Assembly (NCBI RefSeq): GCF_000384415.1 | Contig: NZ_ARVU01000001.1 | Location: forward strand, 1,116,001 to 1,180,000 | From: Cycloclasticus pugetii PS-1 | Lineage (GTDB): Bacteria > Pseudomonadota > Gammaproteobacteria > Methylococcales > Cycloclasticaceae | Reading direction: 5' to 3' | Length of the DNA stretch: 64,000 nt | Notes under the pieces: generated by a model | What the model saw: only the letters and a program-made list of their open reading frames with translations | Told to the model about the DNA's origin: nothing | Databases searched by the model: none | Shown here: piece after piece, positions 1-64,000 of the stretch | Layout of the letters: each line of letters starts with the position of its first letter | Numbering within the stretch: the stretch's first letter is position 1 | Made by a program: the position numbers and the translations under genes

Positions 1-1
1 A

Positions 2-541
2 CACACTCGGTTAAATTTAGAGCTGGCTATTACCGATGAGATGATTGATATTGCTTGTAGAACAAAGCCAGCGTCTTGTTGTTTGGTGCCTGAAAAACGT
101 GAAGAATTAACCACGGAAGGTGGCTTAGATGTTTCTGGGAACTTTGAGCGATTAAGACAAGCTTGTTTATCACTATCATCAGCTGGCATTTTGATCTCCC
201 CTTTTATCGACCCAGATAAAGAACAAATAGATGCTGTAAAAGAAACGGGTGCCTCGATGCTTGAATTGCATACCGGTTGCTACGCAGATGCAAAATCATT
301 ATCCGAGCAAGAAGCAGAATATAACAGAATTGTAACGGCTGCTAATTATGCCGATAGTTTGGGTTTGCAAGTTAATGCGGGCCATGGTTTGCATTATCAT
401 AATGTAGAACCCATTGCTAAAATTCCAGAAATTGTAGAGCTTAATATTGGTCACTCAATTATTTCAAGGGCGCTAATAACGGGACTTGAGTTAGCCGTAC
501 GTGATATGAAAACATTGATGCATAACGCACGTGTTAACTAG
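2..541 (+). CDS. pdxJ: Pyridoxine 5'-phosphate synthase PdxJ (5'-truncated by window edge)
   Basis: PdxJ condenses 1-deoxyxylulose 5-phosphate with 3-amino-2-oxopropyl phosphate to make pyridoxine 5'-phosphate, the last ring-closing step of DXP-dependent vitamin B6 synthesis in the cytoplasm. The reading frame is open from base 2, before the first in-window ATG at 41, and reads as family sequence from the first codon, so roughly the first 60 residues lie outside the window. Visible family motifs are LHTGCYAD and NAGHGLHYHN, the phosphate-binding and active-site parts of the TIM barrel, and the normal C-terminus is present. It ends 10 bases before truA on the same strand. Identification is secure; the true start cannot be seen. 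Confidence 0.95.
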   Translation, partial: HTRLNLELAITDEMIDIACRTKPASCCLVPEKREELTTEGGLDVSGNFERLRQACLSLSSAGILISPFIDPDKEQIDAVKETGASMLELHTGCYADAKSLSEQEAEYNRIVTAANYADSLGLQVNAGHGLHYHNVEPIAKIPEIVELNIGHSIISRALITGLELAVRDMKTLMHNARVN

Positions 542-551
542 GCTGTATTAA

Positions 552-1361
552 ATGATGAAATTTGCTGTTGGGGTTGAGTATGATGGAAGTTGCTACCATG
601 GTTGGCAACGGCAAAAAAACACTCCTCAGACGGTTCAAGAGAAACTAGAGTCTGCCTTGTCTGTGCTTGCATCGAGTCCTGTATCTGTTGTTTGTGCAGG
701 GCGGACCGATGCTGGCGTGCATGCTTTAGAGCAAGTTGTACACTTTGAAACCAGTAAGCAACGAGAATTACATCAATGGGTATTTGGTACAAATGCTAAT
801 TTACCCGACGATATTCGTGTTGTGTGGATTAAACCGGTTACGGAAGATTTTCATGCTCGTTTTTCAGCGGCTGCGCGTTACTACCGGTACGAGATTTTAA
901 ATCGTTGGGTAAAATCTGCCTTAAGTCGACATCATGTCACCACTATTTTTAACCCCTTAGATGAAAACTTAATGCAGAAAGGGGCTAATTATTTATTGGG
1001 TACTCATGATTTTACTTCATTTCGTGCACAAGCTTGCCAAGCAAAATCTCCGGTTAAACATATTCATTCGATTGTTATTAAACGTATCGATGATAAAATC
1101 ATCATCGATATCATCGCCAATGCTTTTTTACATCATATGGTGCGAAATATAGTTGGCACCTTATTACCTGTTGGGACAGGGGAGCGACCTCCCGAATTCG
1201 TACATCATGCACTGAAGGCTAAAGATCGTCGACAGGCAGGCGTAACTGCTTTGCCTAATGGTTTGTATTTTAAAGGCGTGTACTACCCTGAAGCGTTCGG
1301 TTTAGATAATCTTGAGGCGTTTTCACCTTTTAGTGATGCCATTGAAAAAAAACAGAGCTAA
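552..1361 (+). CDS. truA: tRNA pseudouridine(38-40) synthase TruA
   Basis: TruA converts uridines 38, 39 and 40 in the tRNA anticodon arm to pseudouridine. The 269-residue protein has the family length and begins with the typical KFAVGVEYDGSCYHGWQRQ segment. The catalytic aspartate lies in AGRTDAGVHA near residue 55, and the C-terminal FLHHMVRNIVGTLLPVG motif is intact. Two adjacent ATG codons (552 and 555) could both serve as start; the difference is one residue. It sits tightly between pdxJ and trpF and probably shares their transcript. No anomaly seen. Confidence 0.97.
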   Translation: MMKFAVGVEYDGSCYHGWQRQKNTPQTVQEKLESALSVLASSPVSVVCAGRTDAGVHALEQVVHFETSKQRELHQWVFGTNANLPDDIRVVWIKPVTEDFHARFSAAARYYRYEILNRWVKSALSRHHVTTIFNPLDENLMQKGANYLLGTHDFTSFRAQACQAKSPVKHIHSIVIKRIDDKIIIDIIANAFLHHMVRNIVGTLLPVGTGERPPEFVHHALKAKDRRQAGVTALPNGLYFKGVYYPEAFGLDNLEAFSPFSDAIEKKQS

Positions 1362-1369
1362 GTAAAAAA

Positions 1370-1999
1370 ATGCCATTTAGAACACGTGTGAAAATTTGTG
1401 GAATTACTCGGCCTGATGATGCCTATGCAGCGATAGAAAATGGTGCAGATGCGTTAGGTTTTGTCTTTTATGATAAAAGTCCAAGAAGTATAGAAATACA
1501 AAAAGCTGAAATTCTATTTTCTAATATATCGCCATTTATCAATAAGGTAGCGCTTTTTGTTAACCCAGATTATGATTATGTTAATCACGTCTTAAGTAAA
1601 CTTCCGGTTGACCTTCTTCAATTTCATGGTGATGAAGATGAAGTATTCTGCTCATCTTTTAACAAGCCCTATTTAAAAGCGATTAGAATGCGTAACAGCA
1701 TAAATTTAGATGAGGTAGCTGATACTTATCACTCAGCATCTGGGTTATTGCTTGACGCTTTTGACAGCAGCCAATACGGTGGTACTGGACAAACATTCGA
1801 TTGGGATCTAATACCAAAAAAATGTAAATTACCTATCGTATTAGCCGGTGGGCTTAATCCGAGTAATGTCTCTAAAGCCATACAGAATACTAACGTATTT
1901 GCCGTAGATGTTAGTAGTGGGGTTGAAAAAAGCAAAGGGGTCAAAGACCACCAATTAATAAAACAATTTATGCAAGAGGTTAAACGTGCCAACGAGTGA
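1370..1999 (+). CDS. trpF: Phosphoribosylanthranilate isomerase TrpF
   Basis: TrpF isomerises N-(5-phosphoribosyl)anthranilate to the carboxyphenylaminodeoxyribulose phosphate in tryptophan synthesis. The protein opens with [13 protein letters not shown], containing the catalytic cysteine of KICGIT, and shows the barrel motifs LQFHGDE, LLLDAFD and GGLNPSNV in the expected order; 209 residues is normal for a single-domain TrpF. It lies 8 bases after truA, and its end overlaps the GTG start of trpB by 14 bases, which implies translational coupling within a trpF-trpB-trpA unit. The other trp genes are not in the window. Confidence 0.97.
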
Positions 2000-3218
2000 C
2001 AAAAAAATGCAAGCAGCTGTAACACATTATGACTTACCTGATGAACGTGGTCACTTTGGCCCTTACGGGGGGCTGTTTGTTGGTGAAACACTAATGGAAT
2101 CGATTGAAGAGTTGAATGAGGCATATGCTAAATTTATGCAAGACCCCGATTTTCTTGCAGAATTGGATGCTGATTTGCATGACTATGTCGGTCGTCCATC
2201 TCCTATCTATCATGCAAAACGCTTAAGTGAAGAAAATGGTGGTGCGCAAATTTATCTTAAACGAGAAGATTTAAACCACACCGGCGCGCATAAAATAAAC
2301 AATACAATTGGCCAAGCGTTATTAGCTAAACGCATGGGTAAAACACGAATAATTGCAGAAACAGGTGCTGGTCAACATGGTGTTGCGACGGCAACTGTAG
2401 CTGCACGGCTAGGCCTTGAGTGTGTTGTTTACATGGGCGCTGAAGACATTCAGCGTCAATCACCTAATGTATATCGTATGAAATTGCTAGGTGCCAAAGT
2501 GGTGCCAGTTACTTCTGGATCACAAACGCTTAAAGATGCTCTAAACGAAGCGCTTAGGGACTGGGTAACCAATATAGATGATACGTATTATATTATCGGC
2601 ACAGTAGCCGGGCCGCACCCTTATCCTGCAATGGTCAGAGACTTTCAAACGGTTATTGGGCGTGAATCTCGTGAGCAAATGATTGCTAAAACGGGCCACT
2701 TACCCAATGCGCTAGTGGCCTGTGTTGGTGGTGGTTCTAATGCCATCGGGCTTTTTCACCCATTTATAGAAGATCAATCAGTCTCTATTTATGGCGTAGA
2801 AGCGGCTGGTTTAGGTGTTGAAACAGGGCAGCACTCAGCGCCTTTATGTGCAGGTAAACCAGGTGTGCTGCATGGGAACAGAACGTATTTGATGGCCGAT
2901 GACAACGGTGAAATTATTGAAACGCATTCTATTTCTGCTGGTCTTGATTACCCTGGAGTAGGGCCAGAGCATTCCTGGTTAAAGGATATAGGGCGTGCAG
3001 AATATGTCAGTATTAAAGATGATGAGGCGTTAGCGGCTTTTCATCAATTAACCCGAGTAGAAGGTATTATTCCTGCGCTGGAATCTAGCCATGCAGTTGC
3101 TTATGCGACCAAACTAGCGAAAAAAATGAACAAAGATGAAACCATTTTAGTGTGCCTATCGGGTCGAGGAGACAAAGATATATTTACTATTGCGAAACTT
3201 GAAGGTATTGAACTATGA
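1986..3218 (+). CDS. trpB: Tryptophan synthase beta chain TrpB
   Basis: TrpB joins indole to L-serine using pyridoxal phosphate to give tryptophan, in an alpha2-beta2 complex with TrpA. The 410-residue protein has the family start [16 protein letters not shown], the PLP lysine in GAHKINN, the substrate loop [13 protein letters not shown] and the phosphate-binding GGGSNAIG. I take the GTG at 1986 because an AAGAGGT ribosome site lies just upstream; an ATG at 2007 would shorten it by seven residues without touching conserved sequence. It overlaps trpF by 14 bases and trpA by 4 (ATGA), so the three are likely co-translated. Confidence 0.97.
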
Positions 3219-4027
3219 GTCGTTTAGACAAGTGCTTTAAAGGACTCGAAGGTGCCAAGCAAAAAGCTTTAATTCCCTTTATTACTGCGGGTGATCCAGA
3301 TGCTGATTTTACTCTATCTTGCATGCATAACATGGTTAAAGCTGGAGCCAGCATTATTGAACTAGGCGTTCCTTTTTCTGACCCGATGGCCGATGGCCCT
3401 GTTATTCAACAAGCCAGTGAAAGGGCGTTGGCAAAAGGAATGTCTTTAAAAGGGGTTATAGAGATTGTTCGGGCATTTCGAGAAACTGATCAAGTAACAC
3501 CGGTTATTTTAATGGGCTATTTAAATCCGATTGAATTTATGGGTTATGAAACCTTTGCCAGTACTGCTGCGAAAGCTGGTGTTGACGGCGTGTTAACTGT
3601 TGATATTCCTCCTGAAGAAAGCTCCGATTTAATAGCAGCGTTTAAACAGCATGGTTTAGCGCCTATATTCCTCTTATCACCAACCAGTAATGAGAGTCGT
3701 ATCAAAAAGGTGTCAGCTGTTGCGCAAGGTTATATTTATTATGTGTCTTTGAAAGGCGTAACCGGTGCGGGGCACCTTCAACTAGACGACATTAAAACAA
3801 AAATACAAAATATCAAACAATACACATCATTGCCTATAGCCATTGGTTTTGGTGTTAAAAATGCCGATATCGCCGCGAATATTGCTAAAATAGGTGATGC
3901 TGTCGTGGTGGGGAGTGCGTTGATTAACTGCATTACCGATCACTCTGAGAATCAATCGAAAGGGCAACAAGCCATTTCTGGTTTATTAAGTGAAATGCGA
4001 ACGGCGATGGACGCTGTCACAAAATAA
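3215..4027 (+). CDS. trpA: Tryptophan synthase alpha chain TrpA
   Basis: TrpA cleaves indole-3-glycerol phosphate to indole and glyceraldehyde 3-phosphate; the indole is channelled to TrpB. At 270 residues it has normal length. Motifs in order are [12 protein letters not shown], the catalytic glutamate in [16 protein letters not shown], the catalytic aspartate in [18 protein letters not shown] and a phosphate loop in [10 protein letters not shown]. Its ATG is inside the trpB stop (ATGA), so translation is coupled. Followed 20 bases later by accD. Confidence 0.97.
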
Positions 4028-4047
4028 TTATAAAGGTTAGGTGATTT

Positions 4048-4971
4048 ATGAGCTGGTTTGAAAAATTAATACCGTCTGGCATCCAATTAAGTGGTAAGAA
4101 AAAAGGCTCTGTGCCTGAAGGTTTATGGTGTAAATGTGATAGTTGCCATAGCGTTTTATATAAAACGGACTTGGAAAGCAATTTACATGTATGCCCAAAA
4201 TGTGATCACCATCAGCGTCTAAGTGGTCGAGCACGCCTAGAGTCTTTCTTAGACGAAGCTGGCCGTGTAGAAATTGGTGGGAACGTCAGATCGCTTGACC
4301 CATTAAAGTTTAAAGACAGTAAAAAATATAAAGACCGCCATGCCTCTGCCGTCAAAGCTACAGGGGAAACTGATGCACTTATCGTGATGAAAGGCAGCGT
4401 TCTTGATATGGAGCTTGTTGCAGCAGCCTTTGATTTTTCATTTATGGGTGGGTCTATGGGTTCAGTAGTCGGTGAGCGCTTTGTGCGGGCTGTGAATCAA
4501 TCCATCGAATCCAATATTCCATTGGTATGCTTTTCAGCAAGTGGTGGAGCGAGAATGCAAGAGTCCTTGTTTTCTTTATTCCAAATGGCTAAAACCAGTG
4601 CCGCCTTAGCACAATTGGCTGACAAAAAAATCCCCTTCATATCCGTTTTAACAGACCCAACTATGGGTGGTGTGTCGGCTAGTTTAGCAATGCTAGGAGA
4701 TGTACATATTGCAGAACCCAATGCATTAGTAGGCTTTGCAGGACAGCGAGTGATAGAGCAAACGGTTAGCGAAAAACTACCAGAGGGCTTTCAACGCAGT
4801 GAGTTTTTATTAGAGCATGGTGCAATAGATATGATTGTTGACCGCAGAGATCTACGTCAAACGATCACAGATATTCTTTCCTTATTGCATGCGGGCCATG
4901 ACAACTTGAAAGCACTCGATGTGCCTGTGGCTGAAGTAGTGCCCGATGACGAACTGGACGACGATCAATAA
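4048..4971 (+). CDS. accD: Acetyl-CoA carboxylase carboxyltransferase beta subunit AccD
   Basis: AccD forms, with AccA, the carboxyltransferase that moves CO2 from biotin to acetyl-CoA, giving malonyl-CoA for fatty acid synthesis. The N-terminal zinc ribbon is seen as CxxC pairs C30/C33 and C49/C52, followed by the crotonase-like carboxyltransferase fold with [13 protein letters not shown] and [10 protein letters not shown]. At 307 residues, and with an acidic tail typical of the family, it looks complete. An AGGTGA ribosome site precedes the ATG. The trpA-accD-folC order is a widespread gammaproteobacterial arrangement. Confidence 0.97.
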
Positions 4972-4983
4972 TCAATAGTTAGC

Positions 4984-6258
4984 GTGCAATCTGGTTTATC
5001 AGCGCTATCTTCTATTGACGAGTGGCTGGCTTGGCAGGAACAGTGTCATGTTAAAAATATTGATCTGGGTCTGGAGCGTGTAGCAAGCGTATACAAAGCA
5101 TTAAAGCCAACACATTCACGGTCTATTTATACCATCACGGTGGCGGGCACCAATGGTAAAGGCTCTTGTGTTGCTATGCTAGAAGCAATTTTTATTGCCG
5201 CTGGCTACCGTGTAGGCGTTTATAGTACACCGCACCTTAACCACTATAATGAACGGGTTAGAATTAATGGCACGCCCGTGCTTGATTCCTCACTAGCCTC
5301 ATCTTTTTATAAAATAGACCTCGCACGAAAAGAAACCAGCTTAAGTTATTTTGAATTTGGCACGCTGGCAGCCATAGACGTATTTGATCATTATAAAGTG
5401 GATATTCAAATTCTCGAGGTTGGTTTAGGCGGGCGACTTGATGCAGTTAATATCGTCGATGCTGATGCCGCACTTATTACGAGTATCTCTATTGATCATA
5501 TTGATTGGTTAGGTGATGACCGTAATCAAATTGCGTTAGAAAAAGCAGGTGTTTTCAGAGCCAACCAGATCGCTGTTTGTGGCGATTCGACGGTGCCTAA
5601 CAGCTTAATTGATTATGCAAAAAAACTAGGCACCCAATTATCGTTAGCAGGTAAAGACTTTGATGTTAATAAAAACGCTAACGACTGGTCTCTAGTGGCG
5701 AATCATGTGTTTGCAGGGCATTACCCAATGCCAGTTTTACAAGGTTATCACCAAATAAAAAATGCTGCTGCCGTGGTTAGCCTATTAGCAAACATACAGC
5801 ACATTAAACCAGTTAGTAAAAATAATATTGACATTGGCCTTCGACACACCTCATTAAAAGGTAGGTTGCAACAGGTTAGTTCAGCGCCTGATATTTTTTT
5901 AGACGTTGCACATAATGCTGAATCAGCTCAGGTGTTATCGGACTTTCTTAAAAGTAAAAAGACTAATGGGCAAATCCATGCCGTCTTTTCTGTACTGGCG
6001 GACAAACAGTTAAATGAAGTGCTTAAACCTTTTATTGGGCTAATTGATAATTGGCATATTGCGCCATTACAGTCTCCCAGAGCGTTATCAGTGGCTGATT
6101 TATATAAATGCTTGGTAGATGATAATTCACAACAATGCTTTAAATATTCATCAATACAGCAGGCATTGAAAAATGCGCAGCTTGCTGCAAAGCAAGATGA
6201 TTTAGTTATATGTTTTGGTTCTTTTTATGTGGTAGAAGCGTGTTTAGAAGCGTTATAA
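4984..6258 (+). CDS. folC: Bifunctional dihydrofolate synthase / folylpolyglutamate synthase FolC
   Basis: FolC adds glutamate to dihydropteroate and then extends the gamma-glutamyl tail of folates, using ATP. The 424-residue Mur-ligase-type protein has the P-loop TVAGTNGKGSC, the folate loop STPHLNHYNERVRING, the Mur-type LEVGLGGRLDAVN and the C-terminal DVAHNAESAQ. The start is a GTG at 4984, 12 bases after accD. The nucleotide loop GTNGKGS and the carbamylated-lysine region EKAGVF are conserved, so activity is expected. It belongs to the accD-folC-dedD-cvpA-purF run. Confidence 0.95.
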   Translation: MQSGLSALSSIDEWLAWQEQCHVKNIDLGLERVASVYKALKPTHSRSIYTITVAGTNGKGSCVAMLEAIFIAAGYRVGVYSTPHLNHYNERVRINGTPVLDSSLASSFYKIDLARKETSLSYFEFGTLAAIDVFDHYKVDIQILEVGLGGRLDAVNIVDADAALITSISIDHIDWLGDDRNQIALEKAGVFRANQIAVCGDSTVPNSLIDYAKKLGTQLSLAGKDFDVNKNANDWSLVANHVFAGHYPMPVLQGYHQIKNAAAVVSLLANIQHIKPVSKNNIDIGLRHTSLKGRLQQVSSAPDIFLDVAHNAESAQVLSDFLKSKKTNGQIHAVFSVLADKQLNEVLKPFIGLIDNWHIAPLQSPRALSVADLYKCLVDDNSQQCFKYSSIQQALKNAQLAAKQDDLVICFGSFYVVEACLEAL

Positions 6259-6298
6259 TGCGCTCAAATACTCCCTAATAATAGTCTCTTAAATTTAT

Positions 6299-6823
6299 AT
6301 GGAACAACCTTTAAAACAGCGTTTAATTGGTGCCACTATTGTTATTTCTTTGGCTGTTATTTTTTTACCAATGTTCATCGGTCAAAAGCCAGCGGATACA
6401 GATATTATTACAATAGATATTCCTACTGAACCGAGCGAGCCAACGCCGAACATTCAGACATTGCCCGAACAAAAAGAAGAAATAGTGGCTAAGGTTTCAA
6501 TCTCTAAAGAATCCGGTGTCAAAATTTCTGAACAAGCCCCGCCAACTATCCCCAGCCCACCAGAGGTTAAAACGGTTGAAGGTATTTCTGCATGGGTTGT
6601 TCAAGTTGGTAGCTTTTCAGACTCAAAAAATGCAAACAGCCTAGCAAGTAAACTTAAAAGTGCTGGTTTTACAGCATTCGTTGAACCGTCATCTGTTAAA
6701 ACTGGTGATATTTTCCGCGTAAGAGTTGGGCCGGAATTAGACAAAGAGAAGGCAGAAGCTATTAGTGTAAAGCTTCAAAAAGAACAGAAGCTTTCAAATA
6801 CCATCGTTATCCAATATCCATAG
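6299..6823 (+). CDS. dedD: DedD-like SPOR-domain inner-membrane protein
   Basis: This 174-residue protein has a cytoplasmic N-terminal tip (EQPLKQRLIG), one membrane helix at about residues 9-28, a proline/glutamate-rich periplasmic linker and a C-terminal SPOR domain from about residue 97 (AWVVQVGSFSDSKNANSL). SPOR domains bind denuded septal peptidoglycan, and DedD of Escherichia coli is a non-essential cell-division protein with this layout. The position between folC and cvpA is the conserved dedD position. Function is inferred from architecture and context, since the linker is not conserved. Confidence 0.85.
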   Translation: MEQPLKQRLIGATIVISLAVIFLPMFIGQKPADTDIITIDIPTEPSEPTPNIQTLPEQKEEIVAKVSISKESGVKISEQAPPTIPSPPEVKTVEGISAWVVQVGSFSDSKNANSLASKLKSAGFTAFVEPSSVKTGDIFRVRVGPELDKEKAEAISVKLQKEQKLSNTIVIQYP

Positions 6824-6849
6824 GTTTGTCGGTGAATGTTTTAAATAAT

Positions 6850-7338
6850 ATGATTTGGGTAGATTATGTCATCCTTGGCATTATCTTCATTTCGGCACTC
6901 ATTGGTTTATTTAGAGGTCTAGTAAAAGAAGCCTTTTCGTTAGGCACATGGGTGGTTGCGATTATAGTTGGTATTAGGTTTAGCCAACCATTCTCATTTT
7001 ACCTAACCGACTATATTGAGGTCCCCTCCGTCAGAATCGCTGCGGCGTTTATTATTTTATTGTTATTAACACTGATATTAGGCGCTATGTTGTCCTATTT
7101 AATCAGTCAAATAGTTGATAAAACAGGGTTAACGGGTACCGATCGATTTGCTGGTCTGCTTTTTGGTATAGCACGTGGCGTGGTCGTTATGGCCGTGTTA
7201 GTTTTATTGGCGGGTTTAACACCTTTACCTCAAGATCCTTGGTGGGTAGAGTCAATGCTTATTGGGCCTTTTCAGGAATTATCTCTTTGGTTAAGAGAAC
7301 AAATTCCCGATGGTGTTAGTGAGTACTTTTCATATTAA
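6850..7338 (+). CDS. cvpA: CvpA family inner-membrane protein
   Basis: CvpA-family proteins are four-helix inner-membrane proteins linked to colicin V production and envelope resistance in enterics; the biochemical role is unsettled. The sequence has four hydrophobic segments and the family signature TGLTGTDRFAGLLFGIARG. I place the start at ATG 6850 (MIWVDYVILG) because other CvpA proteins begin at this point. An open frame continues upstream to a TTG at 6826, which has a weak AGG in front and would add eight residues. It directly precedes purF, as in many gammaproteobacteria. Confidence 0.88.
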   Translation: MIWVDYVILGIIFISALIGLFRGLVKEAFSLGTWVVAIIVGIRFSQPFSFYLTDYIEVPSVRIAAAFIILLLLTLILGAMLSYLISQIVDKTGLTGTDRFAGLLFGIARGVVVMAVLVLLAGLTPLPQDPWWVESMLIGPFQELSLWLREQIPDGVSEYFSY

Positions 7339-7360
7339 GTTTTTAAAAGGTTGAATCAAA

Positions 7361-8869
7361 ATGTGTGGAATTGCGGGTATCGTTGCTCATCACAACGTTA
7401 ATCAAGAGTTATATGAAGCGTTAACTGTTTTGCAGCACCGCGGTCAAGATGCCGCTGGTATTGTCACTTGTGAAGGCAGTCAGCTGCATCTTCGTAAAGC
7501 AAACGGCTTAGTTCGAGATGTTTTTAGAACCAGTCATATGCTAGAACTGAAAGGAAATATGGGTATTGCTCATGTTCGTTACCCAACAGCAGGCTGCTCA
7601 AGTTCTGCAGAGGCTCAGCCATTTTATGTCAATTCACCTTTTGGCATTACCTTGGCGCACAATGGTAATTTAACAAATGCCGCTGCGCTGAAAAAAGAAC
7701 TGTTTATCGAAGATCAGCGCCATATCAATACTAATTCGGACTCGGAAATTTTATTAAATGTATTAGCCCATGAGCTGCAATCTTTAGGCAAATTAAAACT
7801 TAATGAAAATGACGTTTTTAAAGCGGTAGAAGCCCTACATAAACGTTGTGAAGGAGCCTATGCAGTCGTAGCAATGATTACAGGTTTTGGCGTTGTTGGG
7901 TTTCGTGACCCTAATGGCATTAGACCCATTTGTTATGGTGTGCGTGAAACTGATGAGGGTAGCGATTATATGATTGCTTCGGAATCAGTTGCCATGGATG
8001 CTCAAGATTTTAAATTAATTAGAGATATTGCACCGGGTGAAGCTGTTTTTATTAAAAAAGGCGGGGTAATACACACCAAACAGTGCGCAGAAAACCCTCG
8101 TTTAACACCTTGTATATTTGAGTACGTATATTTAGCTCGTCCAGACTCAATTATGGACAATGTTTCAGTGTATAAATCACGTCTAAGAATGGGTGAGAAA
8201 TTAGCCGAAAAAATCATGAGAACTCGTCCTGATCATGATATCGACGTGGTAATCCCTATCCCAGATACTAGTCGAACCTCTGCTTTACAGCTTGCTAATA
8301 TGCTAGATGTCAAATATAGAGAAGGGTTTATTAAAAATCGCTATATTGGCCGCACGTTTATTATGCCGGGGCAACTAGAACGTAAAAAATCGGTTAGACG
8401 CAAACTTAATGCCATTGATCTAGAGTTTAGAGGTAAAAACGTTTTATTGGTCGATGATTCCATCGTTAGGGGGACAACTTCAGGTCAAATTATTAAATTA
8501 GCGCGTGAAGCCGGGGCTAAAAAAGTTTATTTTGCATCGGCTGCCCCAGCCGTTCGCTACCCAAATGTCTATGGTATTGATATGCCGGCTGTTGAAGAAT
8601 TAGTTGCGCACGATAGAACAACGGACGAAGTACAACAAGCCATAGGCGCTGATTGGTTGATCTATCAAGAGCTCGATGATTTATTTGAGTCGGTTAGAAA
8701 ACGTAACCCAGAAATTGTTGATTTTGATGCGGCTTGCTTTAATCAAAATTATGTTACCGGAACGGTTAGCGATGAATACCTTAGAGAGCAAGGGTTAAGT
8801 CGGTCAGATGATCAAAAAGCGATCAACGATTTGGATCCTACAGTGATTGAACTGCATAACTCTCACTAA
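7361..8869 (+). CDS. purF: Amidophosphoribosyltransferase PurF
   Basis: PurF transfers the amide nitrogen of glutamine to PRPP, giving phosphoribosylamine, the first committed step of purine synthesis. The catalytic cysteine follows the initiator methionine ([11 protein letters not shown]). The glutaminase domain continues through [11 protein letters not shown] and NGNLTNA, and the PRPP-binding motif [17 protein letters not shown] marks the phosphoribosyltransferase domain. At 502 residues it matches Escherichia coli-type PurF, without the propeptide found in Bacillus-type enzymes. AAAGG precedes the ATG. In other species purine genes are controlled by PurR; I saw no operator here. Confidence 0.97.
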
Positions 8870-8886
8870 TTATAAAAGGCGCATAT

Positions 8887-10077
8887 ATGTCAGATATTGA
8901 TTGGCAAGATTACTCCATTGAAACGCAGGGTGTTAGAGCAGGTCAGCAAAGAACGCCAGAAAATGAACATAGTGATGCAATTTTTCCAACGTCGAGTTAT
9001 GTTTTTGGTAGCGCACAAGAGGCCTTTGAGAGATTTTCAGGAAAAGCTGCGGGTAATATTTATTCGCGTTTTACAAACCCTACAGTTAGAGCTTTCGAAA
9101 ATCGCCTTGCTGTAATGGAAGGCGCCGAACGTGCAATGGCAACATCGTCAGGCATGGCGGCGATTAATGTTGTTTGTTTAGGCTTGTTAAGCGCCGGTGA
9201 TCACGTCATTTGTTCGCGTAGCGTTTTTGGAAATACTGCATTGATGTTTAAAAATATCATGCAAAAATTTGCCGTAGAGACCACCTTTGTAGATCTCGAT
9301 GATATCAACGCATGGGCGTCAGCAATAAAGCCAAATACAAGGTTTCTTTTTTTAGAAACACCATCTAACCCTCTTGGCAATGTAGCAGATATAAAAGCAC
9401 TAGCCGAATTAGCACATGCCAATGGTGCGTTGCTTATCGTTGATAATGTTTATTGTACGCCGGCCTTGCAAAAGCCACTGAGCTTAGGCGCTGATTTGGT
9501 TGTTCACTCGGCGACTAAATATATAGATGGTCAAGGTCGCTGTATTGGTGGTGCTGTTGTTGGCAATAACGCACTGATAGAAGAAAAAATTTATCCAATT
9601 TTACGTACCGCAGGTCATACGATGAGCCCATTTAATGCATGGGTATTTCATAAAGGCTTAGAGACTCTATCGTTACGGATGGAAAAACATTGTTCCAATG
9701 CACTGATTGTTGCGAGATGGTTAGAACAGCAATCGAATGTTGAAAAAGTCTATTACACTGGCTTAGCTAATCATCCACAACATGAGCTTGCTAAGCAGCA
9801 ACAAAGCGGTTTTGGTGGCATTGTTAGCTTTGAAGTAAAGGGCGGTAAAAACAATGCTTGGAAAGTTATTGATATGACGCAGATGATTTCGATAACCGCT
9901 AACCTAGGTGATGTAAAAAGCATGATTACTCACCCATCGACCACAACTCATGGACGTCTAACCGAAGAGGAGCGTAACAAAGCTGGTATAACAGACGCCT
10001 TAATACGCTTAGGCGTTGGCTTAGAAAATGCTGGCGATATAACAGCAGATTTACATCGAGGTCTGTCATCCTTTTAA
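8887..10077 (+). CDS. metZ: O-succinylhomoserine sulfhydrylase MetZ
   Basis: MetZ makes homocysteine directly from O-succinylhomoserine and sulfide, bypassing cystathionine. The 396-residue protein is a Cys/Met-metabolism PLP enzyme: YSRFTNPTVRAFE near the N-terminus, the PLP lysine in HSATKYIDGQGR, and SLGxxxxM-like NLGDVKSMITHPSTTTH near the C-terminus. The purF-metZ neighbourhood is the one seen in Pseudomonas and relatives, which favours MetZ over MetB or MetC; substrate choice cannot be proved from sequence alone. Start ATG follows AAAGGCGC. Confidence 0.9.
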   Translation: MSDIDWQDYSIETQGVRAGQQRTPENEHSDAIFPTSSYVFGSAQEAFERFSGKAAGNIYSRFTNPTVRAFENRLAVMEGAERAMATSSGMAAINVVCLGLLSAGDHVICSRSVFGNTALMFKNIMQKFAVETTFVDLDDINAWASAIKPNTRFLFLETPSNPLGNVADIKALAELAHANGALLIVDNVYCTPALQKPLSLGADLVVHSATKYIDGQGRCIGGAVVGNNALIEEKIYPILRTAGHTMSPFNAWVFHKGLETLSLRMEKHCSNALIVARWLEQQSNVEKVYYTGLANHPQHELAKQQQSGFGGIVSFEVKGGKNNAWKVIDMTQMISITANLGDVKSMITHPSTTTHGRLTEEERNKAGITDALIRLGVGLENAGDITADLHRGLSSF

Positions 10078-10286
10078 TGTTTTCTATTGGCATCTAAAAA
10101 ACCAAAGACGTTGAAGTTTATCGGTTTCTTTAAATCACAAAAAAGTTGTCTTAATGCAAGCAGACTAACCAAGACATTCTAATGATCGGTTGATATTAAT
10201 CGACGTAAGTGCACTTTCAACATTCACATGTATTGTGCTTAGCTTTAAAATAAACAGTAAATAAATTAATTCGGAGTATCAATCGC

Positions 10287-11006
10287 ATGGGTAGAGCCTA
10301 CCAAAACCGCAAAGAGTCTATGGCTAAAACGTCTGATATGAAGGCGAAGGTTTATAGCCGTTATGGGCGTGAGATTTATGTTAGCGCAAAGTCAGGTGGT
10401 GTTGACCCTGAAGGTAATCTGGCACTTCGTAGCTTAATTGACCGCGCGAAAAAAGACCAAGTGCCTGCTCATGTTATTGAAAAGGCGATTGATAAAGCAA
10501 AAGGCGGTGGTGGCGAAGATTATTCTCCCGCACGTTATGAAGGGTATGGGCCTGGTGGAAGTATGGCCATCATTGATTGTCTAACTGATAACCCAAATCG
10601 TACGTTTGGTGATGTTCGCCAAGCGTTTACTAAAACAAAATGTAAAATTGGCACGCAAGGTAGCGTAAGCCATATGTTTGATCATTCTGCCATTCTAGTG
10701 TTTAAACACGATAATGAAGAAGCGGTTTTAGAGATACTAATGGATGCAGACGTAGACGTGACAGATATTGAAAATGAAAATGGTAAAATTTCCGTTTTTG
10801 CGTTACCTACCGACTACTTTAAGGCAAAACAAGCACTGCTTGATAAGCTAGGAGAAATTGATTTTGAAGTAGATGAAATCCAGTTTATTCCACAGGCATT
10901 TACTACTATGACAGGCGATGATGTAGAACTGTTTGAAAAGTTTCTTGCCATGTTGGATGATTTAGATGATGTGCAACAGGTGTATCACAACGTTGAGTTC
11001 AACTAG
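10287..11006 (+). CDS. YebC/PmpR family DNA-binding regulator or translation factor
   Basis: A 239-residue TACO1/YebC-family protein. The opening [16 protein letters not shown] resembles the YeeN-type branch rather than the canonical GHSKWANI start of YebC. Family motifs include [22 protein letters not shown] and [16 protein letters not shown]. Family members are described as transcriptional regulators (PmpR) and, more recently, as ribosome-associated factors that ease translation of proline stretches; which applies here is unknown. A GGAG ribosome site precedes the ATG. It stands alone, 209 bases after metZ and 233 bases before the next gene. Confidence 0.85.
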
Positions 11007-11239
11007 AAAGGATGGCCTAGTTATTAAGTAAGGGAATGCAGCAAATTGTTCTCAATTGATGAGATAGTCAGAAGGGTGCTTGGATAAGCAATTTGAGCAC
11101 TCAAAAATAACTGCCTAATTAATGAAGGCCGCATTAAAACCCAAAATTTAAATGCTGTGTACCAAGTTGGTTACGCGTATCGTTTAGTGCTTGATTAGTC
11201 GGCTGTCATGTTTATGTTGGTTGATAAAAAAGTTTTAGT

Positions 11240-12007
11240 TTATCTAGTTATTAGCTCAATTTCTTCTTTTACATCACCTGTTATTTCTCCACTCGAGTCA
11301 TAACTTATTTCTAGAAACTTAACACTTAGTTCATCAACAGTTAGTAATGTGGTGCATCGTGTACCGTAATCTTTCCCTTGAATAAAAATAGGTGATAAGA
11401 AACGCTCAAATTCGAGGCTAATCCCGGTGTTAGGTAAATCTTGGTCATTAGCTTGGGTTTGCGACTGCATCGTACTTAATAACTCAAATGGGTCGATTTT
11501 GTTGCTTGCTAACGATTTTTCTACGGCCGCAGTAGCGGTAGATAATTTTGGCCACGGGGTATTTAAGGAGGCATTACAAAGCCCATGAATACCAGCAGGT
11601 ACTTGTTGAACATGTAACGAGTCATTAGAGTAATACCACAAGCCAGTGTGATCCATTAATAATAAATTGAATAAACCGTAATCAGCACGCCGTTTTTTTA
11701 GTTTTTCTATGAAGTCTGGAGCTGTGGATTGTTGAGATAAGAAATCACGCACTAAATGGCCGCGAGATAGTTTTGTATTTTCTATAAAGGGAGGTTTCCG
11801 CACATTAGTCAGTGCTGCTAGTCGGCCTGAGGTATCGGTACTTAACCAACTACCGCCAGCAACATGGTCTATGCCACCGAAAATATGCGGTTGATCTGGC
11901 CAATAACCAGCGGCTTGTGTTGCACGCTGATAATATTCGTCACGGTTAGCAACTAGCACTAATTTATAGAGGTCGTTTGGTTGGTATTTAAAAATGATTA
12001 GGCACAT
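11240..12007 (-). CDS. NRDE (TANGO2-like) family protein
   Basis: The protein begins MCLIIFKYQ and carries the family-defining VLVANRDEYYQRAT with the Asn-Arg-Asp-Glu tetrad, followed by GGIDHVAGGSW and ALTNVRKP. TANGO2-like proteins have an Ntn-hydrolase-like fold with a cysteine at position 2; human TANGO2 has been tied to haem and lipid handling, but bacterial roles are poorly known. I start at the ATG at 12007 because family members begin Met-Cys; an upstream ATG at 12076 adds 23 unrelated residues. It is divergent from acnB. Confidence 0.85.
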   Translation of the reverse strand: MCLIIFKYQPNDLYKLVLVANRDEYYQRATQAAGYWPDQPHIFGGIDHVAGGSWLSTDTSGRLAALTNVRKPPFIENTKLSRGHLVRDFLSQQSTAPDFIEKLKKRRADYGLFNLLLMDHTGLWYYSNDSLHVQQVPAGIHGLCNASLNTPWPKLSTATAAVEKSLASNKIDPFELLSTMQSQTQANDQDLPNTGISLEFERFLSPIFIQGKDYGTRCTTLLTVDELSVKFLEISYDSSGEITGDVKEEIELITR

Positions 12008-12162
12008 TGAGAATTGTGATATTTGTTTTAAATAACCGCATGTGTATATAAAACACCTTATCGCTAAACCTGTCAATTTTGAGTGCTAAATGCTAAAATA
12101 TTCACCCTGATTGGTAAGTATTGCTTGCTTAAAGCCCCAAATTTTAAACCTAGGAGTGATCT

Positions 12163-14760
12163 GTGTTAGAAGAATATCGTAACCATGTAAATGAACGAGC
12201 TGCTTTGGGTATTGTTCCAAAGCCACTGGATGCCGAGCAAGTTGCTGGCCTTGTTGAGTTATTAAAAGCGCCGCCAGCAGGAGAAGAAGAGTTCTTGCTT
12301 GATTTGATCATTAATCGCGTACCAGCAGGAGTAGATGAAGCTGCTTATGTAAAAGCAGGTTTTTTAGCGGCTATCGCAAAAGGCGAAGCATCTTCTCCAT
12401 TAATCGACCGAGTTAGAGCCACTGAGTTGTTAGGCACCATGTTAGGTGGCTACAATATTATGCCATTGGTTGAACTTCTTGATGACGCAGAACTTGCCGA
12501 AACAGCTGCAGATCAGCTGTCTCAGATTCTACTCGTGTTTGATGCTTTTCATGATGTTCAAGAAAAGGCAGAGGCTGGCAATGCTGCTGCTAAACGTGTG
12601 ATTCAATCATGGGCAGATGCCGAATGGTTTACCAATAAAAAACCGCTTGCCGAAAAGTTAACCGTTAAAGTATTTGAAGTCACTGGTGAAACTAATACTG
12701 ATGACTTATCACCAGCCCCTGATGCATGGTCTCGTCCTGATATTCCTTTACACGCGCTTGCGATGCTTAAAATGCCACGTGAAGGCATTCAACCAGATGT
12801 CCCAGGTGAAAGAGGACCAATCGCTCAAATTGATGAAATGGAAAAAGACGGTATTCCTCTCGCCTATGTAGGTGATGTTGTCGGCACAGGCTCCTCTCGT
12901 AAATCTGCTACTAACTCAGTGTTGTGGTTTATGGGTGATGATATTCCTTACATCCCTAATAAACGTGCGGGTGGTGTTTGTATTGGTGGCAAAATTGCGC
13001 CAATTTTCTTTAACACAATGGAAGATTCAGGCGCATTACCGATTGAAATGGATGTGTCTAAATTACACATGAATGATGTTATTGATATTTATCCATATGA
13101 AGGAAAAGTCACTAAAAGTGGCACCGATGAAGTGTTGGCTGAATTCAAATTAAAATCAAACGTGATTCTTGATGAAGTTCAGGCTGGTGGCCGTATTCCT
13201 TTAATTATTGGACGTGGTTTAACATTACGCGCACGTAAATCACTTGGCTTGGAAGCATCAGAGATATTTAGAACTCCAGAAGCTCACGAAGATAGTGGTA
13301 AAGGCTTCACCTTAGCGCAAAAAATGGTTGGTAAAGCCTGTGGCGTAAAAGGGATTAGAGCTGGCGTTTACTGCGAACCACATATGACCACTGTTGGTTC
13401 ACAAGATACAACAGGCCCGATGACTCGTGACGAGTTGAAAGATTTGGCTTGCTTAGGTTTCTCAGCAGACCTAGTGATGCAATCTTTCTGTCATACTGCG
13501 GCTTACCCTAAGCCAGTTGATGTTACAACTCACCACACCTTACCAGACTTTATTATGAATCGTGGTGGCGTGCCGTTACGTCCGGGCGATGGAATTATCC
13601 ATTCATGGTTAAACCGTATGTTGCTTCCAGATACTGTCGGTACTGGTGGTGACTCTCATACACGTTTCCCATTAGGTATTTCATTCCCTGCTGGTTCTGG
13701 TCTAGTAGCCTTTGCTGCAGCAACAGGTGTTATGCCATTGGATATGCCAGAGTCTGTTTTGGTTCGCTTTACTGGTGAAATGCAACCAGGTATTACGCTA
13801 CGTGATATGGTCAATGCTATTCCTTTAGCGGCTATCGACAAAGGTTTACTAACGGTAGCGAAAGAAGGCAAAATTAATGCTTTCTCTGGTCGTATTCTTG
13901 AAATTGAAGGCTTACCTGATTTGAAAGTTGAGCAAGCATTTGAACTATCGGATGCTTCTGCGGAGCGTTCAGCGGCCGGCTGTACTATTAAGTTAAACAA
14001 AGAACCTATCATTGAATATCTGAATTCAAATATCACCATGTTGAAATGGATGATTGCTGAAGGTTATGGTGATGTTAGAACGATTGAACGTCGTATTACT
14101 TCAATGGAAGAATGGCTGGCTAATCCAGAACTAATGGAAGCCGATGCCGATGCTGAATATGCAGAAATCATTGAAATTAACATGAGCGATATTCACGAGC
14201 CTATTCTTGCATGCCCTAATGACCCTGATGATGTCAAAACATTATCAGATGTTGCTGGTACTAAGATTGATGAAGTTTTTATCGGTTCTTGTATGACAAA
14301 TATTGGTCATTTTCGAGCAGCGGGTAACTTATTGCAAGAGTATGGCGGTGTAACCCCAACTCGTTTGTGGATTGCACCTCCAACTAAAATGGATGAGGCG
14401 CAATTGACAGCAGAAGGTTATTACAATATTTATGGAACATCAGGTGCACGTACTGAAATGCCAGGGTGTTCGCTTTGCATGGGGAACCAAGCACGTGTTG
14501 CAGAGAAGTCTACAGTTATTTCAACCTCTACACGTAACTTCCCTAATCGTTTAGGAAATGGTGCTTTTGTCTACTTAGCGTCGGCAGAACTGGCAGCAGT
14601 GGGGGCAATATTAGGTAAGATTCCAACTAAAGAAGAGTATATGGAATACGCCAATAAAATTGATACCATGGCGGATGAAACATACCGATACTTAAACTTT
14701 GATCAAATTGAAGAGTATCAAAAATCAGCGGATACAGTGAAGATTGCTGCTAAAGCTTGA
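12163..14760 (+). CDS. acnB: Aconitate hydratase B AcnB
   Basis: AcnB interconverts citrate and isocitrate through a [4Fe-4S] cluster in the tricarboxylic acid cycle; apo-AcnB of other bacteria also binds mRNA. The 865-residue protein follows the Escherichia coli enzyme from the first residues ([15 protein letters not shown]) with the HEAT-like N-terminal domain, the swivel domain ([11 protein letters not shown]), and cluster cysteines in GSCMTNIGH and CSLCMGNQ. It starts at a GTG preceded by AGGAG. A strong hairpin terminator follows the stop codon, so acnB is likely a single-gene transcript. Confidence 0.98.
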
Positions 14761-14786
14761 TATTGCTAGATAGTTAGGTAAGAAAA

Positions 14787-14815
14787 AAGGCGCTGTTTTA
14801 ACAGCGCCTTTTTTT
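14787..14815 (+). terminator. Rho-independent terminator after acnB
   Basis: Inverted repeat AAGGCGCTGTT / AACAGCGCCTT with a two-base loop followed by seven T residues, beginning 27 bases after the acnB stop. An A-run on the left makes it usable on the other strand too, but no gene ends there from that side. Confidence 0.9.
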
Positions 14816-15150
14816 GTGATATTGTTTTTTCAAATGATTTTAAATTCATCTAAAAAAATGATGCGTGAATTTTGCAGTATGAAAGGCTCTGGGGATATTC
14901 AAATCAACTTATTATTTAATGTACCCCAGTCATAGATGGGTGAATGAACTGAATAAAGTTGTTTATCAATAATTTAATGATACAGTTATATATAAATTCC
15001 CGCTGTTTTACTTAGTTTCAAGTTTCGGGCAATATACCAATAAATATTATTATTTTGGTAAAAGTGAAACTCCATATGAATGGTAGATAAGGACTATGTT
15101 GATTTAGAAAAAAGGAATATTTTCGATTTTATTAACTTGGAGCGTTCTTA
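14816..15150. other. Intergenic stretch acnB to sensor kinase
   Basis: AT-rich non-coding DNA between the acnB terminator and the hybrid kinase gene. It must hold the promoter of the kinase operon, but I could not pick a convincing promoter. I saw no riboswitch-like fold, repeat or small gene. A TTGGAG ribosome site at its right end serves the kinase ATG. Confidence 0.5.
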
Positions 15151-18100
15151 ATGAGACTAAGTACCCGTTTATCCATTATTGTTTTTAGCCTTGGCTTAAC
15201 AATAACTGTACTTAATTTATATGCTGTAAGACATGAGGTCCTCCAACAGCAAACACACACACACAGAATATTTGCTGAAACGTTAGTTCGCACCATGGCG
15301 AGTGTGGTTGCCGATGATGTTATTACTGGAGATAAGGAGCAATTAACACAAATGCTGCAGGTTGCTCAAAACTACAAGAATAACTCGATTGAGTATTTGT
15401 ATGTTATAGATAGGGAGGGTCATCTTTTTGCCCATTCATATGATACAGACTTCCCTAAATTTTTAAATAAACAGATTGCTAAGTACCCATCAACACTGAA
15501 TGGTTCGAGACCAATTAATCTCGTTGCTCAATATAATATTGAAAATCGGGGGCTTATTTATGAATATGCTGTTGCACTAACTCCCAGCCTTTCGGGGCAA
15601 ATGCACCTTGGATTAAACCAAACGAAAATTCAGGTAGCTGTTAATACGGCTAGTAAAAAAACACTCTTCTTCGGTATGGTGTTATCTATGCTATTTACAT
15701 TGCTAGCATGGCTCGCTACTCGCTATGTAGTTCGTCCAATTGAACAAATTTCCACTACGTTACAGAATTATCAACCTGGGGGAAGTATCGACTTTTCATT
15801 TAAGCAATCAGACGCCCTAGATATTCAAACACTTAAGTACTCGTTAAAAGAAGCTTTCAATTCTCGTGATTACTATGAAAACCTTTTAAAGCAACGAGAA
15901 CAAGACTTAGAGGTGACATTGAGTAGTATTGGAGATGCGGTTATTACTACTGATGAACAGGGACATGTGACTCGAATGAACCATGTTGCAGAAACGTTAA
16001 CTGGCTGGTCAATAGAAGAAGCGCAAGGGCAGACAGTCAAAACAATTTTTCCTATTATCAATGCGTCTACAAAAGAGCCAATACCAAACCCTGTGGAAAA
16101 GGTACTCGAAACCGGTGAGACGGTTTATTTGAGTAACCATACGACCTTAATATCAAAAGAAGGTGATGAATATCAAATTGCAGACTCAGCAGCAGCTATT
16201 CGTGATGTAAATAATAATATTTTGGGCATGGTGTTAGTGTTTAATGATGTAACTGAGCAGTATGAGTTACGCCAAGCAGCGCTTCAAGCTCAACAGCAAG
16301 TTGAAAAAGCATTTAATGATATGCAGACGATGGTCGCTGTCCTAGATACTGATTTTAGAGTTACTTTTATCAATAATACGCCGCTAGAATCTCTCAGTCT
16401 TAAAGCAGAGGATGTTATTGGAAAAGAATTTTGGATGAATGAGTGGTTTTCATATGACTCTGCTCTTCAAAAGACTATTCAGAGTGATTGTATCGAAGCC
16501 TTTAATGGGCGAAAGACGCTACGCGATATTGAGATAATGACTAATAACGGTGTACTGGCTCTTCAGATAGGCTTTCACCCTATACGCGATGAGAATAATA
16601 GCGTCATTCAATTAGTCGCTGAAGGTGTTGATGTCAGTGTACGTAAGCATCTGGAAACTGAGATGCGTGCATCAATGCAGCACCTACAGCTATATCGCGA
16701 ACAAACGCCATTGGCAGCTATAGAATGGAGCATCGATTTTGAGGTTGTTAATTGGAATAAAGCGGCAGAGTTAATGTTTGGTTACACACTCAAAGAAGTC
16801 GAAGGGCGTAACTTTTCCGACATGATATTACCAGAAAGTGCAGTGATAGATGTCGATAAAATATGGCAAGGCTTGATGACGAATACGGGTGGTGAAAACA
16901 GTAGGAATGAGAATGTTACAAAAGAAGGCAAGATCATCTTATGTGAGTGGTATAACAACCCGCTGATTAATGAGTCAGGTCAGGTGATTGGTGCAGTCTC
17001 GCTGGTTCGAGATATAACACACGAACATGCTTCGCAACAAGCATTGATGAAAAGTGAACAAGAGCAACGCGATATTCTGGACACACTCAGGGACGGCATT
17101 ATTACGCTTAGTGAGACGGGGGTCATACAGTCCTTTAACCGCGCTGCCGAGCATTTATTTGGTGTAAGTAGCGTAGAAGCAATTGGTCAAAATATATCGA
17201 TATTAGTACGTGAAAAAGATGAAGGTCAGCCTGAGGGTTATAGTCAAGCAAACGCCATGTGTCTTTTAGCTGGTTCTCGTGAAGCTGTTGGTGTATACAA
17301 AAAAAACACCACATTCCCTATGCGCCTTACCCTTGCAGAGTTGCCAGTTTCAGCTAATGGACAACACCGATTTGCCTGTTCATGCCAAGACTTAACTGAA
17401 ATAAAGTCTCAGCAAGCTCAGATTCAACGGGCACAGAAAATGGATGCTTTAGGCAAACTGGTGGGTGGTATAGCGCACGATTACAATAATATGTTGGGGG
17501 TTATTTTAGGTTATACCAGTCTCATGGAAATGAAATTTTCCAATGTTAAAGGTTTGCAAAAATACATTGGAAATATAAGCCAGGCAGGGGAACGAGCAAG
17601 ACAGTTGACTAAGCGGATGCTTGCTTTTTCTAAGCAAAAGAGCACAGAGGCTGAAGCCGAAGCGGTTGATGTTAATAGTCTAGTGGATGATCAAAAAGAT
17701 CTAATTAACAAGTCACTAACAGCAATGATCACAGTTCATTACCAACTGTGTGACTCACTAGGGCTTATATGGATTGATAAAAGTGAACTTGAAGACACGT
17801 TGCTGAATTTAGTGATCAATGCTAAACATGCCATGCCAGATGGAGGGCAACTAACGGTTAGTACAGGTGCCGTGCACCTTTCTCAGATAGAGGCAGAGAT
17901 GCTTGGATTAACTGAAAATGATTATATAACATTATCGGTTAAAGATAATGGCTGCGGAATAGATAAAGACATTGTAGATTTCATCTTTGACCCATTCTTT
18001 ACGACGAAAGGTATTGATGGAACAGGGCTTGGTTTAAGCCAAGTATATGGTTTTGCAGGACGATCTGGCGGTACGATAAAAGTATATTCAGAAAAAGGCC

Positions 18101-18567
18101 TAGGCAGTGAGTTTACCTTATATTTCCCTCTGTATCGTGGTGAGGAAAGGAATGATACTGGCCCTATTGAAGTAAAACCATATCGTCAAGGTGAAGGGCA
18201 AGCAATTTTAGTCGTCGATGACGAACCTGCTTTACGAAAGCTAGCTCTAGAAATTTTAACGTTGGCTGGCTATCAAGTGTTGCTAGCAAGAAATGGTAAC
18301 GAGGCTATAGAGATGTTAGCAACAACGAAATTTGACTTGGTTTTAAGTGATGTCATTATGCCTCAAATGGATGGTTATCAGCTTGCGAAGCATATCAAAG
18401 AAAATTATCCGAGTATTAAAGTTCAATTGGCTACGGGCTTTAGCAGTAATCGTCACTCAGCAATGAAAGATAAAAGTTTGCAGAACAACATGATGTATAA
18501 ACCGTATCGTACAGGTGAATTGCTAAGGCGAGTTTCAACGTTGATCTATGGTAATGATGATGATTGA
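15151..18567 (+). CDS. Membrane hybrid sensor histidine kinase (PAS repeats, HisKA, HATPase, receiver)
   Basis: A 1138-residue sensor. Order: membrane helix about 8-27; a periplasmic sensor of roughly 140 residues; second helix about 172-195; a short HAMP-like segment; four PAS-type domains (about 250-380, 385-505, 520-640, 650-755); a dimerisation domain with phospho-histidine H776 in GGIAHDYNN; an ATPase domain with NLVINAKHAMPDGG, DNGCGID and GTGLGLSQVYG; and a C-terminal receiver with acceptor D1067 in VLSDVIMPQMDG. The ligand is unknown. Its last 20 bases overlap the next gene, so the hemerythrin/EAL protein is probably its partner and cyclic-di-GMP turnover a probable output. Confidence 0.92.
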   Translation: MRLSTRLSIIVFSLGLTITVLNLYAVRHEVLQQQTHTHRIFAETLVRTMASVVADDVITGDKEQLTQMLQVAQNYKNNSIEYLYVIDREGHLFAHSYDTDFPKFLNKQIAKYPSTLNGSRPINLVAQYNIENRGLIYEYAVALTPSLSGQMHLGLNQTKIQVAVNTASKKTLFFGMVLSMLFTLLAWLATRYVVRPIEQISTTLQNYQPGGSIDFSFKQSDALDIQTLKYSLKEAFNSRDYYENLLKQREQDLEVTLSSIGDAVITTDEQGHVTRMNHVAETLTGWSIEEAQGQTVKTIFPIINASTKEPIPNPVEKVLETGETVYLSNHTTLISKEGDEYQIADSAAAIRDVNNNILGMVLVFNDVTEQYELRQAALQAQQQVEKAFNDMQTMVAVLDTDFRVTFINNTPLESLSLKAEDVIGKEFWMNEWFSYDSALQKTIQSDCIEAFNGRKTLRDIEIMTNNGVLALQIGFHPIRDENNSVIQLVAEGVDVSVRKHLETEMRASMQHLQLYREQTPLAAIEWSIDFEVVNWNKAAELMFGYTLKEVEGRNFSDMILPESAVIDVDKIWQGLMTNTGGENSRNENVTKEGKIILCEWYNNPLINESGQVIGAVSLVRDITHEHASQQALMKSEQEQRDILDTLRDGIITLSETGVIQSFNRAAEHLFGVSSVEAIGQNISILVREKDEGQPEGYSQANAMCLLAGSREAVGVYKKNTTFPMRLTLAELPVSANGQHRFACSCQDLTEIKSQQAQIQRAQKMDALGKLVGGIAHDYNNMLGVILGYTSLMEMKFSNVKGLQKYIGNISQAGERARQLTKRMLAFSKQKSTEAEAEAVDVNSLVDDQKDLINKSLTAMITVHYQLCDSLGLIWIDKSELEDTLLNLVINAKHAMPDGGQLTVSTGAVHLSQIEAEMLGLTENDYITLSVKDNGCGIDKDIVDFIFDPFFTTKGIDGTGLGLSQVYGFAGRSGGTIKVYSEKGLGSEFTLYFPLYRGEERNDTGPIEVKPYRQGEGQAILVVDDEPALRKLALEILTLAGYQVLLARNGNEAIEMLATTKFDLVLSDVIMPQMDGYQLAKHIKENYPSIKVQLATGFSSNRHSAMKDKSLQNNMMYKPYRTGELLRRVSTLIYGNDDD

Positions 18568-20227
18568 AGTTAAAAGTTATGAGCTATGGCATTGGGCTCC
18601 AGAGATGAGTGTAGGGATAGATGCTATTGATAAATATCACAAACGCTTATTTCAGTTATTTTATGAAGCTCATGTGATAGCCGAGAATGGGGGTGAGAGG
18701 GCGCTGCTAAATAAATTAGCAATGGGCCTTCTCCTATATGGAGAATCATATTTTACGCGTAAAGAAGCTATTATGCAGTCATTGAGTTACCCGTTTGCTG
18801 ATAGTGAAGTCGCTCTTCACCAAATGATAAGTCAAGAATTACACCAGAAATTCAAAAATACCGTTAAAGCAAATGGGGACATTGCAGGGTTCATTGTGTA
18901 TCTAAAAGACTGTTTTATAGAGTATCTAAATAAAACGAATCAACATATTAAGCGGTTTAGCAAGGAGCATGAACGAGAAATTGAAGACGCTCTAAATGTA
19001 GATGGGTTTCTTACGCTACCAGAGGAAATTATTATTTATGTGGTAGATGATGAGCCGCAACAAGTTGAAATGCTTAAAGAATTGATTGAGGTGGCTGGGT
19101 TTTCTGCAAAAGGTTTTACATCGGCAGTTGAGTTTATCAATCAGCCTGTTAGTAGTGATGATATTGTTGTGCTTGATTTAAATATGCCAGAAATGGATGG
19201 TATCGAAGTGATGAGGCACCTTCATGCAAAAGGAAGCGTGCCAAGTTATGTACTGATTAGTGGATTTGATGAGAAAGTGTTACATTCCGCTAGACAATTT
19301 GCTGATGCAAAAAAAGTGGTCGTTGCTAGAACATTAACAAAACCACTGGAGCCATATAGTTTTATTGATGAAATAAAGCAAATATATACCCATAAGAAGA
19401 TCATGCTTGATAAAACTGACCTTTCTCCATTAATCTCAACATCTAGCACATCATTATTTACTCTGGCAGATTTACAGCACGCAATTGAGTCTCACTATTT
19501 GATTATTTTTTATCAACCACAGATTGAATTAAGGTCAGGGAAAGTAGTTGGTTTTGAAGCATTAGTTCGTTTGCAACACCCCGAGCGTGGCATGATATTT
19601 CCGGATCAATTTATAGGTCTAGCAGAACAAAATAATCTGATTTCAAGTATTACCAATGAAGTGATAGATTTGGTCATCACTGATTACGGCTTATTTTGTG
19701 AAAAAGGTATTGAACCAAACATTTCAATTAACATTTCTGCACAAGATTTATTGGATTTATCTTTACCAGAGCAATTAAGTACGAGGCTAGCTAATGTTGG
19801 TATCCCAACAGGAGCCATTACTTTTGAGTTAACAGAATCAGCAGTTTTAACATCTATTTCTGACTCGCTAGATATTATGAATAGACTCCGAATGAAAGGC
19901 TTTGCCTTATCAATTGATGATTTTGGAACAGGTCACTCATCACTTGTGCAACTTTACCAAGCACCCTTTACAGAGCTGAAAATTGACCGTAGCTTTGTGA
20001 TGAAAATGTTAGACGATGACGAAGCAATGTCTATCGTCAAAGTTTGCATTTACCTTGCTAAAGAATTAAAAATGGAAACGGTTGCTGAAGGTGTTGAAAC
20101 AGAGGAGATATGGAATAAACTAAAGGAGCTAGGCTGTGACATTGCGCAAGGCTTCTACCGCGCAAAACCAATGTCATTAAAAGCGTGTTGTGATTGGTTA
20201 ACGACAGAGTTTAATATCAAGAGTTAG
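18548..20227 (+). CDS. Hemerythrin-like / receiver / EAL-domain protein
   Basis: A 559-residue soluble protein in three parts: an N-terminal bacteriohemerythrin-like helical bundle (about 8-125, MSVGIDAIDKYHKRLFQL), a receiver domain (about 158-280, YVVDDEP and VLDLNMPEMDG), and a C-terminal EAL domain (about 310-555) with GFEALVRL, SIDDFGTG and VAEGVETE, as in active cyclic-di-GMP phosphodiesterases. There is no GGDEF domain. The hemerythrin part keeps the first His and a Glu but appears to lack two iron-binding His (YGESYF where YxxxHF is usual). It overlaps the upstream kinase gene by 20 bases; ATG codons at 18554, 18557 and 18560 are alternative starts. Confidence 0.88.
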   Translation: MVMMMIEVKSYELWHWAPEMSVGIDAIDKYHKRLFQLFYEAHVIAENGGERALLNKLAMGLLLYGESYFTRKEAIMQSLSYPFADSEVALHQMISQELHQKFKNTVKANGDIAGFIVYLKDCFIEYLNKTNQHIKRFSKEHEREIEDALNVDGFLTLPEEIIIYVVDDEPQQVEMLKELIEVAGFSAKGFTSAVEFINQPVSSDDIVVLDLNMPEMDGIEVMRHLHAKGSVPSYVLISGFDEKVLHSARQFADAKKVVVARTLTKPLEPYSFIDEIKQIYTHKKIMLDKTDLSPLISTSSTSLFTLADLQHAIESHYLIIFYQPQIELRSGKVVGFEALVRLQHPERGMIFPDQFIGLAEQNNLISSITNEVIDLVITDYGLFCEKGIEPNISINISAQDLLDLSLPEQLSTRLANVGIPTGAITFELTESAVLTSISDSLDIMNRLRMKGFALSIDDFGTGHSSLVQLYQAPFTELKIDRSFVMKMLDDDEAMSIVKVCIYLAKELKMETVAEGVETEEIWNKLKELGCDIAQGFYRAKPMSLKACCDWLTTEFNIKS

Positions 20228-20413
20228 TGTGAACCATGTATAGCGGCTTGATAGCAAAAACAATTCGAACATAATGATATGAAACCGAAAGAAAGTCTCT
20301 ATAAGGTTTAACTAAAAATGTAAATAATAAGCGCCTTTAAAAGGTTTGAGGTTAGCAGAAATTTGTACGAAGGAGCATTTTTGAAAAATGGACCAATCCG
20401 CTGGTTTGTTAGA

Positions 20414-20445
20414 TAAAAAGGCGCTGTTAAAACAGCGCCTTTTTA
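20414..20445. terminator. Bidirectional terminator between EAL gene and nrt operon
   Basis: Perfect stem GGCGCTGTT / AACAGCGCC flanked by an A-run on the left and a T-run on the right, placed between the convergent EAL gene (ending 20227) and nrtCD (ending 20466). It can end transcripts from both sides. The stem is the same as the acnB terminator stem at 14787-14815. Confidence 0.88.
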
Positions 20446-20465
20446 TGGCTTTAGCGTTGCATAGC

Positions 20466-22145
20466 TTAGTGATTATCACACTCTGCTAGGAAGGTTAGCA
20501 GCTCTTCCCTGTATTTATAATAATCAGGGTGCGATACCAGTGCCTTACGTGTTCGAGGACGTGGTAAATCCACTTTCATAATTTTACCAACCTTAGCATT
20601 AGGTCCATTGGTCATCATCACAACACGATCAGCCAGTAAAATAGCTTCATCAACATCGTGTGTCACCATAATGGCAGTGACTTTAGTCCGTGTCCAAACT
20701 TCCATTAACACCTCTTGAAGCTCCCACCTTGTTAAAGAATCTAACATACCAAATGGTTCATCGAGTAACAGTAATTTAGGGGAGAGGGCGAAGGCACGTG
20801 AAATACCGACACGCTGTTTCATACCATTTGAAAGTTCAGCGGCTTTCTTATTGAAGGCTTCACTTAAGCCCACTTTACTTAAATAGTACTCAACAATGCT
20901 ATTTCGTTCTGCTGGGGTGCAATGCGGATAAACTCGCTCGACGCCTAAAGCAACATTTTCTTTCGCGCTTAGCCAAGGAAAAAGGCTAGGGGCTTGGAAA
21001 ACAACTGCCCTGTCAGGGCCCGCGGCACTGACTTCTTTCTTGTCCAAAACAATACCGCCATCGCTAATGTCGGTTAACCCAGCGGTCATAGACAATACAG
21101 TCGATTTGCCACAACCGGAATGGCCAATAATTGAAATAAACTCGCCTTTTTCTATATTTAGTTCAAATTTATCGACTACTGTTAAGGGACCTTTCGGTGT
21201 TGGGTAGACCTTGGTTAAATTGAAATACTCTAGGTATTTTTTATCACCCATATTATTTGAATAAGGTTTCAGTGCATCAGGCTTCTCGTCGTCACTAAGA
21301 CCAAAGTCACTGGCTGTATTAGGCTGGACATTGGGTAATTGATAAACATTACTTGTTGAATCAGCACTATCACCGATGCCGACACTCATTAAATATTGAG
21401 TAATATCACTGCGTAATTTTTTAAAATTTTCATCATGGTTCATGGCTGTTCTATCGCGCGGCCTTGGCAGATCAACAATGAATTCGGGACCAAACGTAGC
21501 ATTTGGCCCCGGGTTTAATGGAATAATCCGGTCGGCCATTATCAACCCTTCATCTACATCATTCGTGATGAGTACCACGGTTTTTTTCTCTTGTTCCCAA
21601 ATTCTAATGATTTCATCTTGTAGGTTCGCGCGCGTCAATGCATCTAGTGCGCTGAGTGGCTCATCTAATAATAAAACATGTGGGCTTGCCGCCAAAGCTC
21701 GTGCAACATTAACACGTTGTCGCATACCACCAGATAGTTCAGAAGGGTGCCTATGCGTCGCATGCGACAATCCCACCATATTGATGTATTTTTCTATGCG
21801 TTCTGTTCGTTCAGAAGCAGAAAGATCACTAAAGACAGAATCAACAGCTAATGCAACGTTTCCAAAAACAGTTAACCAAGGCATTAAGGAGTAGCTCTGA
21901 AAGACAACACCGCGTTCTGAACTGGGGCCAGTAACTTTTTTACCTTCCATTGTCACTTCACCACTATCAGGTTTAATTAAACCTGCAATAGTGGAGATAA
22001 GGGTAGTTTTACCTGTGCCCGAGAATCCAACAATGGCAACAAATTCACCTTCTTTAATATCAAGGTTAATATTGCTCAGAACGTCACTTTTATTGTGACC
22101 ACTGCCGTAGGATTTACTAATATTTTTAAGTGCTAAAAATGACAT
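20466..22145 (-). CDS. Nitrate ABC transporter, fused double ATPase (NrtC/NrtD type)
   Basis: A 559-residue protein with two complete ABC ATPase domains. The first (about 1-255) has Walker A GFSGTGKTT, signature LSGGMRQRVNVARALA and Walker B VLLLDEPLSALD; a linker of about 50 residues follows; the second (about 306-559) has GHSGCGKST, LSNGMKQRVGISRAFA and LLLLDEPFGMLD. In cyanobacteria these domains sit in separate NrtC and NrtD subunits, with NrtC also carrying a NrtA-like regulatory domain that is absent here. It lies 10 bases downstream of nrtB and should energise nitrate uptake at the inner face of the membrane. Substrate is inferred from operon context (NasT, NrtA). Confidence 0.88.
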   Translation of the reverse strand: MSFLALKNISKSYGSGHNKSDVLSNINLDIKEGEFVAIVGFSGTGKTTLISTIAGLIKPDSGEVTMEGKKVTGPSSERGVVFQSYSLMPWLTVFGNVALAVDSVFSDLSASERTERIEKYINMVGLSHATHRHPSELSGGMRQRVNVARALAASPHVLLLDEPLSALDALTRANLQDEIIRIWEQEKKTVVLITNDVDEGLIMADRIIPLNPGPNATFGPEFIVDLPRPRDRTAMNHDENFKKLRSDITQYLMSVGIGDSADSTSNVYQLPNVQPNTASDFGLSDDEKPDALKPYSNNMGDKKYLEYFNLTKVYPTPKGPLTVVDKFELNIEKGEFISIIGHSGCGKSTVLSMTAGLTDISDGGIVLDKKEVSAAGPDRAVVFQAPSLFPWLSAKENVALGVERVYPHCTPAERNSIVEYYLSKVGLSEAFNKKAAELSNGMKQRVGISRAFALSPKLLLLDEPFGMLDSLTRWELQEVLMEVWTRTKVTAIMVTHDVDEAILLADRVVMMTNGPNAKVGKIMKVDLPRPRTRKALVSHPDYYKYREELLTFLAECDNH

Positions 22146-22155
22146 ATCTTTTCTC

Positions 22156-23307
22156 CTACATTGCGTCGCCGTATGAAAAATATTTTTGCAGCGTCAACAT
22201 GATACGATCGAGCATAAAACCGATAATACCGATAGTAAACACAGCAACCATAATTTTTCCTAACGATTGAGAACTGCCATTTTGGAATTCATCCCAGACA
22301 AATTTACCTAAACCTGGGTTTTGCGCTAGCATTTCTGCAGCAATTAATACCATCCAACCGACACCAAGTGATAGACGTAAGCCTGTAAAAATTAATGGCA
22401 GCGAACTAGGTAAAACAATTTTAGTGACTGTTTTCCACCACCCGAGTTGTAAAACCTTTGAGACATTCATTAAGTCTTTATCAATAGTAGATACGCCGAC
22501 GGCTGTATTAATTAGAGTTGGCCATAATGAGCACAATGTTACTGTGATGGCCGATACAAGAAAGGACTTGCTAAATGTAGCGTCCCCCTCAACCACATAC
22601 AGTGCACTAACAATAAGTGTGACTATAGGTAACCAAGCCAATGGAGAAACAGGTTTAAATATTTGAATAATCGGGTTAATGGCAGCATTAAAAGCAGGGC
22701 TTAATCCGCAAATAACACCCAGTGGAATAGCCACAACAGAGGCTAATAAAAAGCCTGCGAAAACAGTCCATAAACTGGTCATAATTTGTTGCGGATAGGT
22801 TGCTTTGCCAGTGTAATCACGAATTTTAATAACCGCATCTGGGTTCTTTTCAAGCTTTTTAGCATTACGAACTTCCTGACGTTTGTAAAAAGCGACTTCT
22901 TTTTCTTTCTCTTTGTAGTGGTCGGCGGCAAGGCTTTTTGTTTCTTGCCATACCGCAGCAGGGCCAGGAATAGCGCCTAGGCTCGTTTGAATTTTCGCAG
23001 CGCCCCAGTCCCAAAACCCAATAAATATCAACATGGCTAATACTGGCACACCAATAACTTTTATCGCTTCTTTTAGCTGTACAACAGGGTCTTCACCAGC
23101 CAACATTTTTACGATGGGTATAAACCAAGTAAAGCCAATTAGTTCTAAAAAATTATTAATTTTTACGGAAATTTTAACGCCTTCATTGGCGACCTTTTTT
23201 TCAGGCTTATTGGCAACAGACTCTGGTGAGTCTGCTGATGAACTTGTAGTGTTACTCGCTTCTTGATTTTTCATATTTTTATCTTCTAATGCTGTATCAA
23301 CAGGCAT
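22156..23307 (-). CDS. nrtB: Nitrate ABC transporter permease NrtB
   Basis: A 383-residue inner-membrane permease of the nitrate/sulfonate/taurine type. The N-terminus is hydrophilic; membrane helices begin near residue 85 (VIGVPVLAMLIFIGFWDWGA) and a charged segment of about 60 residues (KEKEKEVAFYKRQEV) precedes the core permease domain. The EAA-type loop that docks the ATPase reads SLPLIFTGLRLSLGVGWMVL. Long N-terminal extensions occur in proteobacterial NrtB proteins. It is cotranscribed with nrtA upstream and nrtCD downstream. The start may instead be the ATG at 23274 (MKNQEAS). Confidence 0.9.
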   Translation of the reverse strand: MPVDTALEDKNMKNQEASNTTSSSADSPESVANKPEKKVANEGVKISVKINNFLELIGFTWFIPIVKMLAGEDPVVQLKEAIKVIGVPVLAMLIFIGFWDWGAAKIQTSLGAIPGPAAVWQETKSLAADHYKEKEKEVAFYKRQEVRNAKKLEKNPDAVIKIRDYTGKATYPQQIMTSLWTVFAGFLLASVVAIPLGVICGLSPAFNAAINPIIQIFKPVSPLAWLPIVTLIVSALYVVEGDATFSKSFLVSAITVTLCSLWPTLINTAVGVSTIDKDLMNVSKVLQLGWWKTVTKIVLPSSLPLIFTGLRLSLGVGWMVLIAAEMLAQNPGLGKFVWDEFQNGSSQSLGKIMVAVFTIGIIGFMLDRIMLTLQKYFSYGDAM

Positions 23308-23380
23308 AGTGTTACCTCTAGTTTTTTTGTTAAATAGGTACCCGCATCATCACGGGTACCTATCATTGTCATACCGTTAT

Positions 23381-24772
23381 TTACTTAACAGTGTCTTTTC
23401 CTTTTAAACCAATGTTGAACTTCTCTAGGTAAGCATTGGGTGTGCGGCCATCAAAGGTGATGTTATCGATAAAGTGAGTTTGTGGTTCGCGGTAACCATC
23501 GGTATCCCAAGGCATATCTGCTTTAGAAATTTTCCCTTCTTCTAACAACTCTTTAGCGGCTACTAAATAAATGTCTGGACGGTAGACTTTTTTTGCAATG
23601 TCGTGGAACCATTGATCTGATTTTTCGTCGGTAATTTGACCCCAGCGACGCATTTGGGTTAAGTACCAAATAGCATCTGAATAATAAGGGTAGGTAGCAA
23701 AGTAGCGGTAGAAAACGTTGAAGTCTGGTAAGTCACGTTTATCGCCTTTTTCATACTCAAATGTGCCTGTCATGCTGTTAGCGATCACATCGTAGTCAGC
23801 ACCAACATATTCAGATTGAGACAGAATTTTTACCGCTTCTGGACGGTTTGCATCGTTGTTAGCATCTAACCATTGCGCTGCACGAATTAATGCTTTAATA
23901 ACGGCTTTATGTGTATTGGGGTTCTTTTCTGCCCACTCTGCACTAACGCCAAATACTTTTTCTGGGTTATTTTTCCAAATTTCATAATCTGTCACAACAG
24001 GAACGCCAATACCTTTAAAGACGGCTTGCTGGTTCCAAGGTTCCCCAACGCAATAGCCATAAATAGTACCGGCTTCAAGCGTTGAAGGCATTTGAGGAGG
24101 AGGGGTAACCGATAATAAAGCATCCGCATCAATTTGACCGGTGATATCCGTTTTTGAATAATAGCCCGGGTGGATTCCGCCTGCAGCTAACCAATAACGT
24201 AGCTCATAATTATGTGTTGATACGGGGAAAACCATGCCCATATTAAAAGGCTTACCTTCAGATTTATATCGATCAACAACTGGCTTCAGTGCGGTCGCAC
24301 TAATAGGGTGCACTGGCTTACCATCAGCACCTTTGGGGATATTAGGTTTCATTTCTGCCCAAATATCATTTGAAACAGTAATCGCATTACCATTTAAATC
24401 CATACTAAAGGCAGTAATAATATCCGCTTTAGTGCCAAAACCTATGGTTGCACCAAGTGGTTGCCCGGCAAGCATATGTGCACCGTCTAGCTCGCCATCA
24501 ATCACACGGTCAAGTAACACCTTCCAATTCGCTTGCGGTTCAATGGTGACATACAGGCCTTCATCTTCAAAAAAACCTTTTTCATAGGCAACCGCTAACG
24601 GTGCCATATCTGTTAATTTGATAAAACCAAACTTAAGTTCATCTTTTTCAAGTTCTTCAACGGCATGTGCAGCCGTTAAACTACCTGCCATTGTTAACGC
24701 TAAACCAGCCAGACAGCTTTTAAACATGCCTCCAATGTTTCGTTTACTGAAAGTCTTACGATTTTTTTTCAT
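23381..24772 (-). CDS. nrtA: Periplasmic nitrate-binding protein NrtA
   Basis: The substrate-binding component of the nitrate/nitrite ABC transporter. The 463-residue precursor has a signal peptide of about 37 residues (KRNIGG, then a hydrophobic core, cleavage after AAHA), then [30 protein letters not shown], the start of the two-lobed NrtA/SsuA fold. The segments [14 protein letters not shown] and [16 protein letters not shown] are NrtA-like. A ribosome site AGGA precedes the ATG. The gene lies just after a leader with two hairpins and a terminator, so expression probably depends on NasT antitermination. It could also carry nitrite or cyanate; nitrate is favoured by NasT. Confidence 0.92.
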
Positions 24773-24801
24773 TTTTTTTCCTGTTTACGTTTATAAAATG
24801 C

Positions 24802-24907
24802 AAAAAAACGCCCGCCAATTATTTTCGTTTTAAAGAAAACAAGCTAGCAGACGTCTTTGTCTTGTGACCTTAAAAGGTCTATTAAGTTTTAAGCCCCAAG
24901 TTCGGGG
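24802..24907 (-). promoter_or_regulatory. Probable NasT-responsive attenuator leader upstream of nrtA
   Basis: Reading on the minus strand from the nasT end: a hairpin with stem CCCC/GGGG and six-base loop GAACTT (24894-24907), a second with stem GACC/GGTC and six-base loop TTTTAA (24866-24879), then a terminator whose nine-pair stem ACGTCTGCT / GGCGGGCGT (with G-T pairs) is followed by seven T residues (24802-24854). Two hexaloop hairpins ahead of a terminator is the known layout of ANTAR-protein targets, and nasT lies immediately upstream. The loops do not show the usual A1/G4 pattern of such targets, so binding is inferred. Confidence 0.65.
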
Positions 24908-24941
24908 GTGGTACTATTCGTTAGAAATTAAAAAGCAATAC

Positions 24942-25520
24942 CTATGCCAATATTTCACTTGCTGAGATTATGCTTTCTGCTAGATCTACCATTTTGATAT
25001 TTTTATTCATCGCCATTTTACGCATTGCTTTATAAGCTTCATTTTCACTAATTTTAGAGCGTTGCATAATAATGCCTTTTGCTTTATCGATAATCTTACG
25101 TTCACTTAAGGTATTTTTCGTTCGCTCTAACTCTTCTTTAATAAGCTGTTGCTCGTTAAAACGAAAACAAGCGGTATCAATAATAGACACAATACGTTTG
25201 GCCTGAAGGCCATCTACAATATAAGCACTTACACCTACTTTAATGGCTGCTTGAATAACATCTCTACTGTCTTCGTAGGTAAAGACAATAACCGGAATAG
25301 GGTTTTGCACGTTAATTTGTTGTATACAACTAAATAATTGATCAAAACGTTTTTCCGTTACTGCCATCACAATATCTATAGAGCCAGTAAGAGCAGCACG
25401 ACTAATGTCGCTTAACTGGGATGTAACGGCTGTTACCTCGTAAATAGAGTCAGATAAATGCCCCTGAACATCTAGGAGGTCATCAGCCGTTGTATTAAAT
25501 AATAGGATTCTAGGTTTCAT
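24942..25520 (-). CDS. nasT: NasT-like ANTAR-domain transcription antiterminator
   Basis: A 192-residue response-regulator-like RNA-binding protein. The N-terminal receiver-like domain (about 1-115) lacks a clear phospho-acceptor aspartate (MAVTEKR at the expected position), as in other NasT proteins. The C-terminal ANTAR domain (about 130-190) reads KIIDKAKGIIMQRSKISE then EAYKAMRKMAMNKN. NasT binds leader hairpins and prevents termination so that nitrate genes are expressed when nitrate is present. Elsewhere it is held inactive by the nitrate sensor NasS, which is not in this window. The gene lies just upstream of the nrtA leader. Confidence 0.9.
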   Translation of the reverse strand: MKPRILLFNTTADDLLDVQGHLSDSIYEVTAVTSQLSDISRAALTGSIDIVMAVTEKRFDQLFSCIQQINVQNPIPVIVFTYEDSRDVIQAAIKVGVSAYIVDGLQAKRIVSIIDTACFRFNEQQLIKEELERTKNTLSERKIIDKAKGIIMQRSKISENEAYKAMRKMAMNKNIKMVDLAESIISASEILA

Positions 25521-25570
25521 TAAGTGTCGATTAATGCTTCTTTAAAAAAAGGCTTATACCAATGCCATGA

Positions 25571-26857
25571 CTAGAATTTTGCGCTTACAAAAGCCCACAA
25601 TTTAGTCGTATCAACGGCTGTTGGGCCGATATTTAAAGCATTATTGTCAGCATTGTAATCTGCATACTTGAGACCAACGGTGTAGTTTTTACCTACTTTT
25701 TTAGTAGCCATCAAATCAAACTCAGTACCGTAATCGTAGCTATTATTATCTGAACTAAAGTCATGATAAGCTGCTACAAATTTTATGCCATAAGCAGTCG
25801 TCACAGCTGTTAAGTAAATATCTTCAACACCATCACCTGGGGTTACTAAGAATTTATCCGCCCAGCCTTGGTAAGCGTGATTTGTTCCAAGAATTGTTAC
25901 AAAACGGTCAGCGCCGCCATTACCTTCTTGTAATTCATAACTGGCTTTTAACAATAGCATGTTGATAGGCCCATTAAATGATATTTTTGTGCCGAGTTCA
26001 GCCAAAATATAATCAGCATCTATTGAGTTAGGGTTATCAGCGGCATCTGATTGGGTGGCGTATTCAGCTGTATAAATAACCTTAGTCGCATCACTGATAG
26101 GCTTAGCACCGCTAAGTCTTAGACCATATGTATTGGTTGAAAAAGCATCTGCATTTTCAAAGTCATATAAATATGCATAAGCTTCAATTTTTGCAGCTTT
26201 AAAACCACTATATTGGATATTAAATAAATGTGAATCACTGTCAAAATTATCAAGTGGTTCAGGCGCATCTTCACCAAAGATACGATTTACATTCCATACA
26301 TAAGCATAATTAATGGTTGTATCACTAAGCGACTGATTAGAAATAGAGAATGCATCCAGTGTTTGCCAATTTTGACGCCAAGCAACCGTACCGATATGCC
26401 GATGAAAGGGTGCACCACGATATGTCAATGCTTGTCGCCCCAATTTTACAGACATGTCTTCAAGCCCTGTGTAAAACAAGTAACCTTGATTAAGCTCTGT
26501 TTCATTAGGATCAGCAATAACAGGGTATTTAGCACCTTTGGCTTGAGATGGATGCGCATAATTGTTACTAAATAAGCTATGAACACTTTCTACTTCACCA
26601 AAAAGCCCAAACCCATAATACGTTCCTGTTTTATAGGCCGCCGTTAATCTAGCGGTATAAGCGTTTGCTTCTTCAGATAAGTTTTCTTGATCGACATTTT
26701 CATAACGTAGTCTAGCGCTGTAACTGGCTTTACCACTGGATAGGGCATTTAATATAGATTCCTCCGCCTGCGCTAAAGGAGCTGTTGTCATTAGTATCGT
26801 GCTAGCAATAGCGCCTACTATGATAGGGTTTGAGTGACTTTTTTTGTTGCTTTTCAT
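25571..26857 (-). CDS. Alginate-export-type outer-membrane porin
   Basis: A 428-residue precursor with a signal peptide of about 31 residues (cleavage near AQA-EES), then alternating amphipathic strands ending in a terminal aromatic, LWAFVSAKF, typical of outer-membrane beta-barrels. The region GYLFYTGLEDMSVKLGRQ followed by RHIGTVAWRQNWQTLDAFS is characteristic of the alginate export porin family (AlgE-like). Such porins occur beside nitrate operons in marine gammaproteobacteria. Here it probably passes nitrate or another small anion, an inference from its place 50 bases upstream of nasT on the same strand. Confidence 0.8.
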   Translation of the reverse strand: MKSNKKSHSNPIIVGAIASTILMTTAPLAQAEESILNALSSGKASYSARLRYENVDQENLSEEANAYTARLTAAYKTGTYYGFGLFGEVESVHSLFSNNYAHPSQAKGAKYPVIADPNETELNQGYLFYTGLEDMSVKLGRQALTYRGAPFHRHIGTVAWRQNWQTLDAFSISNQSLSDTTINYAYVWNVNRIFGEDAPEPLDNFDSDSHLFNIQYSGFKAAKIEAYAYLYDFENADAFSTNTYGLRLSGAKPISDATKVIYTAEYATQSDAADNPNSIDADYILAELGTKISFNGPINMLLLKASYELQEGNGGADRFVTILGTNHAYQGWADKFLVTPGDGVEDIYLTAVTTAYGIKFVAAYHDFSSDNNSYDYGTEFDLMATKKVGKNYTVGLKYADYNADNNALNIGPTAVDTTKLWAFVSAKF

Positions 26858-27164
26858 ATTAACTCTCTACGTTAAATTTTTTTAAAAAAACATAAAACCT
26901 AAAGCAACCAACACGAATATACCGAGTTAGCGCCTTTGCTTTATAAATTAAGGTGTTCATGACTGCGCCGTTACAGTGTGTTATGACTTAATCGAAAGAA
27001 ATAACAGCTACAAGTAGTGCAATGGTTATGCCAAGTTTAATTTATTGGCAATACAGTGATTGGTAGAGGCTTATGAGGCAAATAAATGCTGCGTCGCATC
27101 CTTTAGGTGCTGATATGATAGATAGGCACTAAAATGGTGCGAATGAGAATTAAGCTTGTTAGCC
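26858..27164. other. Intergenic stretch upstream of the porin
   Basis: Non-coding sequence between the porin start and the SIMPL gene stop on the minus strand. It presumably carries the porin/nrt promoter. I see no repeat, tRNA, small gene or convincing hairpin. Confidence 0.4.
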
Positions 27165-27854
27165 TTAGTCTACTAGGCGAATTGAGCCATTAACATTGAC
27201 TTGGATAGTTGACGTGTTCTGTTGTAAGTTAGCAGGAGCAGCTTCATCAGTTGCACTGCTTGAAAGCATTCTTGATTTGGCGTAATACACTGGGCGATGC
27301 TGATTGTTCGAATGGATATTAATTTGATGAACAATATACTTATTTTTATCGAACTCGTTAGTGATCGTTTGTGCTTGCGCCTTAAAGTCTGCAATAGCTT
27401 GTTTTGTTAATAATTGTTTAGTGGCATTTAATTTTTCTTCTGAGACTTGGTAGCGCAAGGATTTAATTAGTAATTCTTTTTGTAATAAGCCAATCAGCTT
27501 GCCTAAGTGCTCACTGTCTTTACTTTCTAGCGTTATAGTTTGAATACCACGCCAAGCTTTAAAAATACGTTTGTTATAAAGTTGATGAGATGTGTATTGC
27601 CCACCTTTAACTTTAACGGTTTTAAAGGGGGCGGCTGTTTTAAGAGCCCAAGACATTTTTTGGTTGATTTGTTCAGCCAAAACAGCGGGGTCGTAATGTT
27701 CAGCTTCAACAGCAATACTGGCCAGCATCGTATCGGTTTCAACCTCTAAACTAGCAGAAGCTTGTAAATTAACAACTCCATCAAACGGTTTATCATGAGC
27801 CATTAGAGGGCTGGTTAAAAATATTAAATTAAACAACAAAATCCATTTATTCAT
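27165..27854 (-). CDS. SIMPL-domain (DUF541) periplasmic protein
   Basis: A 229-residue protein with a signal peptide (about 19 residues, ending MAHDK) and a SIMPL/DUF541 domain: VNLQASASLEVETDTMLASIAVEAE, then LAEQINQKMSWALKTA, a regular feature of the family. SIMPL proteins are periplasmic or outer-membrane-associated and poorly understood; links to oxidative stress and to signalling partners are known from a few species. It lies between sthA and the porin on the same strand but 307 bases from the latter, so it is probably a separate unit. Confidence 0.82.
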   Translation of the reverse strand: MNKWILLFNLIFLTSPLMAHDKPFDGVVNLQASASLEVETDTMLASIAVEAEHYDPAVLAEQINQKMSWALKTAAPFKTVKVKGGQYTSHQLYNKRIFKAWRGIQTITLESKDSEHLGKLIGLLQKELLIKSLRYQVSEEKLNATKQLLTKQAIADFKAQAQTITNEFDKNKYIVHQINIHSNNQHRPVYYAKSRMLSSSATDEAAPANLQQNTSTIQVNVNGSIRLVD

Positions 27855-27914
27855 CTTTAACTCATTATTTTATTGGGGTGTAACTTACTATACGGGCCTA
27901 AGCTGAATACTATC

Positions 27915-29327
27915 TTAATGGTTATCTAGTCGGTTTAAACCATTTAAAGCAGCCACTCGATAAGCCTCAGCCATTGTTGGGTAGTTAAAGGTTGTATTAG
28001 TAAAATACAGCAGGGTATTTGCTTCGCCTTTTTGCGACATAATCGCCTGCCCAATATGTATAATTTCAGCCGCTTGGTCACCAAAGCAGTGCACACCTAA
28101 TATTTGTAATGTTTCTGAGTGAAAAATTATTTTTAATAAACCCTGAGTTTCACCAGAAATTTGCGCTCTTGCCAGTGAATCGAAACGTGAATAACCGGTT
28201 TCATAAGGTACTTTTTGCTCGGTCAATTCTTTTTCTGTGTAGCCAACTGAACTAATTTCCGGATTAGTATAAATACCTGTTGGAATGTCTTTAACCAGAG
28301 TAGCGTCACAAAACCCATCAACGATATGGGTTGCGGCAAAACGGCCTTGATCATAAGCGGCGCTGGCTAAACTTGGATAGCCAATAAAATCTCCAACCGC
28401 ATAAATATGTTCTTTACCTTCCACTTGGTAATTCTCGTTAACATTAATTTGACCGCGAGAGTTAGGGGTGATGCCGACTTTGTCTAATGCTAGGTCATCA
28501 AAGTTACCGGTCCTACCATTGGCCCATAGAAAAATATCAGTTTTGATCTTTTTTCCTGAAACCAATTGGGTAACAACGCTTTTATCGTCAGGTATTATTG
28601 AATCGTATTCTTCACTAGAACGGATAACAACACCCTGGTTTCGCATATCATGACTTAAGGCATGTACGATTTCTTCATCTAAAAAGGCCAGCAAAGTAGA
28701 GTGCGTATTAATAAGGTTAACTTTAACCCCTAACCCTTGAAAGATAGAAGCATATTCGGAACCAATAACGCCCGCTCCATAGATTGTAATTGAGCGTGGT
28801 GTGAAGTCTAAATCTAAAATAGTATCGCTATCAAAAACATTATGATGATTAAAATCCACATCATCAGGACGATAGGGGTGAGAGCCAGGCGCCAACACAA
28901 ACACCTTGGCAGTTATTTTTTTTACTTTACCACCGGCATTAGGTTTAACCTGCATTGTATTTTCATCAACAAAACTAGCTGTGCCGTATAGCAAGTCAAG
29001 ATTGTTGCGTTCATAAAAGCCATCTCGCATATCAACCTGTTTTTTTATTACGTCGGTAGCAGAACTTAAAAGTTGAGGAAACGTTAAGTGAAGTCGGCCA
29101 CCGCAGGCTTCTTTAAACCATCTATTGCGATTAAATTGAATAACACGCTGAACCGCTTGACGTAATGCTTTTGAGGGAATTGTTCCCCAATGAGTACAGC
29201 CACCGCCAACCTCTTTATATTTTTCTATGATGGCAACTTTTTTACCTTCTTTACAAGCCTTCATTGCGGCGCCTTCACCTCCTGGGCCTGTGCCTACAAC
29301 AATTACATCATAGTCATATGTACTCAT
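27915..29327 (-). CDS. sthA: Soluble pyridine nucleotide transhydrogenase SthA
   Basis: SthA is a cytoplasmic flavoprotein that passes reducing equivalents between NADPH and NAD+. The 470-residue protein has an N-terminal FAD motif [15 protein letters not shown]. It also has [16 protein letters not shown], where the second redox cysteine of related disulfide reductases is replaced by Thr, the diagnostic difference of SthA from lipoamide dehydrogenase. The NAD motif [19 protein letters not shown] follows, then the dimerisation domain. Divergent from the DUF455 gene, with 86 bases between the two start codons. Confidence 0.95.
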
Positions 29328-29413
29328 TAATTGCTCTCATAATTATTTATAAACGTCTGAGCAAGTATACAACAGATACGATAAAATCTGCTTTTCGCCA
29401 AGAGTATTTATTC

Positions 29414-30235
29414 ATGCCTGATTTTTTTAATTCGCTCGAAAATGCCTTATTGAGCTCATCGGTTAACGAAACGATTGAGATGACACGGCAAGCTTTTGAG
29501 TTGTGCCATCAAAATAGCTCTTTTATTGAGCCAGTAAACCGCATTATTAAACCAATAGACCTCGTACGTTTTCCTGACAAGCCCATCTGTGTTGCACCCA
29601 GAGATTTACCACGAAGGCGGCTAGGAACAGAAGCAGGCAAGCGCTCATTTATACACGCTATCGCACACATAGAGTTTAATGCGATTAAATTAGCCCTAGA
29701 TATTGCTTATCGTTTTAAAGGTATGCCGGCACAGTTTTATAAAGACTGGGTCTATGTTGCTAATGATGAATGTAAGCACTTTCAATTACTATGCAATCAT
29801 TTAGCGACCTATGATTGTCAATATGGTGACAATCCATCGCATGATGGTTTATGGAGTATGGCCGTTAAAACAGACGATAATTTACTTGCTCGTTTATCAT
29901 TGGTTCCACGTTACCTAGAAGCTCGTGGACTTGATGTTACCCCAGCCATGTTGGAAAAACTATATACCCAAAAAGACATGGACACAGCGGCCATTTTAGA
30001 AATTATTTTAGAAGATGAAGTAACACATGTTGAATTTGGTACAAAATGGCTAGATTTTGTTTGTGAAAACGAAGGAGTCGAGCGTGAAGATGTGTTTTTC
30101 GAACATGTTGAACGCTTATTAAAAGGTCAAATACTCGGCCCATTTAATAAGCCTTTACGGCTCCGGGCGGGTTTTACGCCCAGTGAGTTGTTAGAGCTTG
30201 AACGCCTTGATAAACGTAAATTAAAGCAAACATAA
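29414..30235 (+). CDS. DUF455 ferritin-like protein
   Basis: A DUF455 family protein of 273 residues. These have a ferritin-like helical fold with a probable di-metal site; the likely ligands are in AHIEFNAIKLALD, NDECKHF and EDEVTHVEFG (paired ExxH motifs). A conserved RRLGTEAGKRSFIHAIAHIE segment leads the first ligand helix. The biochemical role is not established; relatives of the fold include tRNA-modifying hydroxylases such as MiaE, but nothing here shows that activity. I start at ATG 29414 (MPDFFNSLENALL); an open frame reaches 29264 but would overlap sthA. Confidence 0.85.
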   Translation: MPDFFNSLENALLSSSVNETIEMTRQAFELCHQNSSFIEPVNRIIKPIDLVRFPDKPICVAPRDLPRRRLGTEAGKRSFIHAIAHIEFNAIKLALDIAYRFKGMPAQFYKDWVYVANDECKHFQLLCNHLATYDCQYGDNPSHDGLWSMAVKTDDNLLARLSLVPRYLEARGLDVTPAMLEKLYTQKDMDTAAILEIILEDEVTHVEFGTKWLDFVCENEGVEREDVFFEHVERLLKGQILGPFNKPLRLRAGFTPSELLELERLDKRKLKQT

Positions 30236-30259
30236 TATTCAGAACTAGCTACGTTAAGA

Positions 30260-30985
30260 CTAAGAAAGTTCGATGAGCTGATAACCGTCTTCACTCCAGT
30301 CGAGAACACTGCCGCTATGATCCCACTCTGCTAAAACAAAACGTTCAATCTCTTCCCCGTCCGCAATATGCGAGTGAATATCTGGCCTGTGTGTATGCCC
30401 GTGAATAAGACGTTTCACCTGATGTTTTTTAACATAATTTACAACGGTAGAGGCATTAACATCCATAATCTCCATCGACTTGTTTGCTTTATTTAAATGA
30501 CTTTCTTGCCGGTAGTGTTGAGCCATCGCCAAGCGTTCTTGAAGAGGTTTAGATAAAATGCTTTGTTGCCATTCAGGCGTGTGCGTTAAGTCTCGAAATT
30601 TTTGGTATTCGACATCATCACTACACAACAGGTCGCCGTGCATTAATAAGGTACTCGTGCCAAATAAATCAATAATATATTCGTCTTCTAAGCTGACCAC
30701 CTGAGTATCAGCAAAAAACTTTTTACCGACCAAGAAGTCTCTATTGCCCGCCAAAAAGTACACCTTAACTCCCTTGGAAGTAACTTTGGCTAAGTGTGTT
30801 TTAACTGCTTCACTAGGCGGGGTTGGGTCATCGTCACCAACCCATACGTCAAACAAGTCGCCCAAAATATATAAAGCTGACACATCACTACTTAAGGACT
30901 CAAGATAGGCTAAAAATCGCTGCGTATTTTCAGGCCTATCTTGGGTAAGGTGTAAGTCAGAAATAAAATGTATGTGCTGAGTCAC
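30260..30985 (-). CDS. lpxH: UDP-2,3-diacylglucosamine diphosphatase LpxH
   Basis: LpxH hydrolyses UDP-2,3-diacylglucosamine to lipid X in lipid A synthesis, at the cytoplasmic side of the inner membrane. All metallophosphoesterase motifs are present in order: ISDLHLTQDRP, GDLFDVWVGDDD, LAGNRDFLVG, LMHGDLLCSDD and IHGHTHRPDIH. At 241 residues it is of standard length. It lies 3 bases after the cyclophilin gene on the same strand, the ppi-lpxH pair common in gammaproteobacteria, and is convergent with the DUF455 gene. Confidence 0.96.
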   Translation of the reverse strand: MTQHIHFISDLHLTQDRPENTQRFLAYLESLSSDVSALYILGDLFDVWVGDDDPTPPSEAVKTHLAKVTSKGVKVYFLAGNRDFLVGKKFFADTQVVSLEDEYIIDLFGTSTLLMHGDLLCSDDVEYQKFRDLTHTPEWQQSILSKPLQERLAMAQHYRQESHLNKANKSMEIMDVNASTVVNYVKKHQVKRLIHGHTHRPDIHSHIADGEEIERFVLAEWDHSGSVLDWSEDGYQLIELS

Positions 30986-30988
30986 GAA

Positions 30989-31585
30989 TTACTTAATAAC
31001 CTCAGCTTTCTCAATAATGACAGTTTCTTGAGGAACATCCGTTGGGAACATACCACCAGAGCCAGTAGGAATAGCGGCCATTTTATCAACAACATCCATA
31101 CCGTCAGTTACTTTGCCAAAAACAGCATATCCCCAACCTTGTTGTGTTTTTGAACTGTGGTTTAAAAAGTCATTGTCAGCCAAGTTAATAAAAAATTGTC
31201 CTGTTGCTGAGTGCGGGTCACCTGTTCGTGCCATTGCAATCGTGCCACGGTCGTTAGCTAAACCATTATCGGCTTCATTTTGTATAGCACTGTTGGTTTC
31301 TTTCTGTGCAAAATCAGCGGTAAAACCACCGCCTTGTGCCATAAAGTTAGGAATGATTCGGTGAAAAATAACGCCTTCATAAAAACCTTCTTCAACGTAA
31401 GTGACAAAGTTTTTAACAGTATTAGGTGCTTTTTCGGCATCCAACTCTAGAGTAATATCGCCTTGGTTTGTGGTTAGTTTAATAGTTGTCATGCTCATAT
31501 TTTTATCCGTTGCGTAAGTTGCAGTTGCGAAAAGTAGGGCGCTAGCAATAGATACCTTTAAAAATTGGATTAACTTTTTGGTCAT
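30989..31585 (-). CDS. Cyclophilin-type peptidyl-prolyl isomerase with signal peptide
   Basis: A cyclophilin of 198 residues. The first 26 residues look like a Sec signal peptide (KKLIQFLKVSIASALLFATATYA), giving a periplasmic enzyme that speeds proline isomerisation in folding envelope proteins. The core has the catalytic arginine in GVIFHRIIPNFMAQGG, then GTIAMARTGDPHSATGQFFIN and GYAVFGKVTDGMDVVD. An internal ATG at residue 32 (MTTIKLTTNQGD), preceded by a second at residue 30, is exactly where cytoplasmic PpiB proteins start, so a second, unexported product is possible. Shares a transcript with lpxH. Confidence 0.92.
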   Translation of the reverse strand: MTKKLIQFLKVSIASALLFATATYATDKNMSMTTIKLTTNQGDITLELDAEKAPNTVKNFVTYVEEGFYEGVIFHRIIPNFMAQGGGFTADFAQKETNSAIQNEADNGLANDRGTIAMARTGDPHSATGQFFINLADNDFLNHSSKTQQGWGYAVFGKVTDGMDVVDKMAAIPTGSGGMFPTDVPQETVIIEKAEVIK

Positions 31586-31783
31586 CAGTAAAACTCCTAC
31601 AATAAATTAAGCTGTGTATCTTATCTTCTTAGCTGGTTTTGATAAAGCTCACACATTCGTTATTTTAAAAACTCGAGCTTTAAGCAAAACAGGGCGGCTT
31701 AATATGATTAATATCGCATGCTAATCATGCCGAGATTCAATGAATCGGTTATTATTCGCCCTTAAATAATGTTGGTTATAAAA

Positions 31784-33175
31784 ATGAGCGCACTAAAAAT
31801 ACACAATACCTTAACAAAGCAGAAAGAAACTTTTGTTCCAATCAACAAAGGAGAGGTTAATTTATACGTATGCGGTATGACCGTTTATGATTTTTGCCAT
31901 ATCGGACATGCGCGAGTTATGGTCGTTTTTGATGTTGTTTCAAGGTACTTAAAGTACTTAGGGTATAACGTTAAGTATGTGCGCAATATTACTGATATTG
32001 ATGATAAAATTATTACCAGATCGATTGAATCGGGTGAGGATTTCAAGCAATTAACTAAGCGCTTTATCGATGAGATGCATCAAGACGAAGCTTCATTAAA
32101 CGTCCTTTCTCCCGACATCGAACCGTTAGCAACCGACTCGATGGAGGCTATTATTACTATGATCGAACAGTTGATTGCTAATGATAATGCCTATGTTGGG
32201 CCAAATAATGATGTGTATTATTGCGTTGAATCGTTTGAGAACTATGGCCAATTATCAGGCCGAAAACTAGATGATATGAATGCAGGAGAGCGGGTAGATG
32301 TTGATAGCAGTAAACGCAACCCCTTTGATTTTGTTTTATGGAAGTCTGCTAAGCCTGACGAGCCTTCATGGTCATCGCCTTGGGGTAATGGTCGGCCTGG
32401 ATGGCATATAGAGTGCTCTGCAATGGCAACGTGTTGCCTTGGAAACCATTTTGATATTCATGGAGGTGGAATGGATTTACAGTTTCCTCACCATGAAAAT
32501 GAAATTGCTCAATCAGAAGCAGCAACAGGTGAAAAATACGTTAATACTTGGATGCACAATGGTTTTGTGCGCATTGATGATGAAAAAATGTCCAAATCGC
32601 TAGGTAACTTTTTCACCGTTCGAGATGTGTTGAAAAAATACCGCGGGGAAGAAATTCGCTTTTTCGTGCTATCAAGCCATTACCGCAGCCCATTGAATTA
32701 TTCAGACGATCAGTTAAATGAGTCACGTTCCGCATTAGAACGGCTTTATACAGCGCTACGTGATGTCACGCCTGTAAAAAATGAGGTTAAATCAACGTAT
32801 ATCGAACAATTTGAAAACGCGATGAACGATGATTTTAATACTGCAAAAGCCATTGCCGTACTGTTCGAATGCGCAAACGAATTAAATAAATTAAAACATA
32901 CACAACCTGAGCAGGCGGCAAAAACCGCAGCTGACTTATTAACTATGGCCGAACCGCTGGGTCTTTTGAGCCAAGACCCGGATCTGTTTTTAAAATCAAT
33001 GGCGGGGCAGGATGCCAGTATCAGTAATGAAGAGATAGAAGCTCAAATTAATCAGCGTCTTGAAGCTAAAGCGAATAAGAACTGGAGCTTAGCTGATCAA
33101 ATTCGCGATAGCTTAAAAGAACAAGGCGTTATTTTAGAAGATAAGGGGCCTGAAACAACTTGGCGCAGGGGTTAA
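31784..33175 (+). CDS. cysS: Cysteinyl-tRNA synthetase CysS
   Basis: CysS charges tRNA-Cys with cysteine. Class I motifs: zinc-binding cysteine and first signature in [17 protein letters not shown] (HIGH), and [10 protein letters not shown] (KMSKS). Zinc-site residues appear in WHIECSAMA and [10 protein letters not shown]. The C-terminal anticodon-binding domain ends [16 protein letters not shown] start at ATG 31784 ([10 protein letters not shown]), where the family begins; ATG 31769 would add five residues. Its last 4 bases overlap the 3' end of folD, which is convergent. Confidence 0.97.
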
Positions 33176-34026
33176 CTGCTTTGTAACTCAGCTGCTTGTA
33201 AGGTGTTTTCAAGTAAAGAAGCGATGGTCATTGGGCCAACACCACCTGGTACGGGTGTTATCCAACTTGCTTTTTTTGAAGCCGTTTCATAATCAACATC
33301 CCCAACCAGCTTACCTGACTCTAGACGGTTAATACCGACATCAATAACCACAGCGCCTGGTTTAACCCAGTCACCCTTTACAAAACTTGGAATCCCAACC
33401 GCGGCAATAATAATATCTGCACGTTTAACATGCGCCTCAAGATCAACTGTACGACTGTGACAAGTGGTTACGGTACAACGAGCCATTAATAATTCTAATG
33501 AAACAGGCCGACCCACAATATTAGAGGCGCCAATAACAACAGCTTCTTTGCCCTCAAGGGCAAGCCCAGTGCTTTTAAGTAAGGTCATAATGCCTTTAGG
33601 TGTACAAGACCTTAAAACAGGCATACGAAGCGCTAAGCGACCTATATTATAAGGATGGAAGCCATCTACATCTTTAAGCGGGTCAATCGCTTCGATGATT
33701 CTTTCCTCATTAATATGCTCCGGTAACGGTAGCTGGACAAGAATCCCGTTAATAGCCGAATTATTATTTAGGTCATCAATTAAATTAAGGAGCTCCTCCT
33801 CAGTAACACCATAAGGAAAGGTCTTTGATAAAGAATAGAAGCCGACTTCTTCACAGGCATTACATTTATTACGTACATAAACTTCAGAAGCAGGGTTTTC
33901 ACCTACCAAAATGACCGCTAAACCGGGTTTTGATAAACCACGAGAAATTCGACCGTCTGTTTGTTTTTTTATTGCAGCTCTTAGTTCAGCTGAGATTTTT
34001 TTTCCATCAATCGTTTGAAATGTCAT
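33172..34026 (-). CDS. folD: Methylenetetrahydrofolate dehydrogenase/cyclohydrolase FolD
   Basis: FolD oxidises 5,10-methylene-tetrahydrofolate to the methenyl form with NADP and hydrolyses it to 10-formyl-tetrahydrofolate, supplying one-carbon units. At 284 residues it has standard length. The catalytic lysine is K54 in [19 protein letters not shown] and DVDGFHPYN are substrate-site motifs, and [15 protein letters not shown] plus TVTTCHSRT bind NADP. The C-terminal [19 protein letters not shown] is intact. Start ATG 34026. It is the only folate one-carbon gene here and lies tail-to-tail with cysS. Confidence 0.97.
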
Positions 34027-34153
34027 ATTTTTTAAATTTTTTAAGGTTCTTTGTTAAATTTGTTAAAGAAGCGTTGACCAAAATTACCGTGTGCCGTATT
34101 ATCGCCCACCTACAGACTTATTGCATTATTTATGCATTTTTTCTGAAGGAAGT

Positions 34154-34230
34154 CGGGGTGTAGCGCAGCCTGGTAGCGCAACTGCTTTGGGAGCAGTGGG
34201 TCGGGAGTTCGAATCTCTCCACCCCGACCA
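34154..34230 (+). tRNA. tRNA-Pro(UGG)
   Basis: 77-base cloverleaf: acceptor CGGGGTG pairs with CACCCCG, anticodon stem ACTGC/GCAGT with loop TTTGGGA giving anticodon TGG, T-arm with TTCGAAT, and encoded CCA. First of three tRNA genes in a cluster. Confidence 0.97.
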
Positions 34231-34248
34231 ATTTTTACTTATGCTGAA

Positions 34249-34325
34249 GCGCTTGTAGCTCATCTGGATAGAGCATCGGCCTTCTAAGCCGAGGGTAACA
34301 GGTTCGAGTCCTGTCAAGCGCGCCA
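34249..34325 (+). tRNA. tRNA-Arg(UCU)
   Basis: 77-base cloverleaf: acceptor GCGCTTG pairs with CAAGCGC, anticodon loop CTTCTAA with anticodon TCT, T-loop TTCGAGT, encoded CCA. Lies 18 bases after tRNA-Pro. Confidence 0.97.
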
Positions 34326-34401
34326 TTAAGGCTAGGTTAAGTTGGTTATACCCTTTAAGAGATAAAAATTGTAAATTTAAGTTCTGTTTAAAATCGTCGA
34401 T

Positions 34402-34478
34402 GGTGGGTGTAGCTCAGTTGGTAGAGCCCCTGACTGTGACTCAGGTTGTCGAGGGTTCGAGTCCCTTCATCCACCCCA
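34402..34478 (+). tRNA. tRNA-His(GUG)
   Basis: Acceptor GTGGGTG pairs with CATCCAC, and the extra G at -1 (34402) faces C73, the hallmark of tRNA-His. Anticodon stem CTGA(C)/(G)TCAG surrounds GTG; T-loop TTCGAGT; encoded CCA. Third member of the Pro-Arg-His cluster. Confidence 0.97.
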
Positions 34479-34546
34479 TTTTACGATTATTCTTTCCTTT
34501 AATATGCCTAGTCATTTCACTGTTTTAGTTTTTAAACTAAAATTCG

Positions 34547-35353
34547 GTGTTATTTTCCTTAGCGGGCCATATTTTGCCATTTAAACCATTTCCCATCTTG
34601 CTCACTGAGCCAAGCGAACCACCTCCTGAAATCAAACACCTTATTAATAAGGGTGATTATCGACTCATCGACACTGACGATACCTCTGAAGCTTGTTTGT
34701 TAATCTATAACGATAGACGCCTTAACCTTCAACTACGAACGACTAATAAACCTTTGCAGCTATGCATTGATTTCATCAATGGCAAAGCTAAGCACCGTAG
34801 ACAATATGGTGGAGGTAAAAATCAGCCTCTGGCAAAAGCGTGCGGGCTAAATAAACACCCAGATTGGAGTATTTTAGATGCCACTGCTGGACTTGGAAAA
34901 GATGCCTTTGTTTTAGCTAGCCTGGGTGCGCAAGTCACTTTATGTGAAAGACACCCCGCCTTATATGGTTTGTTAGCCGATGCCCTTGATCGAGCCACTC
35001 ATGATAGTAGCGTTGCAGATATTGCTGATAGGATGAAATGTATTTATCAAGACTCAATAACTCACTTAAATACTTACCAGCATATTAATAGCAAATTACC
35101 GGATGTAATTTACTTAGACCCCATGTACCCCGAAAGAAAAAAATCGGCAAAAATAAAAAAAGAAATGCAAGTATTACAATATCTTGTCGCACATAATTTA
35201 AATAATAATGAGCTTTTAGAGACGGCACTGAAAACTGCCATGCATCGTGTTGTAGTGAAGCGACCAAAATCTGCAGCTCCACTCAATGAGTGCTTTCCGA
35301 GTTACACTATTAATAGTGTGAATACACGATACGATGTGTATGTTAATTCATAG
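34547..35353 (+). CDS. rsmJ: 16S rRNA (guanine1516-N2)-methyltransferase RsmJ
   Basis: RsmJ methylates G1516 of 16S rRNA using S-adenosylmethionine. The protein carries the SAM-binding motif ILDATAGLGKDAFVLASLG, an acidic motif CERHP, and the catalytic-type motif VIYLDPMYPERKKSA, all typical of the family; HRRQYGGGKNQPLAKACG upstream is also family sequence. Length (268) is close to that expected. The start is uncertain: GTG 34547 has no visible ribosome site, and any start before about 34640 keeps the conserved part. Confidence 0.9.
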   Translation: MLFSLAGHILPFKPFPILLTEPSEPPPEIKHLINKGDYRLIDTDDTSEACLLIYNDRRLNLQLRTTNKPLQLCIDFINGKAKHRRQYGGGKNQPLAKACGLNKHPDWSILDATAGLGKDAFVLASLGAQVTLCERHPALYGLLADALDRATHDSSVADIADRMKCIYQDSITHLNTYQHINSKLPDVIYLDPMYPERKKSAKIKKEMQVLQYLVAHNLNNNELLETALKTAMHRVVVKRPKSAAPLNECFPSYTINSVNTRYDVYVNS

Positions 35354-35516
35354 ATTATGCCTGTCGAGAAGATCCCTTCTTTAAGCTCAACATTTGTTAT
35401 GAAAATGATAAGATAGAACATGAGAATAGTCGCCTATCAGTCTTAAAGTAGCCTGTATATTGCAATTAATCAGTCGGAAAAAAGCACACAATTAACCAGT
35501 TTAAATAAATTATTAC

Positions 35517-37811
35517 GTGAATCAAAAAACGACAACTTCAACGCCTTCGCCCGCACATTTACAGATTGTAAAGCTGTTAAAAGAGTCGGCTTTTTTGGTA
35601 TTACTTGCTGTCAGCTTATTTTTGCTGGGCTCACTTTTTAGTTATCACGTGGACGATCCTGGTTGGACGCATAGTGGCACGGGACAGGCTGTATTAAATA
35701 TCACCGGAGTTGTTGGCGCATGGATAGCAGACTTCATGTTATCTATCATGGGATTTATGGCGTTTGCTCTTCCTTTTATGTTAATGAGCAGCGCATGGAA
35801 GTTCTTATCGGAAGCACGTTCCAAACATGTTGATACACTCACGCACCAAGTCATTCGTTGGGTTAGCTTTATTGTGTTTTTAGTTGCCGGTGCTGGCTTG
35901 TTAGACATGCATTATTACCAACGTTGGCTCACCATCCCTGGTTCACCGGGAGGCATTATTGGCTTAGAGTTAACAGATTTTTTAACACATCTGTTTGCTT
36001 TTCAGGGCGCAACACTTATTCTCTTGAGCTTCTTCCTTATCGGCATCACACTTTCTACTGGGCTTTCATGGCTAGGTCTGATGGATAAACTCGGTGCCTT
36101 ATCAATAAAAGCATTTCGCCTGCTAAAAACCTACATTGAAGATAGCAAAGAACGTAAAACGTCTGTTACCGTCAAAAAACAACGTAGTGATTCATTCAAA
36201 AAGCAATCGAAAATATTTGCAGCCAAACCGAAAGCACGAATTGAGCCTGTTATTAGAGAAATAAAAAGCAGTGAGCGTGTTGAAAAAGAGCGACAAGTAG
36301 CGTTATTTGATGAGCCTGCCGGTGCCTTGCCAGGCTTGGCATTATTAGATAAGGCTACCGAGCAGGTTGAAGGGTATTCTAAAGCAGCGCTTGAAGCACT
36401 GTCGAAATTGGTTGAATTAAAACTGCAAGATTTTGGTGTTGAGGTCGATGTAGTAGCAGTTAATCCGGGCCCTGTTATTACACGGTTTGAAATTCAACCC
36501 GCGCCGGGCATAAAAGCCAGTCGAATTAGCGGCCTTGCTCAAGACTTGGCGCGCTCGATGTCCACACATAGCGTACGTGTTGTAGAAGTTATTCCTGGCA
36601 AATCTGTGATTGGCTTAGAAATACCCAATGAAGCACGTGAAATGGTGAGGCTTAGTGAAATACTCTCTTCTCAAGCGTATGAAAAATCAAACTCTCCTTT
36701 AACATTGGTGTTAGGTAAAGACATTTCCGGTCAACCTACGGTTGCTGACTTGGCTAAAATGCCGCACTTATTGGTTGCTGGCACAACCGGTTCGGGTAAA
36801 TCTGTTGCCATTAACGCGATGATTTTAAGCTTGTTATATAAAGCAACACCGGAACAAGTTCGAATGATCATGATTGATCCAAAAATGCTTGAGCTATCAG
36901 TCTACGAAGGTATTCCACATTTATTAACCCCTGTTGTAACTGATATGAAAGAGGCATCCAATGCATTGCGTTGGTCTGTTGCCGAAATGGAAAGGCGTTA
37001 TAAATTAATGTCCTTATTGGGTGTGCGAAATTTAAGCGGTTATAACAAAAAAGTAAGAGATGCAATAAAAGAGGGGAGCCCTTTAGCTGACCCATTATGG
37101 GAGCCAACACCCTTTATTGATGAGGATGAGGCTGGCACACTGACTGAGTTACCTCAAATAGTCATCATAATAGATGAACTTGCCGACATGATGATGGTGG
37201 TTGGTAAAAAAGTTGAAGAGTTGATTGCGCGGCTTGCGCAAAAAGCACGGGCCTCTGGCTTACATTTAGTGTTGGCAACACAACGCCCATCGGTTGATGT
37301 GTTAACTGGCCTAATTAAAGCCAATATTCCTTCAAGAATAGCCTTTCAAGTGTCATCAAAAATTGACTCGCGTACGATACTCGATCAGTCCGGTGCAGAA
37401 TCCTTACTAGGGAATGGTGATATGTTGTATCTACCCCCAGGTTCTGGTTTGCCACAACGTGTTCATGGAGCATTTGTGGATGATCATGAAGTGCATAAAG
37501 TTGTTAAACAACTTAAAAAATCAGGCAAAACAAATTATATAGATGGCATTTTGACCGCCTCTGACCCGGCTGAATTTGATGGGGGAGGGTCTGGCGGTAG
37601 CTCGGAAGATTCCGATGAGCTGTATGATCAAGCCTTAAAAATTGTAACAGAGACACGCAGAGCATCCATTTCTGGTGTACAGCGCCAATTAAGGGTTGGT
37701 TATAATCGAGCCGCACGAATGATTGAAGAAATGGAACGCTGTGGCGTTGTCGGTCCATTACAATCGAATGGTTCACGTGAAGTATTGGCCCCACCACCAC
37801 CTGAGTTATAA
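35517..37811 (+). CDS. ftsK: DNA translocase FtsK
   Basis: FtsK anchors at the division septum and pumps DNA so that chromosome dimers are resolved at dif by XerCD. The 764-residue protein has four N-terminal membrane helices (about 20-185), a short charged linker, the alpha/beta motor with Walker [13 protein letters not shown] and Walker [15 protein letters not shown], and the C-terminal gamma winged-helix that reads KOPS ([24 protein letters not shown]). The linker is much shorter than in Escherichia coli but usual for many gammaproteobacteria. Start GTG 35517. Followed by lolA and rarA as is typical. Confidence 0.96.
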
Positions 37812-37814
37812 ATT

Positions 37815-38447
37815 ATGAATACACTTCGTAGCGTTTTTTGCTGTTTTGTCTTATTTGCTTTTACTTTACCAAGCGTCGCAAAAAGCAGCGAAGATAATCT
37901 AGCGCTTCATTTGCAACACTATGTAAACCTTAGCGGTCAATTTACTCAGGTCATTAGCAGTGAACAAAGCTCTTTTATTCAATCATCAACCGGTGAGTTC
38001 TGGATAAAAAAGCCCAATCAATTTCGTTGGCACTACACAACGCCTTATGTGCAAAAAATTATCTCAAACGGGGATAAGCTTTGGGTCTACGACGAAGACC
38101 TTGAGCAAGTTACCATCAAAAATGCATCGCAATCGGTTGGTTCCTCGCCTTTAGCAGTAATTCTTGGCTCTATTGAACTTGATACGCTTTTTAATATTAC
38201 TCAGTTGGATAACAGCGAGCAATTAGAATGGTTAATGCTAACGCCTAAAGAAGACTCAAGTGGTTTTGAATTTATTAAGGTGGGTTTTAAAGATGGCCTA
38301 CTCAACAAAATGCGTCTGCATGATAGTTTTGGCCAAACCACAGATTTATTGTTTACTGATGTGACCATTAACGAGCCTATTGTAGACGAAACCTTCGAGT
38401 TTATTGTGCCAGATGGCGCTGATGTTTTTGAAGAAACGCCGAACTAA
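37815..38447 (+). CDS. lolA: Outer-membrane lipoprotein carrier LolA
   Basis: LolA receives mature lipoproteins from LolCDE and carries them across the periplasm to LolB. The 210-residue precursor has a signal peptide of about 22 residues (cleavage near SVA-KSS). The mature domain shows GQFTQVISSEQ, GEFWIKKPNQFRWHY and DKLWVYDEDLEQVTI, standard LolA motifs. It lies 3 bases after ftsK, and its stop overlaps the rarA start (TAATG), so ftsK-lolA-rarA is one operon. Confidence 0.95.
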   Translation: MNTLRSVFCCFVLFAFTLPSVAKSSEDNLALHLQHYVNLSGQFTQVISSEQSSFIQSSTGEFWIKKPNQFRWHYTTPYVQKIISNGDKLWVYDEDLEQVTIKNASQSVGSSPLAVILGSIELDTLFNITQLDNSEQLEWLMLTPKEDSSGFEFIKVGFKDGLLNKMRLHDSFGQTTDLLFTDVTINEPIVDETFEFIVPDGADVFEETPN

Positions 38448-39745
38448 TGAAACCCACTGAACCGCTGGCCGATCGCCTTCGTCCCACCTCGTTACAGGAA
38501 TTTTCAGGTCAAAAACATCTTTTATCTGAGGGTAAACCCCTTTATGAAGCAATTCAATCAGGGCAATTACACTCGCTCGTTTTATGGGGCCCTCCAGGTG
38601 TTGGTAAAACAACCTTAGCAAGAATCATTGCGCAACAAGCCGAGGCCGACTTTATTTCACTTTCAGCTGTTTTAGCCGGCGTTAAAGATATTCGAGCCGC
38701 TGTTGAGCAAGCAAAGAAAAATCGTATAGATAAACAACAAAACACACTTCTTTTTGTTGATGAAGTACACCGTTTTAACAAATCACAACAAGATGCTTTT
38801 TTACCACATGTAGAAGCCGGAGTTTTTACGTTCATTGGCGCGACCACTGAAAACCCCTCTTTTTCGCTCAATAATGCATTATTATCCAGAGCGCGTGTTT
38901 ACACATTAAAATCACTTGAAGAAGACGATTTGCGCGCTATCCTTAATCATGCCTTAACGGATAAAAACAAAGGGCTCGGTAGCCAGTTTACTATCGACAA
39001 TGAGGCCATTCAATTGTTACTGAATGCCTCAGATAAAGATGCCAGACGGTTATTAAATTTTATTGAATTAAGCGCTCAATTAGCTTCTGCAAACGAACAT
39101 AAAACCATTACAGCCAATATAATTAATGAGGTTGTTCAAGATGGAGTGCGGCGTTTTGATAACCACGGTGAAGACTTCTACAATCAAATATCGGCGTTAC
39201 ATAAATCCGTTCGTGGTAGTGACCCCGATGCCTCGTTATATTGGTTAAAACGTATGCTTGATGGCGGGTGCGATCCCTTATATGTCGCACGACGTATTGT
39301 CCGTATTGCCTCTGAGGATATCGGTAATGCAGACCCTCGTGCGTTACAAATAGCTTTAAATGCCTGGGAAACACAAGAAAAATTAGGCAGCCCTGAAGGT
39401 GAGTTAGCACTTGCGCAAGCAGTAATTTACTTGGCCTGTGCAGCAAAAAGTAATGCCGTATATAGCGCTTTCAATGCAGTTGACAGCGTTATAAAAAAAA
39501 CAGGTAGTTTGGATGTTCCTTATCACCTTAGAAATGCGCCAACAGCCTTAATGAAACAAGAGGGCTATCATGAAGGTTATCGTTACGCACATAATGAGCC
39601 CAATGCCTTTGCTGCAGGGGAAAATTATTTACCAGAGGCGCTTATTGGTTCAACTTATTACGAACCAGTTGATCGTGGACTTGAAATAAAGATTGCTGAA
39701 AAGCTTCGATACTTAAGAGAACTTAACAAACAAGCAAAAAAATAA
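38447..39745 (+). CDS. rarA: Replication-associated recombination protein RarA (MgsA)
   Basis: RarA is an AAA+ ATPase related to clamp-loader subunits and acts at stalled replication forks. The 432-residue protein shows PLADRLRPTSLQEFSGQKHL, Walker A GPPGVGKTTLA, Walker B LLFVDEVHRFNKSQQDAF, the sensor-1 region GATTENPSFS and the arginine-finger region LLSRARVY. The C-terminal tetramerisation domain includes KSVRGSDPDASLYWL and ARRIVRIASEDIG. Its ATG overlaps the lolA stop by one base. No anomaly. Confidence 0.96.
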   Translation: MKPTEPLADRLRPTSLQEFSGQKHLLSEGKPLYEAIQSGQLHSLVLWGPPGVGKTTLARIIAQQAEADFISLSAVLAGVKDIRAAVEQAKKNRIDKQQNTLLFVDEVHRFNKSQQDAFLPHVEAGVFTFIGATTENPSFSLNNALLSRARVYTLKSLEEDDLRAILNHALTDKNKGLGSQFTIDNEAIQLLLNASDKDARRLLNFIELSAQLASANEHKTITANIINEVVQDGVRRFDNHGEDFYNQISALHKSVRGSDPDASLYWLKRMLDGGCDPLYVARRIVRIASEDIGNADPRALQIALNAWETQEKLGSPEGELALAQAVIYLACAAKSNAVYSAFNAVDSVIKKTGSLDVPYHLRNAPTALMKQEGYHEGYRYAHNEPNAFAAGENYLPEALIGSTYYEPVDRGLEIKIAEKLRYLRELNKQAKK

Positions 39746-39809
39746 AATATTCCGCTATATTAAAAGGTATTATTACCACTCATTAACTGACACATTAATT
39801 GATTTAGCA

Positions 39810-40154
39810 ATGAATAAATTTATTACTCTGCTTATTTTACCCCTTCTGCTTTTCCTAAGTGCTTGCACAACCGTATTAATTGGTGGCGCTGGTGCTGGCG
39901 GTTATGCAGTTGGTACTGACGAGCGACCTGTTGGTGTTATATCAGAGGATATTTCTATAACCACTCGAGTCAAAACTACATTAATCAAAGATAAGCAGAT
40001 TGATGCTTTTGATATTAATGTTGATACCTACCGTTCCGTGGTCACTCTATATGGACATGTTAAGAGCTCAGCTCAATTAAATCGAGCCATAAGTCTTACA
40101 AGCTCGGTAAAAGGGGTTAGTAAAGTGATTTCAAAATTGACGGTCATTCAATAA
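39810..40154 (+). CDS. BON-domain lipoprotein
   Basis: A 114-residue lipoprotein: signal sequence with lipobox LSAC (Cys19), a Gly-rich stretch GGAGAGGYAVGTDERP, then one BON domain (about 45-112: DISITTRVKTTLIKDKQI, VVTLYGHVKSSAQ). BON domains bind phospholipid or sit at the outer membrane; double-BON relatives such as DolP maintain envelope integrity, while this protein has a single domain. Precise role unknown. Located between rarA and an FKBP gene, 11 bases upstream of the latter, so the two are probably cotranscribed. Confidence 0.85.
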   Translation: MNKFITLLILPLLLFLSACTTVLIGGAGAGGYAVGTDERPVGVISEDISITTRVKTTLIKDKQIDAFDINVDTYRSVVTLYGHVKSSAQLNRAISLTSSVKGVSKVISKLTVIQ

Positions 40155-40164
40155 TAGAGCTGCT

Positions 40165-40641
40165 ATGAAAATTTTACTTATTATTGTTGTCATTGCAGCC
40201 GTTTTTTATCTGGTTCAGTATTTTTTAAATGGTAAAGCAACGTTAAACGCTAAAGATAATATTCAAGCTGGTGAAGAGTTCTTAGCAAAAAACGCTGAAC
40301 AAGAGGGCGTTATAACCACCGCATCAGGTTTACAATACAAAGTGCTTTCACCAGGTGATGGTGAAGTGCACCCAACTTCGACCGATAAAGTGACCGTTCA
40401 TTACCATGGTACTTTGTTAGATGGAACGGTCTTTGATAGTTCTGTAGATCGAGGTGAGCCCATTGCCTTTGGCCTAAACCAAGTCATTAAAGGCTGGACT
40501 GAAGGTGTGCAGTTAATGGTAACAGGTGAAAAAACACGTTTTTTTATACCCAGCAAATTAGCGTATGGCAATCAATCCATGGGGGCCATTAAAGGCGGTT
40601 CAACGCTTATTTTTGATGTTGAGTTGATTGCTATTGATTAA
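40165..40641 (+). CDS. FKBP-type peptidyl-prolyl isomerase, membrane-anchored
   Basis: A 158-residue protein with an N-terminal hydrophobic helix (residues 3-20, an uncleaved anchor or signal) and a C-terminal FKBP domain: VTVHYHGTLLDGTVFDSS, then the binding-pocket segment GWTEGVQLMVTGEKTRFFIP and AYGN. It resembles Mip/FkpA-type periplasmic foldases but lacks a long dimerising helix domain; a short predimer-like segment (AGEEFLAKNAEQEGVITTAS) precedes the FKBP fold. It probably assists protein folding in the periplasm. Confidence 0.88.
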   Translation: MKILLIIVVIAAVFYLVQYFLNGKATLNAKDNIQAGEEFLAKNAEQEGVITTASGLQYKVLSPGDGEVHPTSTDKVTVHYHGTLLDGTVFDSSVDRGEPIAFGLNQVIKGWTEGVQLMVTGEKTRFFIPSKLAYGNQSMGAIKGGSTLIFDVELIAID

Positions 40642-40694
40642 CGTATTTTATTAGGCATTATGCAGTTACTGAGTAGGATTAAATAAGGAAGTTT

Positions 40695-42095
40695 ATGATT
40701 CCAGTTATTATGTCGGGTGGAAGTGGTACACGCCTGTGGCCACTGTCTAGAAAGAACAAACCTAAGCAGTTTATTGCTTTATTTGGCGAAAATACCATGT
40801 TTCAAGAAACGCTAAATCGACTTAGTGGACTTGAGGGTATTCAATCACCTATTGTTGTCTGCAATAACGATCATCGCTTTATGGTAGCAGAGCAATTGCA
40901 AGAATTAAGAATCACCTCACCTAATATTATTTTAGAACCTGTTGGGCGAAATACTGCGCCAGCGCTCGCTACATCAGCGTTAGAAGCTCAAAAAATGGGC
41001 GATGATCCAGTTTTATTAGTCTTAGCCGCAGACCATGTTATTGATGACCTTACAGCTTTTCATCAAGCCATTGAAGCTGCAAAAATACAAGCAGAACAGG
41101 GCAAGATTGTAACGTTTGGTATCGTGCCCACTTCCCCAAACACCGGTTACGGTTATATTCAGGCCGATCAAAAAAACACCATCAGCCCCGTTAAAGCGTT
41201 TGTAGAAAAACCAGACTTACAGACTGCTACGCAATATGCCGACTCAGGTAATTTCTATTGGAATAGTGGGATGTTTATGTTCAAAGCATCCACGTTGATT
41301 TGTGAATTAGAAAAATATTCACCTGAGATTTTGTCCAGTTGCCGTGAAGCTTTAGCTAAAGGTACGAAAGATCTCGACTTTACTCGTTTGGATGTTGCTT
41401 CATTTGAAGCTTGTGACTCAGACTCAATAGATTATGCAGTGATGGAACATACCAGCAAAGCCGTTGTTGTACCGTTAGATGCCGCCTGGAGCGATGTTGG
41501 TTCCTGGTCTTCCTTATGGGAATGCGCGCAGCAGGACGCCGATAATAATGTTTTACAAGGCGACGTGGTCGTTGAAGATGTGCAAAATGCTTATATTCAT
41601 AGTGAGCACCGTTTGGTATCTGTTATAGGGTTAGATGATATTGTTGTTGTTGAAACCGCTGATGCCGTCATGGTCGCGAGTAAAAAATCTGCACAAAATG
41701 TAAAAAGCATAGTCAACCGACTGGTAAATGAAGACCGTAAAGAGGCAGAAAACCACCGTCTATGTTATCGCCCTTGGGGACATTATGACGCTATTGATGT
41801 TGGTGAACGGTTCCAAGTTAAACGAATTACGGTTAAACCAGGCGCTTCATTATCATTACAAATGCACCACCATCGTGCTGAACACTGGATTGTAGTGACA
41901 GGCACGGCAGAAGTTACCTGCGATGATAAAGTTATGCTGGTTTCAGAAAACCAATCCACTTACATCCCAGTTGGTACCAAACATAGATTACATAACCCTG
42001 GTCGAGTTTTGCTCGAAATGATTGAGGTACAGTCAGGGGCTTATTTAGGTGAGGATGACATTATTCGTTTTGAGGATGATTATAGTCGGACATAA
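40695..42095 (+). CDS. manC: Mannose-1-phosphate guanylyltransferase / mannose-6-phosphate isomerase
   Basis: A bifunctional type II enzyme (ManC/AlgA/CpsB family) that makes GDP-mannose from mannose 1-phosphate and interconverts fructose 6- and mannose 6-phosphate. The N-terminal nucleotidyltransferase (about 1-290) opens with VIMSGGSGTRLWPLSRK and contains FVEKPD and FYWNSGMF. The C-terminal cupin (about 350-466) has RPWGHYDAID and LQMHHHRAEHWIVV, with metal-ligand histidines. At 466 residues it is of normal length. GDP-mannose would feed polysaccharide or O-antigen synthesis, but no such genes adjoin it. Confidence 0.93.
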   Translation: MIPVIMSGGSGTRLWPLSRKNKPKQFIALFGENTMFQETLNRLSGLEGIQSPIVVCNNDHRFMVAEQLQELRITSPNIILEPVGRNTAPALATSALEAQKMGDDPVLLVLAADHVIDDLTAFHQAIEAAKIQAEQGKIVTFGIVPTSPNTGYGYIQADQKNTISPVKAFVEKPDLQTATQYADSGNFYWNSGMFMFKASTLICELEKYSPEILSSCREALAKGTKDLDFTRLDVASFEACDSDSIDYAVMEHTSKAVVVPLDAAWSDVGSWSSLWECAQQDADNNVLQGDVVVEDVQNAYIHSEHRLVSVIGLDDIVVVETADAVMVASKKSAQNVKSIVNRLVNEDRKEAENHRLCYRPWGHYDAIDVGERFQVKRITVKPGASLSLQMHHHRAEHWIVVTGTAEVTCDDKVMLVSENQSTYIPVGTKHRLHNPGRVLLEMIEVQSGAYLGEDDIIRFEDDYSRT

Positions 42096-42322
42096 TCATC
42101 GAGCCCTCTGAGATATTATATAAAGCTCTATAATGACTAATACAGGGTCGTTTTTGAATTAATTAGATAGAACCCGAATGTCGACGAGTGCGAATTAACA
42201 TCTATTTTTATCGTCTGTAGAAAAATGTTTTTAAATGAAAAATGGCGTATTATTTAAAAGCTCTTTAATCACGCTTGCTAACTATTGTATGTTTACCTCC
42301 CCAGGACGATAGATTGTCTTTC

Positions 42323-45076
42323 ATGACCAAAAAACGTGGTGTACTTATAGCGTTTAGCGCTATAGTTTTCTTATTCCTTCTCTCATACATCGCGTTACCT
42401 TGGCTTGTACAAACAGCACTGACATCTTCATTAAGCAAGTACGACATTGAAGTTACAAACATTCAGTTCGATCGCCCATCGTGGAAACAACTTTCTTCAC
42501 GCTCATTGCAGTTAAAGTCATTATCATTAAGATTTGAAGAGCAGGTAGACGTTGATATAGCAAATACATTCATCAATTTTAATACACCTTCCGCATACTT
42601 GGTTTTGGTTAACATCGACTCTATTGATATACGGATAAATAAACCTTCTTCGAATAACACTGTTACTGACATTAATTTATTTGATGTTTTGCCAAGCGCT
42701 TTAATCGATGATCTACCTGAAGTGCGTCTGCTTGTTAACTCGTTAACGGTCCATCGACCTCATTTAGAACTGAAGGCGTTCAGGATTGATTTATCAAATG
42801 GATTATTAACCGTCCAAACCATATTAGGTGACGGTTTTTTTAACAAAGGTTCCAAAGTATTTAAGCAGTTAATCGACACCAATATTTTATTAAAAATAAA
42901 TGCGCAAAATGAACTTGAATTAAACATATCAGATACCGCCGCTAATCCATTACTAGCGTTGAGCCTTAAGTTAACAAAACAAGGTGATCTACTGAAAGGG
43001 GACGTGCAGCTTAACAGTGAATTAAATGCTTTCGAGTGGCCAACAATTAATGGTAGTGCGATAAGTGTTAATAGCAATCAATTGGTCAGTAGCAACCAAT
43101 TCACATTACCTGCCACACAACGGTTCTCTATAGATGAGATTACACAACTTACCGGCGTTACTAAGATACAAAATACCAGTCATTTTTCTAACCAACACAC
43201 AGCAGCAACGACTAAAGTCACCACCGACACAACGCTAAGGTTTTCATTAGACAAAGGAAAATTTCGTTTAACGCTCGTAGACCCTAAACAACCTATTGTA
43301 GAAATAAACGGCTATCTAAAACGTTTCCTTATGCCCGATAACAACTACAAAATGATGGATGAAATGGGCACTTTGCTTGCCAATCTAAAGGAGCCTCTCA
43401 CCATCGAGTATGATCTATTGGCTGATTTGAATAACCCTTTCTCAATTATAGATGGCAGCTTTACCCTAGAATACATTGAAAAGAACAAAAAGCTGATCGA
43501 TGTACAGTTTTCTAACATGGAGGTTATTACCCCAGAAAACAGTCACAGAAGCCATTATCAGTTTCAGCTCAAAGGTAATCTACACCTTGCTAATATTTAT
43601 CGTCCACTCGATATAGAAAACCTCTTTATTAGCAAACTAAGAGGTGAGGTTAACAGCCGAGTAAGCATTCAAGATCATCACTTGATGATTCAGCCGTTGT
43701 CGAAAAATCGTTTTGAAATACATTCTTTACGTTTTAATGAATACAAAGCCAAAACACTTTTCGTAAACATTCCAAACCAAACGCTTTCTATTAATTTAAA
43801 CACGCAAGATGTTTCCGCTATGAAATTTGCATTAGGTGGTCAAAACCTTGATAGCAATCAATTAAACATTAAAAAATGGGGGCTTACAGCAAACGCAAGC
43901 CTCCAGCAGCATAAGATGAGTATTCGTTCTTCAATTGACGCAATGAATCTGGCGTTGTTAGATCAGACATACTATATCCCACCCATGATTATTAAAAACC
44001 AACTCTGGTTTAAAGACTTAAGTGCAACTAAAGCATCGCTTAAACTCGCCAATATTTGTAACGACCCCATCCTTTTCGCAAACTGGCAACCTAAAAACAG
44101 TACAGAGCATTTAATTGATATCCATTGGCAGCAGACTTTTTCAACACATAAGACATTCAGAAAATGGCTTAACACACCAATACTTCCATTTGACATGACT
44201 GGAGGGAGCTTTGCGGGAGACGCGGTTATTGAATTAAACAAGGGTGAAACTGAATTTAAGCAATTCAAGGTCTCATTACACGAAGCTCAAGGTGTTTATC
44301 AGACAGGTACATTTAAAGGGGTTCAGCTTCAGTTAAGTTCACCCTCGCAACAATTGGGGTCATATAAAACACAACAGGCGGTTACGTTTGACACCTTTTA
44401 TGCTGAACTTAACGGCCACATTAATGAATTAAATATGGGTATCAAGGCAAACAATATCGAGCTTAATGGCGTACTTTATAATCAACTAAACGAGTGGCAT
44501 TTTAAAACCCCGTTAAGCAAAGCGACCGTTTTTTCAGGTTTAGTAGAAATTCAAAATGAAGACATTAATTTTAACGATACTATACAACTGGAGTTGATCG
44601 TAGATCGCTTGGATTTATCTGAATTGGTCAGAACGCAAAACATGGATGGCTTATATACCAGTGGCAAATTATCAGGACGTATTCCTGTGCACTATATAAA
44701 CGGGCAATTCAACGTATCGGATGGCCATATGAATAGCATCGATGGCGGGAAAATACGTTACACCACACCTTTAAGCCAAAGCACAAATATAAATGATCAA
44801 CTCAAATTAACCTTCGATGTACTGGAAGACTTTAACTACACAACGTTAAACAGCAAAATAATTTACGATGATGATACGCTATTGTTTAAATCTGCTATTT
44901 CTGGGCGTAATCCAACTGTTGCCAATGGCCGTTTAATCAACTTAAACTTAAATACTGAAGTCGGCTTAAAAGGGGCTCTTGAAACAATGCGCATTCAATC
45001 AGGTATTGATTTAAACATAGAAGCGTTTATACGCTCTAAAATAAAGCATTCAAATAATCAATATTATTGCCAATAA
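42323..45076 (+). CDS. ydbH: YdbH-family intermembrane lipid-transport protein
   Basis: A long AsmA-like bridge protein. One membrane helix at the N-terminus (GVLIAFSAIVFLFLLSYIALPWL) is followed by about 880 residues rich in beta-strand repeats, as expected for a hydrophobic groove spanning the periplasm. YdbH works with TamB and YhdP in Escherichia coli to move phospholipid to the outer membrane. Identification rests chiefly on size, topology and the two downstream genes, YnbE-like and YdbL-like, in the conserved order. I start at ATG 42323 (MTKKRGVL); an upstream TTG at 42275 adds 16 residues without support. Confidence 0.85.
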   Translation: MTKKRGVLIAFSAIVFLFLLSYIALPWLVQTALTSSLSKYDIEVTNIQFDRPSWKQLSSRSLQLKSLSLRFEEQVDVDIANTFINFNTPSAYLVLVNIDSIDIRINKPSSNNTVTDINLFDVLPSALIDDLPEVRLLVNSLTVHRPHLELKAFRIDLSNGLLTVQTILGDGFFNKGSKVFKQLIDTNILLKINAQNELELNISDTAANPLLALSLKLTKQGDLLKGDVQLNSELNAFEWPTINGSAISVNSNQLVSSNQFTLPATQRFSIDEITQLTGVTKIQNTSHFSNQHTAATTKVTTDTTLRFSLDKGKFRLTLVDPKQPIVEINGYLKRFLMPDNNYKMMDEMGTLLANLKEPLTIEYDLLADLNNPFSIIDGSFTLEYIEKNKKLIDVQFSNMEVITPENSHRSHYQFQLKGNLHLANIYRPLDIENLFISKLRGEVNSRVSIQDHHLMIQPLSKNRFEIHSLRFNEYKAKTLFVNIPNQTLSINLNTQDVSAMKFALGGQNLDSNQLNIKKWGLTANASLQQHKMSIRSSIDAMNLALLDQTYYIPPMIIKNQLWFKDLSATKASLKLANICNDPILFANWQPKNSTEHLIDIHWQQTFSTHKTFRKWLNTPILPFDMTGGSFAGDAVIELNKGETEFKQFKVSLHEAQGVYQTGTFKGVQLQLSSPSQQLGSYKTQQAVTFDTFYAELNGHINELNMGIKANNIELNGVLYNQLNEWHFKTPLSKATVFSGLVEIQNEDINFNDTIQLELIVDRLDLSELVRTQNMDGLYTSGKLSGRIPVHYINGQFNVSDGHMNSIDGGKIRYTTPLSQSTNINDQLKLTFDVLEDFNYTTLNSKIIYDDDTLLFKSAISGRNPTVANGRLINLNLNTEVGLKGALETMRIQSGIDLNIEAFIRSKIKHSNNQYYCQ

Positions 45077-45092
45077 AAACATGAGGTTTTGT

Positions 45093-45296
45093 ATGAAAAA
45101 AATAGCCCCCATCGCATATATAACATGTATTGGCTTGTTGCTAAGCTCAATATTTGGATGCACGCCAACCGTCAAAGTAGAAGCGTCAGACAAGCCCATT
45201 ACAATCAATTTAAATGTAAAGATTGAACACGAAATTCGAGTCAAGGTTGATAAAGAGCTAGACTCCATACTGTCTGAAGATTCAGGCTTATTTTAA
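45093..45296 (+). CDS. ynbE: YnbE-like lipoprotein
   Basis: A 67-residue lipoprotein with lipobox FGC and the short conserved body TPTVKVEASDKPITINLNVKI found in YnbE, which caps YdbH at the outer membrane in Escherichia coli. The start ATG at 45093 has a GAGG site seven bases upstream; an in-frame ATG at 45081 is possible but has no ribosome site. It lies 16 bases after ydbH and 8 bases before the ydbL-like gene. Confidence 0.88.
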   Translation: MKKIAPIAYITCIGLLLSSIFGCTPTVKVEASDKPITINLNVKIEHEIRVKVDKELDSILSEDSGLF

Positions 45297-45304
45297 GAGG
45301 AACG

Positions 45305-45637
45305 ATGATGAAATACGTACAAATTTTATTAACTGTTTTTATGCTCACACTATCAACAGTTTCTTTAGCCATTGATCTACATAGTGCAAAAGATCAAGGT
45401 TTAGTAGGAGAAACGCCGAACGGGTATTTAGCCAGCCCCGTTAGTGCTCCATCAGCTGACATTAAAGCACTCATCAGTGATATTAATGCCAAACGGAAAC
45501 AAAAATATGCCCAAGTTGCAGCAAAAGTTGCTAAGCCATTAAGCGTCGTTGAACAACTGGCAGGGAAAAAAGCTATTGAAAAAACAAGCAAAGGGCATTT
45601 TATTCAATTTCCAGATGGCCAATGGGTCAAAAAGTAA
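45305..45637 (+). CDS. ydbL: YdbL-family (DUF1318) periplasmic protein
   Basis: A 110-residue precursor with a signal peptide of about 22 residues (cleavage near SLA-IDL) and the DUF1318 body: AKDQGLVGETPNGYLA, DIKALISDINAKRKQKYAQ and a C-terminal FIQFPDGQWVKK. YdbL is encoded with YdbH and YnbE and modulates their complex in Escherichia coli. AGAGGAACG precedes the start; ATG codons at 45305 and 45308 are equivalent. It is the last gene of the ydbH-ynbE-ydbL operon. Confidence 0.9.
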   Translation: MMKYVQILLTVFMLTLSTVSLAIDLHSAKDQGLVGETPNGYLASPVSAPSADIKALISDINAKRKQKYAQVAAKVAKPLSVVEQLAGKKAIEKTSKGHFIQFPDGQWVKK

Positions 45638-45949
45638 CGACAAACGCTTATCCCTTTAACTTTGAAACTATTTGGCTTTTAGCATTAAGCGCCTGTACAT
45701 GCCTGAGTAATTAAAGTTTATTGGCATCAATTTCTGCAGTGACAGGCATAACATATTAGCGAATACTACGGAGTAGTATCTGTCTACACTGTACGCTGCT
45801 GAGCAAGAAGTTAAATTAAATACTGTGTTATATTAAGCTCCAGCAAATACTCGGAATTCACTTTTTTATTCATTTTTTTATGCTCTAACCAGCACAAAAA
45901 TAGCGTGATACCATAATGGACACGGCTATACCTAAACTTTCAATCTACT
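45638..45949. other. Intergenic stretch after ydbL
   Basis: AT-rich non-coding DNA that must hold the promoter of the downstream three-gene operon. The only structure I see is a short hairpin ATACTAC-GGA-GTAGTAT at 45763-45779 without a following T-run, so not a standard terminator. No small gene or repeat recognised. Confidence 0.4.
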
Positions 45950-46606
45950 TTGTCGGTGACGTTTGTGAGCACACTGTTTTATCCCATCCAACTTCTTCGT
46001 TCTACAACAAGCTTTATTTACACCTTATTTCTATTAAGTGTTTTGTTTATTAGCGGTTGTAGCACAATACCACCGATCGATAAAAAGGAACCAGTAATAA
46101 CTGCACCGGTATGCCCTGTGTGTAAACCAACGACTTGCCCTAAAGTTGCTGAACCCATAAAAAAAGTAGCTAAAAAAACAAGAGGGGAGTTAAATCTACC
46201 CGTGATAGGAGGCGTTGAAAATGTTGTTGTTGAGCCTCTAAATTTAAAATTTGAAGCACGTATAGATACCGGGGCAAAATCCACCTCGATACATGCAGAA
46301 AACATCCAGCTCATTGAACGTGAAGGCAAGCGCTTTGTGCGCTTTTCATTATACGATAGTAAAACCAAATCACTCGTTGAGGTAGAACGTCGTTTTCGTA
46401 GGCGAGTAATTATCAAACAGCAAGATGGGAATAATGAAATGCGATACGTCGTCACATTATGGTTAACTCTCGGCAAGAATAAAGATGAGGTTGAAGTGAA
46501 CTTGACCGACCGATCTGCCTTTGACTATCAGCTATTAGTTGGGCGTAATTTATTAACTGACCGAGCTATAGTTGATGTTAGTTTACGTCATACCTTAAGG
46601 CCTTAA
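45950..46606 (+). CDS. Retropepsin-like ATP-dependent zinc protease family lipoprotein
   Basis: A 218-residue precursor with a hydrophobic signal and lipobox ISGC, a Cys-rich stretch (CPVCKPTTCPKVAEP), and a C-terminal domain of the family labelled ATP-dependent zinc protease (COG4067 type). That domain carries the retropepsin-like signature ARIDTGAKSTSIHA (Asp-Thr-Gly) and LLVGRNLL near the end. The fold suggests an aspartic protease, so the zinc and ATP in the family name are doubtful. It overlaps no gene and is 3 bases upstream of the 7TM-transglutaminase gene; the two and the ATP-grasp gene form an operon. Starts TTG 45950, GTG 45956 and GTG 45965 are all possible. Confidence 0.8.
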   Translation: MSVTFVSTLFYPIQLLRSTTSFIYTLFLLSVLFISGCSTIPPIDKKEPVITAPVCPVCKPTTCPKVAEPIKKVAKKTRGELNLPVIGGVENVVVEPLNLKFEARIDTGAKSTSIHAENIQLIEREGKRFVRFSLYDSKTKSLVEVERRFRRRVIIKQQDGNNEMRYVVTLWLTLGKNKDEVEVNLTDRSAFDYQLLVGRNLLTDRAIVDVSLRHTLRP

Positions 46607-46609
46607 AAC

Positions 46610-48133
46610 TTGTCATCTACACATAAAATCACCATCATCGCGCTATTTATGATCCTGCTCGGTCTTGGCTTGACCTTGTACAAAAATATAGTGTTAGGGT
46701 TCCCGCTTTTACCGGGTATTAGAGAAGATGTTTGGACAATAGAATCCAAAATAAACCTTAAACCCCTACATGAAGGGCCTGTTCAAATAGCGCTAACCTT
46801 ACCTGAAGAAGATGCTGGTTGGGTGTCTTTAGACGACCACTTTGCCTCATCTGGCTTTAATTTTTCAGTGACTGAACAAAACGGTCATAGACGAGCACAT
46901 TGGACACGCGAAACAATGGAGCGGGCTACGACCTTGTTTTATAAAAAACAAGTTTATCGTATGCGAGACAGGGCGCTCACAGACCGAGTTGTCCCTAATG
47001 TTGAGCTGCCTATTTTAACCACCACGAATGAAGAGGTGATGGAAAAGGTGGTCGAATCCTTAAAGACAAAATCGACAACGCCCGCAGAGTTTTCCACTTT
47101 ATTATTCGACAGTATCAACCTGCCGCAACCCGACCCAGACATGAGCTTTCTTTTGTCGAGCTATGGTGGCGTACATCTAGACGTAGTTATGGATGTTCTA
47201 GCTTATGCCAACATTCCAGCACAAGTCATTAAAGGTATCTTCTTGGAAGATGGCCGTCGTCGACAACGTATCAACAGCCTTGTTGAAATAGTCGCTGGCG
47301 ACCGCTGGTTAATTTTTGACCCTACAACAGGTGCTGAAGGGCTGCCGGATAACTTTTTTGTTTGGCAACACGGTTCCACCTCAATATTAGACGTCATTGG
47401 AGGGCGCAACTCATCCATTGAGTTTGCGTTAGTAAAAAACACATTACCTCTTAAATCCATCCTTTTCATGGAAGGGCATCTTGAAGAGCAACCCTTATTA
47501 GATTTTTCAATTTATGCTCTACCTGTAGAGCAACAAGGTATTTTTAAGGGCTTATTACTGATACCAGTGGGTGCTTTAATCATCGTTTTGCTGCGAATAC
47601 TGGTTGGCTTAAAAACATCTGGCACCTTTATGCCTATTCTGATTGCACTCGCCTTTATTCAAACCTCACTCTTAGTGGGATTGGGTATTTTCCTTACCGT
47701 GGTCGGCTTCGGCTTATGGATACGCTATTATTTGTCTTACCTCAATTTATTATTAGTAGCACGAATAACCGCTGTGGTCATCGTGGTTATTCTATTAATG
47801 GCAGGATTAAGTGTTATTAGTTATAAACTTGGCTTTCACCAAGCTTTAACAATCACCTTTTTCCCAACCATTATTCTTGCTTGGACTATCGAAAGAATGT
47901 CACTTTTATGGGAAGAAGAGGGCGCGCACGAAGTCTTAGTACAAGGAGGCGGGAGCCTATTAGCGGCCATTTTGGTTTACTTAACCATGTCAATGTCGAT
48001 GGTAGAGCACCTTACCTTTAATTTCCCCGAGTTAATGATCAGCCTACTGGGCATTGTTTTATTATTAGGTAAATACACTGGTTATCGCTTGTTTGAACTG
48101 TATCGTTTTCGTGCTTTCGGCCACACTGAATGA
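46610..48133 (+). CDS. Membrane protein with inactive transglutaminase-like domain and 7 TM helices
   Basis: A 507-residue inner-membrane protein. A first helix (about 8-28) leads to a periplasmic region whose middle (about 165-250) looks like a transglutaminase fold without the catalytic Cys (LDVVMDVLAYANIPAQVIKG, WLIFDPTTGAEGLP). A C-terminal block of about seven helices (about 318-490) follows. This is the layout of the inactive-transglutaminase/7TM family encoded beside ATP-grasp ligases. Start is TTG 46610, three bases after the lipoprotein gene stop. It overlaps the next gene by 4 bases (ATGA). Confidence 0.82.
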   Translation: MSSTHKITIIALFMILLGLGLTLYKNIVLGFPLLPGIREDVWTIESKINLKPLHEGPVQIALTLPEEDAGWVSLDDHFASSGFNFSVTEQNGHRRAHWTRETMERATTLFYKKQVYRMRDRALTDRVVPNVELPILTTTNEEVMEKVVESLKTKSTTPAEFSTLLFDSINLPQPDPDMSFLLSSYGGVHLDVVMDVLAYANIPAQVIKGIFLEDGRRRQRINSLVEIVAGDRWLIFDPTTGAEGLPDNFFVWQHGSTSILDVIGGRNSSIEFALVKNTLPLKSILFMEGHLEEQPLLDFSIYALPVEQQGIFKGLLLIPVGALIIVLLRILVGLKTSGTFMPILIALAFIQTSLLVGLGIFLTVVGFGLWIRYYLSYLNLLLVARITAVVIVVILLMAGLSVISYKLGFHQALTITFFPTIILAWTIERMSLLWEEEGAHEVLVQGGGSLLAAILVYLTMSMSMVEHLTFNFPELMISLLGIVLLLGKYTGYRLFELYRFRAFGHTE

Positions 48134-49092
48134 AGTGGGTATCGCCTAAAAAACTAAGGGAACTTGGCATCCTTGGTATGAACAGCCGAAACATTGATTA
48201 TATCGGCCGTTCAAATGACAGGCGTCTTTTTCCATTAGTAGATGACAAGCTAAAAACTAAAAGACTCGCTGAAAAATTTGGCATGTCTGTGCCTCGACTT
48301 TTTGCTGTTATTAATAATCAACATGACATACAAACATTAGAAAACCAACTTAGTGGGCGAAACCAGTTTGTTATTAAACCAGCGCAGGGCAGTGGTGGAA
48401 AAGGCATTTTAGTCATAGCCGAACGTGTAGACGATCAATACATCAAATCCAGTGGCCCCTCGCTAAAACTAAGGGACTTAAAACATCATGCCACCAATAT
48501 ATTAAGCGGTTTGTATAGTTTGGGTGGCCGCCCCGATGTTGTCATGATCGAAGACATGATTGTTTTCGACCCTATTTTTTCACCGTACAGCTATGAAGGC
48601 GTTCCAGACATAAGAGTTATCGTTTATAAAGGATACCCTGTTATGGCCATGCTTCGTTGCTCAACCCATGCATCAGATGGCAAAGCGAACTTACACCAAG
48701 GTGCCGTCGGGGTAGGGCTTGATATAAACACAGGAAAAAGCCTTTTCGCAGTGCAAAATAATATTAAAATTGAAAAGCACCCAGACACTGGGTTTAGCTT
48801 TGATCAGCTAGTAATTCCTAACTGGGACCATATTTTACAGCTCGCCTCTCATTGTTATGAAATGGTCGGCTTGGGTTACTTTGGCGCTGATATTGTATTG
48901 GATAAAAATAAAGGCCCTATGATCTTAGAACTCAATGCTCGCCCGGGCCTCGCTATTCAGGTTGCAAACCAAACCGGTTTAACCAAACGACTTCAACATA
49001 TCGATCAACATATATTAGCTATGACACATGACGTTGAGGCGCGCATCGCGCTAGCAAAAAAATGGTTTGCTAACTCCCTACGCAACGCCTAA
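48130..49092 (+). CDS. Alpha-L-glutamate ligase-like ATP-grasp protein
   Basis: A 320-residue ATP-grasp enzyme related to RimK. Visible elements: FVIKPAQGSGGKGILVI (the lysine-bearing ATP-binding strand and glycine loop), MIEDMIVFDPIFSPYS, DIRVIVYKGYPVMAMLR, and the metal-binding end ILELNARPGLAIQ. Such enzymes join an amino acid or peptide to a carboxyl group; the substrate of this clade is unknown to me. Its ATG overlaps the 7TM protein stop. With the retropepsin-like and transglutaminase-like neighbours it forms a small conserved operon, perhaps modifying and trimming an envelope peptide. Confidence 0.83.
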   Translation: MKWVSPKKLRELGILGMNSRNIDYIGRSNDRRLFPLVDDKLKTKRLAEKFGMSVPRLFAVINNQHDIQTLENQLSGRNQFVIKPAQGSGGKGILVIAERVDDQYIKSSGPSLKLRDLKHHATNILSGLYSLGGRPDVVMIEDMIVFDPIFSPYSYEGVPDIRVIVYKGYPVMAMLRCSTHASDGKANLHQGAVGVGLDINTGKSLFAVQNNIKIEKHPDTGFSFDQLVIPNWDHILQLASHCYEMVGLGYFGADIVLDKNKGPMILELNARPGLAIQVANQTGLTKRLQHIDQHILAMTHDVEARIALAKKWFANSLRNA

Positions 49093-49180
49093 CCCTGTAC
49101 TATATATTTAAAAACAACAGGTAATGACATTGAAGCACCCAGCAAATAACTAATATGTAACCATTACAGAGTTTAAATAA

Positions 49181-50938
49181 ATGGTAGAACCCGAAAAAAA
49201 AATCATACAAAGAGAGAAGTTAATACAAGCAGGGCAAATGCATTTAGTGCATTGGTTAATTGTATTGCTTTCTATTGTACTAACTTTTACAGCTTGGCAA
49301 TTTTCTAGGTTGCAACTTAATCAAAAACTTGAAACTAAATTTCATCGTAATGCAGAGCAAGTTGTTAACTCAGTAAAAGAAAGAATGAAGCTTTATGAAA
49401 ATGCACTTTGGAGCAGTGTCGCATTCATTGATGCAGTTGACACACCGATTACCTACAGAACATGGCTATCTTATTCACGGAGCCTTAAAATAGACGCTAC
49501 CTATCCTGGCATTAATGGGATTGGTGTTATTTATAATATCCAACCACCTCAACTGGATAGTTATCTACTAAAACAGCGAGAACTTAGGCCACATTTCAGC
49601 ATACACCCTAAGCATCATGAATCTGAATATTGGCCCATTACCTATATTGAACCCGCATTACCGAATCAAAAAGCGATAGGCCTTGATATGGCTTTTGAGA
49701 AGAATCGCTATGTATCCATTCAAAAAGCACGTGATTCAGGGCAGGCTCAGTTAACAGGACCAATTACCCTAGTACAAGACGCAAAAAAAACGCCCGGTTT
49801 TTTATTCTACACACCCTTTTATGAAAATGGTGCTAAGCCAGACAACCTTGAAACACGAAGAGCGTTAATTGAGGGTGTGACGTACGCCCCGTTCATTATG
49901 AAAAACCTTATGCAAGGCACCTTGGCTGAGAAATATAGGCATGTCAGTATTCAAATACATGATAACGGACAATTGTTATTTGACGATCATGCTGATAGAA
50001 ACCTCGATGATGTAGATCAGGATCCGCTGTTTAGCAAAAAAGAACATGTCGAGTTATATGGCCGAGTATGGACTTTTTCAATTCAATCAAATTTGGCCTT
50101 TAGGAATGAATTTTCGTCAAACCAATCCGCATTCATCTTAATTGGAGGCTTAGTAATCGATGCCTTATTACTTACACTCTTTTTATTATTAACTAAAGCT
50201 AATCGCGAAGCACTAGCCTATGCCGATAAAACAACTCAAGCCCTAAAAGAAAAAACAATTAATTTAGAAAAATCAAATAGTGATTTAGAACAGTTCTCAT
50301 ATGTTGCCTCACATGACCTTAAATCGCCTCTCAATGCGATCACAAACCTCGTAGAATGGATAACTGAAGACTGCCAAGATATTATTCCTGACGAATCAAA
50401 AAAGCACTTGGCGTTATTAACTCAGCGTAGTGGCCGTATGATGAGGTTACTGGATGACCTTCTTGAATACTCACGTATTAATCGCAATAAATTTAAAAAT
50501 GAGCCTGTAAACTTAAAAGATATCAGCACAGATGTGTTTTCAATGCAGGATAAGACAGAGGGATTTACATTATCTGCGCCAGATGTAGAAATAACTATCC
50601 CTAAAACACCCTTAGAAATAGTACTCAGAAACTTGATTTCAAATGCAATAAAACATCATGAAAGTAAAAGTGGTGCTATTAATGTCTTGTATGAAAGCAA
50701 TCCAGATTACCATATTATTATCGTTGAGGATGATGGCCCGGGCATTCCATTAGAATTACATGAAAAAGCACTGGAAATGTTTCAAACATTAAAGCCGAGA
50801 GATAAAGTGGAAGGCAGCGGTATGGGATTAGCGATGATTAAACGAATTGTCGAACATTATAAAGGCAAGATATTAATTACTTCTGATGGTAAACACGGAA
50901 CAAAGATATCTATTTATTGGCCATTATCAAATGCATAA
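49181..50938 (+). CDS. CHASE-domain sensor histidine kinase
   Basis: A 585-residue kinase: N-terminal helix about 24-43, a CHASE-type extracytoplasmic sensor about 75-300 (TYPGINGIGVIYNI, FSIHPKHHESEYWPITYIEP), second helix about 312-335, a short coiled coil, then a dimerisation domain with the phospho-histidine in YVASHDLKSPLNAI. The ATPase domain shows NLISNAIKH, EDDGPGIP and GSGMGLAMIKRI. The kinase core resembles those of phytochrome-like kinases paired with small Rcp1-type receivers, and such a receiver gene follows 26 bases later. Ligand unknown. Confidence 0.9.
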   Translation: MVEPEKKIIQREKLIQAGQMHLVHWLIVLLSIVLTFTAWQFSRLQLNQKLETKFHRNAEQVVNSVKERMKLYENALWSSVAFIDAVDTPITYRTWLSYSRSLKIDATYPGINGIGVIYNIQPPQLDSYLLKQRELRPHFSIHPKHHESEYWPITYIEPALPNQKAIGLDMAFEKNRYVSIQKARDSGQAQLTGPITLVQDAKKTPGFLFYTPFYENGAKPDNLETRRALIEGVTYAPFIMKNLMQGTLAEKYRHVSIQIHDNGQLLFDDHADRNLDDVDQDPLFSKKEHVELYGRVWTFSIQSNLAFRNEFSSNQSAFILIGGLVIDALLLTLFLLLTKANREALAYADKTTQALKEKTINLEKSNSDLEQFSYVASHDLKSPLNAITNLVEWITEDCQDIIPDESKKHLALLTQRSGRMMRLLDDLLEYSRINRNKFKNEPVNLKDISTDVFSMQDKTEGFTLSAPDVEITIPKTPLEIVLRNLISNAIKHHESKSGAINVLYESNPDYHIIIVEDDGPGIPLELHEKALEMFQTLKPRDKVEGSGMGLAMIKRIVEHYKGKILITSDGKHGTKISIYWPLSNA

Positions 50939-50964
50939 ATATTCACACTATTAGAGTATAAACT

Positions 50965-51387
50965 ATGGACACTAACCCAAAAGACGTAACCTTATTATTA
51001 GTTGAAGATGATGATATTGATGCCATGACAATTGAGCGGGGCTTTCTTAAACAACGCATCGCCAACCCAATCGTTAGAGCTTACGATGGTATAGAGGCAT
51101 TAGAGTTATTAAGAAGCAATAAAGTATCTCGCCCATTGATCATCTTACTTGATTTACAAATGCCAAGAATGGGCGGTATTGAGTTCTTAAAACAGTTACG
51201 TGCAGATGAAACTTTGTCTGATTTAGTTGTTTTTGTATTAACAACCTCTAAATCTGAAGAAGATATGTTATCAAGCTACAAACAACATATCGCAGGATAT
51301 TTTATAAAAGGCGATTCAGGCGAAAAGTTTTTAGACATTGTGAATGTTTTAGATAGTTATTGGAAAATTGTCCAATTACCTAAATGA
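50965..51387 (+). CDS. Single-domain response regulator (Rcp1-like)
   Basis: A 140-residue stand-alone receiver with LLLVEDDDIDAMTIERGF at the N-terminus, the phospho-acceptor in ILLDLQMPRMGG, the switch threonine in VLTTSKSEEDM and the lysine in FIKGDSGE. The DDxxxx insertion near the start is typical of Rcp1-type regulators partnered with CHASE or phytochrome kinases. It lies between the CHASE kinase and the GGDEF-EAL gene and probably relays phosphate between them. Confidence 0.92.
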   Translation: MDTNPKDVTLLLVEDDDIDAMTIERGFLKQRIANPIVRAYDGIEALELLRSNKVSRPLIILLDLQMPRMGGIEFLKQLRADETLSDLVVFVLTTSKSEEDMLSSYKQHIAGYFIKGDSGEKFLDIVNVLDSYWKIVQLPK

Positions 51388-51469
51388 AAAACAATAAAAC
51401 CAAATAATATAAAACTTAGCAACTATACTGATTTTAATAGCTGGTTAACTTTGGAAAGCGTGTCAAGAT

Positions 51470-53185
51470 ATGAATATACTAATAGTTGATGATGATATTG
51501 TTGACAGAGAACTTATTACAAGGACTTTAAAGCGCAGCAATATATCGTGTGAAATTTCGGGTGTAGAGTCAGTAGATCAAGGACTTGAACAATTAAAAAA
51601 AACGGAATTTGATGCCGTTTTACTCGATTATAACTTACCAAAACGTAATGGTATTGAGTTATTAGTTGAACTGAGAAGCGTCCATGAACGACATGACATC
51701 CCAGTTATAATGATGAGCACGTCAAAAGACGACGAACTAGCGCTTAACTGTATTAACGCAGGCGCGCAAGATTTCCTTGTAAAAACTGAAATAAACGTTT
51801 TTCGATTACAAAGAGCTATTGTTAATTCACATGCGAGAGCTGATCTAGAAAAACGTCTCTATCAAAGCTATCAACACACTAAAGAACTTGCAGAACAAGA
51901 TAGTTTAACTGGCATATCCAGCCGCTATCATTTTGATGAATCTTTGAGTAATGATTTAAAAAGTAACGAAAGAAATAAAACAACGCTCGCGTTATTATTA
52001 ATTGACCTCGACCATTTCAAATACGTTAACGATAATTATGGACATGACATTGGTGACAGCTTATTAATAGAAGTAGTCAACCGAATACATCGTTGCTTAA
52101 GAGGAAATGAATTATTTGCTCGTCTTGGTGGTGACGAATTTGCAATAACCTTAACCAATATAAACTCAGCTAATAATGCCACGCATGTTGCACAACGTAT
52201 TATAGATGCATTAAGTGAGCCATTTACGATTGATAATCACATCATCTCTTCAGCAGCGAGTATAGGTATTTCCATTTCTCCAGATGATAGCGTTAACCCA
52301 AAAGAACTATTTAAATACGCTGATATAGCAATGTATAAAGCTAAAAGCAAAGGGCGTAATCAATTTTCGTTTTTCGAAGAAGCAATGCAAGTAGAGTTTT
52401 TATCGAATTTTCATATTGAAAATCAGTTAAAAGAAGCGCTTAAAAATAAACATTTTAACCTGCATTACCAACCTGTTATGGATCCAAAGACTCAACAGTT
52501 AACAGGGGTAGAAGCATTAATTCGCTGGGAAGTCGATGGTGTAGCAATAAGCCCAGATAAGTTTATACCTATTGCTGAAAAATCTAGGTTAATTTTCGAT
52601 ATTGGTCAATGGGTCATTGAACAAGCAATAAGGCAATTAAGTAACTTAAATCTAGACCATTCGCAATCAATTACTATGGCTATTAACTTATCAGCCGTAC
52701 AGTTAACAAATGACAGTGTAATCGACGTCATTCACGACTGTATAAAACAATATAATGTCGATGCCAATTTAATTGAATTTGAAATAACAGAAACAGCCTT
52801 AATTGTTGAACCAGAAAAAACGGTGAAAATAATACAAGCAATCAGTGATTTAGGTTGCAAAATATCACTGGATGACTTTGGTACTGGCTTTTCTTCATTG
52901 TCGCACTTACATAGCTTTCCTATTGATATTGTAAAAATAGACAAATCTTTAATGCCTAGTTATTTCTCAACAGAAAAAGTGAAAAAATTATTATCAGGTT
53001 TAATTGTCATGCTTAAATCTTTAAAGCTTCAAATTGTTGCCGAAGGTGTTGAAACACAGGATGATTTAGATTTATGTATAAATTTAGGCGTTGATAAAGT
53101 TCAAGGCTACTTTTTTGATAAAGCACTGCCAGTTGATGAGTTTGAACGGAAATATTTACAACTAAATAACAAAAAAGTGCTGTAA
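51470..53185 (+). CDS. Receiver-GGDEF-EAL cyclic-di-GMP enzyme
   Basis: A 571-residue protein: receiver domain about 1-125 (LIVDDDIVDRELITR, acceptor in VLLDYNLPKRNG), a GGDEF domain about 145-300 with intact LFARLGGDEFAITL, and an EAL domain about 318-565 with GVEALIRWEV, SLDDFGTGFSSL and VAEGVETQ. Both catalytic signatures are intact, so it could make or degrade cyclic-di-GMP depending on phosphorylation. It follows the CHASE kinase and receiver and is likely the output of that pathway. Last gene before the accessory region. Confidence 0.92.
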   Translation: MNILIVDDDIVDRELITRTLKRSNISCEISGVESVDQGLEQLKKTEFDAVLLDYNLPKRNGIELLVELRSVHERHDIPVIMMSTSKDDELALNCINAGAQDFLVKTEINVFRLQRAIVNSHARADLEKRLYQSYQHTKELAEQDSLTGISSRYHFDESLSNDLKSNERNKTTLALLLIDLDHFKYVNDNYGHDIGDSLLIEVVNRIHRCLRGNELFARLGGDEFAITLTNINSANNATHVAQRIIDALSEPFTIDNHIISSAASIGISISPDDSVNPKELFKYADIAMYKAKSKGRNQFSFFEEAMQVEFLSNFHIENQLKEALKNKHFNLHYQPVMDPKTQQLTGVEALIRWEVDGVAISPDKFIPIAEKSRLIFDIGQWVIEQAIRQLSNLNLDHSQSITMAINLSAVQLTNDSVIDVIHDCIKQYNVDANLIEFEITETALIVEPEKTVKIIQAISDLGCKISLDDFGTGFSSLSHLHSFPIDIVKIDKSLMPSYFSTEKVKKLLSGLIVMLKSLKLQIVAEGVETQDDLDLCINLGVDKVQGYFFDKALPVDEFERKYLQLNNKKVL

Positions 53186-53312
53186 AACTTTATACCGTCA
53201 TTAATTAAACATCTTAAGCTTTTTGTACTCAGCAAAAGTTTTAATTCAGGAAGTACGCTTAAGTCGCTTTCATCTTAGATCAGTATAGAGCCTTAATTTT
53301 AGAAACCCCTCT

Positions 53313-54017
53313 GTGGATATGGGAATGAAAGTAACGCCAAAAACTTTCAATCGCGCCTGCTTGTTTCTTCAAGGTATTATTAAGCTGTTTGATTCTTATG
53401 GTTGGATAATGCAGAAAGGTATTGGGAACTCTAATCAAGCTGCCTTTGTATTTGAGGGTGAACGATTAAGCTTTGAATTGAAAGAACCCGTAACACAGAT
53501 CTCTGCTGAAATTACTAATCTCAAGAGAAAAGACGGATATTTATGGCCTACAAAAGAATACGCCCCTTCAGGTTTGTTTGAGTTCACTATAAGCGGTATG
53601 TATTTAACTGGGTTACAGGCATGTTGGAAAGATACTGCAAAGAAAAGGCTTGAAAATAGACTGCCGAGTATCGTGCAAGGGTTCAGGCAGGCTTTTGAGT
53701 ATAAGAAGCTTGAAACCATTAGAATAAGAGCTAAGCCCCTTGCCTGGGAGAAAAAAGCAAAGATAAATCAGGAGTTGTTACGTTTAAAGGAAATCGAAGA
53801 AGCCCGGCGCAATCATTTATTTGAACTGGCTCAGGCATTTGATCAGGCAAGATCTATTCGGAACCTAATTTTGGCCTTTAAGGAATCAGATAGCAGGGAA
53901 GAGGGGTTCGATATGTGGTTAGGTTGGGCTGAAAAAACAGCTAATGAAATTGATCCAGTTGATAAACAAGCAGAGGTTTTAACTGGTTCTCAACAGATAG
54001 AGGCAGGAGAGTTCTGA
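53313..54017 (+). pseudogene. Unknown protein, probably N-terminally truncated
   Basis: A 234-residue reading frame. I do not know its function. The frame is already open at 53289 and the sequence begins abruptly with PKTFNRACLFLQGIIKLFDSYG, then a beta-rich part and a charged helical tail (EEARRNHLFELAQAFDQARSIRNLI). From memory this resembles the C-terminal half of longer hypothetical proteins that carry an N-terminal DNA-binding or coiled region, so the gene has probably lost its 5' half. GTG 53313, ATG 53319 and ATG 53325 could start a residual product. It is flanked by core genes on the left and another gene fragment on the right, consistent with decay. Confidence 0.4.
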
Positions 54018-54041
54018 TTTGAATTCTAACTTGGACTCAAG

Positions 54042-54459
54042 ATGGTTCTGGTATATTCTGGTTACGCATTTAAAGCGCTGTTGTTATTTAATGAAGAGTT
54101 GAATGAGGAAGATAGGCGAGCTGTACGAGAAAATTTGGATGTTGAATCGTTGGTTTTATTTGACTTATTACAAAAGCCAAATTTATCGAGTAAAGAAATT
54201 AATAAGATTAAAAAGGTTGCCAATAACCTTCTAATAACTTTAAAGACAGAGAAACTGAATATAGCAAATTGGTGCGAAAAAGAAGGCACTAGAGATGCAG
54301 TAAGACAGAGTTATATATGATTACCTGTATGACGAGAAAACAGGCTTGCCTGTCGATAGTTATGAAGTTGAAGAAATAAAGGAGCTAACAGAGGACCTTT
54401 TTAATCACATCTACCGAGTGTATCCTAAGTTACCTTCGCCTATTTATAAAGGAACTTAA
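54042..54459 (+). pseudogene. Remnant of type I restriction endonuclease HsdR C-terminus, frameshifted
   Basis: The frame from 54042 reads LLQKPNLSSKEINKIKKVAN and IANWCEKEGTRDAVRQS, typical of the helical C-terminal domain of HsdR, and then stops at 54320. In the next frame, from 54313, the same protein resumes with IYDYLYDEKTGLPVDSYEVE and ends LPSPIYKGT at 54459, exactly as HsdR tails do. One extra base pair or a two-base loss near 54310 explains the break. Only about the last 140 residues of a protein of around 1000 remain, and no hsdM or hsdS is present, so it cannot function. Confidence 0.8.
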
Positions 54460-54606
54460 TGGGACGTGGTGTGCGATGACGATTTAAGATTATTAGCCAT
54501 AACACGACTTTAAAATAGATGACTATCAGTCCACATGATATAAGTAGCATTACGCTTATCAAACACTAAGAACTTGGATGTGCGTTAGATTAACAGGAGG
54601 TTTAAG

Positions 54607-56358
54607 TTGCAGTTAAAAGGTTTTGGGTTTTCTGGGTATAGGAGCTTTGGTAATGAGTTAACTAAAATTGCACCACTTAGAAAAGTGAATCTTATTATCG
54701 GAAAGAATAATACTGGTAAGTCCAATATTATTAATTTCCTTAATGAACAGTATGGCTATTTTGTTGCGAAGGCTCAAAAATCACGGCCTGAAAAGGTATC
54801 GTTTCAGGATATTGATCTACACATATCAAATCAAAGAGCTAAGCACAGAATATCATTTCCATTATTCAAGGGTGATATAGATGAATACATCAATAGCAAA
54901 TTCCCTAACGAAAACGAACATAGAAGATATCGACTAGCAGCAAAAAAATTACTTTCATCTAGCCTTATAAGTAACGATAAGGGTGATATTTGGTTTACCT
55001 ACATATCAGCAAACCATAATGGTGAATTCACTCTGGACTTCTCCATAGAAGAGATATTGCCAGTTCTTACCCCCCAAGAATGGCAGCAGTTATGGAATGG
55101 TTTTTCTAATCAAAGTGGTGGAGGCATCAAGCGCCATTGGATACCGGAAACATTAAAGTATTTAGCACCTATCCCTTCTTCCATACCTGATATAGAAGTA
55201 ATCCCAGCCATAAGAAAAATTGGGAGTGCCGGCACTGAAGCGGGTGACTTTAGTGGTGAAGGTATTATTGAAAAACTAGCAAAAATACAAAACCCTTCAC
55301 ATACTCAGCAAGCAGAAAAAGAAAAGTTTTCAGCTATTAATAAGTTTGTCCAAGTAGTTCTTGAGAATGAAGGCGCTATAATTGAAATTCCCTACCAGAG
55401 GGATATGATACTAGTTCATATGGATGGCAAAACCCTTCCACTTGAGTCACTGGGAACTGGTGTTCATGAGGTTGTTATTTTAGCTACTGCAGCTACTCTA
55501 CTTGAAAACACGATACTTTGTGTGGAGGAACCGGAGTTGCACCTTCACCCTTTACTCCAAAAAAAGCTCATTAAATATTTAGCCGATAGCACAACTAATC
55601 AATATTTCTTCACTACGCATTCAGCGCATTTACTGGACGCAGTGGAATCTGAAATTTTCCATGTCACTCAGGTAAATGGAGCTTCAGTTGTTAGAGCTAT
55701 TGCCAGCACAAAGGAGCGTTCAGGCATTTGTAATGATTTAGGGTATAAGGCATCAGATATTCTTCAAGCAAACTGTATTATATGGGTCGAGGGTCCTTCC
55801 GACAGAATCTATCTAAATTATTGGATTTCGGCTAAAAACCCCAACTTGATTGAGGGTATTCATTACTCAATTATGTTCTATGGTGGTCGTTTATTTAGTC
55901 ATCTCAGTGCTAATGATGATGACGAAAAAAATAGGGTAGATGACTTAATTTCTGTACGTAATTTGAATAGAAATACAGTCATCATGTTTGATAGCGATAA
56001 AGCGAGTCCGAATGTAAAATTAAATTCAACAAAGCAAAGATTAGAAGAAGAGTTTAATTCTGGTATAGGGTTCTCTTGGATAACGAAAGGCCGAGAGGTT
56101 GAAAATTACCTAGATCATGACAGGCTGGAAGAAAGTGTTATTGCCGTTCACCCTTCGGCTGGTAGTTTACTTAAGAAAGGCCAGTGGGAAAACCTTTTGA
56201 AGTATAAAAAGAAAGGAGGTTCAATTGAGAGAGATGCAAACAAGGTAGATGTAGCAAGACATTACGTTAATAATAATGATGCCGACTTAAGTGTCCTAGA
56301 TCTAGAGGAAAGAGTGCAAGAGCTCAGTCAATTTATTGATGAATCAAACGGGAATTAA
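54607..56358 (+). CDS. OLD-family ATPase with TOPRIM nuclease domain
   Basis: A 583-residue protein with an ABC-type ATPase at the N-terminus and a TOPRIM domain at the C-terminus. Walker A is IIGKNNTGKSNIINFL, Walker B is ILCVEEPELHLHP; the TOPRIM motifs are CIIWVEGPSDRIYLNYWI and VIMFDSDKAS. OLD proteins are nucleases; some act in phage defence alone (class 1) or with a UvrD-like helicase (class 2, as in Gabija). No helicase gene follows, which favours the solitary type. The start is TTG 54607 with a perfect AGGAGG six bases upstream, which decides it. It lies left of the tRNA-Leu element, next to gene fragments. Confidence 0.87.
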   Translation: MQLKGFGFSGYRSFGNELTKIAPLRKVNLIIGKNNTGKSNIINFLNEQYGYFVAKAQKSRPEKVSFQDIDLHISNQRAKHRISFPLFKGDIDEYINSKFPNENEHRRYRLAAKKLLSSSLISNDKGDIWFTYISANHNGEFTLDFSIEEILPVLTPQEWQQLWNGFSNQSGGGIKRHWIPETLKYLAPIPSSIPDIEVIPAIRKIGSAGTEAGDFSGEGIIEKLAKIQNPSHTQQAEKEKFSAINKFVQVVLENEGAIIEIPYQRDMILVHMDGKTLPLESLGTGVHEVVILATAATLLENTILCVEEPELHLHPLLQKKLIKYLADSTTNQYFFTTHSAHLLDAVESEIFHVTQVNGASVVRAIASTKERSGICNDLGYKASDILQANCIIWVEGPSDRIYLNYWISAKNPNLIEGIHYSIMFYGGRLFSHLSANDDDEKNRVDDLISVRNLNRNTVIMFDSDKASPNVKLNSTKQRLEEEFNSGIGFSWITKGREVENYLDHDRLEESVIAVHPSAGSLLKKGQWENLLKYKKKGGSIERDANKVDVARHYVNNNDADLSVLDLEERVQELSQFIDESNGN

Positions 56359-56475
56359 ACCTAATTTACTAGAAATTAGCAGTAATAGAATTATTGAACT
56401 AGAGTAATTTTCGCTCATTACTAGAACATGAGCTTTAGAAGTTACACCTGAGTTACGCCATTACAAATAGGCAAT

Positions 56476-56508
56476 AAAAAAGCCCCAGCACGATTAAATG
56501 CTGAGGCC
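56476..56508 (-). terminator. tRNA-type terminator at left end of element
   Basis: Read on the minus strand: stem CCTCAGCA / TGCTGGGG, loop TTTAATCG, then GC and six T residues. It closely matches the terminator after the intact tRNA-Leu at 63794-63827, with paired changes in the stem. Confidence 0.75.
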
Positions 56509-56519
56509 TTGTTATTCAA

Positions 56520-56576
56520 TGGTGCCTGGGGCCGGAATCGAACCGGCACGACTGTTAAGGTCGCGGGATTTTAAGT
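56520..56576 (-). repeat. Left attachment site: 57-bp copy of tRNA-Leu 3' half (attL)
   Basis: Identical over 57 bases to 63837-63893, the 3' half of tRNA-Leu(UAA) from CCA back into the anticodon loop; the match ends abruptly there (TTATT here, CCCGT in the intact gene). No tRNA 5' half follows. It marks the left end of the integrated element, 170 bases before the integrase gene. Confidence 0.92.
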
Positions 56577-56587
56577 TATTTGTGTCC

Positions 56588-56666
56588 TTCTTTTAGGTTT
56601 CTTGATATTCTTGTTTAAACAACTACTTATCAATAATTTAGAGCAACTCTTCTTTTAGGTTTATTG
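56588..56666 (+). repeat. Two 17-bp direct repeats inside left end
   Basis: TTCTTTTAGGTTTCTTG at 56588-56604 and TTCTTTTAGGTTTATTG at 56650-56666 differ by one base and have 62 bases between starts. They lie between attL and the integrase gene, a usual place for integrase or excisionase binding sites; the role is inferred. Confidence 0.6.
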
Positions 56667-56695
56667 CAATAAATAGTGCGTTTTTGCCGTAATTT

Positions 56696-56719
56696 GTCTA
56701 CTATACGTCTACTATTAGA
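56696..56719 (+). repeat. Tandem GTCTACTAT arm-type motif, left end
   Basis: Two copies of GTCTACTAT separated by AC lie 27 bases before the integrase ATG. The same doubled motif recurs at 63760-63783 near the right end. Paired inward copies of this kind are typical arm-type binding sites of tyrosine integrases. Confidence 0.7.
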
Positions 56720-56745
56720 ATCAAGTAACACTAAAGGGACCCAAA

Positions 56746-57942
56746 ATGGCTCATCTTAAACTTTCAAAAAAAGTAGTAGACAGCATCAATCCACCAGCAC
56801 TAAAAGAAGACGGAAAACCGTCTCAAGAATTTTATCGTGATACAGAACTTACAGGCTTTGGCCTAAAAGTAACTAATACTGGAAATAAGACCTATATAGT
56901 GGAAACCCGTATCAATGGAAAACCCAAACGAATGACATTGGGTAAGCACGGCCACTTAACAGCCGAGCAAGCACGAAAACAAGCACAAATTTTATTAGGT
57001 GAGATAGCTCAAGGAAATGATCCTGTAGCTGATAAGCGTGAAAAGAAAATTCAAGCAGTAACGCTGCGTGATTGCTACAAAGAGTATCTGATAACTCGAC
57101 GTGACCTCAAACCTAATACGTTAGAAGATTACAAACGGTGTATTGAAGGCTCTCTTGAAGACTGGCTAGATAAACCAGTCACCGCTATTAGTAAAGATAT
57201 GGTCGAGAAACGACATCGTAAGCTAGGAATTAGAAGCCATGCTAGAGCAAATAACACGATGCGGGTATTGCGTGCGCTATTGAACTTTGCAATGGAGCGT
57301 TATGAAGATAAAAATGGCAATGGAATAATACAAATTAACCCAGTGAATCGCCTTAGTAGTACGCGAGGGTGGTATGAAGTAAAGCGCCGCCAAACACTGC
57401 TTACACCGACACAACTGAAGCCTTGGTATGAAGCAACGTTAAAGCTCAATCAAGAAGTCACTCGTGATTATCTACATTTTTTATTGTTTACTGGCCTTCG
57501 TCGTTCAGAGGCTACTGGCTTGAAATGGGATGATGTGGACTTTGACGAAAAGAGCTTTATTATTCCAGATACAAAGAACAAAGAACCTCATCGTCTACCT
57601 ATGTCAGATTTTCTTGAAGATCTGTTAAAACGCCGTTACCGTCAAGCTGAAAAAATATGGGTGTTTCCATCTCCAATTACTGATGGCCCATTGAAGGAAC
57701 CAAGAACAGCTATTGCACGTGTTATATCGTATTCAAGCATTCAATTTACATTGCATGATTTAAGACGAACATTCATTACTATTGCTGAAAGCTTGGATAT
57801 ACCTGCTTATGCATTAAAACGCTTGCTTAATCATAAATTCTCAAATGATGTGACCGCTGGATATATTGTTCCTAACACTGAGCGCTTAAGAGCACCCATG
57901 CAACAAATAACAAATTACATCATGGAGAAAATAAAAGAATGA
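56746..57942 (+). CDS. P4-type tyrosine integrase
   Basis: A 398-residue site-specific recombinase. The N-terminal arm-binding domain (DUF4102 type) covers about 1-95 (FYRDTELTGFGLKV, KRMTLGKHGHLTAEQARKQA), the core-binding domain about 105-190 and the catalytic domain about 210-390. Catalytic residues are visible as Arg in TGLRRSEATGL, His and Arg in LHDLRRTF, His in LLNHK and the nucleophile Tyr in VTAGYIV. It adjoins attL and should drive integration and excision at tRNA-Leu. ATGA overlap with the next gene couples their translation. Confidence 0.95.
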   Translation: MAHLKLSKKVVDSINPPALKEDGKPSQEFYRDTELTGFGLKVTNTGNKTYIVETRINGKPKRMTLGKHGHLTAEQARKQAQILLGEIAQGNDPVADKREKKIQAVTLRDCYKEYLITRRDLKPNTLEDYKRCIEGSLEDWLDKPVTAISKDMVEKRHRKLGIRSHARANNTMRVLRALLNFAMERYEDKNGNGIIQINPVNRLSSTRGWYEVKRRQTLLTPTQLKPWYEATLKLNQEVTRDYLHFLLFTGLRRSEATGLKWDDVDFDEKSFIIPDTKNKEPHRLPMSDFLEDLLKRRYRQAEKIWVFPSPITDGPLKEPRTAIARVISYSSIQFTLHDLRRTFITIAESLDIPAYALKRLLNHKFSNDVTAGYIVPNTERLRAPMQQITNYIMEKIKE

Positions 57943-58751
57943 TTCACTACCTAGATGCCTTTGCTGATTTCAACCCATTGACTGATAAACTCCCAGAAAA
58001 TTTAGAATGGGAAGTAGGGTATGTTCAACAGCATGCCTTAATGTATTTACCAGACACTATAACGGTTCAAGACTTGAATGCAGGTCTAGAAATACTATTC
58101 CAAATGAGGCTTAAAAATAGTATTAACGCCATTCACGAGTACTATGAAAAAGGTGCCGATCGTTTTAAGGATACCGGGCTATTTACAACGACACCATTCG
58201 AACACTTTCTTTGTACAGATTATTTTCAGGAGACTGAAAGGCCAAATGGAGAAAAGTTTGTTTGGTCTCAGGTCTTCGCAGTAGCAGCGTTGGCTTGTGT
58301 AAGTGATTACGTAAACCTGTCCCTTAATTTGGTCCACACATACGAAACTGGCGAAAGTATAGCGGCTAAACTTAATAACCAGCGGGGTGATTTTAATAAG
58401 AGACAGAAGCCTGAATTAAAGGCTAATGCATTGGAGTACTTGGGGTTTGTAAGATTATTTTCAGATCGACAAGAGCGAATTACCAGCGATAAACGACGCG
58501 GTGAAGCAGTTAGACAAAAGAAGCTCCAGAACTACCATGAAGTTAAATATTATATGGTTGAACAATACAATGCTTTATCAAAACCAATAAATGATCGTAA
58601 AGCAGCTAAAATCATCTTAGAGTCTATGGAGGAGGGACTACGGTCCCAAATGGTCAGTGAAGACCCAGAGCAACAATTACGAATCTGGCTAGGTCAGGCT
58701 CGGAATAATAAGCTTGCTGGACAAGCTGGACTCCCAGAACTAAAGCATTAA
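57939..58751 (+). CDS. Unknown protein coupled to the integrase gene
   Basis: A 270-residue soluble protein I do not recognise. It has no signal peptide or membrane helix. The N-terminal half looks alpha-helical (VQDLNAGLEILFQMRLKNSI), and the C-terminal half is rich in Lys, Arg and Gln (SDKRRGEAVRQKKLQNYHEV). The start ATG lies in the integrase stop (ATGA), so both proteins are made together. It is followed by the three 20-bp repeats. A role in transfer or in control of excision is plausible from location only. Confidence 0.6.
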   Translation: MIHYLDAFADFNPLTDKLPENLEWEVGYVQQHALMYLPDTITVQDLNAGLEILFQMRLKNSINAIHEYYEKGADRFKDTGLFTTTPFEHFLCTDYFQETERPNGEKFVWSQVFAVAALACVSDYVNLSLNLVHTYETGESIAAKLNNQRGDFNKRQKPELKANALEYLGFVRLFSDRQERITSDKRRGEAVRQKKLQNYHEVKYYMVEQYNALSKPINDRKAAKIILESMEEGLRSQMVSEDPEQQLRIWLGQARNNKLAGQAGLPELKH

Positions 58752-58763
58752 GGCTCACTTGTA

Positions 58764-58823
58764 TATATTTTAAGTACTTGAAATATATTTTAAGTACTTA
58801 AAGTATATTTCAAGTACTCAAAG
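58764..58823 (+). repeat. Three tandem 20-bp repeats (iteron-like) before the regulator/replication genes
   Basis: Exactly adjoining units at 58764-58783, 58784-58803 and 58804-58823. The first is TATATTTTAAGTACTTGAAA; the others differ at one to four positions. Each contains the palindrome AAGTACTT (AAGTACTC in the third). Two helical turns per unit put the copies on one face of DNA, as for iterons or a cooperative operator. They end 60 bases before the AlpA-like gene. Confidence 0.85.
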
Positions 58824-58883
58824 GATATAAAGCAGAGGCAAACCAAAGGAAAATTTTCTCCAACGATTTCAAAAGGAGAAAAT

Positions 58884-59081
58884 ATGTCACATTTACTTAC
58901 CACCAAACAAGCAGCAAATTTCTTATCAGTTAGTGCCGCATTTTTAGAGCGTGACCGTTGGGCGGGAGCACGGATTCCATTCATAAAACTAGGTACCCGT
59001 TCAATTCGATATCGTGAAGAGGACCTAGAGCGTTACATTCAACAACAAGTACGGTTTTCAACATCAGAGGAGGGCTATTAA
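58884..59081 (+). CDS. AlpA/MerR-type helix-turn-helix regulator
   Basis: A 65-residue DNA-binding protein with LLTTKQAANFLSVSAAFLER then YREEDLERYI, the winged helix-turn-helix of the AlpA/excisionase family. In P4-like elements AlpA-type proteins regulate integrase or act as excisionase. AAGGAG precedes the ATG. The three upstream 20-bp repeats are a candidate operator. Its stop codon abuts the ATG of the replication gene (TAAATG), so the two are co-translated. Confidence 0.85.
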   Translation: MSHLLTTKQAANFLSVSAAFLERDRWAGARIPFIKLGTRSIRYREEDLERYIQQQVRFSTSEEGY

Positions 59082-60797
59082 ATGTCTACCTCTGCATTAC
59101 CTTGGCAAGTTATCCGTGAGGACAAGCTACATTGGCAAAACTGTTTAGATGCTATTCCTTTTGAATTTCGCTGGAAAGCTAAATCTGAAGCAGAATCAAT
59201 GAGCCGCTTTGATGGAAACTATTTCTTACTTAACCTTAAAGAAAATTCACATGTGGGTGATGCTCCGCTCATTTATTCTGATGACGAAATTCAACAGACA
59301 GCAAAAAGTTGTTCTGAGGATTTATCAAAACGTTTGGCTAGTTTCGGTGTCGATACAAACTTATGCGTAGATATGGTTCTTATTTACTTAAAGAAATGGG
59401 GCATCCAAGTATCACGAAATTTCTTAAAGAAAACACCGCCCGAAAACTTCTTAAAGAGAGCGACATGTGATCTATGGTGGCGTCGCCAGTTAAGAAAAAT
59501 TCATGGGCGAAAAGCAGAACAAATTGGTATTAACCTTGGCCTAGTTCAAAAGAAATCAGGGGGATATTGCTCAGATTTTGCGTTACAACGCCGTAAAGAT
59601 CAGTTATTAAGAAATAAGGCCCTGCTTGAAAAACTTGAAGCCGAAAACCAGGAGGGGCAGGTATATTCACTCGATGAGCTTGCTGCATTAGGTGTCTCAA
59701 ACCCAAGCATCAAGCGCAGCGAGTTAATGGTAAGAATGAGAGGGTTTGAGGAGTATGCAAACGAAGCAGGGCATGATGCTGAATTTTATACGATCACATG
59801 CCCTTCAAGGTTTCACTCGCATTTATCAAAATCCGGTAAACGCAATCCTAAATATAGTGGGGAAACACCACAACAAGCTCAGAAATACCTAGGGAAAGTA
59901 TGGTCAAGGGTTAGAGCTAAACTTAGTAGAGATAATTTGCCAGTTTATGGGTTTCGTGTTGCAGAACCTCATCACGACGGTTGCCCACATTGGCATATGT
60001 TGTTCTTTATGAAACCGGAACATAAGAAGCTTGTAAGACAAATTATACGAAAATATGCTCTGGCTGATTCACCAGATGAAAAGGGCGCACAAGAATATCG
60101 GTTTGAATCAGTTAGTATTGATCCAAGCAAGGGAAGCGCAACAGGCTATTTAGCTAAATACATCGCAAAAAACATTGATGGTCATGCAGTCGGTGAAGAT
60201 TTTGAAACGGGGCGTGATGCAGAACAATCTAGTGAACGTGTCGAAGCATGGGCCGCAACGTGGGGCATTCGCCAGTTTCAACAAATAGGCGGGCCACCAG
60301 TTGGTGTGTGGCGCGAATTACGTCGTATGGAAACAGAAGAATCGGGGGTGATAGAAAAAGCACGTCGTGCTGCTGATAACTCAGATTGGTGTAGTTATAT
60401 CGAAGCACAAGGTGGTGCACTTTCAAGACGTTCAGAGATGCCCATTAAAGTAGCAGTATGGGAAGAATATGAGCAAGAAACTGGAGCCTTAACACTCCCC
60501 CCAATTGGACGCTATGGAGACTCAATCAAAGGGCGTATTTTCGGGCTTGTTTCTAAAGGCGTTCACTATGTTACAAGATTCTATAAATGGACTATCAATT
60601 GGGTTAAAAATAATCCTAATCAAGACGAACATATAATTAAAGCCAAGCCTGAGTTTAATTTATTTAAAAAGGGTGGGGGGTTAGCGCCACAATCTACGGA
60701 TTTAAGATCTAAAGGTCAGCGGCAACCTTATGAACTCGGGTCATTTGATATCTTGAGTGGTGTAGCGATAGCTACGCCCTTGGAGTTCTGTCAATAA
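59082..60797 (+). CDS. HUH-type rolling-circle replication initiator (P2 gpA-like)
   Basis: A 571-residue replication endonuclease. The HUH metal-binding motif is [12 protein letters not shown] (H303, H305); motif 1 is probably [15 protein letters not shown]; the two tyrosines of motif 3 are Y356 and Y360 in [10 protein letters not shown], the YxxxY arrangement of phage P2 gpA and phiX174 A proteins. These proteins nick one strand at the origin and stay joined to its 5' end. The protein is shorter than P2 gpA (761 residues) and there are no phage structural genes nearby. It probably lets the excised element replicate. Followed by the cassette array in opposite orientation. Confidence 0.85.
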
Positions 60798-60830
60798 CTG
60801 TACGTTATTAATAATATTGTCTGGAATTAC

Positions 60831-60907
60831 CTATAACGCCAAGCTAAGCGGCGCAGCTTTGCAGCGTCCGGCGCCTGAAAGGCGCGAAGTTAATTGACTT
60901 GTTAGGT
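60831..60907 (-). repeat. attC site 1 (downstream of SH3 cassette gene)
   Basis: On the minus strand: R'' box ACCTAAC (60907-60901) directly after the SH3 gene stop, an imperfect inverted repeat (CAAGTCAATTAACTTCGCGC against GCCGCTTAGCTTGGCG), an inner stem GCGCC/GGCGC, and R' GTTATAG (60837-60831), 77 bases in all, within the normal attC size range. The R' box departs from GTTRRRY at one base. Confidence 0.75.
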
Positions 60908-61597
60908 TTAATATTTATAGACACTATTGATTTCACATTCGATGGAATCTATTTTTACGTTAATAACTTCTTTGTATGAGCTGAAAGTAAAATCAAAATC
61001 CATATCGCCGGACTCTGAGCCGTAAGAGTAGAGCGAATGGTTTTCCGATTCGCTGTCAGAGTTATAGCTCCAAGAATATCCATCTCTTTTCTTATATTTT
61101 ATTTCAACCTCGCATTCCACATCTACATTTAGGTAGTCGTCTCCTTCGTAGTCTGACGAAACGCTGTATTCGACTTCAATTTCGCAACTGCGATAATAAG
61201 TGCCATCATAAGACTCTCGACAATCCATTTCCGCATCTGTAGCGGTAACACAAACCTGTGCATTTGAATCATATTCATACTCACAATCATCCCCAGATAC
61301 ACCATAAGAGCTTGTGGATCTTGATGTGTTTCCTGAGTTAACTACCTTTAAATACGAACTGCTCACCCAACCGTATTTAGCTCTGCCGGGATCATTTCCA
61401 GGTAAGTACATGATCATTGCCCAGCTTCCTTGCACTCGCATTACCCCTACAATTGAGTTTTGCGGCAAGGAAAATAGAACTTTACCTTCCGGCTCCGATC
61501 TTACGTTTAAGGAGGAAGCCGTTGTTTGAGCAATGGTCGTTGCAAAAACACTCGAAGAAAAAATAGCTATGAATATAAATAATATGACTTTCTTCAA
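60908..61597 (-). CDS. Secreted bacterial SH3-domain protein, cassette-borne
   Basis: A 229-residue precursor with a signal peptide of about 19 residues (cleavage near VFA-TTI). An SH3_3 domain follows (about 20-88: ASSLNVRSEPEGKVLFSL, YGWVSSSYLKVV). The C-terminal half (about 100-229) is rich in Asp, Glu, Tyr and Ser with several Cys (GDDCEYEYDSNAQVCVTATD), unlike anything I know. Bacterial SH3 domains often bind cell wall. The gene has its own attC site directly after the stop and a cassette boundary 17 bases before the start, so it is an integron-type cassette cargo. Confidence 0.8.
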   Translation of the reverse strand: MKKVILFIFIAIFSSSVFATTIAQTTASSLNVRSEPEGKVLFSLPQNSIVGVMRVQGSWAMIMYLPGNDPGRAKYGWVSSSYLKVVNSGNTSRSTSSYGVSGDDCEYEYDSNAQVCVTATDAEMDCRESYDGTYYRSCEIEVEYSVSSDYEGDDYLNVDVECEVEIKYKKRDGYSWSYNSDSESENHSLYSYGSESGDMDFDFTFSSYKEVINVKIDSIECEINSVYKY

Positions 61598-61613
61598 TTT
61601 GCACTCCGTGGAA

Positions 61614-61676
61614 ACCTAACGATTTGGGTAAGGCGCGCGACGCTTTTTCGCGTCGCACTTGACCCGCTTGTTAGCA
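61614..61676 (-). repeat. attC site 2 (between the DUF2167 and SH3 cassettes)
   Basis: On the minus strand: R'' TGCTAAC (61676-61670), stem elements GGGTCAAG with CTTACCC and GCGACGC with GCGTCGC, and R' GTTAGGT (61620-61614), which fits GTTRRRY exactly. At 63 bases it is a short attC. It starts 3 bases after the DUF2167 stop. Confidence 0.85.
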
Positions 61677-61678
61677 AT

Positions 61679-62536
61679 TTAGTTTGGAGTACCACTGAAT
61701 TTTTCCTTAATCCATCGCCAAACATATACCAATGGTAGAAAGACTAAAAACCAAAGCTTCTTAGCAAAAATAGCTGCCATAGCTATAATTCCAGCTTTTG
61801 CTACTGCTTTTCCAGTTGCTAATTTATAAACTAATGCACCAACGCCTGCTGCTGCCACAGTATCTGTGCCAGGAACATAATCAGTATATTTAAAACCATC
61901 GTTATAATTGTAATTTGCAAGTACAGGTTCGAGAGCTATTTCTGAGCTTGTAAATTGTTCTGGAGAGCCTATCCATATAATTTCAGTATATCCTTCACGG
62001 CCAAGTTTTAATGCCTTCGCATTAATGAACCTGTTATTTTCTTCATCATGGCCTGCTATTGCCCAGTAAACTGTATTGTTAACATTATCAAGATGAGGGT
62101 CCTGCGCCCAACCATCAACATATAGATTTGAATAACCTTCACCTCTTAACTTATTTGCTTCAGCCGTTCCATCTTGTATTTCTTTGAGCATTTCATCTTT
62201 GTCTACATTGTCACTCCAATCATCTTTCGTAAGATAACCGACTTTATTAATTGTATAAATTACTTGTGAGTCAGCTTCAGGTCCTTGAACTCTCAATATT
62301 GCAGCATCTGGATTGTAGTTTCTGTGCCCTTGCATAATGAACATATATTCAGCAGCGTCCTTACCTACGACGAGGAAGTCATTTTCTGTTGTTGTTATTT
62401 CAGCTTTATTTTTTGAAATTGAATAAACACTTGGTTCTTGCTTCCAATCAAGAGCTCTTAATTGATTTAGATGATCTTCTTCTGATGCTGAAGCCTGCGT
62501 GGCAAATATTAATAGAATTATAAAAAGTGCTTTCAT
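61679..62536 (-). CDS. DUF2167 membrane-anchored protein, cassette-borne
   Basis: A 285-residue precursor: signal peptide of about 17 residues (ASASEED), a DUF2167 domain with GYLTKDDW, YVDGWAQDPHLDN and ALKLGREGY, a glycine/alanine-rich segment (DTVAAAGVGALVYKLATGKA) and a C-terminal pair of hydrophobic stretches ending WRWIKEKF. DUF2167 proteins are predicted membrane-anchored extracytoplasmic proteins of unknown function. GAGGGA precedes the start. The gene is followed at once by attC site 2 and preceded by a cassette boundary at 62574, so it is the first cassette of the array. Confidence 0.85.
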   Translation of the reverse strand: MKALFIILLIFATQASASEEDHLNQLRALDWKQEPSVYSISKNKAEITTTENDFLVVGKDAAEYMFIMQGHRNYNPDAAILRVQGPEADSQVIYTINKVGYLTKDDWSDNVDKDEMLKEIQDGTAEANKLRGEGYSNLYVDGWAQDPHLDNVNNTVYWAIAGHDEENNRFINAKALKLGREGYTEIIWIGSPEQFTSSEIALEPVLANYNYNDGFKYTDYVPGTDTVAAAGVGALVYKLATGKAVAKAGIIAMAAIFAKKLWFLVFLPLVYVWRWIKEKFSGTPN

Positions 62537-62567
62537 ATCATTCCCTCGGTAGTTTTTAATATTTTCT

Positions 62568-62574
62568 TGCTAAC
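62568..62574 (-). other. 5' boundary of the cassette array (GTTAGCA)
   Basis: The heptamer GTTAGCA on the minus strand, 31 bases before the DUF2167 start, is the exact complement of the R'' box TGCTAAC of attC site 2. That is the relation expected of the two ends of one cassette. Upstream there is AATAACAA but no recognisable attI. Confidence 0.65.
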
Positions 62575-62591
62575 TTGTTATTAAGGGGAAT

Positions 62592-62643
62592 AAAAATTCC
62601 CTGTAATTCTTACTTTTATATGGACAAAAATTCCTAGTAATTC
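62592..62643 (+). repeat. Two 18-bp direct repeats upstream of the cassette array
   Basis: AAAAATTCC-N2-GTAATTC occurs at 62592-62609 and 62626-62643, 34 bases apart. They lie on the 5' side of the cassettes; they may be a regulatory or recombinase binding site. Function unknown. Confidence 0.55.
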
Positions 62644-62821
62644 GATATTAAGCATTAAACAGAGAATAGAAGAAGCATTTGTACATCTGTTAATAATACT
62701 ACAAAAGATTCACCGGCCTTGAGAATTTAAAAGTAAGTGTCATTAGATCTACCGCAATTCAAAATTTAAAACTAACTTGTTTAAGTCCTCTCTCTTTATA
62801 CCCACTGAAAAGAGAGTTATT

Positions 62822-62883
62822 GCCCTGTGACGCCTATTAAATAATAGGTGACTAATTATCACCTCAACTGCCTCCAGGGCGTC
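62822..62883. other. Folded non-coding segment with nested inverted repeats
   Basis: Outer pairs GACGCC (62829-62834) with GGCGTC (62878-62883), or alternatively GCCCTG (62822-62827) with CAGGGC (62875-62880). Inner pairs CCTATTA/TAATAGG (62833-62848) and AGGTGA/TCACCT (62846-62864). Several pairings exclude each other. It may be a small RNA, an origin or a leftover recombination site. The 572-base gap from 62537 to 63108 holds this, the 18-bp repeats and the tRNA-like remnant. Confidence 0.45.
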
Positions 62884-62899
62884 TACATAAGGCAAGTAT

Positions 62900-62936
62900 A
62901 AAAAAGCCTCAACACCGAGAAACGGTGCTAAGGCTT
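62900..62936 (-). terminator. Terminator after the tRNA-like remnant
   Basis: On the minus strand: AGCCTTAGCACCG-TTTCT-CGGTGTTGAGGCT followed by six T residues. It stands in the same place relative to the tRNA-like piece as the tRNA-Leu terminator does to tRNA-Leu. Confidence 0.8.
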
Positions 62937-62945
62937 TGATTTGTA

Positions 62946-62990
62946 TGGTGGCCTACAAGGACTTGAACCTTGCGCAAATGGATTGTGAGT
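62946..62990 (-). pseudogene. tRNA 3'-half-like remnant, isotype unclear
   Basis: The minus strand ends with a T-arm (CAAGG, loop TTCAAGT, CCTTG), an acceptor-like TAGGCC, A and CCA. The acceptor strand is one base short and no 5' half is found, so it is not a working gene. It is followed by its own terminator. Probably an attachment-site remnant of another integration. Confidence 0.5.
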
Positions 62991-63082
62991 TTTATTGCCT
63001 TTTACTTATGAAATTGCATGTGTTTTAAGTGATATTATTTGGTTTGAATATGACGCAGCAATCATTATAAGGAAATTATATT

Positions 63083-63112
63083 ATGGCAAGGAAAGATAAA
63101 GGTAATAAATGA
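63083..63112 (+). CDS. Nine-residue leader peptide overlapping the channel gene
   Basis: ATG at 63083 preceded by AAGGA reads MARKDKGNK and stops at 63112; its end overlaps the channel start as ATGA. This looks like a coupling leader, since the channel ATG itself has only a weak AAAGG site inside the leader. May be chance. Confidence 0.4.
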   Translation: MARKDKGNK

Positions 63113-63597
63113 AATTGAAAGAATTGTTTAGATTAAAAGATCTAGAAAATAGCGGGGTTTTGATCATTTCTATTATTCTGTCATATCTATGTCTGCTATC
63201 AGCAGAGTACATAGGATATTGGGGGATAGGGCTTACAATTATTACTATCCTGTTACCTACAGTCTATTATGTATGGTCTTTTAAGAAGGGTGAGAATTTA
63301 GGTGAAAAATTCACGTTTTATTTCCTCAACTTGATAATAATGATTGCTTATTTTGGTGTATTGTACAAAGCCTTTGGAATCAAATTACCAGATGGAAAAG
63401 AAGCAAATCTTTTTGATGCATTTTATTTTAGTGTAGTGACTTGGACTACATTAGGCTATGGCGAAATTCTTCCATCTAGTACTGAATCCAAAATTTTTGT
63501 AATTGTTGAAGTTATGCTTGGCTATATCTATATGGGAATATTAATTGGTAAGTTGCTCGTACTCTCAAAGCTTGGTGAGGAAAAGAAAAAAGATTAA
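63109..63597 (+). CDS. Small potassium-channel-like membrane protein
   Basis: A 162-residue membrane protein with four hydrophobic segments (about 15-33, 36-54, 72-90, 127-148). The pore region before the last helix reads SVVTWTTLGYGEILPSS, a selectivity filter of the T-x-GYG type with Glu where Asp is usual. It matches the Ion_trans_2 family of two-helix pore channels. It has no cytoplasmic RCK domain. It sits between the tRNA-like remnant and tRNA-Leu and is likely cargo; role unknown. Confidence 0.8.
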   Translation: MKLKELFRLKDLENSGVLIISIILSYLCLLSAEYIGYWGIGLTIITILLPTVYYVWSFKKGENLGEKFTFYFLNLIIMIAYFGVLYKAFGIKLPDGKEANLFDAFYFSVVTWTTLGYGEILPSSTESKIFVIVEVMLGYIYMGILIGKLLVLSKLGEEKKKD

Positions 63598-63759
63598 GTA
63601 AAGATATTTTGTAGGGGCAACCGAGATTTCCATAACGATCTAGATCTTTCTTTATAAGTCATCAAGGTAGTAGCTGGATGACGCCACTTCTTGTATTTTT
63701 TATTTAGATTTGCTTGTTTGATTCCCTGCGGGAAACACTAGTTATTTACCAAATAAACC

Positions 63760-63783
63760 GTCTACTATGCGTCTACTATTTAG
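63760..63783 (+). repeat. Tandem GTCTACTAT arm-type motif, right end
   Basis: Two copies of GTCTACTAT separated by GC, the same orientation and spacing as at 56696-56719. It ends 54 bases before the right copy of the tRNA-Leu repeat. It supports the right end of the element being at tRNA-Leu. Confidence 0.7.
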
Positions 63784-63793
63784 GAAAGGGCAT

Positions 63794-63827
63794 AAAAAAG
63801 CCCCAGTACAATTAAGTTCTGAGGCCT
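63794..63827 (-). terminator. Terminator of tRNA-Leu
   Basis: On the minus strand: CCTCAGAAC / GTACTGGGG stem with a loop of about five bases, then GC and six T residues, 10 bases after the tRNA-Leu CCA end. Nearly matches 56476-56508. Confidence 0.8.
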
Positions 63828-63836
63828 TGATATAAA

Positions 63837-63924
63837 TGGTGCCTGGGGCCGGAATCGAACCGGCACGACTGTTAAGGTCGCGGGATTTTAAGTCCCGTGT
63901 GTCTACCAATTTCACCACCCAGGC
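63837..63924 (-). tRNA. tRNA-Leu(UAA), intact
   Basis: 88-base class II tRNA: acceptor GCCTGGG/CCCAGGC, anticodon stem CGGGA/TCCCG with loop CTTAAAA giving anticodon TAA, a long variable arm, T-loop TTCGATT and encoded CCA. Its 3' half (63837-63893) is duplicated at 56520-56576, so it is the integration target. Confidence 0.96.
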
Positions 63925-64000
63925 AATCAAATTGAGCGCGAATTTTACCCTATGATGACGATAATGACGAGTGGAAATTATTATAAATTTATAAATTTTT

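Follow-up and report, generated by a model that had tools for sequence, protein, structure and literature searches.

Gene cassettes headed by an attI, with no adjoining intI, in a satellite-like integrative element of Cycloclasticus pugetii

Introduction

CALINs, arrays of at least two attC sites with no integron integrase gene (intI) nearby, are attributed in the relevant passages of published accounts to degradation, off-target insertion or rearrangement (PMC8618304, PMC9024848), and parts of a further account describe them as mobilisable in trans (PMC12444791). As far as the pertinent sections of its description go, IntegronFinder 2 offers no detection of attI sites beyond those of class 1 (PMC9024848).

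The present analysis concerns a stretch of 64,000 nucleotides, hereafter the window, from the Cycloclasticus pugetii PS-1 genome, which is a single contig of 2.38 Mb. An initial annotation of this DNA had described two integron-type gene cassettes lying within a HUH-type element, opposed to its genes, as a small attC cluster lacking an integrase. It had reported neither the attI found directly 5' of the first cassette, nor the ends of the element at repeats of tRNA-Leu, nor the tyrosine integrase that the element encodes. Integrative satellite-like elements, with which this carrier invites comparison, bear an integrase, an AlpA and a replication gene and have a tRNA as their target.

Results

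The cassettes lie in an element of 7.3 kb bounded by direct repeats in the 3' part of tRNA-Leu, with attR at 63835-63903 in the tRNA gene itself (63840-63924, minus strand) and attL, the duplicated 3' part at the far end, at 56518-56586 (direct repeat D1, 94% identity). In comparisons meant to reveal an empty insertion site, the surroundings of attL align to tRNA-Leu and the DNA downstream of it over 104-113 bp in five of eight relatives and over 55-59 bp in three of the eight; since both repeats of the window carry a terminator-like stretch, no site could be established as empty. On the plus strand are encoded a tyrosine integrase distinct from IntI (56746-57942; Pfam Arm-DNA-bind_3 and Phage_integrase), an AlpA-like HTH protein or excisionase (58884-59081; HTH_17, and phrog_66, excisionase and regulator, E 2e-5) and a HUH replication initiator of GPA type (59082-60797; Phage_GPA, E 1.5e-87; phrog_91, 'nicking at origin of replication'). 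The locus thus has the integrase and the flanking target repeats that define an integrative element, and the Phage_GPA match upholds the initial annotation as to the HUH-type nature of the element, against whose genes the cassette array is oriented. At 62946-62990 lies a 3' fragment of tRNA-Met. Across 46 nt it matches, at 91% identity, the far repeat of a tRNA-Met element found on contig C99 of genome G008 (G008:C99). The fragment is probably the scar of another element's att site and, because it sits inside an element targeted to tRNA-Leu, suggests that the attI side of the window element was derived from an element with a different integration specificity. Rfam returned only four tRNAs at gathering scores in the window; a permissive scan of 60600-64000 added a single plastid match, which was rejected as due to chance.

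The end of rep (60779-60804, 26 nt) recurs with 100% identity in a related element of genome G006 and with 93% identity over 30 nt in G017:C13, though the Rep proteins share just 50-61% identity; the HUH Rep may have its nick site here. The G017 locus (G017:C13:1-14000) is prophage-like, with a 61% identical Rep, a match to a major-head-protein family and a packaging-gene match, and we take it to resemble the PM2-like tailless phages; similarity of Rep to this locus is the only link of the window element to phage satellites. Another member of the element family, G008:C11, lies at tRNA-Leu and has, after rep, genes for proteins of 133 and 1225 aa in place of the cassettes, the larger giving weak matches to the LmuA and mad8 defence models. 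To the left of attL, positions 54607-56358 of the window hold a gene for an AAA_15/AAA_21 ATPase, which may belong to a separate defence island.

Both cassettes are on the minus strand. The first consists of a gene for a DUF2167 protein (61679-62536; PF09935, E 4.5e-48) and a canonical attC (attC1, 61614-61676) that matched our covariance model R1 at 58 bits (E 9e-10) and folds into a hairpin (z -2.3). The second consists of an ORF for a protein with a weak SH3_3 domain (60908-61597; E 4e-4, below the cut-off) and a weak, atypical attC (attC2, 60831-60907) that has no single canonical hairpin (z -1.2) and whose R1 score of 16.6 bits (E 0.29) is non-significant alone. These were the only R1 matches at E <= 10 in the 64-kb window, and the covariance-model search proposed in the initial annotation accordingly agreed with it in position and strand at both sites and in significance at attC1 only. 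Direct reading of the sequence shows the heptamer GTTAGCA (62568-62574, minus) to pair exactly with the R'' box TGCTAAC of attC1 (61670-61676, minus), and GTTAGGT (61614-61620, minus) with the ACCTAAC of attC2 (60901-60907, minus). This complementarity is as first described and, with the R1 matches, bears out the claim of two integron-type cassettes.

R1 was trained on 17 attCs from other loci, the window excluded, which were picked by hand out of a home-made fold scan that gave many false matches and missed both attCs of the window. In this training set no shuffle out of 500 equalled the named pairs on three of the five covariation measures, 40-47 of the 500 did so on the other two, and a slide of +1 retained most of the score. 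Since about 75 bp of attC2 are 81% identical to DNA directly behind a zinc-ribbon gene of the Enterobacter plasmid pEkFL23, in a stretch between that gene and qnrVC4 within a resistance-gene array, attC2 is here accepted as an attC, although probably a poor one.

The product of the cassette 1 gene has three distant relatives in plasmids (identity 32.4% or less), and none was confirmed in viral contigs; no relatives of the cassette 2 gene were found in plasmids, and neither gene has relatives among the other loci compared. As grounds for abandoning its reading the initial annotation had named sub-threshold scores at both attCs together with homologues never associated with attC. We did find attC2 to be sub-threshold, and in the searches just given no homologue of the two genes could be placed next to an attC, but attC1 clears the threshold, and more weight is given to the attI, to the related element described below and to the exactness of the heptamers than to these two shortcomings. 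Both cassettes are integrase-made units, as first described. A promoter scan of the region returned 8 matches against 7.8 in shuffles, and therefore no Pc is claimed.

Directly 5' of the first cassette sits an attI of type A (62574-62668, minus), with repeats ATTACTAGGAATT and ATTACAGGGAATT and core AATAACAAG; its crossover with attC, G^TTAGCA, lies at 62568-62574 (minus). The site scored 71.4 bits (E 6e-21) with attI model R2, built from 20 other sites with the window and its close relative excluded, a score that is not fully independent because the training sites were collected by BLAST with the window attI as query. Over 77 bp it shares 82% identity with the attI adjoining the only full-length intI of the genome, and the alignment of the two continues to just short of the intI start. 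As the initial annotation had it, no intI was matched in the window; the single match above the family cut-off lies 1.03 Mb from the array in the same chromosome. Its product, the resident IntI, looks intact, with an uninterrupted frame of 340 aa, a TIGR02249 score of 438 bits (cut-off 265) and 314 residues that align with 2a3v, a solved structure of an integron integrase. Given that the attI upstream of cassette 1 matches the resident one, the feature is best described as an attI followed by two cassettes without intI, and not as a bare attC cluster. The earlier description was right in that no intI is nearby, and needs amending in that an attI of the host's integron family heads the cluster and an integrase is present in the same chromosome. 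Compared with a complete integron, the window has the attI and cassettes with attC and matching heptamers (attC2 being weak) and lacks an intI adjoining the attI. Three exact attI patterns searched against viral contigs gave no match, nor did the window array against phage records.

The tRNA-Met element G008:C99 (tRNA-Met at 23-99), from a draft genome, shares with the window the flank on the attI side (88% identity, 424 bp) and that on the rep side (87%, 83 bp); similarity between the two ends at the crossover and returns only at the last attC. Its array opens with a PDC-S21 defence candidate. The attC behind this gene is weak (19.6 bits, E 0.64), and its R'' TGCTAAC agrees with the heptamer GTTAGCA. 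A type IIG restriction-modification gene comes next, together with a specificity subunit, and then a stretch that looks by eye like a decayed attC and has no match to the attC model. No intI above the cut-off was found in G008, a draft genome that is 78% complete. Different genes between common flanks are the pattern that cassette exchange at an attI without an adjoining integrase would leave.

Among the 18 congeneric genomes surveyed, 13 have intI above the cut-off (15 matches, three of these in G017) and 17 have matches to the attI model. Rescanning 86 sources gave 85 attI matches, reduced to 80 by dropping four reverse-strand reads of listed sites and one second match in L166; 11 of the 80 had no readable crossover and were left out, and four crossovers were set by hand. 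The 69 readable crossovers, that of the window among them, come from 16 genomes and include weak attIs down to 16.5 bits; ten lie beside intI and 59 are orphan. Forty bits are reached by 24 of the 59 orphans, a count to be read in the light of true type B sites beside intI scoring just 22.5-32.9. The attIs form two families, A and B, of common layout with altered repeat motifs, each occurring both beside intI and as orphans. The single-contig genome G000 has five orphans and one resident attI, and the single-contig G006 nine orphans and one resident. It is only for these two that one can clearly speak of one integrase, because G017 has three intI and no attI was recognised beside five of the 15 intI matches; from the latter figure it also follows that the attI model misses some attIs. 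The resident attI of G000 is of type A and four of its five orphans are of type B, so that use of its orphans by the resident IntI is something we infer.

Where an attC was found within 3 kb, the heptamer equalled the R'' of the first attC at the three informative bases in 35 of 41 orphans (shuffles: mean 3.4, maximum 12 in 20,000), and the same agreement was seen for nine of ten resident attIs. Among the 43 orphans flanked on each side by 1.2 kb, an attC lay within 1.5 kb after the attI in 33 cases and before it, on either strand, in none; no attC was found within 3 kb for 17 of 53 testable orphans. Similarity between orphan and resident attIs is modestly above that in shuffles (145/20,000 for type A and 438/20,000 for type B), and concerted evolution of the two was considered and not adopted, the signal being modest. 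A gene of the same direction precedes 39 of 52 orphans, the window orphan not being among them; neighbouring bacterial genes are often on the same strand anyway. Two loci of G000 may be mentioned here. An orphan type B attI (7591-7679 of G000:C1:1402000-1414000) heads four attCs with a gene for a TIR-domain protein among them, and a pair of attC matches at 917 kb (38 and 20 bits; G000:C1:912000-922000) has no attI match and could be a bare CALIN or have an attI too diverged for detection.

Thirteen orphan loci were recognisable by their left flank in at least two species, the groups being split by hand from left-flank clusters with short-overlap links excluded. They give 25 pairs, three of which include a site with less than 140 bp after the crossover. 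An attC stands behind both attIs in 12 pairs from eight loci, and in 11 of these 12 the first 400 bp after the crossover have no similarity, the first cassette being common to both members of the remaining pair (G008 and G013). The right flank is also conserved in at least four loci, and the intervening stretches differ in length. In G017 a conserved right flank starts 176-277 bp past the attI with no attC found between, and this locus may be an empty platform; two sites of G003 have an identical right flank over 364 bp.

Outside the genus, with stricter filters under which weak matches are lost, the attI model matched one of 133 sampled genomes of the order. This attI too is an orphan, following a gene named by eye as ssb-like and heading two attCs of 45 bits each; its first cassette has a Gp49-family gene and an exact heptamer pair, and intI lies on another contig of the same genome.

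Discussion

The attI, the junctions, the attCs, the lack of an adjoining intI, the intact-looking IntI elsewhere and the differences at same loci can all be read in the DNA itself. We think it likely that they reflect attI platforms in dispersed positions, which IntI supplies with cassettes in trans. A satellite-like integrative element would carry a copy of the host attI without intI, and the chromosomal IntI would act on it in trans, inserting circular cassettes at the orphan attI and excising them at their attCs; the element and several fixed chromosomal loci would then be extra cassette platforms for one integrase. The enzyme at work is presumably the IntI now resident and not an earlier or foreign one, and the orphan sites are presumably active at present.

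Orphan attIs would also result if every one of them were a complete integron minus its intI, now frozen. CALINs have been proposed as degraded integrons in a passage of PMC9024848, and fragments of intI are present in G002 and G006. However, for the 53 of 59 orphans with at least 1.2 kb available on the intI side, IntI gave no tblastn match (E <= 1e-3) in that DNA. The attI homology at unrelated loci runs mostly from about -95 to +3 (in some pairs to -125 to -144) and for the most part does not reach the intI start codon, and the differing DNA after the crossover in same-locus pairs further weakens this explanation, which we regard as unlikely. Rather improbable also is a single gain of attI and cassettes by homologous recombination with another element, with no exchange since. 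The window element does look chimeric, having a tRNA-Met scar within a tRNA-Leu element, but its similarity to G008:C99 is interrupted from the crossover up to the last attC.

Cassettes could alternatively have been inserted off target at random GTT sites (attG), as in a bare CALIN. Such a route of CALIN formation is put forward in part of PMC8618304, and a passage of PMC12444791 cites attG insertion into the E. coli genome. Against it stand the attI module of ~95 bp at the junction, the same as beside intI, and the attI model's matching, under the stricter filters, of just one of 133 genomes of the order outside the genus. Off-target insertion is already refuted for the attI-headed loci and may apply to attC clusters for which no attI was found, such as that at 917 kb in G000; as an account of the loci described here we hold it to be highly improbable.

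Loading of dispersed attI platforms in trans, the reading that we favour, has wider consequences. Crossovers without intI outnumber those beside intI by 59 to 10, and at a given locus the DNA behind them differs from species to species. Should the orphans be served in trans, a single enzyme would supply many expression sites and the integron would span the genome, while mobile satellites could tap the host cassette pool with only ~100 bp of attI. Our judgement is evenly balanced on a broader proposal, that of a distributed integron in which one IntI serves some six to ten attIs across the chromosome and mobile satellites and moves cassettes that include defence genes. The attI would be the dispersing unit, and CALINs of other taxa might, instead of being fossils, be platforms of this kind, headed by an attI and served in trans. 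A simple test is offered for any CALIN, namely whether or not an attI of the resident kind stands at its head.

No report of many dispersed attI platforms in one genome was found in the titles and abstracts searched, a scope outside which most subscription papers fall. With two attCs and no intI nearby, the window array would be classed as a CALIN, an assignment that depends on accepting attC2 with its E of 0.29; what sets it apart is the attI at its head, which belongs to the same family as that of the resident integron. A precedent for a CALIN with its own attI appears in part of the description of the Shewanella prophage M16-3 (PMC9892861). That is one case, in which the prophage itself carries intI, whereas the intI of this genome is 1.03 Mb away from the array and orphans recur in many members of the genus. 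The CALINs of Xanthomonas, like the orphans here, occupy fixed positions away from intI that more than one species has in common; the relevant passages of PMC12444791, however, mention no attI at their heads. The delta-attI gene cassettes, as part of PMC12901181 describes them, likewise have attI sequence out of its usual place, which is used by IntI1, but there the site is part of a cassette and here a whole attI heads the array. Finally, the window element has the same order of integrase, AlpA-like and Rep genes and the same kind of tRNA target as integrative satellite-like elements, and it differs from them in its cargo, an array of cassettes headed by an attI.
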